A DNA stretch of 40,807 bases from the NCBI GenBank assembly GCA_027487315.1, contig JAIYDW010000232.1, positions 1-40,807 on the forward strand. Direction: 5' to 3'. This stretch comes from Verrucomicrobiaceae bacterium (lineage in GTDB: Bacteria > Verrucomicrobiota > Verrucomicrobiia > Verrucomicrobiales > Verrucomicrobiaceae). Shown in pieces: positions 1 to 40,807 of the stretch. Every line of letters starts with the position of its first letter. The first letter of the stretch is position 1. A program made the position numbers and the translations under genes. The notes below the pieces were generated by a model. The model was not told the DNA's origin. It worked only from the letters and a program-made list of their open reading frames with translations, and made no database searches.

Positions 1-1596
1 CTCGCCTACCTCAACAAACGCCAAACCGAGCACAGCCTCGAGCTGTCACGCCTCGACAAACTCCAAGTCGCCGCTGCCAGAAAATGGTTCCAGGACAAAG
101 ATATCGATCCTGCCGCCTTCGAAGCCGCCCTCGCTCTACCCGCCGGCAAAAATCTCAAAGGCCGTGCCACCTCCTCTTTTGATCGCGCCCGTTCCGCCCT
201 CCAAAAACAAGGTCTCCCCGAAGATCAAATCCCCCCCCGCCACGTCGGCTTCGGACCCGAAGAATACGGTCGCGAGCGCGTCGCCCGAAAAGGCCTCGAA
301 CGCCTCTCCTGGGAATTCGATCGCTACCAACCCGTCGCCTTCACCGTCTACAACGGCAAAACCCCAGACCTCAAATTCGTCGTCAACCCCGTCCGCCCCC
401 CCACCAACCCCATGGACGCCGGCGAACTCGAACAAACCGCTATCCTCGGCGGTGGCGACCCCTTCTCACCCACCACTCCCGTCAAACCCAACTCCCTCTC
501 GGTCATCTCCGCCCTCGCCGACCTTCCCTCTCAAATCCCCGATACTATCTCCGGCAGACGCCTCGCCCTCGCCCAATGGATCGCCTCCCCTCGCAATCCC
601 CTCACCGCCCGCGTCATCGCCAACCGCGTCTGGATGTGGCATTTCGGCCAACCCCTCGCCGGCAACCCCAACAACTTCGGCAGCACCGGCAAAAAACCCA
701 CCCACCCTCAACTCCTCGACTTCCTCGCCTCTTATCTCATCGAGAAAAACTGGAGCCTCAAAGAACTCCATCGCCTCATCCTCACCTCCCAAACTTGGCA
801 ACGCTCCACCAACCATCCCAATCCCACCCTCCTCAAAGAAAAAGATCCCCACGGCACCAGCTATGCCGCCTTCGCACCACGTCGCCTCACCGCCGAAGAA
901 ATCCGCGACGCCACCCTCTCCGTCACAGGTGAATTGAACCCCACCCTCGGCGGCATCCCCATCCGCCCCGAGATCAATCTCGAAGCCGCCCTCCAGCCCC
1001 GCCAGGTCATGGGCACCTTCGCCTCCGCCTGGGTCCCTAACCCCAAACCCGAGCAACGCCACCGCCGCTCCATCTACATCCAGCGCCTCCGCGGCCTCTC
1101 CGATCCCTTCATGGAGGTCTTCAACGAACCCGGTCCCGACTTCTCCTGCGAACGCCGCGACGCCTCCACCGTCACCCCCCAAGTCTTCTCCCTCTTCAAC
1201 TCCCAAAACACCGCCCAACGCGCCCTCGCCCTCGCCGCGAGAACCGAAAAACAAGCCCCGCATGTCGCACCCGAATCGCGCCTCCAAACCCTCTTCCAAC
1301 TCGTCTTCAATCGCCCTCCAACCGACACCGAACTCCAAGCCTCCCTCTCCCACTACCACAAACTCCTCCCCAAACACCAGGCCCACACCCCACCGCGCCC
1401 CGACTACCCAAAGCAAATCACCCGCGAAGCCGTCGAAGAAAACACCGGCGAAAAGTTCACCTTCACCGAAACCCTCCACGCCTACACCGACTTCATCACT
1501 GACCTTCAACCCGCCGACACTTCCCCCGAAACCCGCTCCCTAGCCGAAATCGCCCTCGTCCTCCTCAACTCCAACGAGTTCGTCTATGTCTACTAG
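1..1596 (+). CDS. PSD1/DUF1553 domain protein, 3' part (5' end outside window)
   Basis: The frame is open from the first base to TAG at 1594-1596, giving 531 residues without a start, so the N-terminus lies upstream. The segment GRRLALAQWIASPRNPLTAR followed by NRVWMWHFGQPLAGNPNNFG and then THPQLLDFLA is the signature of the DUF1553 (PSD1) domain of planctomycete and verrucomicrobial proteins; the C-terminal part ends in LLNSNEFVYVY, also typical. Family members are usually secreted, 700-1100 residues, often with an N-terminal cytochrome and DUF1549 domain. Their biochemical role is not established. The sulfatase and DUF1501 genes follow directly, a recurrent trio in these phyla that is generally linked to sulfated polysaccharide use (inference). 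Family call is firm, function is not. Confidence 0.93.
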   Translation, partial: LAYLNKRQTEHSLELSRLDKLQVAAARKWFQDKDIDPAAFEAALALPAGKNLKGRATSSFDRARSALQKQGLPEDQIPPRHVGFGPEEYGRERVARKGLERLSWEFDRYQPVAFTVYNGKTPDLKFVVNPVRPPTNPMDAGELEQTAILGGGDPFSPTTPVKPNSLSVISALADLPSQIPDTISGRRLALAQWIASPRNPLTARVIANRVWMWHFGQPLAGNPNNFGSTGKKPTHPQLLDFLASYLIEKNWSLKELHRLILTSQTWQRSTNHPNPTLLKEKDPHGTSYAAFAPRRLTAEEIRDATLSVTGELNPTLGGIPIRPEINLEAALQPRQVMGTFASAWVPNPKPEQRHRRSIYIQRLRGLSDPFMEVFNEPGPDFSCERRDASTVTPQVFSLFNSQNTAQRALALAARTEKQAPHVAPESRLQTLFQLVFNRPPTDTELQASLSHYHKLLPKHQAHTPPRPDYPKQITREAVEENTGEKFTFTETLHAYTDFITDLQPADTSPETRSLAEIALVLLNSNEFVYVY

Positions 1597-1633
1597 CTCC
1601 ACCGCAGGCGCTCCCTTCCAATCCCGGCCCTTC

Positions 1634-3124
1634 ATGCGCTCGCTTGCCGCCATCCTCTTCGCCCTCTGCCCTCTGCTCTCCGCGTCCGCACAGACAAAGC
1701 CCAATGTCCTCCTTATCATCTCGGACGACCTCCGCCCTCAGCTCGGCTGCTACGGTGACCCCATCGTCAAAACCCCGCACCTCGACCACTTCGCAAAGAC
1801 GGCCCTCCGCTTCGACCGCGCCTACGTCCAGTCCGCCATCTGCAGCCCTTCCCGCAATTCCTTCCTCTCTGGTCTCCGCCCTGCCACCACCGGCCTGCGA
1901 GGTTTCGGCACCACCCTGCGCGATGTTGCACCCGATGCCGTCACCCTTCCCCAGCACTTCAAAAACCACGGCTGGCACAGTGCCGCCATCGGCAAAGTCT
2001 TCCACGTCTACGCCGAAACCGGTCTCGGCTCCGAAGACGATCCCGCCTCATGGAGCCAACCCCTTTACCTCCCCAGAAACCCCGTCTGGGGCCCCGCTCA
2101 GGACAAAATCCGCACCGCCCAAATCGAAGCCGATCGCGTCGCTGGCAAAACCTACAATCACTCGCATGACTGGCCTCGCGGCGAAACCTGGGACGCCCCC
2201 GACGTTCCCGATGCCGCCCTCCGCGATGGCGAGACCGCCCTCAAAGCCGCCGACTTCCTCCAAGCTCGTTCTTCCAAAACCAACGAGCCCTTCTTCCTCG
2301 CCGTCGGCTTCTACCAGCCCCACCTTCCTTTCGTCGCCCCCAAAAAATACTTCGACCTCTACGACCCCGACAAACTCCCCCTTCCTTCCAATACCCAGCC
2401 TCCCACCGGAGCACCGCCCTACGCCATGAATGTCGGCATGGCCAAGGGCTTCCTCAATTTTCCCGAGCAAGACCAGCAAACCGACGACTTCAAACGCCGC
2501 TACCTCCAGGCCTACCTCGCCAACATCAGCTACATGGACGCCTGCACCGGCCTCGTGCTGGATGCCCTCGAAAAAACCGGCGTCGCCGAAAACACCCTTG
2601 TCATCTTCATCGGCGACCACGGCTATCTCATGGGCGAACACGGCTCGTGGGGTCACAAACATTGCAACTACGAAACCGCCACCCGCACCCCATTGCTTAT
2701 CCGCGCCCCCGGCATGAAAGCCGCCGGCCAATCCACCACCGCGCTCGTCGAGTTTGTCGACATCTACCCCACCCTTGCGGATCTCGCCCAGCTTCCGATC
2801 ACCCCCTCACTCGAAGGCACCAGCTTCGCCCCACTACTCACCAATCCCTCGCGCCCATGGAAAACCGCCGCCTTCAGCGAGATGCTGCGCGGCAAAAACT
2901 TCCTCGGTCGCAGCCTGCGCACTGCCACCCATCGTTATGTCGAGTGGACCGGTCCCCAGGGCAAAAAAAACCTCTCCCGCGAACTCTACGACCTCTCCAC
3001 CGACCCCATCGAGAAAACCAACCTCGCCGACGACCCCACCCAGGAAACCCTCCTCAACCAACTCGCCACTCAACTCCAATCCGGCTGGAAAGCATCGAAA
3101 CCAAACCTCACCCACTCAAACTGA
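1634..3124 (+). CDS. sulfatase, iduronate-2-sulfatase-like, secreted
   Basis: 496 residues from ATG 1634. This start gives a clean signal peptide (MRSLAAILFALCPLLSASAQ) immediately before PNVLLIISDDLRPQLGCYGD, the metal-binding N-terminal strand of sulfatases (the paired Asp). An in-frame ATG at 1586 overlaps the upstream stop by 11 bp but would place 16 polar residues before the signal peptide, so it is less likely. The active-site motif CSPSR starts at residue 70; its Cys is the one converted to formylglycine in type I sulfatases by a separate maturase, not seen in this window. Later motifs GDHGYLMGEHGSWGHK and the ending ELYDLSTDPIEKTNLADDP fit the iduronate-2-sulfatase branch. It hydrolyses a sulfate ester, substrate unknown. 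It sits in a row with the PSD1 and DUF1501 genes. Confidence 0.93.
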   Translation: MRSLAAILFALCPLLSASAQTKPNVLLIISDDLRPQLGCYGDPIVKTPHLDHFAKTALRFDRAYVQSAICSPSRNSFLSGLRPATTGLRGFGTTLRDVAPDAVTLPQHFKNHGWHSAAIGKVFHVYAETGLGSEDDPASWSQPLYLPRNPVWGPAQDKIRTAQIEADRVAGKTYNHSHDWPRGETWDAPDVPDAALRDGETALKAADFLQARSSKTNEPFFLAVGFYQPHLPFVAPKKYFDLYDPDKLPLPSNTQPPTGAPPYAMNVGMAKGFLNFPEQDQQTDDFKRRYLQAYLANISYMDACTGLVLDALEKTGVAENTLVIFIGDHGYLMGEHGSWGHKHCNYETATRTPLLIRAPGMKAAGQSTTALVEFVDIYPTLADLAQLPITPSLEGTSFAPLLTNPSRPWKTAAFSEMLRGKNFLGRSLRTATHRYVEWTGPQGKKNLSRELYDLSTDPIEKTNLADDPTQETLLNQLATQLQSGWKASKPNLTHSN

Positions 3125-3135
3125 CCCCCTCTGCC

Positions 3136-4596
3136 ATGAAACCGCGCCCACTATTTCCTTGCGCCGGTCACCGCGCCCTTCACGCCCCCACCCGGCGCGA
3201 ATTCGTTTACGGCCTCGGCACCACCCTCGGCTCCGTCGCCCTCACCTCACTCCTCGCAGAGGAGTCCAATCTGCAATCCAAAATCCGCAATCCGCAATCC
3301 TCAGCCCCCCTCGCCCCCAAGTCCGGCCACCACCCCGCCCGCGCCAAACGCTGCATCTTCCTTATGATGGAAGGCGGCCCCTCTCACATCGACACCTTCG
3401 ATCCCAAACCCGCCCTCGAAAAACTCCACCTCAAAGAGTTCACTCGCGAAGGCAAACAAAAGTCCGCCATGGAAAGCGGCAAACGCTACTACGTCCAAAG
3501 CCCCTTCAAATTCCATCAACACGGTCAAAGCGGCGCCTGGATGAGCGAACCCTGGCAGCACCTCTCCTCCGTCGCCGACGACCTCTGCTTCTACCGCGGT
3601 TGTCAAGTTGACAGCGTCAACCACCCCACCGCCATGTATCAAATGAACTGCGGCAACCGCTTCGGCGGCGATCCCGCCATCGGTGCCTGGACCACCTACG
3701 GCCTCGGCTCCGTCAACCAAGACCTCCCCGGCTTCATCGTCCTCCCCGAAATCTCCTACCCCCAGGGCGGCTCCGCCAATTGGAGCAATGGCTACCTCCC
3801 CGCCTACTTCCAGGGCACCACCCTCCGCCCCAAAGGCTCCCCCATCCTCGACCTCCAACCTCCCAAAGGCGTCACCCCCGAAATCCAGCGCGCCAACCTC
3901 GACCTCCTCGCTCAACTCAACCAAAACCACCACCAGCAGCACCCCCAGCACGACGAACTGCTCGCCCGCATGAACAGCTACGAGCTCGCCTTCCGCATGC
4001 AAATGCAGGTCCCCGAGGCCATGAACCTCGACAACGAACCCGCCGCCCTCAAAGCCACCTACGGCATCGACCAGCCCCACACCGACGCCTTCGGCCGCAA
4101 ATGCCTCCTCGCCCGCAAACTCATCGAGCAGGGTGTCCGCTTCGTCCAACTCTACGCCGGCACCTGGGACAGCCACGACTACATCGAGCGCGCCCACGGC
4201 AACCTCATCCGCCAGGTGGACCAACCCATCGCCGCCCTCATCAAAGACCTCAAACAGCGCGGACTGCTCGACGACACCCTCATCGTCTGGTGCGGCGAGT
4301 TCGGTCGCACCCCCGACAACGGCGTCCGCGGCGGCACCGCCTATGGCCGCGACCACAACCCCAAGGCCATGACCATCTGGTTCGCCGGCGGCGGCGTCAA
4401 AGCCGGCCACACGATCGGCCTCACTGATGATACCGGCGCCGAAGCCGTCGAATGCGTCCACCACGTCCGCGACCTCCACATCACCCTCCTCCACCTCCTC
4501 GGCCTCGACGACAACAAACTCACCTTCTACCACGGCGGCCGCTACAAACAGCTCAGCCAATTCGGCGGTCAGGTCATCACCGACCTCCTCGCCTGA
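3136..4596 (+). CDS. DUF1501 family protein with Tat-type signal
   Basis: 486 residues from ATG 3136, 11 bp after the sulfatase stop; the longer open frame upstream is only an overlap. The N-terminus carries TRREFVYGLGTTLGSVALTS, a twin-arginine plus hydrophobic stretch that suggests Tat export. The body has the DUF1501 hallmarks FLMMEGGPSHIDTFDPKP, GVRFVQLYAGTWDSHDYIER and WCGEFGRTPDNG, a fold related to alkaline phosphatase/sulfatase. Catalytic activity is not established for the family. Odd feature: between the signal and the domain, bases 3264-3303 encode LQSKIRNPQSS from a tandem heptamer (AATCCGC-type) also found upstream of the PP2C gene, so a genome-wide repeat appears to have entered the coding sequence in frame. 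Confidence 0.92.
   Translation: MKPRPLFPCAGHRALHAPTRREFVYGLGTTLGSVALTSLLAEESNLQSKIRNPQSSAPLAPKSGHHPARAKRCIFLMMEGGPSHIDTFDPKPALEKLHLKEFTREGKQKSAMESGKRYYVQSPFKFHQHGQSGAWMSEPWQHLSSVADDLCFYRGCQVDSVNHPTAMYQMNCGNRFGGDPAIGAWTTYGLGSVNQDLPGFIVLPEISYPQGGSANWSNGYLPAYFQGTTLRPKGSPILDLQPPKGVTPEIQRANLDLLAQLNQNHHQQHPQHDELLARMNSYELAFRMQMQVPEAMNLDNEPAALKATYGIDQPHTDAFGRKCLLARKLIEQGVRFVQLYAGTWDSHDYIERAHGNLIRQVDQPIAALIKDLKQRGLLDDTLIVWCGEFGRTPDNGVRGGTAYGRDHNPKAMTIWFAGGGVKAGHTIGLTDDTGAEAVECVHHVRDLHITLLHLLGLDDNKLTFYHGGRYKQLSQFGGQVITDLLA
3264..3303 (+). repeat. heptamer tandem repeat inside DUF1501 gene
   Basis: About five degenerate 7-bp units (AATCTGC, AATCCAA, AATCCGC, AATCCGC, AATCCTC). The same unit recurs at 9985-10010 just before the PP2C start. 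Here it is translated, adding about a dozen residues in a presumed linker after the export signal. Confidence 0.8.
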
Positions 4597-4694
4597 ATCC
4601 GCCAGAAGCGGAGCCACCAAATCTCGCGCACGCCCGCACTGGACATTCCCCGTCCCCTGCCCCATACTCCGCGCCCCTGTGCCCGTGCCCCCCG

Positions 4695-5837
4695 ATGTTC
4701 GAACTCCTCGCCACTGACCCCACCTCCGCCGCCCGCCGCGGCCGGCTGCACACGCCCCATGGCGTGATCGAAACCCCCATCTTCATGCCGGTCGGCACCC
4801 AGGCCTCCGTCAAAGCCATCCACCCACAGGAACTCATCGCCCTCGAAGCTCAGGTCATCCTCAGCAACACCTACCACCTCTGGGTCCGCCCCGGAGCCGA
4901 TATCATCAAAGACGCCGGCGGCCTCCATTCCTTCATGGGCTGGCACGGCCCCATCCTCACCGATAGCGGCGGCTATCAGGTCTTCTCCCTCGCCAAACTT
5001 CGCAAAATCAAAGAGGAAGGCTGCTACTTCAACAACCACGTCGACGGCACCCCCATGTTCCTCGGCCCCGAGACCGCCATGGAAATCCAGGCCGCCCTCG
5101 GCAGTGACATCGCCATGCTCTTCGACGAGTGCACCCCCTGGCCCTGCTCGCACCCCGACGCCGAAAAAAGCCTCGACCTCACCCTCCGCTGGGCACGCCG
5201 CTGCCGCGACTGGATCGACCAAAATCAACCCCTCACCGCCGGCAAACCTCAACTCCACTTCGGCATCGTCCAGGGCAGCACCTACGAGGACCTGCGCCAA
5301 AAATCCGCCCGCGAGCTCGTCGCCATGGACTTCCCCGGCTACGCCATCGGCGGCCTCAGCGTTGGCGAACCCGAAGAGGACATGATGCGCATCGCCGACT
5401 GGACCTGCCCCCACCTCCCCCAGAACAAACCCCGCTACGCCATGGGCCTCGGCACCCCGCCCCAGATGGTCGAACTTATCGCCCGCGGCATCGACATGTT
5501 CGACTGCGTCCTCCCCACCCGTCTCGCCCGCAACGGCACCGCCTTCACCCACGAAGGCACCCTCAACCTCCGCAACGCCAAATACGCCCGCGACTTCTCC
5601 CCCATCGCCGAGGACACCCACCCCCTCGTCAAACCCTTCACCCGCGCCTACATCCGCCATTTGATCAACACCCAGGAGGTGCTGGGTTTAAGGTTGATTT
5701 CTCTTCACAATCTGCATTTCTACCTGTCCCTCGCCTCCAGAGCACGCCAAGCCATCGAACAAGGTTGCTTCGCCGACTTCCGGACAGAGGTCGTTTCACG
5801 TTACCAACCTCGCCCCACGGCCTCCGATTCCGACTGA
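4695..5837 (+). CDS. tgt: queuine/preQ1 tRNA-guanine transglycosylase, zinc ligands lost
   Basis: 380 residues from ATG 4695, normal length for bacterial TGT. It would exchange the wobble guanine of GUN-anticodon tRNAs for preQ1. GTQASVKA, LSNTYHLWVRPG, LTDSGGYQVFSL (catalytic Asp), GIVQGS, GGLSVGEP and the nucleophile segment GIDMFDCVLPTRLARNG are all present. The structural zinc site is not. Known enzymes have Cys-X-Cys-X2-Cys before the RAYI motif, but here the aligned segment reads EDTHPLVKPFTRAYI, so the three cysteines become Asp, His and Val. The fourth ligand, the His in ISLHNLHFY, is kept. The start is chosen because MFELLATDPTSAARRG begins the conserved fold. yajC and secDF follow, the same order as in the E. 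coli tgt-yajC-secD-secF operon. Confidence 0.97.
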   Translation: MFELLATDPTSAARRGRLHTPHGVIETPIFMPVGTQASVKAIHPQELIALEAQVILSNTYHLWVRPGADIIKDAGGLHSFMGWHGPILTDSGGYQVFSLAKLRKIKEEGCYFNNHVDGTPMFLGPETAMEIQAALGSDIAMLFDECTPWPCSHPDAEKSLDLTLRWARRCRDWIDQNQPLTAGKPQLHFGIVQGSTYEDLRQKSARELVAMDFPGYAIGGLSVGEPEEDMMRIADWTCPHLPQNKPRYAMGLGTPPQMVELIARGIDMFDCVLPTRLARNGTAFTHEGTLNLRNAKYARDFSPIAEDTHPLVKPFTRAYIRHLINTQEVLGLRLISLHNLHFYLSLASRARQAIEQGCFADFRTEVVSRYQPRPTASDSD

Positions 5838-5844
5838 TTTCCTC

Positions 5845-6213
5845 ATGACAACCATCGCCACCCTAGCAGACATCGCCACCTCAATCACCCTCGCCCAAGC
5901 CGCCGGCCCGGGTGCCGCTCCCGGCGGTCTGCTCGGCAATCCCCTCGTCTTCATGGTCCTCATGATCGTGATGATGTACTTCCTCCTCATCCGCCCCCAG
6001 CGCAAACGCCAGCAGGAGCACGAAGCCCTCATCAAGAGCCTCTCCGTCGGCGACCACGTCGTCATGAGCGGCGGCGAGCACGGCATCGTCACCTCGCTTC
6101 ACGAAAAAACCCTCAAAGTCAAAATCGCCGACAACGTCAAAGTCGAATACGAACGCAGCTCCGTCGGCACCGTCATCAAAAAATCCGACATCAAAGACGT
6201 CACCCCAGAGTAA
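5845..6213 (+). CDS. yajC: Sec translocon accessory subunit YajC
   Basis: 122 residues, starting 7 bp after the tgt stop. One membrane segment (about residues 33-48, LVFMVLMIVMMYFLLI) is followed directly by RPQRKRQQEHEALIKSL, the YajC signature, and then by a small basic/hydrophobic cytoplasmic domain with VGDHVVMSGGEHGIVTS. YajC associates with SecDF in the inner membrane. The N-terminal 30 residues before the membrane segment are longer and Gly/Pro/Ala-rich compared with E. coli. Context with tgt and secDF makes the call secure. Confidence 0.97.
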   Translation: MTTIATLADIATSITLAQAAGPGAAPGGLLGNPLVFMVLMIVMMYFLLIRPQRKRQQEHEALIKSLSVGDHVVMSGGEHGIVTSLHEKTLKVKIADNVKVEYERSSVGTVIKKSDIKDVTPE

Positions 6214-6272
6214 GCACCTCGCCACTCACCTCACGTCACTAATCACACGATCACCGCTTACTGTTTAACATA

Positions 6273-8642
6273 ATGAGCCCCATCTTCACCTTCCTCTTCG
6301 GCGCAGCACTCCTCATGATCCTCCTGGTCTACGTGGGCACCACCGAACTCAAGCGCAAACGCATCCTCGGCACCCTACTCACCGTCCTCGCCACGGCCCT
6401 AGCCCTCTACACCATCGAAAAAATCGGCCTCAAAAAAGGCATCGACCTCCAAGGCGGCAGCGAGTTCATCGTCGAACTCCAACCCTCCCCTGATGCCGAT
6501 GGCAAAATCAAAGCCGTCTACCCCACCGACATTCAGCAAGCCATCTCCATCCTCGAAAAACGCCTCAACCCGAATGGCGAAAAGGACCTCCTCCTCGCCC
6601 CTCAAGGTGAGAACCGCATCCTCATTCAAATGCCCGGTGTCACCGAGGAGGAAGTCAAAAACGTCCGCACCCAAATCGAAAAAGTCGCCAAACTCGAGTT
6701 CCGCATGGTCCACCCGGACAGCGCCTCGGAAATCGCCCAACTCAAAGCCAGCGGCACCCTCTCCGTCGACCACGTCGAAATGAAATCCAAGGAAGGCCCA
6801 CCCCTCCTCGTCAAATCCCGCCCTGACCTCGACGGCAAATACGTCAGCCGCTCCTACGCCTACATGGACCCCCAAAAAGGCTGGACCATCATCCTCGAGT
6901 TCGACAGCAAAGGCGGCGAACTCTTCGGCAAGCTCACTGAAGCCAATGTCGGCCGCCAACTCGGCATCATCGTCGACGGTGAAGTCTTCTCCGCGCCCAA
7001 CCTGAACGAAGCCATCTTCGGCGGTAGCGCCAGCATCACTGGCCGCTTCAAGGAAGAGGAAGCCCGCGCCCTCGCTACCATCCTCGAGAACCCTCTCGAA
7101 AACCCCATGGCCATCGTCTCCGAAAGCTCCGTCTCCGCTGCTTATGGTGAGTCCTCCATCAACCAGGGCAAATGGGTCGCCATCGCCGGCCTCATCATGA
7201 CCACCTGCTTCATGCTCTTCATCTACCGCCTCGCAGGCCTCATCGCCATCGTCGGTGTGCTCGTCAACCTCTCCCTCCTGTTCGGCGGCATGGCCCTCTT
7301 CCAGTTCACCCTCACCATGCCCGGGATCGCGGGGATCGTTCTTACCATCGGTATGGCCATCGATGCCAACGTCCTCATCTACGAACGCTTGCGGGAAGAA
7401 ATGGCCAACGGCAAGTCCCTCGCCGCCGCCCTCGAGTCCGCATACGAAAAAGCCTTCTCCGCCATCGCCGACTCCAACATCACCACCCTCATCTCCGCCG
7501 CCATTCTCTTCGCCATCTCGGGCGGTTTGGTCAAAGGCTTTGCCATCACTCTCATCATCGGTCTGATCTCCTCCATGTTCGGCGCCCTCGTCGTCACCCG
7601 CATCATCTTCATGTGGGTCATCGAGAAAGGCATCCTCAAAAAGCTCACCACCACCAGCATCATCCCGGACCGCGTCTTCGACATCCTCTCCAAGGCTCCC
7701 ACCTTCATCATCGCTTCCCTTGTCGTCACCGCCATCTCCTTCGGAGCTCTGATTGTCAAAGGCAAAACCTCCTTCGGCATCGACTTCCGCGGTGGCGCCA
7801 TCGTCCACGTCGAACTGAAAGAAGGCAAAAACATCGCCGACTCCGACCTCGACGCCCTCCTCAAACCACTCACCACGGAAGACGGCAAATCCATCGGAAG
7901 CTTCTACCCCCAACGCAAAGCCAACGCCACCGGCGGCGATGTCATCGCCATCCGCAGCGAGTTCGAAGCAGGCCCCGCCATCGAGCAAGCCATCAAATCC
8001 AAATACCAGGATGTCGTCCAGGGCACCCAGGTCTCCCGCGTCGGCGCGTCCATCGGTTCTGATGCCGCCAAAGTCTCCATCATCGCCCTTCTCGTCGCCC
8101 TCTTCGGCATCTTCATGTATCTTGTCCTCCGCTTCGAATATGCCTTCGCCCTCGGTGCCATCGTCGCTCTTTTCCACGACGTCCTCATGGTCCCTGGTCT
8201 CTGCGTCCTCTTCGGCCAGGAACTCAGCCTCATCCACATCGGCGCCCTGCTCACCATCGCCGGTTACTCCATCAACGACACCATCGTCGTCTTCGACCGG
8301 ATCCGCGAAACCATCCAGCAGGGCGGCAAAGGCGGCATCCGCCAGCTCATGAACGAGGCCATCTGCAAAACCCTCAGCCGAACCCTCCTCACCGGCCCCA
8401 CCGCGCTCGCCCCCATGGTCGTCCTCCTCTTCCTCGGCAACCCCGCCATGCTCGAGTTCGCCCTCCCCATCACCATCGGCGTCATCCTCGGCACCTACTC
8501 CTCCATCTTCATCGCCTCCCCGCTCGTCTTGTGGTACGCGAAGAAGACCGGCACCAGCCTCCGCCGCCAGGTCATGGAAACCCACCTCGCCGAAACCATC
8601 ACCCCCGGCATCGGCGACCAACTCAAAGAATCCGGAGCCTAG
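6273..8642 (+). CDS. secDF: fused protein-export membrane protein SecDF
   Basis: 789 residues, a single-chain SecD-SecF fusion as found in Bacillus and many Verrucomicrobiota. It uses the proton motive force to help pull secreted proteins through the SecYEG channel. The SecD half shows GIDLQGGSEF at about residues 56-65, the periplasmic domain, and GMAIDANVLIYERLREEM near 358-375 with the conserved membrane Asp. The SecF half starts near residue 500 with FGIDFRGGAIV and has YSINDTIVVFDRIRE near 664-678. Twelve membrane segments are expected from the family. The ATG at 6273 lies 59 bp after yajC and lacks a Shine-Dalgarno motif, as do most genes here. An intrinsic terminator follows at 8670. 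Confidence 0.97.
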   Translation: MSPIFTFLFGAALLMILLVYVGTTELKRKRILGTLLTVLATALALYTIEKIGLKKGIDLQGGSEFIVELQPSPDADGKIKAVYPTDIQQAISILEKRLNPNGEKDLLLAPQGENRILIQMPGVTEEEVKNVRTQIEKVAKLEFRMVHPDSASEIAQLKASGTLSVDHVEMKSKEGPPLLVKSRPDLDGKYVSRSYAYMDPQKGWTIILEFDSKGGELFGKLTEANVGRQLGIIVDGEVFSAPNLNEAIFGGSASITGRFKEEEARALATILENPLENPMAIVSESSVSAAYGESSINQGKWVAIAGLIMTTCFMLFIYRLAGLIAIVGVLVNLSLLFGGMALFQFTLTMPGIAGIVLTIGMAIDANVLIYERLREEMANGKSLAAALESAYEKAFSAIADSNITTLISAAILFAISGGLVKGFAITLIIGLISSMFGALVVTRIIFMWVIEKGILKKLTTTSIIPDRVFDILSKAPTFIIASLVVTAISFGALIVKGKTSFGIDFRGGAIVHVELKEGKNIADSDLDALLKPLTTEDGKSIGSFYPQRKANATGGDVIAIRSEFEAGPAIEQAIKSKYQDVVQGTQVSRVGASIGSDAAKVSIIALLVALFGIFMYLVLRFEYAFALGAIVALFHDVLMVPGLCVLFGQELSLIHIGALLTIAGYSINDTIVVFDRIRETIQQGGKGGIRQLMNEAICKTLSRTLLTGPTALAPMVVLLFLGNPAMLEFALPITIGVILGTYSSIFIASPLVLWYAKKTGTSLRRQVMETHLAETITPGIGDQLKESGA

Positions 8643-8669
8643 TCCTCCACATCCACAACCCCTTCCCAG

Positions 8670-8708
8670 ACGCCCGACCCGCTCCTCGCAGGTCGGGCGT
8701 TTGCTTTT
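8670..8708 (+). terminator. intrinsic terminator after secDF
   Basis: A perfect 10-bp stem (ACGCCCGACC at 8670-8679 pairing with GGTCGGGCGT at 8691-8700) with an 11-nt loop is followed by TTGCTTTT. It lies 27 bp after the secDF stop and closes the tgt-yajC-secDF unit. Confidence 0.88.
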
Positions 8709-8821
8709 CCCTCCCAAACTCCTAGACACACAGCCAAATTCTTACTGAGGCAACAATCGCAGCCTCCAGCCTCACCCGCCCTTGCACCCAAGCCTCCACC
8801 CTGCTTACACTCCCCCCTCCC

Positions 8822-9922
8822 ATGAACTTGCCACTCACCCTGTTCATCACCCTCATGAGCTCCGCAGCCATCGCCTCCATCACCAGCACCCCTTGGGGAA
8901 AAACCACCACCGGTGAAGACGTGCAACTCTTCACCCTCACCAACGCCTCCGGCATCACCGCCCGCATCACCAACTTCGGCGGCATCCTCGTCTCCCTTTC
9001 CACCCCGGACAAAGCCGGCCAATTCGCCGACATCGTCCTCGGCTACGATTCCCTCGAACCCTACCTCAAAAAGCACCCCTTCTTCGGCTGCATCACCGGC
9101 CGCTACGCCAACCGCATCGGCGGCGCCTCCTTCGTCCTCGACGGCACCACCTACCACGTCACCGCCAATTCCGGCAAACACCACATCCACGGCGGCAACT
9201 TCGGCTTCGACGAAAAACTCTGGTCCGCCTCCACCCGGACCCTCCCAGATGGCGTCGCCCTTGACCTCACCTACACCAGCCCCGCCGGCGAAGAGGGCTT
9301 CCCCGGCAACCTCGCCTGCAAAGTCACCTACACCCTCCGCAACGACAACTCCCTCGCCATCGACTACCACGCCACCACCGACGCCCCCACCGTCCTCAAC
9401 CTCACCAACCATTCCTACTTCAACCTCGCCGGCGAAGGCCACCCCACCGCGCTTGACCACGAGTTGACCATCCCCGCTGAAACCTTCACCGCCACCGACG
9501 AAAACCTCATCCCCACCGGCGAAATCACCTCCCTCATCGGCACCCCCCTCGACTTCACCCAGCCTCACCTCATCGGCGAACGCATCGAAGCCGACTTCCT
9601 CCCTCTCAAGCAAGGCAAAGGCTACGACCACAACTTCATCCTCCCCGGCACCGGCCTCAAACTCGCCGCCCGCGTCCGCCACCCCGCCTCCGGTCGCACC
9701 ATGGAAATCCACACCACCGAACCCGCCGTCCAGCTCTACACCGCCAATCACCTCAAAGACGCCCCCGGCAAAGGCAACCACACCTACCCCGCCCGCTCCG
9801 CCTTCTGTCTCGAAACCCAGCACTACCCCGACAGCCCAAATCACCCCCACTTCCCCACCACAACCCTCCGCCCCGGCGAAACTTTCCACTCCACCACGAC
9901 TTTAACCTTCCCCACCCCCTAA
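8822..9922 (+). CDS. galM: aldose 1-epimerase (galactose mutarotase), exported
   Basis: 366 residues. An N-terminal hydrophobic stretch (MNLPLTLFITLMSSAAIAS) looks like a signal peptide, so the enzyme probably acts in the periplasm, unlike cytosolic E. coli GalM. Family motifs: TNFGGILVSL, GRYANRIGGA, NSGKHHIHGG near residues 116-125 (catalytic His region), NHSYFNLAG near 196-204 (second His) and CLETQHYPDSPNHP near 330 (catalytic Glu). It interconverts alpha and beta anomers of aldoses. It begins 114 bp after the secDF terminator, so it is probably transcribed separately. No sugar pathway genes are next to it. Confidence 0.95.
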   Translation: MNLPLTLFITLMSSAAIASITSTPWGKTTTGEDVQLFTLTNASGITARITNFGGILVSLSTPDKAGQFADIVLGYDSLEPYLKKHPFFGCITGRYANRIGGASFVLDGTTYHVTANSGKHHIHGGNFGFDEKLWSASTRTLPDGVALDLTYTSPAGEEGFPGNLACKVTYTLRNDNSLAIDYHATTDAPTVLNLTNHSYFNLAGEGHPTALDHELTIPAETFTATDENLIPTGEITSLIGTPLDFTQPHLIGERIEADFLPLKQGKGYDHNFILPGTGLKLAARVRHPASGRTMEIHTTEPAVQLYTANHLKDAPGKGNHTYPARSAFCLETQHYPDSPNHPHFPTTTLRPGETFHSTTTLTFPTP

Positions 9923-9926
9923 TCCC

Positions 9927-9959
9927 CAAAGTACCCGTCACCGCCCCGCGTGACGCCCC
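9927..9959. repeat. 31-bp hairpin repeat, copy 1
   Basis: AAAGTACCCGTCACCGCC and the following CCGCGTGACGCCC form one element with a 6-bp stem (CGTCAC with GTGACG). Near-identical copies lie at 12842-12872 and 12944-12974. It sits directly after the galM stop, and resembles a REP-type element. Confidence 0.85.
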
Positions 9960-9984
9960 CACTCCCCCTCTACGAGTTCCCCCT

Positions 9985-10010
9985 TCTGCAATCCGCAATC
10001 CGCAATTCCA
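9985..10010. repeat. heptamer repeat abutting the PP2C start codon
   Basis: Three to four 7-bp units (CTGCAAT, CCGCAAT, CCGCAAT, TCC) end at the A of the PP2C ATG (10010). The same unit is found inside the DUF1501 gene. Confidence 0.8.
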
Positions 10011-10819
10011 TGCCCCCCTCCCCTCCCGCTCCCAACACCTCCACCTCTTTCATCCAGGAGCAGGACTTCGCCGCCCGCCAAATCCGTGGCCGCCGTGAAA
10101 CCCAGGAAGACTACTACGCCTTCGCAGACGCCTCCTCCCCTCCGGAGCCAGCACTCTCCCGCCTCCTCCTCGCCGTCGGTGACGGCCTCGGCGCCCACTC
10201 CGGCGGCTCCGTCGCCAGCTACATCGCCGTCAACGCCTTCGTCCGCGCCTTCCACGAAAACGAAATCGCCCCCTCCTGGCGCCTCCGCCTCGCCCTCGAC
10301 GCCGCCAACGACACCCTCGCATTCCTCTCCCAAAAACTCCCCGTCACCGGCACCCCCATGGGCACCACCCTGGTCGCCGCCACCGTCAGCCACGAACACC
10401 TCTACTGGGTCTCCGTCGGCGACTCCCCCCTCTTCCTCTACCGCAACAAAACCCTCGAACGCCTCAACGAAGACCACTCCCTCACCCCCCTCATCGAGCA
10501 GCGCGTCCGCATCGGCGAAATGACCCAGGACGAAGCCGATCACCACCCCGACCGCCACACCCTTCAGTCCGCCCTCCTCGGTCAGGAAATCGCACTCATC
10601 GACTCCCCCTCCGAGCCCTTCCCCCTCAAATCCGGCGACCTCATCATCGCCGCCAGCGACGGCATCTTCACCCTCGAACACCATCAACTCGAAGAAATGC
10701 TCGCCTTCGGCCGCCACACCACCGCCGACAAAATCGCCGACGCCATCCTCTTCGCCATCCGCCGCATCAACTTCGAACGCCAAGACAACGCCACCGTAGG
10801 CGTCATCAAAATCCCCTAA
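10010..10819 (+). CDS. PP2C-family protein serine/threonine phosphatase
   Basis: 269 residues from ATG 10010. A GTG at 9950 also opens the frame but would translate the 31-bp and heptamer repeats, so it is rejected. PP2C motifs in order: RGRRETQEDYYAF (metal-binding Glu/Asp), LLLAVGDGLGAHSGGSVAS (metal-binding Asp and the GG turn), GTTLVAATVSHEHLYWVSVGD, LIIAASDGIFT and QDNATVGVIKI (last metal Asp). It is a compact, stand-alone catalytic domain of the bacterial Stp/PrpC type that needs two Mn or Mg ions and removes phosphate from Ser/Thr. No signal or membrane segment is seen. A candidate partner is the Ser/Thr kinase at 25852-27462, but nothing in the sequence links them. Confidence 0.94.
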   Translation: MPPSPPAPNTSTSFIQEQDFAARQIRGRRETQEDYYAFADASSPPEPALSRLLLAVGDGLGAHSGGSVASYIAVNAFVRAFHENEIAPSWRLRLALDAANDTLAFLSQKLPVTGTPMGTTLVAATVSHEHLYWVSVGDSPLFLYRNKTLERLNEDHSLTPLIEQRVRIGEMTQDEADHHPDRHTLQSALLGQEIALIDSPSEPFPLKSGDLIIAASDGIFTLEHHQLEEMLAFGRHTTADKIADAILFAIRRINFERQDNATVGVIKIP

Positions 10820-10866
10820 CCCCCCTCCTCGTCCTCGCCCTTACATCCCCCCTCAACCTCCGCTCG

Positions 10867-11019
10867 CCAAAAATCCCGTTAATCCCGCAATCCTGTAAAT
10901 CCAGTCCAAAAAAATCGCAGCCCGCGAATCCACCACCAAAATAATCACGCGCCTCCCTCCCCTCCACGCCTCCGCGCACCAAAAATCCCGTTAATCCCGC
11001 AATCCTGTCAATCCTGTCT
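10867..11019. repeat. 30-bp direct repeat made of ~9-bp AATCCYG units
   Basis: CCAAAAATCCCGTTAATCCC followed by GCAATCCTGT occurs identically at 10867-10896 and 10979-11008. Each copy is itself a run of ~9-bp units (AATCCCGTT, AATCCCGC, AATCCTGTC). Together they fill most of the 208-bp space between the PP2C gene and polX; the second copy ends about 9 bp before the polX GTG. Confidence 0.85.
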
Positions 11020-11027
11020 AATTCCCC

Positions 11028-12782
11028 GTGACCCGCGAATCCGCCGCCGACATCCTCTCCCGCATCGCCCTCCTCCTCGAACTCAAAGGCGAAAACCCCT
11101 TCAAAATCCGCGCCTACAAAACCGGCGCCGAGCTCGTCGAATCCTACCCCGGCGACATCATGCAACTCGCCCGCGACAACCAGCTCAAAGGCATCAAAGG
11201 CCTCGGCGACGCCCTCCAGGACAAGCTCCACGAACTCGCCACCACCGGCGCCCTCACCTTCTACGACAAACTCAAAGCCGAATTCCCCGACACCCTCTTC
11301 GACCTCTTCGAAGTCCAGGGCCTCGGCCCCAAAAAAATCAAAGCCCTCCACACCGAACTCGGCGTCTCCAGCCTCGCCGACCTCAAACGCGCCTGCGAAA
11401 CCGGCGCCGCCGCCTCCCTCTCCGGCTTCGGCCAAAAAAGCGTCGACAAAATCCTCGAAAGCATCGCCTTCCGCGAAGCCCACGCCTCCGAATTCCGCCT
11501 CGACCACGTCTACCCCATCGCCGAAGAACTGCGCGACTTCCTCGCCGCCCACCCCGCCACCGCCCAGGTCGAAATCTGCGGCAGCTACCGCCGCGGCAAA
11601 GAAGTCGTCCACGACCTCGACTTCCTCGTCGCCACCCGCAGGCCGGAGGAAGTCATCGCCGCCTTCGCCACCCACCCGCTCGTCACCGGCATCATCGCCC
11701 AGGGCAGCACCAAAACCAGCGTCCACGTCACCCACGGCCTCCAGTGCGACCTCCGCGCCGTCTCCACCGCCGAGTTCCCCTTCGCCCTGAACTACTTCAC
11801 CGGCAGCAAAGAACACAACGTCGCCATGCGCCAGCGCGCCCTCGACAAAGGCTGGTCCCTGAACGAATACGGCTTCAAACCCGTCGAAGGCAAACAAGCC
11901 GACCCCATCCCCGAGATCGAAGACGAGCGCGGCATCTACCGCGCCCTCGGCATGGACTACATCGAACCCGCCCTCCGGGAAAACAATGGCGAACTCGAAG
12001 CCGCCACCGCCGGCCACCTCCCCACCCTCGTCGAACTCGAAAACCTCCGCGGCGTCTTCCACAATCACACCACCGCCAGCGACGGCCGCGCCACCCTCCG
12101 CGAAATGGCCGAAGCCGCCATCGACCTCGGCTTCCAATACCTCGGCATCGCCGACCACTCCAAAAGCTCCTTCCAGGCCAACGGCCTCGACGCCACCCGC
12201 CTCCGCGCCCAAATCGCCGAAATCAAAGCGCTCAACGCCGAATTCGCCACCGAAGGCATCCCCTTCAAAATCTTCACCGGCAGTGAAGTCGACATCCTCA
12301 AAGACGGCAGCCTCGACTTCGAAGACGACCTCCTCGCCGAGCTCGACTACGTCGTCGCCTCCGTCCACAGCGTCTTCAACCTCCCCGAAGACGAAATGAC
12401 CGCCCGCATCCTCCGCGCCATCGCCAACCCCCACGTCACCATGCTCGGCCACCTCACCGGCCGCCTCCTCGCCCAGCGCCCCGCCTACGCCGTCAACATC
12501 CCCCGCATCATCGACGCCGCCGCCGCCAACCACACCATCATCGAACTCAACGCCTCCGCCTGGCGCCTCGACATGGACTGGCGCTGGTGGAAACTCGCCA
12601 AACAAAAAGGCGTCAAAACATCCATCAACCCCGACGCCCACAGCACCGAAGGCCTCAAAGATGTCATCTTCGGCATCAAATCCGCTCGCAAAGGCTGGCT
12701 CACCCGCCAAGACCTCCTCAACACCCTCCCCCTCAAAGAAGTCGAAACCGCCCTCCAACTCAAACGCCAATCCCTCCTCTAG
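11028..12782 (+). CDS. polX: DNA polymerase/3'-5' exonuclease PolX
   Basis: 584 residues, usual for bacterial PolX. The start is GTG 11028, because TRESAADILSRIALLLELKG is the beginning of the helix-hairpin-helix domain and no ATG is nearby. Pol X part: HhH motifs (LKGIKGLGDALQDKL, VQGLGPKKIKAL), nucleotidyltransferase motif CGSYRRGKEVVHDLDFLVAT near residues 184-203 with two catalytic Asp, and a third Asp in QCDLRAV near 240. The C-terminal PHP phosphoesterase starts at VFHNHTTASDG near 343 and continues with GIADHSKSS, GSEVDIL, VVASVHSVF, LGHLTGR, ELNAS and NPDAHS, so both activities look intact. It likely acts in gap filling during base excision repair. Confidence 0.96.
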   Translation: MTRESAADILSRIALLLELKGENPFKIRAYKTGAELVESYPGDIMQLARDNQLKGIKGLGDALQDKLHELATTGALTFYDKLKAEFPDTLFDLFEVQGLGPKKIKALHTELGVSSLADLKRACETGAAASLSGFGQKSVDKILESIAFREAHASEFRLDHVYPIAEELRDFLAAHPATAQVEICGSYRRGKEVVHDLDFLVATRRPEEVIAAFATHPLVTGIIAQGSTKTSVHVTHGLQCDLRAVSTAEFPFALNYFTGSKEHNVAMRQRALDKGWSLNEYGFKPVEGKQADPIPEIEDERGIYRALGMDYIEPALRENNGELEAATAGHLPTLVELENLRGVFHNHTTASDGRATLREMAEAAIDLGFQYLGIADHSKSSFQANGLDATRLRAQIAEIKALNAEFATEGIPFKIFTGSEVDILKDGSLDFEDDLLAELDYVVASVHSVFNLPEDEMTARILRAIANPHVTMLGHLTGRLLAQRPAYAVNIPRIIDAAAANHTIIELNASAWRLDMDWRWWKLAKQKGVKTSINPDAHSTEGLKDVIFGIKSARKGWLTRQDLLNTLPLKEVETALQLKRQSLL

Positions 12783-12841
12783 TCCCATCCTCCTCCTCCT
12801 CCTCCTCCTCCTCCTCCTCCTCGTCCTCCTCCTCGTCCTCC

Positions 12842-12872
12842 AAAGTGCCCGTCATCGCTCCGCGTGACGCCC
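12842..12872. repeat. 31-bp hairpin repeat, copy 2
   Basis: AAAGTGCCCGTCATCGCTCC and CGCGTGACGCC; differs from copies 1 and 3 at a few positions, including one that weakens the stem. Confidence 0.82.
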
Positions 12873-12943
12873 TTCCCCCTTCGAACCCCAACCCACTCCA
12901 AAGCAACCTCCCAGCCCCGTCCCCAAGCCCCTCGTCGCCCTCC

Positions 12944-12974
12944 AAAGTACCCGTCACCGCTCCGCGTGACGCCC
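12944..12974. repeat. 31-bp hairpin repeat, copy 3
   Basis: AAAGTACCCGTCACCGCTCC and CGCGTGACGCCC; identical to copy 1 except for one base in the loop (GCTCC versus GCCCC). Stem CGTCAC/GTGACG, 8-nt loop. Confidence 0.85.
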
Positions 12975-13159
12975 CCCACCACTCACTACTCTCCACTCCG
13001 CCCTCCCCCACTCCCTCATCCCCTTTTTTCTGCCAGTCCCCCACCCTCCCCTCTCTGCGGCCATCCAATCTCTCGCGGTGCCAAACCCTCACCCACCCCC
13101 TTCCGCTTTCCGTCCGAACTAAGAACTAAGAACCAAGAACAACTAACCCAAAAAAATCC

Positions 13160-13690
13160 ATGTTCACTCAACACTACAAATGGGACTCCTACTTCGTCGA
13201 ACTCTTCGACGCCTGCGTCGACGAATATGATGAAGGCAACAAAGACTTCCCCACCTGGTTCACCGAAGAAGATCAGGACTTCCTCGACTCCATCGGCTGC
13301 TCCCAGCGCGAATTATTCGACTTCGTCGAAGACAACGTCACCTCAGACGGCACCAACCCCACCGCCACCACCGCCCTCCTCATCACCGCCGTCCGGCGCG
13401 ACTACTTCCAAGTCGTGCAAAAAGGCGTCCCCTCCAGCACCACCGTCCCCGCCTCATCCCTCCCCGCCAAGACCGCCGAACTCGCCGGTCACGTCTGGCT
13501 CCCCCGCATCATCGCCAAAGCCCGCGCCAAACTCAAAGGCCAGCTCGACGAAGACACCATGTACGGCTGCGGCGGCGACCGCGCCTTCCTCGCCAAACAA
13601 AACATCCACCCCGCCGACTTCCTCCGCGCCGTCTGGGCCGCCGGCGACGACGACCAAAAAATCATCACATTCCTCCACTCCCGCCCCTAA
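13160..13690 (+). CDS. DUF5069 domain protein
   Basis: 176 residues. The C-terminal third, WLPRIIAKARAKLKGQLDED followed by TMYGCGGDRAFLAKQNIHPADFL, matches my knowledge of the DUF5069 family (LPR-x-I-x-KARA, YGC-x-x-D-x-x-FL), small proteins common in Verrucomicrobiota with no known function. The N-terminal 90 residues are acidic (CVDEYDEGNKDFPTWFTEED) and may be a separate adaptor-like domain. There is no signal peptide or membrane segment, so it is probably cytosolic. It stands alone between two repeat-filled spacers, convergent with the FG-GAP gene. Confidence 0.8.
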   Translation: MFTQHYKWDSYFVELFDACVDEYDEGNKDFPTWFTEEDQDFLDSIGCSQRELFDFVEDNVTSDGTNPTATTALLITAVRRDYFQVVQKGVPSSTTVPASSLPAKTAELAGHVWLPRIIAKARAKLKGQLDEDTMYGCGGDRAFLAKQNIHPADFLRAVWAAGDDDQKIITFLHSRP

Positions 13691-13697
13691 CCCCACC

Positions 13698-13752
13698 TTT
13701 CAACGTTCAACGTTCAGCATTCACCGCCTCTCTGCGCCTCTGCGTCCCGCGC
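13698..13752. repeat. heptamer and nonamer repeats between convergent genes
   Basis: TTTCAAC GTTCAAC GTTCAGC ATTCACC (7-bp period, about 13698-13724) is followed by CTCTCTGCG CCTCTGCGT (9-bp period). They fill the 63-bp gap between the DUF5069 stop and the FG-GAP stop. Confidence 0.8.
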
Positions 13753-13753
13753 C

Positions 13754-16051
13754 CTACTTCTCCGCCACATAAAGCAGCAGCCGATCATGCACCAGTAAGC
13801 ACAGATCCAGCACCCCATCCGCATTGATATCCATCACCGTCGCATCATGCGGCTCATACTCATATCCCTGCTTCCCCCGATAGTGCGGATCACTCTGAAA
13901 CACCGGAAAGTACAGCTCGCTCTTCCACTCCTGCGCCTCCGGTGACGCCGCTCGGAAAAACTCCAGCACCCGCGTCGCCGTCGCATCGATCATCACCAGA
14001 TCATCCACCTCACCCCCGCCAAACGCTGCCGCCAGCAGATCCGTCGGCTTCGTATCCTTCAGCTCCGAATCAAACGCCGTGTGCGGCTTCAGCTCCAGCG
14101 CCGCCCCCGTCAAAGGCATCACCTCAAAGCGATCCTTGCTCAGACACAGCAACCGCAGCCCCCCCTCCGTCGAAACCAGCCGCGCCTCATCCATCGCCGC
14201 CACCCCCATCTCCCGCGACCGCATCACCCGAAACACCTGGTCCTCCCCGCGCCCCAGCTCATGCAACCGCCCCGCCTGCGGATCCACCAGCATCACCCGC
14301 GCCTCCTGACCCTTCCCCGTCACCAACGCCGCCGACACCCTCGATGCCGCACCCGGCGCGTTAAACTGCTCCACGATCCGCCCCTTCCCCTCCTTATCGG
14401 CCACAAACGCCCGCGCCAGCTGGTCCTTCGCAGCGATCAACTCCGCCTTCCCATCCCCATCCACATCCCCCTCCGTCAGCGCCCCCGGTAGCAGCTTGCT
14501 CGTCAGCGAGTCCGGCAGCCCCGTCACCTTCACCATCGGCCCCTCCCCGCGCACCAGCCGAATCTGCGCCGCCGACAGCGCCGAAAACAAAATCAAATCC
14601 CGCGCCCCATCCTGGTCCGCATCCATCAGCCGCACCGCACTCACCTTCCCGGACGGCCCCTCCAGCTCCTCCCGTTTCTCACCCCAAGCCTTCGCCTTCG
14701 CATCCCACCGCAGCACCACCAGCTCCGTCTTCGGCTTCTTCTCCTCCACACACAGCACCCCTGCCTTCCCACGGAAAACCCCCACCGTCATCGCCAAAGG
14801 CACACTGCCACTCTGATAAACCGTCGCCGGATAGCTCAGCCGCCCCTCCTCCCACTGCGCCACCCCGATCACCTTCTCCCCCGGACTGAACAGCACCAGA
14901 TCCATCCTCCCATCCCCATCCGCATCCGCCACCTCCAACCCCTCCACCCCGCTCAGCGCCGGATACTCCTTGCCCCCCTCATACCCACCATCCACCCGCC
15001 CCGCAAACACCCACACCCGCGCCCCCTTCGGCTCCGCAATGATCACATCCCCCACCCCGTCCCCCGTCAGGTCCCCAAACACCGACGCCCCCGTCCGCGA
15101 GTCAGAAGGCGGAATCGCATGTCGCACCACCGCCGAATGCTCCGCCTCACCCGCATTTTCGACCACCTCCAGCCGCGCCACCTGCGCCATACTCGTATTC
15201 TCCTGCAGCCACACCAGCCCCGCCGCCCCACCCGCCAGCCGCATCCCCCTCACCGCCGACCCCGGCTGTGGCACCTCCAAAGCCCACTCCTCACCAAACG
15301 TCCCCCCTACCGACTGCAACCGCACCAGCAGCGTCCGACTGTCCCCGGACGACGCAAACAAATCCAGCTTCTTGTCCCCGTTGAGATCCGCAGCCACCAG
15401 CCTCACCGCCGACTTATCGGACAGCGCATACACCTGCGGATCCGGCCACACCCCCTTCGCCCCCTGCACCCACACCAGCAGCCGCGACTCCGTCATCAGC
15501 GCCAGATCCACCCGCCCATCCCCATTGAAATCCGCCCCCACCATCGACTCCGCCTCACTCGAAACCGAATCCAGCGGAAACTCCCGCTTCTCGCTCCAAT
15601 CAAACGCCTTCACCCCCTGGAACCGCCACACCAGATGCCCATCATCCGTCGTGTACGCCACATCCGCACGCCCATCCTCATTCCAATCCCCCACCGCCAG
15701 CGCATACATCGGCTGCCCCACCACCAGCGGCTGCTTCTCAAACCGCGACCACTCCAGCACCGGGTTCCATCGATCCCGATTCGACCGCTTCTCCGGCGCC
15801 GCCTCCTTCGCCCCCGCCTCCCCCTGCACCAAAAACTCGATCCGCGACCTGTCGAGATTCAGCAACGCCAAATCCGGCCGCCCATCCCCATTGAAATCCG
15901 CCACCCTCGGCGACCGCGTATTCCAGTCCAGCTTCAACACCTCCGGCACCCCAAACCGAATCCCCGCCCCCACCGCCGCCTGACCCAACCCCAAACCCCA
16001 CCCAGTCACGAAAAAAACAGCACCCCCGCAAAATCGGAACAAAGAAGACAT
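13754..16051 (-). CDS. secreted FG-GAP/VCBS repeat protein
   Basis: 765 residues. The N-terminus has a hydrophobic signal region (FCGGAVFFVTGWGLGLGQAA). The body repeats the calcium-binding FG-GAP/VCBS pattern: ADFNGDGRPDLALLNLD, GDWNEDGRADVAYTTDD, GADFNGDGRVDLALMTESR, AADLNGDKKLDLFASSGD, GDLTGDGVGDVIIAEPKG, ADADGDGRMDLVLFSPG, MDADQDGARDLILFSA, GDVDGDGKAELIAAKD and a last MDINADGVLDLCLLVHD. The D-x-N-G-D-G-x-x-D core is well kept. Such proteins fold as beta-propellers and are exported or surface-bound, often in adhesion or carbohydrate contexts. No enzyme domain is visible. The gene is transcribed in the same direction as the defence operon but is separated from it by 294 bp. Confidence 0.9.
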   Translation of the reverse strand: MSSLFRFCGGAVFFVTGWGLGLGQAAVGAGIRFGVPEVLKLDWNTRSPRVADFNGDGRPDLALLNLDRSRIEFLVQGEAGAKEAAPEKRSNRDRWNPVLEWSRFEKQPLVVGQPMYALAVGDWNEDGRADVAYTTDDGHLVWRFQGVKAFDWSEKREFPLDSVSSEAESMVGADFNGDGRVDLALMTESRLLVWVQGAKGVWPDPQVYALSDKSAVRLVAADLNGDKKLDLFASSGDSRTLLVRLQSVGGTFGEEWALEVPQPGSAVRGMRLAGGAAGLVWLQENTSMAQVARLEVVENAGEAEHSAVVRHAIPPSDSRTGASVFGDLTGDGVGDVIIAEPKGARVWVFAGRVDGGYEGGKEYPALSGVEGLEVADADGDGRMDLVLFSPGEKVIGVAQWEEGRLSYPATVYQSGSVPLAMTVGVFRGKAGVLCVEEKKPKTELVVLRWDAKAKAWGEKREELEGPSGKVSAVRLMDADQDGARDLILFSALSAAQIRLVRGEGPMVKVTGLPDSLTSKLLPGALTEGDVDGDGKAELIAAKDQLARAFVADKEGKGRIVEQFNAPGAASRVSAALVTGKGQEARVMLVDPQAGRLHELGRGEDQVFRVMRSREMGVAAMDEARLVSTEGGLRLLCLSKDRFEVMPLTGAALELKPHTAFDSELKDTKPTDLLAAAFGGGEVDDLVMIDATATRVLEFFRAASPEAQEWKSELYFPVFQSDPHYRGKQGYEYEPHDATVMDINADGVLDLCLLVHDRLLLYVAEK

Positions 16052-16345
16052 CGCCCACCCCTAGCCAACTTCCACCCCACCGCAAGCCCAGAGCCACCCC
16101 ACACCCATCCCTTTCAAACTTCAGCGTTCGAAGTTTAACGTTCCTCCCCCTCACCCGGACTGCCGCAGCCCGCTGCCGCTCGCCCAAAGCCAGCCCGTTG
16201 GCTCCCCCATGCGGCAAATCCGCCACTTGCCAAACTCTCCACCACTACTTCACTCAAGCCCCACCAGCTCTCACACACTCCCGAGAGTCCCTGCAATGTC
16301 ACCCATGAATTCCTTCACCAACTCCGCCGTCTCCATCAACCGACT
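16052..16345. other. 294-bp spacer left of the defence operon
   Basis: Contains a degenerate heptamer run (TTCAAAC TTCAGCG TTCGAAG TTTAACG TTCC, 16112-16143) near the FG-GAP start. The rest shows no clear gene, terminator or attachment site. A 21-codon frame on the minus strand directly after the HNH stop (16336-16271) is noted but not called. Confidence 0.6.
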
Positions 16346-17005
16346 TCACTCCCCCGGGTCCTGAACGAAGAAGTCCCTAAAGGGTTTGTTTTCATACGTA
16401 GGACTGAGGGCAATGAACCGCAATAGTCCACTTCGCGCATCCAATCCAGGTCGCAGCGCACGCCTTCGCGGAATTAGCCCTTTCAGGAATTCCGTGTTCC
16501 GCTCCTTCACCAAGTCATCGTCATTCAGATCCAGAACCTCAATTGTAACCTCCGCACGCCTTCGGTCGGTTCCATCCTCCGCGATCACGATCAGACGCCC
16601 ATCCCTGCGGTAGCGGAAATATCGACTAAAGCTGTAACCTGGTTCATCTGGACGCAGCGCATCTTTACTGTAGCGAGTCCCCTTGCGTTGGCAGCCGTCA
16701 CAACACAGGTAGAGATTGTTCCACACGTAGGCCAGACACGGAAAGTGCTTCTTCGGCAGGAAGTGGTCAATGGTATCTCGACTGGAGTAACCCATCAGGT
16801 TGTCGCAATAGCTGCAGTGCTGGCCCGTGTTTTCTGACAGCAACTTTTGCAGCGTCACCTCCGCTCCGTCTGCATTTATTACCTTCGGCCACACACAGCT
16901 CGGAGTTTTGCCCGTAGCCCGACGCTCAATCATAAAGGCGCGCGTCAATGCGGCGCGTTGAGTGTGCAATTCTTCGGGTTCCTTAGGCCGACTCCACGGA
17001 TGCAT
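16346..17005 (-). CDS. HNH endonuclease, Septu PtuB-like
   Basis: 219 residues. Cys64-X2-Cys67 (HCSYCDN), DTIDHFLPKKHFPCLAYVW near residues 77-95 and NNLYLCCDGCQRKG near 96-109 (Cys102-X2-Cys105) form a zinc-stabilised HNH/beta-beta-alpha nuclease site of the TIGR02646/PtuB type (C-x2-C ... DHF-x-PK ... W-NL ... C-x2-C ... KG). In Septu, PtuB is the DNA-cutting partner held by the PtuA ATPase. It starts 8 bp after the ATPase stop, so the two are co-transcribed and probably translated together. It is the last gene of the three-gene operon. Codon use is less C-rich than in the flanking genes. Nuclease family firm, Septu assignment by pairing. Confidence 0.85.
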   Translation of the reverse strand: MHPWSRPKEPEELHTQRAALTRAFMIERRATGKTPSCVWPKVINADGAEVTLQKLLSENTGQHCSYCDNLMGYSSRDTIDHFLPKKHFPCLAYVWNNLYLCCDGCQRKGTRYSKDALRPDEPGYSFSRYFRYRRDGRLIVIAEDGTDRRRAEVTIEVLDLNDDDLVKERNTEFLKGLIPRRRALRPGLDARSGLLRFIALSPTYENKPFRDFFVQDPGE

Positions 17006-17013
17006 AGTTCCTG

Positions 17014-18270
17014 CTAAAGCTTGATGTTCCGTTTCAGTCCCGCTGCGGGTGCATTTTCACGGCTAGCTACCGTCCGGTCAAACTGAGCCACCAATCCCAT
17101 GACAAAATTCGTCACCTCCTGACTGCGCTGGGCCAGTTGGTCTGCCTTCGCTCGCATCTCAGCTACACTACTGCCGTTATCGGCATAGGCCTTGTCTAGC
17201 AACGTCTCAAAGTTAGCAATTTCTTGTTCCGTCTCGGGATCAAACCACTCCGCAAGATCGAGAATCTCTTGCACCGCCGTCATATAGCTGTCACCTCGGC
17301 TGGCTTTCTTGGCCTCTTCAATCTCTACCCCCCCCTTCTCACTGCGGGTGAACTTGTGAATCCATCCTTGATTCAAGGAACTCACCACAAAAGGCGAATG
17401 AGTCACAACAAACATCTGCGCTTTCGGAAAGAGCTTTTGTACTGCTGGCAGTACCCGGCGTTGCCACGCCGGATGCAAATGGTTTTCCGGCTCGTCGAGG
17501 ATTAAAGTGACGGGCTCCACCAGCGGAGCGGCTGAATGCTCATAATACTCGGCCTGAAGCACCACCCACCCAGCCAGCCAGTTCAACAAGGAGCGCAACC
17601 CATCTGGGAGTTCGCTGAAGAACAATCGTTGTCCGTCCCATTGGGCGTTCAGTCTCAACTCCCGTCCTTGCTGCACATGCAGTGAGAACTCACGCCCAGT
17701 GATGTCCCTGATCGCTTTCTCCAGTTCTCCCAGACATGCCGTCAATCTCCCAGCCTTCGCAGCATTCGGTGCCGCATCACGTTCCAAGGCGACCCCCATT
17801 CGCAGATTCATCAGTCGTTGAATGATGCCCGTTCCTCCCACAGCTCCGCTCAGTGTCAGGGTTTCATGCGCACGAGCAGGCTTCAGTTCAGTAACCGCGT
17901 TTTTCTCCTTTTCCTCTATGAGAGCAATGCCAGAGCCACCCATTGCATATACCCAGTCAATCTCATCCATCTGAATGGGGAAGCTTGGCGTTTTAGGGTC
18001 CTCCGCGCCTTCCCTAAACCGCCAAACATCCTTGTACTCAGAAGCCACCTCGATCTCCGCCCCCGAGTCCTGTCTCACTCGATCCTGGAGAGGATTCACA
18101 TTCCCCAGCGCGCCCATCAGAGCTGCCAGCACCCGCGTTTTACCCGTGCCATTTTCACCGGTAAAAAGATGCACCTCGGCCAGACCTTCAGTTCCTTCCA
18201 CCTCAGGAAATACCATTTCCCCGTCGGCGAACGGCGCAAAATTGTTCATAGTGATCTTAGTCAGGCGCAT
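17014..18270 (-). CDS. AAA/ABC-type ATPase, Septu PtuA-like
   Basis: 418 residues from ATG 18270, where MRLTKITMNNFAPFADGEMV gives the usual first strand of SMC/OLD/ABC-like ATPases. An upstream in-frame start at 18324 would run into the preceding gene and add 18 unrelated residues. Walker A GENGTGKT is at 38-45, an ABC-signature-like LPDGLRSLLNWL at 221-232, Walker B LILDEPE at 256-262 with HLHP beyond it, and the switch His in VVTHSP at 291. Between Walker A and the signature is an unfamiliar insert of about 170 residues, presumably the sensing or dimerisation part. With the HNH gene it forms a PtuA/PtuB-type pair. The gap to the upstream Roco-TIR stop is 25 bp, so all three genes look like one transcript. 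Confidence 0.85.
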   Translation of the reverse strand: MRLTKITMNNFAPFADGEMVFPEVEGTEGLAEVHLFTGENGTGKTRVLAALMGALGNVNPLQDRVRQDSGAEIEVASEYKDVWRFREGAEDPKTPSFPIQMDEIDWVYAMGGSGIALIEEKEKNAVTELKPARAHETLTLSGAVGGTGIIQRLMNLRMGVALERDAAPNAAKAGRLTACLGELEKAIRDITGREFSLHVQQGRELRLNAQWDGQRLFFSELPDGLRSLLNWLAGWVVLQAEYYEHSAAPLVEPVTLILDEPENHLHPAWQRRVLPAVQKLFPKAQMFVVTHSPFVVSSLNQGWIHKFTRSEKGGVEIEEAKKASRGDSYMTAVQEILDLAEWFDPETEQEIANFETLLDKAYADNGSSVAEMRAKADQLAQRSQEVTNFVMGLVAQFDRTVASRENAPAAGLKRNIKL

Positions 18271-18295
18271 GGCGGATTGTCTCTTTTCATCGATC

Positions 18296-21200
18296 TTAAT
18301 GCAAGTCACGATTCCCATCCCCACGTCGCGCCACCACCTCCGCGATCATCCCCCGCAGCGCCTTCTGAACCTGATTCCAGCCGTTCACACTTGGGTTAAA
18401 GCTCGTCATCGGACGCAGTTGCCCGTTCTGGTTCGGCACCGTTTGCAGCTTCCTCAGCCACTTCTGTTGGGCAAAAGCCTCTGTCGGTTCCAGTAGAACC
18501 GGCAGGATCTCCGCCTCACCCGCCTGCTGGCGACGACGCGCCTCCCGCATTTCAACCCCATGGATATACTTAGAGGCAAAGAAAGCCGTGCTCAGCAATA
18601 GGATCACAATGTCCGCCTCCTTCATCTCCCGGCGGATCGCGTCATCCCACTCGCTGCCCGCTCGGATCTTTCCGTCGAACCACCACGACACCAACCGCTC
18701 ATTCTTTAGCACGTCCAGATGGGTTTTGAAGCGGTCCCAAACCTTGTAGTTCTCATGCGCATAGCTCACGAAGACCTTCAGCTTCGGCGCACTATTCCGC
18801 CGCGCCTTGGCAGGCTGCACCTGCTCCAATTCCTTTTCCACGGGCAGTTCAGTCACACCCCGGGAAGTCACCACCTGGACGGGTTTACCCTCCGCCTCCA
18901 GTTGCTCCAACTTCCCCACGTTTTCGTATTGCTCCCCCGGCACCGTTAGGTCCAGTTCCTCCCTTCCCCGCAGACCCTCAGGCAGCCCACGATGAATCTC
19001 CTCCATGTTCGAGCGCACCACACCAGCCAGTTCCTGACGCTCTTCCGCCGTGACCCCCAGAATAAAAACGTCCACTCGCGGATTCCGCCGCCGCTCCGCC
19101 ATCACTAGCGCACGCGCATTTCCCCAGCCAAGCACCACCCCGCGCTGCCAGCGGAAATAGTCATCGCTCAGCGGATGCGTCCGCACGATGAACCGGCTCA
19201 TTACCCCAGCGGGCAGCAGTTCATAGAGGTAACGGAAACGCACCTGCGCCCCCTCAATGTGCGCTGCGACGTCGTAATCCTTTGCCTCAGGTTCATCCAG
19301 CGTCAGCAGGCCCGGCAGCAGATAAAGCGGCTTCTTCTTGTATTCACCGGCCAGAAAGCCTAGCTCACGATCTTGCATCAGTTCCAGCAGGAACTCATGC
19401 ACCCGAACGCCATCCCTCTCTTCGGGGTAATCATCAATCGTGGCCCCCCGTTCTTTGTTCATGCCTTCCATGCCCTCCGCCAGCACAGCGGGGAACTCCC
19501 CCTGCCAGAGCTGCCCAGGTTTGTTTTGGAAAGGCTTTCGGTGAATACCCCGCACCAGCCCATAAAGACCGTTCGCCGCCCAGTTCGGATTAAGCACCCG
19601 CGTGTCCCGCAGACGCTCGTCATCGCCATAGTAAAGCGCAACACCCAGTGCATTCAGGTTCTCCGCCAAACTCGTCTGCGCCATCTGTTCTGTCACCCCG
19701 CACTCCACACACACCTGCCGGTAGTCCTCCCAGTTCAGAAAATGCCGCCGCTCCGCCGGATCATCATCCGTCGCCTTTTCATCCAGCTTCTCCTTCACCT
19801 GGAAGTAAGTCAGCGGCCACTCCTGCCGCACTGCGGGCATCTGCTCCAGAACCGCGCAGATCGTCTCCCGCAGCGTATCGATACCGTAGTCTGCCTTGCA
19901 GTCCGTCTCCACAAAGGCGCGAATGTTCGGGAACTCGCGTTGAAGACGACGCTTTTCCACATCATACGGGCCGGGGCTGCACCACTTGTTCAGCACTACA
20001 ATTACGGGTGAGCGTTCCACTTTTCCCCCCTCCTTCCGGCTGCCATAGCGCTCTACATGACTCAGCCAATACTCCGCCTCCTCCATCTGCTGGCCCCCGC
20101 GCCCATCCAGCACCACCACATACAGGCTGCGCTCCGTCAGGAAGAAGCGGTGGGTTTCATGCGTGATCTCCTGTCCTGCAAAGTCCCATACATGTACCTT
20201 CACAGGCTCGCCGCCGGGACATTCCAGCTTCCACGGTCGAATCTCGATTCCTGGGGTCTCTGCCTGCTCCTTTTGATACACCTCCCCACGTAGCGCCCGT
20301 GACACCGAGGTTTTCCCCGCCTCTCCACGACCCACTAGCAGCAGCTTAACCTCATTCAACGGGCGTGTACCGTGTTTCTGACGGGCGAAGTAATAGTCAA
20401 GTATTGCCCTTGGTGGCGCAGGGTTCTTCTTTTCTTTGTCAAGTTCATCCCATCCTGGTCCCAACAAATCAGGCGGCAAATCCAGGATATCGTTTCCGTG
20501 AAGAAAAAGTGCTGTTAGCGCTGTTAGACGAAGGAGTTCTGGTGGGAGGCTCGCCAGCTTATTCTCGCACAAATTTAGCCACGTCACTTTTGACAGTTCA
20601 CCAATCTCAGGCGGTAACTCCGAAAGCAAATTGCGGGAAAAAACAAGTTCTGAAAGCTCGGTCAGTTTACCGATTTCGGATGGAACACTTGTGATGTTGT
20701 TGCCGTAAAAGTTGAGATTCGTTAAACCTCTGAGATCACCGATCCAAGATGGGACCATCACCAATTGGTTGTTTGCGGCAGATAGTCGTTTAAGGCCATT
20801 AAGATTTTTGATTTCAGGTGGAAGGCTGGTGATTTTGTTATTCGAGAAACTGAGCTTTTCGAGGATAACAAACTTCCCGATCTCACGAGGTAGATTCGTG
20901 AGCTGGTTGTTGTCGACACCAAGATCCTTGAGCTTGGAGATCTGGCCCATCTCTGGAGGTAGGTTTGTGAGTTGGTTGTTGTTGAGAACTAGTTCCTTCA
21001 GTTCCGAGAGCTGACCAATCTCGGGCGGCAGATTCGTGAGCTGGTTACTGCTTAGACTCAGCTTCTCCAATGCGGAGAGATCACCGATTTCGGGCGGCAG
21101 GTTCGAGAACTGGTTGCTGTCTAGGCGAAACTCCTTCAGCGACGATAACTCACGTATCTCAGACGGCAGGGTGGTAAGATGGTTGCTACTTAGACTCAGC

Positions 21201-21763
21201 TTCCTCAATAAAGAGAGCCGACAAATCTCAGGCGGCAGATTCGTGAACTGGTTGCTGTCGAGGCGAAGGTCCCTCAACGACGATAACTCACGTATCTCAG
21301 GCGGCAGGGTCGTGAGTTGGTTACTGTCGAGGAAAAGCTCCGTCAGCGACGATAACTCACCTATCTCGGCAGGCAGGGTTGTGAGCTTGTTGTTGTCAAG
21401 GCGAAGCCTCCTTAGCGACGATAGCCGACAAATCTCAGGAGGCAGAGTGGTGAATTGGTTGAGAAGGAGGACAAGTTCTACTAACCCAGAAAGGCTGCCA
21501 ATCTCAGATGGGAGGCTCTCGAGTTCGTTATGATGAAGATATAGTTTTTTCAGCGCAAATAGATGACCAATCTCGGGCGGCACTCGAGTCAAACCTAGGC
21601 CACCAAGGTTAAGCTCCGTCCCTTTTTCACCTTTCCGGCGGCATGCTTCAATTTGCTTCAGTGCCTTTTTATAGGCGGAAACAGCTTTTCGGTTAATCGG
21701 CAGGAGAGACATTCCCACAAAATGGCTGTCCCAGCCAAATTGTCGAACACCGATTCCACACAT
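18296..21763 (-). CDS. LRR-Roc-COR-TIR multidomain protein (Roco-TIR)
   Basis: 1155 residues. Residues 50-440 are 17 leucine-rich repeats of exactly 23 residues (consensus L-x-L-x-x-N-x-L-x-x-LP-x-EI-x-x-L-x-x-L). Then comes a Roc GTPase: P-loop LLVGRGEAGKTS near 474-486, switch II VWDFAGQE, and VVLNKW where the usual NKxD base-recognition Asp is absent. A COR-type region follows to about 880. A TIR domain covers about 993-1145: KVFVSYAHEN, DGKIRAGSEWDDAI and FFASKYIHGVEMREA with Glu1071 at the place of the NADase catalytic Glu. The architecture suggests LRR sensing, GTPase switch and TIR effector. The start is uncertain: 21763 (preceded by TAAGGACGG) or 21712 (MSLLPINRKAVSAYKKAL). It leads the operon with the ATPase and HNH genes. 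Confidence 0.9.
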   Translation of the reverse strand: MCGIGVRQFGWDSHFVGMSLLPINRKAVSAYKKALKQIEACRRKGEKGTELNLGGLGLTRVPPEIGHLFALKKLYLHHNELESLPSEIGSLSGLVELVLLLNQFTTLPPEICRLSSLRRLRLDNNKLTTLPAEIGELSSLTELFLDSNQLTTLPPEIRELSSLRDLRLDSNQFTNLPPEICRLSLLRKLSLSSNHLTTLPSEIRELSSLKEFRLDSNQFSNLPPEIGDLSALEKLSLSSNQLTNLPPEIGQLSELKELVLNNNQLTNLPPEMGQISKLKDLGVDNNQLTNLPREIGKFVILEKLSFSNNKITSLPPEIKNLNGLKRLSAANNQLVMVPSWIGDLRGLTNLNFYGNNITSVPSEIGKLTELSELVFSRNLLSELPPEIGELSKVTWLNLCENKLASLPPELLRLTALTALFLHGNDILDLPPDLLGPGWDELDKEKKNPAPPRAILDYYFARQKHGTRPLNEVKLLLVGRGEAGKTSVSRALRGEVYQKEQAETPGIEIRPWKLECPGGEPVKVHVWDFAGQEITHETHRFFLTERSLYVVVLDGRGGQQMEEAEYWLSHVERYGSRKEGGKVERSPVIVVLNKWCSPGPYDVEKRRLQREFPNIRAFVETDCKADYGIDTLRETICAVLEQMPAVRQEWPLTYFQVKEKLDEKATDDDPAERRHFLNWEDYRQVCVECGVTEQMAQTSLAENLNALGVALYYGDDERLRDTRVLNPNWAANGLYGLVRGIHRKPFQNKPGQLWQGEFPAVLAEGMEGMNKERGATIDDYPEERDGVRVHEFLLELMQDRELGFLAGEYKKKPLYLLPGLLTLDEPEAKDYDVAAHIEGAQVRFRYLYELLPAGVMSRFIVRTHPLSDDYFRWQRGVVLGWGNARALVMAERRRNPRVDVFILGVTAEERQELAGVVRSNMEEIHRGLPEGLRGREELDLTVPGEQYENVGKLEQLEAEGKPVQVVTSRGVTELPVEKELEQVQPAKARRNSAPKLKVFVSYAHENYKVWDRFKTHLDVLKNERLVSWWFDGKIRAGSEWDDAIRREMKEADIVILLLSTAFFASKYIHGVEMREARRRQQAGEAEILPVLLEPTEAFAQQKWLRKLQTVPNQNGQLRPMTSFNPSVNGWNQVQKALRGMIAEVVARRGDGNRDLH

Positions 21764-21936
21764 CCGTCCTTACCCCCACACACCCCGAACAAGCATCCCT
21801 CCTCTTTTCCCGCCCAATCAGCACCCACGTCAGCGCCCAAATCCCGCTTCATTTTTCCCTAAGCACACGATTTTCCTCGCCAACACCCCGCGCAATCGGC
21901 TTAAATACCTCCCCCTCTTCACCCACCCCAAGCGTC
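21764..21936. promoter_or_regulatory. divergent spacer, presumed promoter region of the defence operon
   Basis: This 173-bp space separates the minus-strand Roco-TIR start from the plus-strand Xre-type gene. Any promoter for the three-gene operon should be here or inside its 5' end. I see no convincing -35/-10 pair, inverted repeat or attachment site. The assignment is positional only. Confidence 0.35.
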
Positions 21937-22353
21937 GTGAAATCCAAGGCGGCTCCTGGTCGGTCCCGGCGCACAGTCCGGCACCCCCTCCCCTTGCCTG
22001 AAGGCTCCAATGAAAGCCCCCGCCTCCCCAAGCGCAAACGCCGCACCCCGGACCCCTTCCCCTCCCCCGCCCAAATCATCGCCAAATGCCAGGAAAAGCA
22101 CCATTGCCCCATGGTCGCAGGCCAAATCATAGCCCTCATCACCCTCATCAACGAACGCCAGTGGACCATCGCCGAAACCGCCAACCACTCCCACGTCGGT
22201 CGAATCACCATCTCCGACATCCTCCACGCCAAAACCTGCCCCTCCACAGACACCATCAACGCCCTCGCCGAAACCTTTGGCTTCGACTTCATCCTCTTCA
22301 ACATCTTCGCCTCCATTTGCCTAAGAGCGGAAGTGTCGGAGTACCGACATTGA
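21937..22353 (+). CDS. Xre/Cro-type helix-turn-helix protein
   Basis: 138 residues from GTG 21937; ATG 22111 (residue 59) is an alternative giving only the DNA-binding domain. The segment IIALITLINERQWTIAETAN then RITISDILHAKTCPSTDTIN and ALAETFGFDF follows the Cro/C1 helix pattern (two helices, recognition helix, then the LAxxFGF-type end). The first 45 residues are Arg/Pro-rich and may be disordered or untranslated. It lies divergent from the defence operon and directly upstream of the 21-bp palindromic array, so it could bind either region. Both links are inference. No ligand or dimerisation domain is seen. Confidence 0.65.
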   Translation: MKSKAAPGRSRRTVRHPLPLPEGSNESPRLPKRKRRTPDPFPSPAQIIAKCQEKHHCPMVAGQIIALITLINERQWTIAETANHSHVGRITISDILHAKTCPSTDTINALAETFGFDFILFNIFASICLRAEVSEYRH

Positions 22354-22383
22354 GCCCCCACCACACCGGTGTCAGCCTCCCCC

Positions 22384-22902
22384 ATGACCACCGCCCCCCA
22401 GCCGCCCCCCACCGCCGCTCCCCCTCACCCCACGACGCCCACCACCCCTCCCACAGCGCGTCCCTGTCGTACGACAACCCCATCCTGTCGTTCAGCATTC
22501 TCGCCCCGTCGTACCACATCCCCGCGTTGTCGTACCGCAACACCGTCCTTCGCTTCCACATCCGCCCGTTGTCGTACCGCAACGCCATCCTGTCGTACGA
22601 CATCCCCGCGTTGTCGTACCGCAACGCCGCGCTGCGCTTCCACATCCACCCGCTGTCGTACGACAACCACGTCCTGTCGTACGACATCCCCGCATTGTCG
22701 TACCGCAACGCCGCGCCGTCGTACCACAAAACCCCGCTGCACTCCCACATCCGACCGTTGTCGGACGACAACGACGTCCTGTCGTACCGCAACCCCGCGC
22801 TGTCGTACCACAAAACCGCGCCGCAACCCCACCAACACCTCGCCTTTCACCCCGGAACCCCGCCGCCATCCCACCCCCACCCAACCCAGGAGGCCCCGCT
22901 GA
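22384..22902 (+). CDS. possible Cys/Arg/Thr/Pro heptapeptide-repeat protein
   Basis: A 172-residue frame from ATG 22384 runs through the 21-bp array and stops at TGA 22900-22902, overlapping the next gene's ATG in a TGATG junction, as in translationally coupled pairs. It reads as repeated CRTATPR/CRTTSPR units. Against it: codon third positions in the array are not GC-biased as in real genes here, and the product is very low in complexity. The competing plus frame (LSYRN type) has better third positions but no ATG. Included as a possibility only. Confidence 0.25.
   Translation: MTTAPQPPPTAAPPHPTTPTTPPTARPCRTTTPSCRSAFSPRRTTSPRCRTATPSFASTSARCRTATPSCRTTSPRCRTATPRCASTSTRCRTTTTSCRTTSPHCRTATPRRRTTKPRCTPTSDRCRTTTTSCRTATPRCRTTKPRRNPTNTSPFTPEPRRHPTPTQPRRPR
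22465..22821. repeat. array of 17 contiguous 21-bp units with palindromic core
   Basis: Units start at 22465 and every 21 bp up to 22801 with no insertion or deletion. Consensus TGTCGTACCGCAACGCCGCGC. Four units (starting 22465, 22591, 22654, 22675) begin with TGTCGTACGACA, a perfect 12-bp palindrome; most others keep TGTCGTAC and vary the right half. The period equals two helical turns. Five of six frames stay open: one plus frame reads as heptapeptides of LSYRNAA type, another as CRTATPR type, and a minus frame as ALRYDNA type. Either a binding-site array for the adjacent HTH protein or a heptapeptide-coding repeat is possible. It is not a CRISPR array, as there are no unique spacers. Confidence 0.9.
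22888..22893 (+). promoter_or_regulatory. Shine-Dalgarno AGGAGG for the gene at 22902
   Basis: AGGAGG, then an 8-nt spacer, then ATG 22902. A full-consensus ribosome binding site stands out because nearly all other starts here have none. It decides the start over ATG 23013, which has no such motif. Confidence 0.8.
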
Positions 22903-23714
22903 TGCCGAACTGGAACAGCGGCGTTCTCTGGAACTCCGGAGCCCTTTGGGGGCCCGCCTCACCGCAGCCCCCGCTCAAACAGCACACCCAAACCAAACGC
23001 CATCAACGCACCATGAAACGCCAGCCCTACTACCCACGCCTCCTCGACGCCCAGCCCGAGTGGCACTTCAACTACGCCGACCGCCTCTCCGAACTCGGAG
23101 CCGGCATCGGCCTCCTCCCCGCAGACATCACCGCCAGCGTCAACGACTCCCGCCACCTCGGCTACGCCCTCGGCGTCTGGCTCACCAAAGTCCGCGACTT
23201 CGGCCCCGGCGTCACTGGCGAGCTCGAAACCCTCCGCTACGGCACCGGCACCACCCCCTTCGAGCTCCCCGACTTCGTCGCCCCAACGCCCCCCGCCGGA
23301 CTGACCCCTGTTCTCCCCGGAGCCCTCAACCGCATCTTCAAATACGTCCAAACCATCAAATCCGCCTCCGGCTACACCGAAGGCATCGGCATCCTCATGC
23401 GCATCGTCGGCCAGGAAGACACAATCGAGCACCTCAGCCCCGAGCTCACCCTCAAAGTCGAGCAAGGCCCCACCTGCCAATGCGTCCGCATCCGCTTCAA
23501 AAAATGGGAGCACTACGCCATCGCCCTCTACAGCAAGCGCGGCACCACCGACTGGGAACTCCTCGGCATCGACACCGACTCCCCCTACATCGACGAGCGC
23601 CCCCTCCTCAACCCCACCCAACCCGAACTCCGCAGCTACCGCGCCCGCTTCTGGGACAAAGGCATCGAAACCGGCGACTGGACCGACATCACCACCACCA
23701 CCGTAGCCCCCTAG
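22902..23714 (+). CDS. YYPR-type protein of unknown function with Fn3-like C-terminus
   Basis: 270 residues from ATG 22902 (with AGGAGG); the inner ATG 23013 would give 233. The N-terminus repeats a short motif ([14 protein letters not shown]). Then comes [17 protein letters not shown], a helical domain of about 130 residues with [20 protein letters not shown] and [20 protein letters not shown], and a C-terminal beta part ([20 protein letters not shown], then [12 protein letters not shown] and WTDITTTTV) that looks like a fibronectin-III-like sandwich. I recall similar proteins in Verrucomicrobiota, beginning with a KR-x-YYP motif and annotated hypothetical; this is memory, not a search. No signal peptide. 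A collagen-like gene follows, as if both belong to one surface or tail-like structure (inference). Confidence 0.7.
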
Positions 23715-23997
23715 CCCCCCTCCTCCTCGTCCTCCCCCTCCTCCCCCTCCTCATCCCCCTCCTCAACCAAAACCCCCTCCCTCATTCCCCCCACCTCTGC
23801 GGCCATCCAACCTCTGCGGTGTCCCTCAGTCCCAAGTTCGAAGTCAACGCCCAACGTCCCCCCAATCGCGCCCCCCCAGCCGCTCCAAGTTCAACATTCA
23901 GCGTTCGACGTTCAACGTTCTCCCCCCCTCCCCCTCCCTCCCTCATTCCCCCTCCGTGCCTCCGCCCCTCCGTGCGAACCCCCATCCTGTCCAAAAA
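23715..23997. other. 283-bp spacer with several short tandem repeats
   Basis: No gene seen. It holds CTCC-rich low-complexity sequence (23717-23790), a 9-bp-period CCTCTGCGG CCATCCAAC CTCTGCGGT GTCCCTCAG element (23794-23830), heptamers AGTTCAA CATTCAG CGTTCGA CGTTCAA CGTTC (23887-23920), and a second nonamer run (CCGTGCCTCCGCCCCTCCGT, about 23954-23973) shortly before the collagen-like start. Confidence 0.75.
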
Positions 23998-24660
23998 ATG
24001 TTCGACCCCTCCATCCCAGTCGAAAACACCGAGATCGACGCCGCCCAAATGCGCAGTCAACTCAACGGCCTCAAGTCCCTCATCGACGCCATCACCACCC
24101 TAACCAACGCCCAGATCGACGCCACCAACACCCTCCCCCCCGGCAACCCCGCCAACGTCACCCTCACCATCAACGGCAACACCCTCCACTTCACCTTCGA
24201 CATCCCCACCGGCGACCCCGGCCCCCAAGGCGAACAAGGCCCCCAGGGCGAAACCGGCCCCGAAGGCCCTCAAGGCCCCTCCGGCGGCCCCGAAGGCCCG
24301 CCAGGACCCGAGGGCCCCCAAGGCCCACCCTTCGCCAACGCCGTCATCGACGCCACCAACACCCTCCCCCCCAACGACCCCGCCACCGTCGACGTCACCT
24401 TCGACGGCACCAACGTCCACTTCACCTTCAACATCCCCCAAGGCCAAACCGGAGCCGAAGGCCCCACCGGACCCGAAGGCCCCCAAGGCCCTCCCGGCGA
24501 AGTCACCCTTCAACAACTCACCGACGCAATCGCCACCACCGCCCAAAACCCCACCACCGTCTCCCCCCTCATCCTCACCCCCAGCGCCACCTACAACCCC
24601 AACCAACTCCAAGAAACCATCGACAAACTCAACGAACTCCTCACCACCCTCCAACGCTAA
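23998..24660 (+). CDS. collagen-like Gly-X-Y repeat protein
   Basis: 220 residues from ATG 23998. Two blocks of Gly-X-Y triplets ([20 protein letters not shown] onward, about residues 72-111, and [20 protein letters not shown], about 144-163) each follow a matching beta-rich segment: [20 protein letters not shown] with [11 protein letters not shown], and [20 protein letters not shown] with [11 protein letters not shown]. So the gene contains an internal duplication of a (beta unit + collagen) module. The N- and C-terminal parts are helical. Bacterial collagen-like proteins trimerise and are usually exposed or part of phage-tail-like fibres. No signal peptide is seen, which leaves the location open. 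Confidence 0.88.
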
Positions 24661-24666
24661 CCCCGC

Positions 24667-24732
24667 TCAAAGTTCAGCGTTCGACATTCGACATTCGACA
24701 TTCGACATTCGACATTCGACATTCGACATTCT
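24667..24732. repeat. perfect heptamer array (TTCGACA)x7
   Basis: Seven identical consecutive TTCGACA units at 24680-24728, preceded by the diverged AGTTCAGCG. It fills the 80-bp gap between the convergent collagen-like and barrel genes, beginning a few bases after the collagen stop. Perfect identity points to recent expansion. Confidence 0.95.
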
Positions 24733-24740
24733 CCCCTCAC

Positions 24741-25649
24741 TCAAAACCGCCACGTAAACCCCGAATTGAAAAACAATCCCGAGTCCGCATCCGAAGCAAA
24801 CAGACTCTCCCCCCCGACCGTCTCCACCTCAATCTCACGGCTCACCATGTAGCCCCCACCCACAAACAACCACCCATTCCCAAACACCCGACGCTCCAGC
24901 CTCAGCCCCACTCGCGCCCCACTCCGGTCCAGATACGCATCCTGCCCATTCGCCGTCTCGATGTTCCACCGCCCACCGTCCGGATACGCCTCCACCGCCA
25001 CCCGCCAGTCATCCCCAGCCGCATAAGCCATCCGAAACCTCGGTCCAATCAAACTCGCCGTCAGCGCCTTCGTCGGCGTCCAGATGAACCCCGGCGCCCC
25101 CAAAAACCGGGGCTCACCAAACTCCTGGGAAAAGAAGCCACCACCCAGCAAAGTGAACTTCTCACTGAAGCGATACCCAATCCCCGCGATCCCCACCCAA
25201 AGAAACGAATCACCGTCAATCGCCTCCCCATCCGTCGCCATCGCCGGCCCCACCGACAAAAACCCCACCCAGGGCGAGTTCGCAGGACGATACACCAAAG
25301 ACCCGCTCAGATCGATCCGGTGCAACGAGTTCTGGCTAAAAAGCTCCGTTCCACTGCCATCAAACTCAGACAAACGATACCGCAGTCGGAACCCGTAAAA
25401 CCACGAATCCGTAATCCTCCCACCAAAAACCGGCGCACTCACCCGCGCATCCCAATAGGAAAAATCACCCCCAGCATCCAGATCCGCTGACGGCTCATAC
25501 GAAAACTCCAGAGTCGCCTGCCTCCCAATCGCCTCCCCAAAAGAATTCGGACTCCCGCTATCCCCAGCCACCTTCTCCTCCTCACCCACGCAAACGCCCA
25601 AACTCGAAACCATCAAAGCCAAACAACGACAAAAAGAGGACAAACGCAT
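24741..25649 (-). CDS. outer-membrane beta-barrel-like protein (DUF6268-like)
   Basis: 302 residues. The signal peptide region (FCRCLALMVSSLGVCVG) is followed by alternating amphipathic strands rich in Gly, Phe, Tyr and Arg (DSWFYGFRLRYRLSEF, VGIAGIGYRFSEKFTLLGGG, ARVGLRLERRVFGNGWLFVG). It ends in NSGFTWRF with the terminal Phe expected of proteins inserted by the BAM machinery. The overall pattern resembles the DUF6268 family, which has no known function. It is the last minus-strand gene before the collagen-like gene and is separated from the kinase gene by 202 bp of repeats. Confidence 0.72.
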   Translation of the reverse strand: MRLSSFCRCLALMVSSLGVCVGEEEKVAGDSGSPNSFGEAIGRQATLEFSYEPSADLDAGGDFSYWDARVSAPVFGGRITDSWFYGFRLRYRLSEFDGSGTELFSQNSLHRIDLSGSLVYRPANSPWVGFLSVGPAMATDGEAIDGDSFLWVGIAGIGYRFSEKFTLLGGGFFSQEFGEPRFLGAPGFIWTPTKALTASLIGPRFRMAYAAGDDWRVAVEAYPDGGRWNIETANGQDAYLDRSGARVGLRLERRVFGNGWLFVGGGYMVSREIEVETVGGESLFASDADSGLFFNSGFTWRF

Positions 25650-25851
25650 CGGTTAAAGTCTTACCTCCAACCCAACCAGAATCAAAAAGAAAACCCCAAA
25701 TTCCACCCTCACGTCAAACCGCCACCCCCTCTCCTTTCAACGTTCAAAGTTCAACGTTCCCCCCATTCGCGTCCTTCGCCCCATTCGTGGTCCCAAACAT
25801 TTCTGCCCTCAATCTTTCTACCAGTCCCCTCTCCTCAACACTGAATACTGA
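25650..25851. other. 202-bp spacer with three classes of short repeat
   Basis: Heptamers TTTCAAC GTTCAAA GTTCAAC GTTCC (25735-25760), three nonamers CATTCGCGT CCTTCGCCC CATTCGTGG (25764-25790) and heptamers ACTGAAT ACTGATT ACTGATC (25840-25860). The last run overlaps the kinase stop codon and encodes its final residues on the minus strand. No gene seen. Confidence 0.8.
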
Positions 25852-27462
25852 TTACTGATCACTCCCCCCCACCGGCCGCCGCCTAAACACCCTCCGCCAC
25901 TCGATCTTCTCAAACCTCGTCCGACTCCGGTAACTCCCCACCCCCAATCCCAGAGGTCTCGTCGCCACATCCCACTCCCAAACCTTCGACACACTCAATC
26001 GCTTGCCCTTGATCTCAAACGCCTTCTGAAACACCCCGTCCACACTCATTCGCACCTCATCCTCACGCACTTCCAAAAGCAGCTCGTATGACCGCCCATT
26101 CTCCAGAGGAAAACGAAAGCCATACCCCGCCTGCAGAGTCTCCCCGTCAATCTCCTGCACCCCGGCCAGCCCCTCCCTCCAGGAATCCAGCGACGCATAA
26201 CCCGTCCCCTGCTGCGTCCGAAAAAACACCGCCACCGCATCCCTTCCCGTCAGTCGCGTAAAACGCACCCTCACATCGTACGCCTTCGGCAGCGTCTCCT
26301 CCACTTCCACAATGCCAATCGTCTCATCCGTCGTCAGCACCCCGTTTTCATTCGTCCAGTCGCCCAGGATCACATCCTCATAAATGCGCGTGCCCGCCGC
26401 CGCATCCAACCACGGACCAAACTCAGGCAGCACCTCCTTCCTCGCCGCCTGCACCATCGTCCCGTGCACCGCAGTCCCGCCGCCCCCCTTCCCCTCCCGA
26501 TTCCACCACCCCCACCCCAGCACCATCATCCCCGTCACCACTGCCCCCCCTCCCATCATCAACCCCCGCCTCAGCCCCACCCGTTCCCCACCCCCATCCA
26601 GCGCCCGCACAAACGCCCCCACACTCTCAAACCTCTCCTCCGGCCTCGCCCTCAGCGCCCGCATCACCGCCTCGCTCACCCCCCTTGGCACCGCCCCGCG
26701 CACCTTCCTCGGCGCATCAAAATGCCCCCTCGGCACCTGCCCCGTCAGCAACTCATACGCCACCACCCCCAGCGCGTACACATCCAGCCTCGCATCCAGC
26801 ACCCCGCCCTTCAACTGCTCCGGCGCCATGTAACCCAGCGTCCCCACCTGCGTCCCCGTCAGCGTCAGCCGCCCCGTGCTCTCATCCACCGGCAGCGCCA
26901 AACCAAAGTCCGTCAGCCGCGCGCACCCACTCTCATCCATCAGCACATTCTCCGGCTTCAAATCCCGGTGAATCACCCCAAGCTCATGTGCCGCCGCCAG
27001 CCCCGCCGCCATCTCCTTCACCAATCGCACCGCCGCCTCCACCGCCAACCCCTCCGGATGCTGCGCGATCACCTCCCTCAGCGTCCCTCCTTTCACCAGT
27101 TCCATCACAATCGCCGCCCCCCCTTCCTCCAGCGCCTGAAAATCATGCACCATTACCACATTCGGATGTCGCAACTTCGCCATCCAGCTCGCCTCCCTGC
27201 CTAGCCGCTCCAAAAACAACGGATCATTCGCCACCTCCGCCGCCAGCACCTTCACCGCCACCTCCCGATCCAGGCTCACCTGCCTCCCCAGATACACCGT
27301 CCCCATCCCCCCTCTCCCCAGCCTCCCCTCAATCTCGATCCCACTTAACACCACCCCCTCCTCCACCCTCACCTCATGCGCCATCCCCTGCGCCATCAGC
27401 GCATCCGGCATCAACCCCGCCAGTCGGCGCCGCCGGGTCTCTCCATTCGCAGATTCCGCCAT
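25852..27462 (-). CDS. membrane serine/threonine protein kinase with C-terminal LamG-like domain
   Basis: 536 residues from ATG 27462 (a GTG precedes it). Hanks-type kinase motifs: Gly loop GRGGMGTV at 50-57, AVKVL with Lys71, Glu90, HRDLKPEN from 165, DFG at 185-187 and APE at 213-215; the domain ends near 290. One membrane helix lies at about 300-320 (LMMGGGAVVTGMMVLGWGWW). The roughly 200-residue outer part (DVRVRFTRLTGRDAVAVFFR, RSYELLLEVREDEVRMSVDG) looks like a LamG/DUF1080-type beta-sandwich and may bind a carbohydrate. The last residues and stop are formed by a heptamer repeat. It lies 50 bp after the ECF sigma gene, a frequent sigma-kinase pairing in this phylum. Confidence 0.93.
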   Translation of the reverse strand: MAESANGETRRRRLAGLMPDALMAQGMAHEVRVEEGVVLSGIEIEGRLGRGGMGTVYLGRQVSLDREVAVKVLAAEVANDPLFLERLGREASWMAKLRHPNVVMVHDFQALEEGGAAIVMELVKGGTLREVIAQHPEGLAVEAAVRLVKEMAAGLAAAHELGVIHRDLKPENVLMDESGCARLTDFGLALPVDESTGRLTLTGTQVGTLGYMAPEQLKGGVLDARLDVYALGVVAYELLTGQVPRGHFDAPRKVRGAVPRGVSEAVMRALRARPEERFESVGAFVRALDGGGERVGLRRGLMMGGGAVVTGMMVLGWGWWNREGKGGGGTAVHGTMVQAARKEVLPEFGPWLDAAAGTRIYEDVILGDWTNENGVLTTDETIGIVEVEETLPKAYDVRVRFTRLTGRDAVAVFFRTQQGTGYASLDSWREGLAGVQEIDGETLQAGYGFRFPLENGRSYELLLEVREDEVRMSVDGVFQKAFEIKGKRLSVSKVWEWDVATRPLGLGVGSYRSRTRFEKIEWRRVFRRRPVGGSDQ

Positions 27463-27512
27463 CACCCCTCATCAAATCCCACTTCCTCCTGTCCCGCAAG
27501 CACATCCCTCCC

Positions 27513-28238
27513 TCATCCCCCCGCCTGCAACACCCGCATCAAATACCCCATCTCCTCTTCCACATCATCCCCCTCCCCCTGCGTCTCCCGCACCTCCTCC
27601 CGCAGCGCCTCCCGAAACCGCGCCCGCATCCGGTGCACCGCCACCTTGAACGCCCCGCCCGTCAACCCCAGCACCCTCGCCCCCTCCTCCGCCTTCCCCC
27701 CTCCCGTCTCCCCCGTCAAAAACGGCCGCATCACCTCATACTCCCTCTCCTTCCCCTGCTCCTTCGCACGCCTCTCCACCCGCTCCAGCGCATGGTCCAG
27801 CACCGTCAGCGCCCATTGCCGATCATACAGATGCTCCGCACTCTCCCCCGCCACCTGCTCCACCTCATACCACGCCTCCGCCTCCCCCGGATCAAACGCC
27901 ACCACCTGCCCGCCTCCCCGCTTCTGCCTCGACTGCCGTCTCAGCTCGTCATGCACGTGCCGCTGAAACGCCGCCAGCAAAAACGTCCTCAACTTCCCCA
28001 TCCCCGCGTCCGCCCGCTCAAACAACCGCTTCTCCACCAACTCCATGAAAAAACCCTGCACATAATCCTCCGCATCCTGCGCGCTCGCCCCATAGCGCCG
28101 GCTCCACGCATACAGCGGAAACCAATACGCCCGGCACAAATCCTCCATCGCCCGCTTCGCCGCCTCCCCCTCCCCTTGGGATCGCTGCACCAGACTCCAT
28201 CGAGTCGGTTGAAAAGTCGCAGCGGGATTCTCAGACAT
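27513..28238 (-). CDS. ECF-type RNA polymerase sigma factor
   Basis: 241 residues from ATG 28238 (preceded by an in-frame GTG). Region 2: LCRAYWFPLYAWSRRYGASA, QDAEDYVQGFFMELVEKRLF and GKLRTFLLAAFQRHVHDELR fit the sigma-70 region 2 helices seen in planctomycete/verrucomicrobial ECF factors (typical RWSLVQRSQG start). Region 4: EGARVLGLTGGAFKVAVHRM RARFRE is the promoter -35 binding HTH. A roughly 50-residue linker separates the regions. The downstream kinase probably controls it by phosphorylation or shares its regulon (inference from pairing). Divergent, 56 bp away, is the gene for the giant FG-GAP protein, a likely target. Confidence 0.93.
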   Translation of the reverse strand: MSENPAATFQPTRWSLVQRSQGEGEAAKRAMEDLCRAYWFPLYAWSRRYGASAQDAEDYVQGFFMELVEKRLFERADAGMGKLRTFLLAAFQRHVHDELRRQSRQKRGGGQVVAFDPGEAEAWYEVEQVAGESAEHLYDRQWALTVLDHALERVERRAKEQGKEREYEVMRPFLTGETGGGKAEEGARVLGLTGGAFKVAVHRMRARFREALREEVRETQGEGDDVEEEMGYLMRVLQAGG

Positions 28239-28294
28239 CACAATTCACATTTTTTTCGTAACCGCGGCGTCTCCTTGTCGAAAACACTAGTGAG
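28239..28294. promoter_or_regulatory. 56-bp divergent promoter region (sigma factor / FG-GAP gene)
   Basis: It separates the ATG starts of the minus-strand sigma gene (28238) and the plus-strand surface protein gene (28295), so both promoters must lie here or inside the genes. An A/T-rich patch (TTTTTTT near 28250) is the only notable element in this GC-rich context. Confidence 0.4.
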
Positions 28295-31021
28295 ATGAAA
28301 CCTTCCTTCACCCCGCGCGGACTTGCCATTTGTAGCGCCTTCCTCCTCCTCCTGCAACCCGCCCTTGCCCAATCCCCCGCCGTCTCCAAGCTCTTCGCCG
28401 GCCAAATCACCACCCCCAGCGTCGAACCCCAATTCGGCTCCGCCATCGCCCTCTCCGACCGCTGGCTCGTCATCGGCGAGCCCCTCAACGACGAAACCTT
28501 CGAAAACGCCGGCGCCGTCCATGTCTTCGATGCCACCTCCGGCAGATACCTCCGCAAACTCGTCCCCGACGACACCCCGGACAGCCGCATCTTCGGCACC
28601 CCCCTTGCCATCCATGGCGACCTCCTCATCGCTGGCGCCTACACAGACTCCGAATCCGCCCCAGTCTCCGGCGCCGCCTACGTCTTCGACCTCCGTTCGG
28701 GCCGCCAACTCCGCAAACTCAAAGCCAACGATGCCGATAACGTCGACTTCTTCGGCGCCTCCGTCGCCATCTACGGCAACCGCGCCCTCGTCGGTGCCTT
28801 GCTCGACGACCAACTCGGCAACAACGCCGGCGCCGCCTACCTCTTCGATCTCGATACCGGCGCACAAATCGCCAAACTCACCGCCAGCGACGGCGCCGCC
28901 AACCACCAGTTCGGTCAAGCCCTCGCCCTCAGTGGCAACGTCGCCCTCATCGGCGCTCCCGGTGCCACCGGCCTCGTCGCCAACTCCGGCGCCGCCTACC
29001 TCTTCGACATCGCCAGCGGCATCGAAACCAAAAAAATCACCGGCTCCGCTGCCGTCGCCGGCAACCAATTCGGCAGCTCGGTCGCCCTCGACGGCACCCT
29101 CGCCCTCATCGGAGCCCCCAACAACGCCGCCCTCGGTCTCGACGCCGGCATGGCCTACTTCTTTGACATCACCACGGGCTCCGAACTCGCCCGCATCATC
29201 AACAGCCTCTACGGTGGCCCCGGCGAGCTCTTCGGCTCCCGTGTCGCCCTCCACGCTGGCATCGCCCTCGTCGGCGCTCCCGGCGCTGACGCCTTCACCG
29301 GGGCCGCCTATCAGATCGACCTCCGCTCCGGCATGGTCCTCCGCCGCTTCCTCGCCCCCGATGCCGATCCCGATGATCGCTTCTCCGCCGGTCTCGCTGT
29401 CTTCGGAACCCAGGCCGCTTTCGGCTCCCCGCGCGATGCCGACCTCGGCACCAACGCCGGCGCCGCTTACCGCTTCCGCTCCCTCGTCGGCACCCTCCCC
29501 ACCAAAACCCTCGCCAGCACCGGCAACTTCGCCCCCGCCTTCCCCGGCGCCTCCTTCTCCGCCCTAGCCAATCCCTGCATCAACCCCGCCGGCCGCTACA
29601 TGCTCGACGCCCGCCTCCGCGGCCCCAACACCTCCGCCGGTCGCGACCGCGGCCTCTGGTCCACCCTCGGCAGCCCCAATGAAACCCTCTCCCTCCTCCT
29701 CCAAAGCCGCGCCCCACTCGACCCCCTCGGCCCCGCCTTCACCGGCACCCGCGCCGCCGCCCTCACCGGCATCGCCATGAATCAAAATCAGCACGCCCTC
29801 CTGCAATTGACCCTCTCCGGACCCGGCACCGGCCCCGGCCGCAATCAAGCCCTCCTCACCGACAACGGCACCGCCCTCGCCCCCATCACCCGCACTGGCG
29901 CAGCCCTCCCCATCCTCGGCGGCGCCTCCCTCAGCTCCATCCGTCAGACCGCGCAAAACCGCAACGTCGCCACCCCCCGCGTCGCCCTCACCTACCTCCT
30001 TCGCCGCGAACCCTCCCTCGCCACCGCCGCCTCCGACTCCGGCCTCCTCTTCGCCGACCACGCCACCGGCCTCCTCATCGACGGCACCGCCCGCGAGTCC
30101 ACCCCCGCCCCTGTCGCCGGCCTCTTCGGCCAGTTCACCGGCCGCGTCGCCATCTCGAACCTCAGCGCCGTCTTCTCCGCTGACCACATTCTCAACGACA
30201 CCACCACCGTCCGCGCCCTCTTCAAACGCCCCGCCGGCGGACCCTCCGACCTCGTCGTCGACTCCGGCGTCGCCGCTCCCGGCACCGGCGGCGCCCTCTT
30301 CCGCTTCTTCCTTGGTGAAGGCGTCACCACCTCCGACGCCGCCCTCTTCCGCGCCACCCTCTCCGGCCCCGGCGTCACCTCCGCCAACAACGAAGGCCTC
30401 TGGCACCAAAGCGTCGACCTCGTCGCCCGCAAAGGCTCACCCGTCCCCGGCCTCTCCGCCGCCATCACCTGGTCCCGCTTTCTCGGCTTCTGGCCCGTCG
30501 CCAACAACGGCATGATCTTCCACGCCGTCATCAAAGGCCCCGGCATCAATGCCTCCAACAACACCGGCCTCTGGGCCCTCCAGGAAGACGGCACCACCCT
30601 CAGCCTCCTCCGCCTCGGCGATCCCCTCTCCCACGCCGACCGCCCACGCGTCCGCACCCTCCAGCGCATCGATGTCGACCCCGCCTCCGGCCGCTACACC
30701 GTCCTCGTCTCCCTCACCGGCTCGCCCACCCTCAATCAGGCCCTCCTCGCCGGCTCCCTCGCCCTCGGAAATCCCACCGACCAAACTTCCCTCCGCCTCC
30801 CCCAAATCAAACTCCGCAAAGGCCTGCCCTTCACCGAGCTCGACGGCTCCACTCACACCCTCCGCAGCCTCTCCCTTCGCCCCACCACCGACCCCACCGG
30901 CAGCGGCGCCAAAGGCCTCGCCCACATCCTCAACGCCAATGGCCAAATCATCCTCTCCGTCGTCGCGGGCGACCGCGCCACCCGCCTCCTCGGCCACCAG
31001 GAAATCTCCCTCAAACCGTAA
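28295..31021 (+). CDS. secreted FG-GAP beta-propeller protein with GLW repeats
   Basis: 908 residues with signal peptide (LAICSAFLLLLQPALAQ). About residues 40-395 form seven propeller-like units with the pattern FGSAIAL-x-D-x-x-LVIGEP ... NAGAVHVFD-x-x-SG (also GAAYVFDLRSG, GAAYLFDLDTG, GAAYLFDIASG, GMAYFFDITTG). This is the FG-GAP type with GA-YLFD strands. The second half holds irregular units ending in NNxGLW or RNQALL preceded by GPGxxxx (GPNTSAGRDRGLW, GPGTGPGRNQALL, GPGVTSANNEGLW, GPGINASNNTGLW), a pattern I know from verrucomicrobial surface proteins with no function assigned. The next gene begins 15 bp downstream and is probably co-transcribed. Confidence 0.88.
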   Translation: MKPSFTPRGLAICSAFLLLLQPALAQSPAVSKLFAGQITTPSVEPQFGSAIALSDRWLVIGEPLNDETFENAGAVHVFDATSGRYLRKLVPDDTPDSRIFGTPLAIHGDLLIAGAYTDSESAPVSGAAYVFDLRSGRQLRKLKANDADNVDFFGASVAIYGNRALVGALLDDQLGNNAGAAYLFDLDTGAQIAKLTASDGAANHQFGQALALSGNVALIGAPGATGLVANSGAAYLFDIASGIETKKITGSAAVAGNQFGSSVALDGTLALIGAPNNAALGLDAGMAYFFDITTGSELARIINSLYGGPGELFGSRVALHAGIALVGAPGADAFTGAAYQIDLRSGMVLRRFLAPDADPDDRFSAGLAVFGTQAAFGSPRDADLGTNAGAAYRFRSLVGTLPTKTLASTGNFAPAFPGASFSALANPCINPAGRYMLDARLRGPNTSAGRDRGLWSTLGSPNETLSLLLQSRAPLDPLGPAFTGTRAAALTGIAMNQNQHALLQLTLSGPGTGPGRNQALLTDNGTALAPITRTGAALPILGGASLSSIRQTAQNRNVATPRVALTYLLRREPSLATAASDSGLLFADHATGLLIDGTARESTPAPVAGLFGQFTGRVAISNLSAVFSADHILNDTTTVRALFKRPAGGPSDLVVDSGVAAPGTGGALFRFFLGEGVTTSDAALFRATLSGPGVTSANNEGLWHQSVDLVARKGSPVPGLSAAITWSRFLGFWPVANNGMIFHAVIKGPGINASNNTGLWALQEDGTTLSLLRLGDPLSHADRPRVRTLQRIDVDPASGRYTVLVSLTGSPTLNQALLAGSLALGNPTDQTSLRLPQIKLRKGLPFTELDGSTHTLRSLSLRPTTDPTGSGAKGLAHILNANGQIILSVVAGDRATRLLGHQEISLKP

Positions 31022-31036
31022 CTCACACTGCTTGCA

Positions 31037-34000
31037 ATGAAGCCCCTCGCCTTCGCCCTCCTCCTCCTCGCCACCACCTCCCACGCCGCCCTCCTCCACC
31101 GCTGGTCCTTCAACGCCCCGCCTGCCAACACCCCTTCCGGCACCACCTTCACCGACAGCCTCTCCAGCACCCCCCTCACCGTCAGCGGCCTCGGCGCCAC
31201 TCTCGACGGCACCCGCATCATCCTTCCCGGCACCACCACCAGCGGCACCCAGGAGTCCCAGATCGCCGCCTACCTCAACCTCCCAAACGGCCTCATCTCC
31301 TCCAAAACCCACCTCACGGTCGAAGTCTGGGCCGCCCCCCTCTCCGCACGCTTCTTCCAGCCCCTCTTCGACTTCGGTCGCATGAACCATCCCGGCGATG
31401 GCGCGGGCGCTCCAGGCGAATGGACCGGCACCACCCCCGCCTGGCCTCCCACCTCCGAAACCAGCGACGGCATCGCCCTCCTCTTCAATCGCTTCACCGA
31501 CCTCAACACCCAACGCCAAGGCTCCCGCCTCAACAACGCCAACCCCGTCTACCTCGACTCCAACCTCCCCACCACCGCAGGCACCACCTACCACTACGTT
31601 TTCACCTTCACCGACACCCCCGCCGGCGGCACCGTCGCCTGGTATCGCAACGCCTCCCTCGTCGCCTCCACCAACGTCGATTTCCACCTCTCTGACATCG
31701 AGGACGTCAACAACTGGTTCGGCCGCTCCCAGTGGAACATCCTCTCCAATGCCCACGCCGCCTACTCCGAAATCCGCCTCTACGATCAAGCCCTCTCCCC
31801 CACTGAAATCACCGCCAGCCGCGACGCCGGACCGGACACCCTTCTCCCACCGCCCGTCCTCCAGCCTGACGCCGCCACCCTCCATCACCTCCAAAAAATC
31901 CGCCTCCCCGTCCTTGCCAACGACGCCCCCGGCACCTACCCCGCCACCATCGAAATCGTCACCCCTCCCCTCCACGGCACCGCCACCCCCGACCCCGCCG
32001 GCCGCATCCTCTACCACCACACCACCGGCACCCCCGTCTCCGACTCCTTCACCTACCGCGTCAACAGCGCCTCCGGCTTCAGCACCCCCGTCTCCGTCAC
32101 CCTCACCTTCGCCACCTCCCTCCGCCTCCCCAACACCTCCCTCAACGTCCCCTCCTCCCCACCCCCCACCACCATCTCCCACGAGCCCGCCTTCCCCTCG
32201 CTCACCTTCGCCCAGCCCGTCGCCATCGCCTCCGTCCCCGGCGACACCCAGCGCCTCTTCATCGTCGAGCGCATGAACGGCATCCGCGTGATCCCGAACG
32301 TCACCGCCCAGCCTCCCACCTCCTCCGTCTTCCTCAACCTCGCCGCCCTCCTCGCCTCCCGTGGCGAATCCATCAGCAACACCTACGACCAGGGCCTCCT
32401 CAGCCTCGCCTTCCACCCCCAGCACCTCCTCAATCGCCAGTTCTTCATCTTCTACAGCGTCCGCATCGGCACCCAGGAATTCTTCCGCATCTCCCGCTTC
32501 AATACCATCCTCGGTCAGCCCAACGTCGCCGACCCCGCCTCCGAACTCATCCTCATCCAGCAGCTCGACCCCAACGGCTACCACCTCGGCTCCGACATGC
32601 ACTTCGGCACCGACGGCTTCCTCTACATCGCTCTCGGCGACGGCGGCGGCCAAAACGACTCCCGCCAGGTCTCCCAGCGCATCAACCAGGACTTCTTCTC
32701 CGCCATGCTCCGCATCGATGTCGACAAAACCCCCGGCAACCCCGAGCCCAACCCCCACCCCTCCGTCCCCACCGACGCCGGCATCGCCCGCTACTCCATC
32801 CCGGCCACCAACGCCTTCTACACGACCAACCCCACCATCACCTTCAACGGCGCCTCCCTCCCCGCCAACTCCGTCCGCACCGAGTTCTTCGCCGTCGGCC
32901 TCCGCAGCCCCTGGCGCTTCTCCATCGATCCCCCCACCGGCGAAATCTGGCTCGCCGATGTCGGCCAAATCACCTTCGAGGAAATCAACCTCATCACCCT
33001 CGGCGGCAACTACGGCTGGTCCTTCCGCGAAGGCACCGCCAACGGCCCCCAAAACTGGCGCGCCCCTGTCGGCTTCACCTCCATCCCTCCCCTCTACCAA
33101 TACGGCAATCCCACCCCCGGCAGCTACAACCGCTCCGTCACCGGCGGCCTCGTTTACCGCGGCACCCGCATCCCCTCCCTCTCCGGTGCCTACCTCTTCG
33201 CCGACTACCTCACCGGCGACATCTCCAGCCTCACCCGCAACGGCCCCGACGTCACCGTCCAGCGCGTCACCGGCGCCTCCAACATCGTCGCCTTCGGTGC
33301 GGACCCCTCCAACCAAGACCTCCTCATGGCTGACATCGCCACCGGCGTCATCCGCCGCCTCGTCCAGGGCAGCGACGACACCGCCTTCCCCGCCACCCTC
33401 TCCGCCACCGGCCTCTTCGCCGACCTCACCGATCTCTCCCCCGCCCCCGGCCTCCTCCCCTACACCCCCAACCTCAGCTTCTGGAGCGACCACGCCATCA
33501 AACGCCGCTGGTTCATCATCCCCAACGACGCCGACCTCACCTGGATCCGCAATGGCCCCTGGTCCTACCCCGACGGCATGATCTGGGTCAAACACTTCGA
33601 CCTCGAACTCACCCGCGGCGACCCCGCCACCTCCCGCCGCATCGAAACCCGTCTCCTCGTCAAAAACGCCACCGGCAGCTACGGCGTCAGCTACCGCTGG
33701 AACGACGCCCAAACCGACGCCACCCTTGTCCCCGACGCCGGCCTCGACCTCCCCCTCGACATCATCGAAAACGGCTCCCCTCGCGTCCAAAACTACCGCA
33801 TCCCCAGCCGCTCCCAGTGCCTCTCCTGCCACAACCCCCAGGCCGGCCACGCCCTCAGCTTCGACACCCCCCAGCTCAACCGCCACGCCACCATCCACGG
33901 CCACTCCGGAAACCAGCTCCAACTCCTCCACACCTCCGGCTACTTCACCAATACACCCGACTCCCCAAACCTCCTCCCCCGTCACGTCCGGCCAGACGAA

Positions 34001-34678
34001 ACCGCCTTCTCCCTCGAAGCCCGCGCCCGCAGTTACCTCGCCGTCAACTGCGCCAGTTGCCACGCCGCCACCGGCGGCTGGGACGCCCGCCTCCATCGCA
34101 CCCTCGCCCAAACCGGCACCCTCAACACCCCCGCCATCAACAACGGCGGCAACCCCGCCAACCGCCTCATCGTCTCCGGCAGCCCCTCCCACAGCATCAT
34201 CCTCAGCCGCATCGCCGCCTCCAACGGCTTCACCCGCATGCCCCCACTCGGCAGCAACGAACTCGACCTGCCCGGCATCACCCTCCTCACCGACTGGATC
34301 AATCAACTCGCCTCCCGTCAAACCTACGACCAATGGCGCACCGTCCACTTCGGCTCCGACCCCTCAGGCGATCCCCTCCTCGACCCAGACAACGACGGCC
34401 TCACCAACCAAGCCGAATTCCTCGCCGGCTCCCTCCCCCTCACCTCCGCCTCCGCCTTCGCCCTCCAATCCAGCACCGCCAACGGCCTCGCCACCTTCGA
34501 CTTCACACTCCCCCCGAATCGCACCTTCCAAATCGAAACCTCCACCAACCTCCTCGACTGGCACCTTTGGGACATCCCCGGCAACAACGGCCTCCCCTCC
34601 GCCTCCCCCACCACCCAATTCTCCACCCCCCTCACCCCACCCAACCGCTTCTTCCGCCTCCAAATCAACGAACCCTAA
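31037..34678 (+). CDS. giant secreted LamG / sugar dehydrogenase / cytochrome c fusion protein
   Basis: 1213 residues. In order: signal peptide (MKPLAFALLLLATTSHA); LamG-like concanavalin domain, about 20-260, ending in YSEIRLYDQALSPTEI; a cadherin/Big-like module near 270-355 (LPVLANDAPGTYPATIEIVT); a glucose/sorbosone dehydrogenase-type propeller, about 380-770 (GLLSLAFHPQ, SDMHFGTDGFLYIALGDGGG, FFAVGLRSPWRFSIDP, LADVGQITFEEIN, NYGWSFREG); a cytochrome segment with two haem motifs, CLSCH at 928-932 and CASCH at 1005-1009; a DPDNDGLTNQAEF motif near 1115; and a C-terminal beta domain (FQIETSTNLLDWHLW). It may oxidise a sugar and pass electrons to its own haems (inference from domains). The substrate is unknown. 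Confidence 0.9.
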   Translation: MKPLAFALLLLATTSHAALLHRWSFNAPPANTPSGTTFTDSLSSTPLTVSGLGATLDGTRIILPGTTTSGTQESQIAAYLNLPNGLISSKTHLTVEVWAAPLSARFFQPLFDFGRMNHPGDGAGAPGEWTGTTPAWPPTSETSDGIALLFNRFTDLNTQRQGSRLNNANPVYLDSNLPTTAGTTYHYVFTFTDTPAGGTVAWYRNASLVASTNVDFHLSDIEDVNNWFGRSQWNILSNAHAAYSEIRLYDQALSPTEITASRDAGPDTLLPPPVLQPDAATLHHLQKIRLPVLANDAPGTYPATIEIVTPPLHGTATPDPAGRILYHHTTGTPVSDSFTYRVNSASGFSTPVSVTLTFATSLRLPNTSLNVPSSPPPTTISHEPAFPSLTFAQPVAIASVPGDTQRLFIVERMNGIRVIPNVTAQPPTSSVFLNLAALLASRGESISNTYDQGLLSLAFHPQHLLNRQFFIFYSVRIGTQEFFRISRFNTILGQPNVADPASELILIQQLDPNGYHLGSDMHFGTDGFLYIALGDGGGQNDSRQVSQRINQDFFSAMLRIDVDKTPGNPEPNPHPSVPTDAGIARYSIPATNAFYTTNPTITFNGASLPANSVRTEFFAVGLRSPWRFSIDPPTGEIWLADVGQITFEEINLITLGGNYGWSFREGTANGPQNWRAPVGFTSIPPLYQYGNPTPGSYNRSVTGGLVYRGTRIPSLSGAYLFADYLTGDISSLTRNGPDVTVQRVTGASNIVAFGADPSNQDLLMADIATGVIRRLVQGSDDTAFPATLSATGLFADLTDLSPAPGLLPYTPNLSFWSDHAIKRRWFIIPNDADLTWIRNGPWSYPDGMIWVKHFDLELTRGDPATSRRIETRLLVKNATGSYGVSYRWNDAQTDATLVPDAGLDLPLDIIENGSPRVQNYRIPSRSQCLSCHNPQAGHALSFDTPQLNRHATIHGHSGNQLQLLHTSGYFTNTPDSPNLLPRHVRPDETAFSLEARARSYLAVNCASCHAATGGWDARLHRTLAQTGTLNTPAINNGGNPANRLIVSGSPSHSIILSRIAASNGFTRMPPLGSNELDLPGITLLTDWINQLASRQTYDQWRTVHFGSDPSGDPLLDPDNDGLTNQAEFLAGSLPLTSASAFALQSSTANGLATFDFTLPPNRTFQIETSTNLLDWHLWDIPGNNGLPSASPTTQFSTPLTPPNRFFRLQINEP

Positions 34679-35013
34679 CCAGTCGCCCCCACCTTCGCCC
34701 AGCGAACCCTTCCTGCGACACCAAACCCCGTCGAAGCTTCACCAAAGAACGGCCCCCCATTACTAACATCTCCGTTATCCCCCTCCTCTGCGGCCATCCC
34801 ACCTCTGCGGTGTCCCTCAGTTCAAAGTTCGCAGCTCCATAGTCTCCCCCCCTCTGCGACTCATCCCCGTCCGCGCCTCTGCGTGCCCACTCACCCCCCA
34901 TCTTCCATCTTCTATCTCCCATCTCCGGCGCCCCAGCGCCCTCCCCCCATTCCACTCTCCCAACAAAATTATCATCGCATGCCCAGAACCACCCCCTATA
35001 CTCACCCCCACGT
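34679..35013. other. 335-bp spacer with short tandem repeats
   Basis: No gene seen. It contains the 9-bp-period element CCTCTGCGG CCATCCCAC CTCTGCGGT GTCCCTCAG (34784-34820) shared with 13053 and 23794, followed by TTCAAAGTTCGCAG; further CTCTGCG-type nonamers (34852-34888); and a heptamer run CCATCTT CCATCTT CTATCTC CCATCTC (34898-34926). The lemA ATG follows at 35014 without a Shine-Dalgarno motif. Confidence 0.8.
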
Positions 35014-35622
35014 ATGAAACCCCTCCTCGCCTTCGTCGGCCTCCTCATCCTTCTCGCCCTCGTCGTCATGTCCGGCTACAACGGCCTCGTCTCCACCCAG
35101 GAAGCCGTCAACACCCAGTGGGCCCAAGTCCAAAACGTCTACCAACGCCGCGCCGACCTCATCCCCAACCTCGTCAAAACCGTCGAAGGCGCCGCCAACT
35201 TCGAAAAATCCACCCTCACCGAAATCACCGAAGCCCGCGCCTCCGTCGGCAAAGTCCAGCTCAACAACGCCCCCACCGACCCCGCCCAACTCGAGCAATT
35301 CGAAAAAGCCCAGGGCGCTCTCAGCGGCGCCCTCGGCCGCCTCATGGTCATCGTCGAACGCTACCCCGACCTCAAAGCCAACACCGGCTTCGTCGCCCTC
35401 CAGTCGCAGCTCGAAGGCACCGAAAACCGAATCTCCGTCGAGCGCGGCCGCTTCAATGAAGTCGTCCAAACCTTCAACACCAAAATCAAGAGCATCCCCG
35501 CCGTCTTCTACGCCGCCGCCCTCGGCTTCAAAGAACGCCCCTACTTCCAAGCCAAAGAAGGCGCCGAAGAACCCCCCAAAGTGGACTTCAACTTCGGCGG
35601 GGCCAAACCCGCCCAGCCCTAA
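35014..35622 (+). CDS. lemA: LemA family protein
   Basis: 202 residues. One N-terminal membrane helix (LLAFVGLLILLALVVMSGYN) with a short cytoplasmic start is followed by the LemA helical domain: VNTQWAQVQNVYQRRADLIP, NLVKTVEGAANFEKSTLTEI, GRLMVIVERYPDLKANTGFV and ENRISVERGRFNEVVQTFNT, the standard LemA pattern. The end (FKERPYFQAKEGAEEPPKVD) matches family C-termini. The biochemical role is not settled; it recurs next to TPM-domain genes, as here, which suggests a joint envelope function. Length and motifs are normal. Confidence 0.95.
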   Translation: MKPLLAFVGLLILLALVVMSGYNGLVSTQEAVNTQWAQVQNVYQRRADLIPNLVKTVEGAANFEKSTLTEITEARASVGKVQLNNAPTDPAQLEQFEKAQGALSGALGRLMVIVERYPDLKANTGFVALQSQLEGTENRISVERGRFNEVVQTFNTKIKSIPAVFYAAALGFKERPYFQAKEGAEEPPKVDFNFGGAKPAQP

Positions 35623-35674
35623 CCGGCCGCATCCTCCAGCATGCCCCGTTTCGCCAGCCGCCAAGCACGTTGTT

Positions 35675-35688
35675 CACGCTTCAGCGTG
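35675..35688. repeat. small hairpin CACGC-TTCA-GCGTG
   Basis: A 5-bp stem with TTCA loop in the 120-bp gap between lemA and the TPM gene. No T-run follows, so it is not a standard terminator. It may be a short interspersed palindrome. Confidence 0.45.
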
Positions 35689-35742
35689 TCCTCCTTCCCC
35701 TGCGAGTGAACCAAGACTCAGCGAAAAGCCACCGCCCCTAAA

Positions 35743-36525
35743 ATGACCCGACTCCTCACCGGCCTGTTCCTCGCCTGGCTCGCCGTCAGCGCCCACGCCG
35801 CCGAAGTCATCCCCCCGGCCCCCAAAGCCTTCTTCAACGACGCAGCCAACGTCGTCCCCGCCCCCGTCGCCAGACAGCTCAACGAAACGCTCGCACAGTT
35901 CGAGCGCGACTCCTCCAACCAGCTCCTGGTCGCCATCTACCCCAAGATGCAGACCGACTCCAGCATCGAAGACTACGCCAACCGCCTCTTCCAAGCCTGG
36001 GGCCCCGGCCTCAAAGACAAAGACAACGGCGCCGTCCTCCTCGTCTTCATCCAGGACCGCAAAATGCGCATCGAAGTCGGCTACGGCCTCGAACCCCGCC
36101 TCACCGACGCCGAATGCTTCCGCATCATCGAAGAACTCAAACCCCACTTCCGCTCCGGCGACTACGCCACCGGCCTCACCAACGCCGTCACCGGAATGAT
36201 CAACGCCACCCAAGGCGAATACACCGGCACCGGCAAAACCCTCGCCGAGCAGGGCGACTCATCAGAAGGCATCATCTTCTTCATCGTCATCGCCTTCATC
36301 ATCTTCATGGCCGTCTTCCGCTTCATCAGCCAACTTCGCCAAATCCAGCGCGGCGTCGTCTTCGGCCCCACCGGTCGCTACACCCTCCCCGACGTCGCCG
36401 CCTCCTCCTGGTGGAACACCAGCAGCAGTTGGGGCAGCAGCGGCGGCAGCAGTTGGGACAGCGGCTCCTCCTTCTCCGGCGGCGGCGGCAGCAGCGGCGG
36501 CGGCGGTGCCAGCGGCGATTGGTAA
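35743..36525 (+). CDS. TPM domain protein, exported and membrane-anchored (YgcG type)
   Basis: 260 residues. Signal peptide (LLTGLFLAWLAVSAHA), then a TPM domain at about 20-150: FFNDAANVVPAPVARQLNET, SSNQLLVAIYPKMQTDSSIE, DYANRLFQAWGPGLKDKDNG, AVLLVFIQDRKMRIEVGYGL and EPRLTDAECFRIIEE, all standard. A membrane helix follows at about 177-195 (GIIFFIVIAFIIFMAVFRF), then a Ser/Gly-rich tail ending in GGGGASGDW, typical of YgcG-like proteins. Proposed family roles (acid phosphatase-like in plants, photosystem repair) do not transfer safely. It forms a cluster with lemA before and a second TPM gene 6 bp after. Confidence 0.93.
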   Translation: MTRLLTGLFLAWLAVSAHAAEVIPPAPKAFFNDAANVVPAPVARQLNETLAQFERDSSNQLLVAIYPKMQTDSSIEDYANRLFQAWGPGLKDKDNGAVLLVFIQDRKMRIEVGYGLEPRLTDAECFRIIEELKPHFRSGDYATGLTNAVTGMINATQGEYTGTGKTLAEQGDSSEGIIFFIVIAFIIFMAVFRFISQLRQIQRGVVFGPTGRYTLPDVAASSWWNTSSSWGSSGGSSWDSGSSFSGGGGSSGGGGASGDW

Positions 36526-36531
36526 CCCCCC

Positions 36532-36966
36532 ATGAAAACTCAAAAACTCCTCTTCGAAATCCACGATGCCGAAATCACCTCGGCCATCCAGGCCCTCGAA
36601 CAAAAAACCAGCGGCGAACTCCGCGTCTTCATCACCAGCCAACCCATTGACGACGCCCTCGCCGCCGCCTGGAAGGCCTTCGCCCGCCTCGGCATGCACC
36701 GCACCACCCGCCGCAACAGCGTCCTCATCTTCGTCGCCCCCGAAGCCCAAAAATTCGCCCTCATCCACGACGAAGGCTACGCCGGCAAAACCACCCCCGC
36801 CTTCTGGCAGGCCCTCGCCACCCAGCTCCACCAAGGCTTCCAATCCGGCCAATACACCCAGACCCTCGTCCAAATCATCGCCCAGTGCGCCGACCACATG
36901 GCCCAATTCTTCCCCCACCAACCCGGCGACACCAACGAACTCCCCGACACCCCCATCCGCGAGTAA
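36532..36966 (+). CDS. soluble TPM domain protein
   Basis: 144 residues, 6 bp after the previous TPM gene. It is the short, signal-less version: DAEITSAIQALEQKTSGELR, VFITSQPIDDALAAAWKAFA, RNSVLIFVAPEAQKFALIHD and EGYAGKTTPAFWQALATQLH match the TPM domain with its characteristic helix-strand order. No membrane segment. LemA, long TPM and short TPM in a row is a common three-gene arrangement across bacteria. The products probably act together at the inner membrane. Confidence 0.9.
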   Translation: MKTQKLLFEIHDAEITSAIQALEQKTSGELRVFITSQPIDDALAAAWKAFARLGMHRTTRRNSVLIFVAPEAQKFALIHDEGYAGKTTPAFWQALATQLHQGFQSGQYTQTLVQIIAQCADHMAQFFPHQPGDTNELPDTPIRE

Positions 36967-36990
36967 CGCCAGACGATCCCCTCAGCCCGC

Positions 36991-38457
36991 ATGAAGCGCC
37001 TTTTCAGCCGTCGAGCATTCGTCTGGCTACTAGCCAGCCTGATTACCCTCTACACCCTTTTTGTCGTCATCGAAAACGGGACGGGCACCCGCGCCCTAGC
37101 CGCGGCCCAGGCCAAAGTCCTCAGCGAAGGTGAAAGCCTCGACTTCACCGCCCATCTCCCCCCGCTCCCTCCCGCCTCACAAAACTTCTGCGCCATCGAG
37201 CCCCTGATCGGCATCAAAGACCCAAACCCAGAATCGTCAGACGCCCTCAAAGCCCTGGCACCAGCAATACCCACGTCCCTCATTCCCAACCCCCTCAAAA
37301 CAGGCCAAGTCCCCGATTCCAAACCCTTAATCGCCCACCTCGCCTCGCTCGGCATTGGCAACGCTCAAGCCACTCCCGCCGAAAGCCTCGCCGCGCTCGA
37401 TGCCGCACACCCAGTCCTGCAAACCCTCGCCAACGCAGCACCCCAACGCCCCTCAGCCCAATTCATCCCCATGCCCGGTGAAAGCTGGCCAGACATCTGC
37501 GCCTACGAGCTGAAATTCAACCACTTCACTCACTCGCAAAACCTCTCAGCGGCTCTCCTCTTGCGCAGCCACATTGCCATCGCCGCTGGCAATTTCAGCG
37601 AAGCCGTCAAAAGCATCCAGGCCTCCCTGCGCCTCGCAAACGCCCACCTCCAGGAACCCGTCCTCCTCAGCCTGTTAGTCGGCTCCTCAACGCTTTCCCG
37701 AACCATGGATGCAGTCTGGCACCTCCTCCACGCCCGCATCGCCAACCAAACCGAACTCGCCCCCCTTCGGAACGACATCGCACACATCGACCTCCCCAAA
37801 GCCATCCTCCAGGCATCACGAGGAGAACTTGCCCTCGTCACGAGCACGCTCCCTTCATTACCGTCGAGCCCAGAACATCCACCCACCCTCAATAAAGCAA
37901 ACCAAGACCTGACCGACACCCCATCCACTACCACGCCCGAGGAATACGGCCTCTACACTCTCATCCCCAACGGCTTCGATCAGCATTTGGAAGCACGCCT
38001 GATCATCGAGTCCCTGAATCACCTCATCCTCCCGATGAAAAGCCCAGACTTTCAGAGCCTCGCTCCCGTTTGGAACCCACTCCAAGACCGAATCAAAACG
38101 ATCCGCCGACTCACCCGTCCCCATCATTGGCAAGCCGCCCTCCACATGGGAACCGTCTCCCGCCAAATCGCTCGTGTCGCCGAAGTCGAAACCCAACGCC
38201 GCCACGCCCTCGCCGCCCTCACCATCGAGTCCATTCGCCAAACCCAAGGCACCCTCCCCACCACCCTGCCCCCAGGTCATCTCAATTTCACCGACGGCAA
38301 ACCCCCTCAATATCAGGTCGATGGCAAAAACTACCTCCTCTCCTCCACAAGCATCGACAACCTCAATCCCACCGAAACACCCGCCCCGGACCAATCAAAA
38401 ACCACCGCACAAACTCCACCCAAAGCCTGGACCTGGCAAATGCCAGCCACCGATTAG
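36991..38457 (+). CDS. membrane-anchored protein of unknown function
   Basis: 488 residues, not recognised. One N-terminal membrane helix (AFVWLLASLITLYTLFVVIE, about residues 9-28) after a basic start (MKRLFSRR) makes it an inner-membrane anchored, periplasmic protein. The rest is helical and Ala/Leu-rich, with GNFSEAVKSIQASLRLANAH resembling a tetratricopeptide-like helix pair and RTMDAVWHLLHARI. Near the end, ALTIESIRQTQGTLPTTLPP and PPQYQVDGKNYLLSST recall a C-terminal segment frequent in verrucomicrobial hypothetical proteins. Codon use is less extreme than in the TPM genes just upstream. The gap to the TPM gene is 24 bp, so it may be co-transcribed. Confidence 0.75.
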   Translation: MKRLFSRRAFVWLLASLITLYTLFVVIENGTGTRALAAAQAKVLSEGESLDFTAHLPPLPPASQNFCAIEPLIGIKDPNPESSDALKALAPAIPTSLIPNPLKTGQVPDSKPLIAHLASLGIGNAQATPAESLAALDAAHPVLQTLANAAPQRPSAQFIPMPGESWPDICAYELKFNHFTHSQNLSAALLLRSHIAIAAGNFSEAVKSIQASLRLANAHLQEPVLLSLLVGSSTLSRTMDAVWHLLHARIANQTELAPLRNDIAHIDLPKAILQASRGELALVTSTLPSLPSSPEHPPTLNKANQDLTDTPSTTTPEEYGLYTLIPNGFDQHLEARLIIESLNHLILPMKSPDFQSLAPVWNPLQDRIKTIRRLTRPHHWQAALHMGTVSRQIARVAEVETQRRHALAALTIESIRQTQGTLPTTLPPGHLNFTDGKPPQYQVDGKNYLLSSTSIDNLNPTETPAPDQSKTTAQTPPKAWTWQMPATD

Positions 38458-38589
38458 CAAGCCCCCTGCGTCCCCCTCTCGACACCAAGATTGCACCCCG
38501 TTGCTCCATCGTGTAAATCTACCCCCACATCCCCTCACCGACGCCACCCTGGCCACGCCCCAGCCCCTTTCCCCGCAATCAAACTCCCC

Positions 38590-39525
38590 ATGGCCACGCC
38601 CCCCGCACGAGTCGCCGTCATCACCCGCACCATCGACCGTCCCGAATTCCTCCGGCGCTGCCTCGCCAGCCTGCTCGCCCAAACCTATCCCCACTGGCAA
38701 TGGATCATCGTCACTCCAAACCCCGAACCCTCCGTCACCCGCCTCTTAGCCGAAAACGCCGCCGCCCTCGCCGACCGCGTCACCGTCCTGCCCTACGCCG
38801 CCACCACCCCCGGCATGCGCGGACTCCCCCTCAATCACGCCATCACCCACTCCGACTCCGAATTCATCACCGTCCTCGACGACGACGACACCTGGGCCCC
38901 CCGCTTCCTCGAAACCATGGTCGCCCTCCTCGATCGCCCCCCCGGCACCCTCGCCGCAGGCGCCATCTGCCAAACCGAAGTCATCGAAGAATCCTCCCTT
39001 CAGGAAGGCCTCGTCCCCCAGCGCACCTACACCCTGAACCCCCATCTCCGCTCCCTCTCCCTCGCCCAGCTCGCCGTCATCAACCAGTTCTGCATCCACG
39101 CCTTCCTCTATCGCCGCACCGCCCTCGCCGCCACCGGCCTCTACCCCGAAGACTACCCCGTCCTCGAAGACTGGCACTTCAACCTCCGCTTCCTCCTCCA
39201 CCACGACGTCGTCGTCCTCCCCGAACCCCTCACCTACTACCACCAGCGCCCCCACGTCACCTCCACCAGCGAGGCCAACTCCCTCTTTGGCGAAATCGAC
39301 GCCCACAAATTCTACGAATCCAAACTCATCAACCACCACCTCCGCCAGGACCTCGCCACCGGCCGCTCAGGCCTCGGTCAACTTCTCGCCACCGCCGCCC
39401 AAAACCGCGTCCTCCAGGACCGCCTCCACACCATCGAAGGCAAACTCCGCATCATCAGCGAAAAAACCGGCAAGATCGACGCCCGCACCAAGGACCTGAA
39501 GAGCGCCCTCCCAGCCAAACGCTGA
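38590..39525 (+). CDS. family 2 glycosyltransferase
   Basis: 311 residues from ATG 38590; the frame extends upstream but only with Pro/His-rich sequence. The N-terminus PARVAVITRTIDRPEFLRRC LASLL is the nucleotide-binding strand and helix of GT-A/GT2 enzymes. SEFITVLDDDDTWAPRFLET near residues 91-110 gives the DXD metal/nucleotide-sugar motif. VLEDWHFNLRFLLHHDVVVL carries the acceptor-side ED motif, and YYHQRPHVTST is typical of the family. A C-terminal helix (residues 260-311) is Lys/Arg-rich. It transfers a sugar from a nucleotide donor, probably for surface polysaccharide. It is convergent with the next gene, 19 bp apart. Confidence 0.9.
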   Translation: MATPPARVAVITRTIDRPEFLRRCLASLLAQTYPHWQWIIVTPNPEPSVTRLLAENAAALADRVTVLPYAATTPGMRGLPLNHAITHSDSEFITVLDDDDTWAPRFLETMVALLDRPPGTLAAGAICQTEVIEESSLQEGLVPQRTYTLNPHLRSLSLAQLAVINQFCIHAFLYRRTALAATGLYPEDYPVLEDWHFNLRFLLHHDVVVLPEPLTYYHQRPHVTSTSEANSLFGEIDAHKFYESKLINHHLRQDLATGRSGLGQLLATAAQNRVLQDRLHTIEGKLRIISEKTGKIDARTKDLKSALPAKR

Positions 39526-39544
39526 TCGACCTCGCAGTTCGCCC

Positions 39545-40294
39545 CTACTTCTTCGGGTTCGCCGCCGCGTAAGCCTCCGCCGAAACCCACCGCCGCTCCC
39601 AGTGGTCCTTCACAAACCAGCGCTTCTTCGCCGCCGGATTCCGCTCCTTGAAAATCGCCCTCGCCTCCGCATAGCGCGAGTCATCATTCTGCCTGCGATA
39701 CGTCTCATCCATCTCAATCGCACTGTCATAGTTCGGATGCTCATGCACAAAAACCAAGTCCCGCGCATCCACCACCACCCCATCCTCGAAGGCCCGGAAA
39801 CTGAACTCATCATCCGAATAGATGCCCGTGTAAGCAGGCGGCAAAAACCAGCCCTCCTGCACCATGCGCGCCCGGGTAATGATCGCCATGCAAAACAAAT
39901 CATCCTCCCGATGCCCATCGCTAATCCGTAGCACCTTCGACTGCTTCACCGGCGCCAGCCGCTGCTCAAACAAAGTGTCCCAACCCGGCAACGGCAGCCA
40001 GTCATCCGACAACTGCACCAAGATGTCCCCCGTCGAACACTCCGCCGCCAGATTCCACGCCCCCACGCAACCCTTCCCCTCCTCCTTCACCGTCACCACC
40101 GTGTGTCCCACCAGCCCCGCCGCCGACTCCGCATCATCCGGATCGATCGCAAACAAATGCTCCACCCGCTCCGGCTTCTCCGCCGCCTCCATCCAAAGCT
40201 TCTTACAAGCCAAAGCCCGCCCCACCCGCGTCCGGGTAGCATGAAGCAAACTGATCTTCGGCGGACCAAACAGACGTTTCAGAGAGTTAAGCAT
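39545..40294 (-). CDS. glycosyltransferase-like protein (GT2 fold)
   Basis: 249 residues. ISLLHATRTRVGRALACKKL and LFAIDPDDAESAAGL form the first strand and helix. GCVGAWNLAAECSTGDILVQ followed by LSDDWLPLPGW replaces the usual DXD with SDDW, as in several glycosyltransferases of this fold. YTGIYSDDEFSFRAFEDGVV gives the second acidic motif, and LVFVHEHPNY the His motif. Length is compact, a single catalytic domain. The FkbM-type methyltransferase gene lies upstream on the same strand, now separated by a MITE; without it the two would overlap by 16 bp (see findings). It probably modifies a surface glycan. Confidence 0.82.
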   Translation of the reverse strand: MLNSLKRLFGPPKISLLHATRTRVGRALACKKLWMEAAEKPERVEHLFAIDPDDAESAAGLVGHTVVTVKEEGKGCVGAWNLAAECSTGDILVQLSDDWLPLPGWDTLFEQRLAPVKQSKVLRISDGHREDDLFCMAIITRARMVQEGWFLPPAYTGIYSDDEFSFRAFEDGVVVDARDLVFVHEHPNYDSAIEMDETYRRQNDDSRYAEARAIFKERNPAAKKRWFVKDHWERRWVSAEAYAAANPKK

Positions 40295-40327
40295 GATCGT
40301 GTAAAACAGTGTCGTGGCAGACGGGTG

Positions 40328-40509
40328 TAGCCTGGATTATTCATGAACATTGTCGCGAAACCGCTCAAAAGCTTGAGGCTGCAAGGCGGGCGCAGTTTTG
40401 AAAGGTTGAGTGCATTGGTAAATGCTCGATGCCTTTCAAAACAAGCCCAACGCAGCAGACTCTGGCTTTTCAGCGGTTGCAGTAGATGGCTCATGAATAA
40501 TCCAGGCTA
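40328..40509. mobile_element. 182-bp MITE with 19-bp terminal inverted repeats
   Basis: Perfect inverted ends TAGCCTGGATTATTCATGA (40328-40346) and TCATGAATAATCCAGGCTA (40491-40509), flanked on both sides by GGTG (40324-40327 and 40510-40513), a likely 4-bp target duplication. The interior is also imperfectly palindromic (AACCGCTCAAAAGC with GCTTTTCAGCGGTT; TTTTGAAAGG with CCTTTCAAAA), so the whole element can fold as one long hairpin. It has no transposase and must be mobilised in trans. The parent IS family is not identified. Confidence 0.92.
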
Positions 40510-40807
40510 GGTGTAGCGATTATCAGCAAACACCGCAGCATCATCCCGCACAAACGCAATGTCCATCTGCCACAGCGCCCCATCCTTTTCTCGGTGCAGC
40601 ACATCCCCCATGTCCGCGCACCGGAACCCCTGCCCCGCCAGCAGTGCGCACATCTCAGGGAACGTCAGGCAGTCCGGACTGATCTTAAAGTTGTAGCACT
40701 CCATCACAATCACCCGCGTCTGCTGCAACACCTCCACCGCCCCCTCCAAAATCGGCACCTCAAACCCATGCGTGTCGAACTTGATCAAAAACGGCCCCTT
40801 CAATCCC
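40507..40807 (-). CDS. FkbM family methyltransferase, C-terminal part (5' end outside window)
   Basis: The frame is open to the window edge; about 100 residues are visible. PFLIKFDTHGFEVPILEGAV followed by VIVMECYNF and the ending QMDIAFVRDDAAVFADNRYT match the C-terminal half of FkbM SAM-dependent methyltransferases (the KFD-x-xGFE-xPIL-xGA motif). They methylate sugars or related surface groups. The stop TAG (40509-40507) is formed by the end of the MITE. The natural frame would have continued for about 14 residues. Confidence 0.88.
   Translation of the reverse strand, partial: GLKGPFLIKFDTHGFEVPILEGAVEVLQQTRVIVMECYNFKISPDCLTFPEMCALLAGQGFRCADMGDVLHREKDGALWQMDIAFVRDDAAVFADNRYT

What the first reader, a model, noticed from the sequence alone, without database searches (positions are those of the whole stretch)
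22465..22821. Seventeen exact 21-bp units carrying a 12-bp palindrome next to an HTH gene
The array has perfect 21-bp spacing without indels over 357 bp. Several units contain the perfect palindrome TGTCGTACGACA. A 21-bp step is two helical turns, so all sites would face the same side of DNA, as in iterons or cooperative operator arrays. The gene just upstream encodes an Xre-type HTH protein. Alternatively the array encodes heptapeptides, since five frames stay open and indel-free periodicity of 21 also fits frame selection. Either way it is a structured element that standard gene calling would miss.
Basis: partly seen in the sequence, partly recalled or inferred. Interest (0 to 1): 0.82.

Follow-up and report, generated by a model that had tools for sequence, protein, structure and literature searches.

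The report
Phased DNA-site array beside matching regulator
Seventeen 21-base repeats lie between a regulator gene and a surface-like gene pair, and the same layout, with a different repeat sequence each time, recurs across Verrucomicrobiota, where the repeats look like a row of DNA docking sites matched to the neighbouring regulator inside a stretch that ribosomes can still read.

Summary
The array is real: 17 units of exactly 21 bp, 22465-22821, about 63% alike, four with a perfect TGTCGTACGACA. It belongs to a recurrent operon: Xre-type HTH gene, 21-bp array, W-motif/FN3-like gene, usually a collagen-like gene. In 64 of 71 Verrucomicrobiota loci a 21/42/63-bp array lies within 800 bp upstream of that gene; control stretches 1/113 at 21 bp. 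Unit sequences differ between loci, but they share a dyad-symmetric layout with base covariation (z 5.8), contiguous within-unit conservation, slips of ±1 but never ±3 bp, and, in one group, a motif that follows the adjacent HTH's recognition helix, seen also in loci fetched afterwards. That points to phased operator sites. An ORF (window 22384-22902, 172 aa) also runs through the array and its stop overlaps the next gene's start (TGATG), far above chance elsewhere; its codon-position GC and amino acids show no protein-level constraint. Best reading: a regulator with a private array of about 12-17 helically phased operators inside a translated spacer, controlling the downstream genes. Rival: a hypervariable heptad-repeat protein. 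I found no description in the papers searched. The effect on expression is inferred. About a third of the loci lack an adjacent Xre gene.

The parts
21937..22353 (+). Xre-type helix-turn-helix gene (138 aa), proposed binder of the array
   Evidence: HTH_3 above gathering score. Of 15 homologues with enough downstream DNA, 14 have a 21-bp array 72-368 bp downstream
22384..22902 (+). Open frame (172 aa from ATG; GTG at 22369 also possible) through the whole array; stop TGA 22900-22902 overlaps the next start
   Evidence: ORF list. In other loci the same relative frame is open 53/64 against 33 and 35, Fisher p 6e-5
22465..22821 (+). Array of 17 units of 21 bp
   Evidence: period-specific association with the downstream gene family
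22465..22476 (.). Perfect palindrome TGTCGTACGACA, unit 1
22591..22602 (.). Perfect palindrome TGTCGTACGACA
22654..22665 (.). Perfect palindrome TGTCGTACGACA
22675..22686 (.). Perfect palindrome TGTCGTACGACA
22888..22893 (+). AGGAGG, Shine-Dalgarno-like, before the downstream gene
   Evidence: read in sequence
22900..22904 (+). TGATG stop/start overlap between array ORF and next gene
   Evidence: sequence; T[GA]ATG in 15 of 34 informative loci, 1.9 expected, p 1e-10
22902..23714 (+). W-motif gene (270 aa): [18 protein letters not shown]..., helical part, FN3-like C-terminal part
   Evidence: no Pfam family, no significant PHROG match; AF2 mean pLDDT 79; FN3-type PDB matches, best E 1.6e-3
23998..24660 (+). 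Collagen-like gene ([14 protein letters not shown]..., G-P-Q repeats)
   Evidence: Pfam Collagen 7.5e-8; relatives follow the W-motif gene in many loci

Best explanation
The array is a set of about 17 binding sites for the Xre-type protein encoded just upstream, one dimer per 21-bp unit, so that all dimers sit on one face of the DNA and can bind side by side. The sites lie inside an operon (HTH gene, array, W-motif/FN3 gene, collagen-like gene). They are embedded in an ORF that ribosomes can read through and that ends at the next start codon, so the downstream genes stay translationally coupled. Bound protein would block or gate transcription into the surface-like genes without shutting off its own gene. 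Shown by computation: the recurrent layout, period 21, dyad symmetry with covariation, HTH-motif matching in one group, the open frame and stop/start overlap. Inferred: binding itself, cooperativity, repression or roadblock, and translation of the spacer.
For: 64/71 loci have the array upstream of the gene; 21 bp in 51/71 against 1/113 control stretches; 18, 24, 39 and 45 bp in 0/71. Array consensus units share the purine/pyrimidine layout RRnRRnnYYnYY (information 3.15 vs 2.3-2.5 in column shuffles), with Watson-Crick covariation strongest at one dyad centre, z 5.8; GT and AC mismatches are both depleted, so DNA rather than RNA. The covariation holds whatever the reading frame (z 3.3 and 3.9). 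Within-unit conservation is contiguous (lag 1 z 7.9, lag 3 none, no mod-3 phase). Slips: 14 of +-1, none of +-3 bp. HTH class and motif match: GVSREYxGKIERGKANP with GGTANNNNTACC, GVSRDM/T with GGGGGCG, GVTDQTILN with GGGGTGCTCCC; two new loci each for the first two classes agree. L037 and L038 differ in both HTH and array while the spacer between them is 97% and the downstream gene region 90% identical. The own genome has five arrays with the same motif and one such HTH gene. Promoter-like sites were found upstream of the HTH gene (10/27 loci) but not between HTH and array (0/27).
Against: About a third of loci have no Xre gene next to the array; L075 has a LuxR-type HTH instead. Outside the MNWD group HTH and array similarity do not correlate. 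In the MNWD group the partial Mantel test is only p 0.048, and related loci are not independent. Some HTH relatives lack an array (L174, L177, L180, L184). L039 and L079 have near-identical HTH genes but share only half of the unit. Perfect palindromes occur in 4 of 17 window units. No promoter-like site was found in the window itself. No binding or expression data.
Confidence: 0.52

Rival explanations
1. The array encodes a hypervariable heptad-repeat protein, a real gene between the HTH and W-motif genes. Period 21 is seven codons, and the sequence diversifies as in adhesins or antigens.
For: One frame relative to the next gene is open in 53/64 arrays against 33 and 35. TGATG/TAATG overlap far above chance. 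Several ORFs start with a similar MNAT or MNA N-terminus. The ORF also abuts a different downstream family (L218).
Against: GC by codon position in the array is 0.63/0.69/0.65 against 0.63/0.49/0.83 in the adjacent gene. No third-position excess; heptads of unrelated loci are no more alike than order-shuffled ones (2.99 vs 3.04). Slips of +-1 bp, none of +-3. L069 has stops in all frames. Synonymous share in this frame (0.350) hardly exceeds a reverse frame (0.346).
Confidence: 0.25
2. The array acts at RNA level, as a row of hairpins in the leader of the downstream genes.
For: The array seems to be transcribed within an operon; several units can form stems.
Against: G-U type pairs are not favoured over A-C (GT 67 vs null 81, AC 64 vs null 71); several dyads have no room for a loop; Rfam finds nothing.
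Confidence: 0.06
3. A centromere-like, anchoring or replication site (iteron-like), with the HTH protein as adaptor.
For: Repeat number, phasing and adjacent DNA-binding protein resemble iterons and par sites (own knowledge).
Against: No Rep, ParA/ParM or TubZ-type gene found beside it; up to 19 gene matches per genome; no match to the gene in phage or plasmid records.
Confidence: 0.06
4. A selfish or REP-like dispersed repeat with no function at this place.
For: Decayed or solo arrays of the same motif sit elsewhere in the own genome; array content can be replaced between recent paralogues.
Against: Position just upstream of one gene family in 64/71 loci and period kept while sequence changes; distinct from the GTAG/CGTC REPs described (PMC3733652).
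Confidence: 0.08

Closest known systems
Xre/Cro/C1-type repressors with operator sites
   Same: Single HTH_3-type regulator next to dyad-symmetric sites; higher-order Xre binding to promoter repeats is described for Xre-RES (PMC12204516)
   Different: Around a dozen or more sites in strict 21-bp steps, downstream of the regulator gene and inside an ORF; a private motif per locus
Plasmid iterons
   Same: Tandem direct repeats about two helical turns apart, bound by a protein encoded nearby (own knowledge)
   Different: No initiator gene, chromosomal, multi-copy, upstream of surface-like genes
parC/tubC centromere arrays
   Same: Arrays of sites for a small DNA-binding adaptor (own knowledge)
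   Different: No filament-forming NTPase gene; downstream genes are FN3-like and collagen-like
Translationally coupled overlapping genes (ATGA/TGATG)
   Same: Stop/start overlap of the kind linked to translational coupling (PMC6728339)
   Different: The upstream ORF shows no codon-position signature of a normal protein gene

Membership tests
Xre-type (HTH_3) regulator with operator sites | HTH_3 domain in the regulator | tested here: met
   24.8 bits against cut-off 23
Xre-type (HTH_3) regulator with operator sites | Dyad-symmetric sites near the regulator gene | tested here: met
   Covariation at one dyad centre over the arrays, z 5.8; four perfect 12-bp palindromes in the window
Xre-type (HTH_3) regulator with operator sites | Regulator binds the sites and changes transcription | not testable with these tools
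   Indirect only: recognition-helix class matches motif
Plasmid iteron origin | Replication initiator gene beside the repeats | tested here: not met
   Neighbours are HTH_3, FN3-like and collagen-like proteins
Partition centromere (parC/tubC) | ParM-, ParA- or TubZ-type NTPase in the operon | tested here: not met
   None among the neighbouring proteins of the window scanned with Pfam
Heptapeptide-repeat protein gene | Frame kept open with start and stop | tested here: met
Heptapeptide-repeat protein gene | Protein-level constraint (codon-position composition, residue pattern) | tested here: not met
Structured RNA array | Covariation with G-U tolerance | tested here: not met

The most novel reading that the evidence does not exclude
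Verrucomicrobiota carry a large family of self-contained regulator units, each a small HTH protein with its own rapidly rewritten, 21-bp-phased operator array set inside a sequence-free translated spacer, giving one genome up to a dozen or more mutually orthogonal switches over variant surface-like proteins; HTH and array can be swapped together.
Probability: 0.35. Interest if true: 0.85.

Novelty: new variant of a known kind. Interest (0 to 1): 0.72.

Why it matters
If right, nature has run a long experiment in which protein-DNA specificity is rewritten again and again in one genetic setting, with the cognate site supplied in many copies next to each regulator. That gives ready-made pairs for learning HTH recognition rules and for building orthogonal repressors. 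It would also show an operator array hidden inside an ORF, where gene callers see either nothing or a spurious repeat protein, and it would point to a regulated, multi-copy surface system in a poorly studied phylum.

Tried and rejected
Palindromicity of single 21-mer consensi alone was weak (median p 0.57); the signal appears only on aligned arrays. Viral contigs, phages and plasmids hold no relative. Rfam: nothing. A REP-like origin of the inverted repeat at the HTH 3' end was rejected: one copy in the genome. I first concluded that the array is non-coding, then had to revise when the frame tied to the downstream start proved open and stop-overlapped. Literature searches gave no description. 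A first slip-counting script gave zero events because its costs were set wrongly.

Full report
OBSERVATION. The window holds 17 tandem units of exactly 21 bp at 22465-22821 without an indel. Units are about 63% alike, with 42- and 84-bp registers stronger than 21. Four units contain TGTCGTACGACA. The same-base rate at lag 21 is 0.69 against 0.37-0.41 at lags 20 and 22. Upstream is an HTH_3 gene; downstream is a 270-aa protein without Pfam family or significant PHROG match, then a collagen-like gene.

A RECURRENT UNIT. The downstream protein ([18 protein letters not shown]...) has relatives in 34 of 68 genomes of the family, up to 19 matches per genome, and sparsely elsewhere in the phylum (6 of 388 genomes in an even draw, which includes genomes of the own family). 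In a collection of bacterial and archaeal genomes all 39 hits are labelled as Verrucomicrobiota members. Viral, phage and plasmid collections have none. Of 71 loci with enough upstream DNA, 64 have a 21/42/63-bp array within 800 bp upstream; 21 bp occurs in 51/71 against 1/113 control stretches, and the in-frame neighbours 18, 24, 39 and 45 bp in none. Median array size is 12.5 units. Loci from other families (Chthoniobacteraceae, Spartobacteria) have it too. About two thirds have an Xre-type HTH gene on the same strand before the array; others do not, and one has a LuxR-type gene. A collagen-like gene follows in many.

WHAT IS CONSERVED IN THE ARRAYS. Unit sequences of different loci look unrelated. 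Alignment of 66 array consensi by expectation maximisation gives a shared layout RRnRRnnYYnYY (information 3.15 against 2.3-2.5 in column shuffles). On this alignment, which did not use pairing, Watson-Crick pairs are in excess at one dyad centre (280 vs 220.5, SD 10.3, z 5.8); the next best centre reaches z 3.1, a weaker secondary signal. GT and AC mismatches are depleted alike, which argues for DNA sites rather than RNA stems. Caveat: loci are related to various degrees; without the MNWD group the excess is still 175 vs 138.6, SD 8.6. Conservation within units is contiguous (lag 1 z 7.9), without lag-3 or mod-3 signal, with two half-site peaks (this profile uses the alignment and may be sharpened by it). 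Phase slips are +-1 (14 events, several of them one inherited event in the MNWD group), +-2 (2) and never +-3; larger shifts lie mostly at array edges.

LINK TO THE HTH PROTEIN. In the group whose downstream proteins start MNWD, the recognition-helix class goes with the array motif: GVSREYxGKIERGKANP with GGTANNNNTACC-like units, GVTDQTILN with GGGGTGCTCCC, GVSRDM with GGGGGCG. The partial Mantel test of array on HTH given the downstream protein gives p 0.048, the reverse p 0.47; outside this group there is no HTH-array correlation. A later search by HTH alone brought new loci: L169 and L175 (first class) have 8 and 7 GGTANNNNTACC; L186 and L189 (third class) have GGGGGCG; variants of the first class (L172, L178, L179) have variant motifs. 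Homologues of the window's own HTH were also fetched without using the structural gene: 14 of 15 with enough DNA have an array 72-368 bp downstream (two or more of these are the same loci as before). L037 and L038 share the spacer at 97% and the gene region at 90%, but differ in both HTH and array. L039 and L079 have near-identical HTH genes and share only the half unit CTCRYCC, so coupling is not absolute.

OWN GENOME. Four further arrays with the TGTCGTAC motif exist (C250, C143, C126, C209) but only one such HTH gene. C250 and C143 look like decayed copies. Over 67 units the dyad TGTCGT|ACGACA is 69% paired with mild covariation (z 3.3, best of 42 centres).

THE OPEN FRAME. The frame one base after the W-motif gene's start is open through 53 of 64 arrays, against 33 and 35 for the others (Fisher p 6e-5). 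Where the gene does not itself begin ATGA, T[GA]ATG overlap is found in 15 of 34 against 1.9 expected (p 1e-10). In the window this is ORF 22384-22902, 172 aa, ending in TGATG. Such overlaps are a known means of translational coupling (PMC6728339). Yet GC by codon position in the array (0.63/0.69/0.65) and its flanks lacks the pattern of the adjacent gene (0.63/0.49/0.83), third positions are not freer, and heptads of unrelated loci are not alike. The frame seems to be kept open for passage of ribosomes rather than for its product; a fast-changing repeat protein is not excluded. In L218, L219 and L221 the array ORF abuts a different W-motif/FN3-like family, again with a collagen-like gene in L218.

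STRUCTURE. AF2 of the W-motif protein (21 sequences, mean pLDDT 79, pTM 0.49) gives a disordered N-terminus, helices and a beta sandwich. PDB matches are weak and of fibronectin-III type (best E 1.6e-3). A surface role is inferred only from this and the collagen-like partner.

MECHANISM. Promoter-like sites occur upstream of the HTH gene (10/27) but not between HTH and array (0/27); the window itself shows none. I therefore favour an operon in which bound HTH dimers, one per 21 bp on one face, gate transcription into the downstream genes. Binding, cooperativity, sign and roadblock are inferred.

VERDICT. Ordinary parts in an arrangement that I could not find described: a new variant of the regulator/operator kind, with a dual DNA-site and open-frame constraint. 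Confidence 0.52 for the full statement; higher, by my judgement, for 'array of dyad DNA sites' alone.

Noticed in passing
24680-24731: Perfect 7-bp tandem repeat TTCGACA, 7.4 copies, just after the collagen-like gene.
   Followed up: no
22334-22349: Inverted repeat TGTCGG-AGTA-CCGACA at the 3' end of the HTH gene, single copy in the genome; it resembles the array half-sites.
   Followed up: partly
18296-21763: LRR-Roc-COR-TIR protein gene next to the unit, opposite strand. In the same genome another LRR-Roc-like gene ends just before the C250 array (L161, 799-3744).
   Followed up: no
L161, L167, L159, L160: Other arrays of the same motif in the own genome: two beside apparent remnants of the HTH or W-motif gene, two short ones in intergenic blocks with shared flanks.
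   Followed up: partly
L187, L188, L190-L195: HTH relatives matching only the first part of the query, many in short frames of about 73 aa, in several genomes and without arrays.
   Followed up: no
L218, L219, L221: Same HTH and array layout before a different family of W-motif/FN3-like proteins.
   Followed up: partly
L007/L076 (G055:C7): A locus with high local identity to the window gene (69%) matches in several pieces, has a weak array and no HTH found: it looks decayed.
   Followed up: no
L065, L067-L069: In the MKHQ-type loci 63-bp periods carry one long inverted repeat (ATCCTTT...AAAGGAT type) per three units.
   Followed up: no
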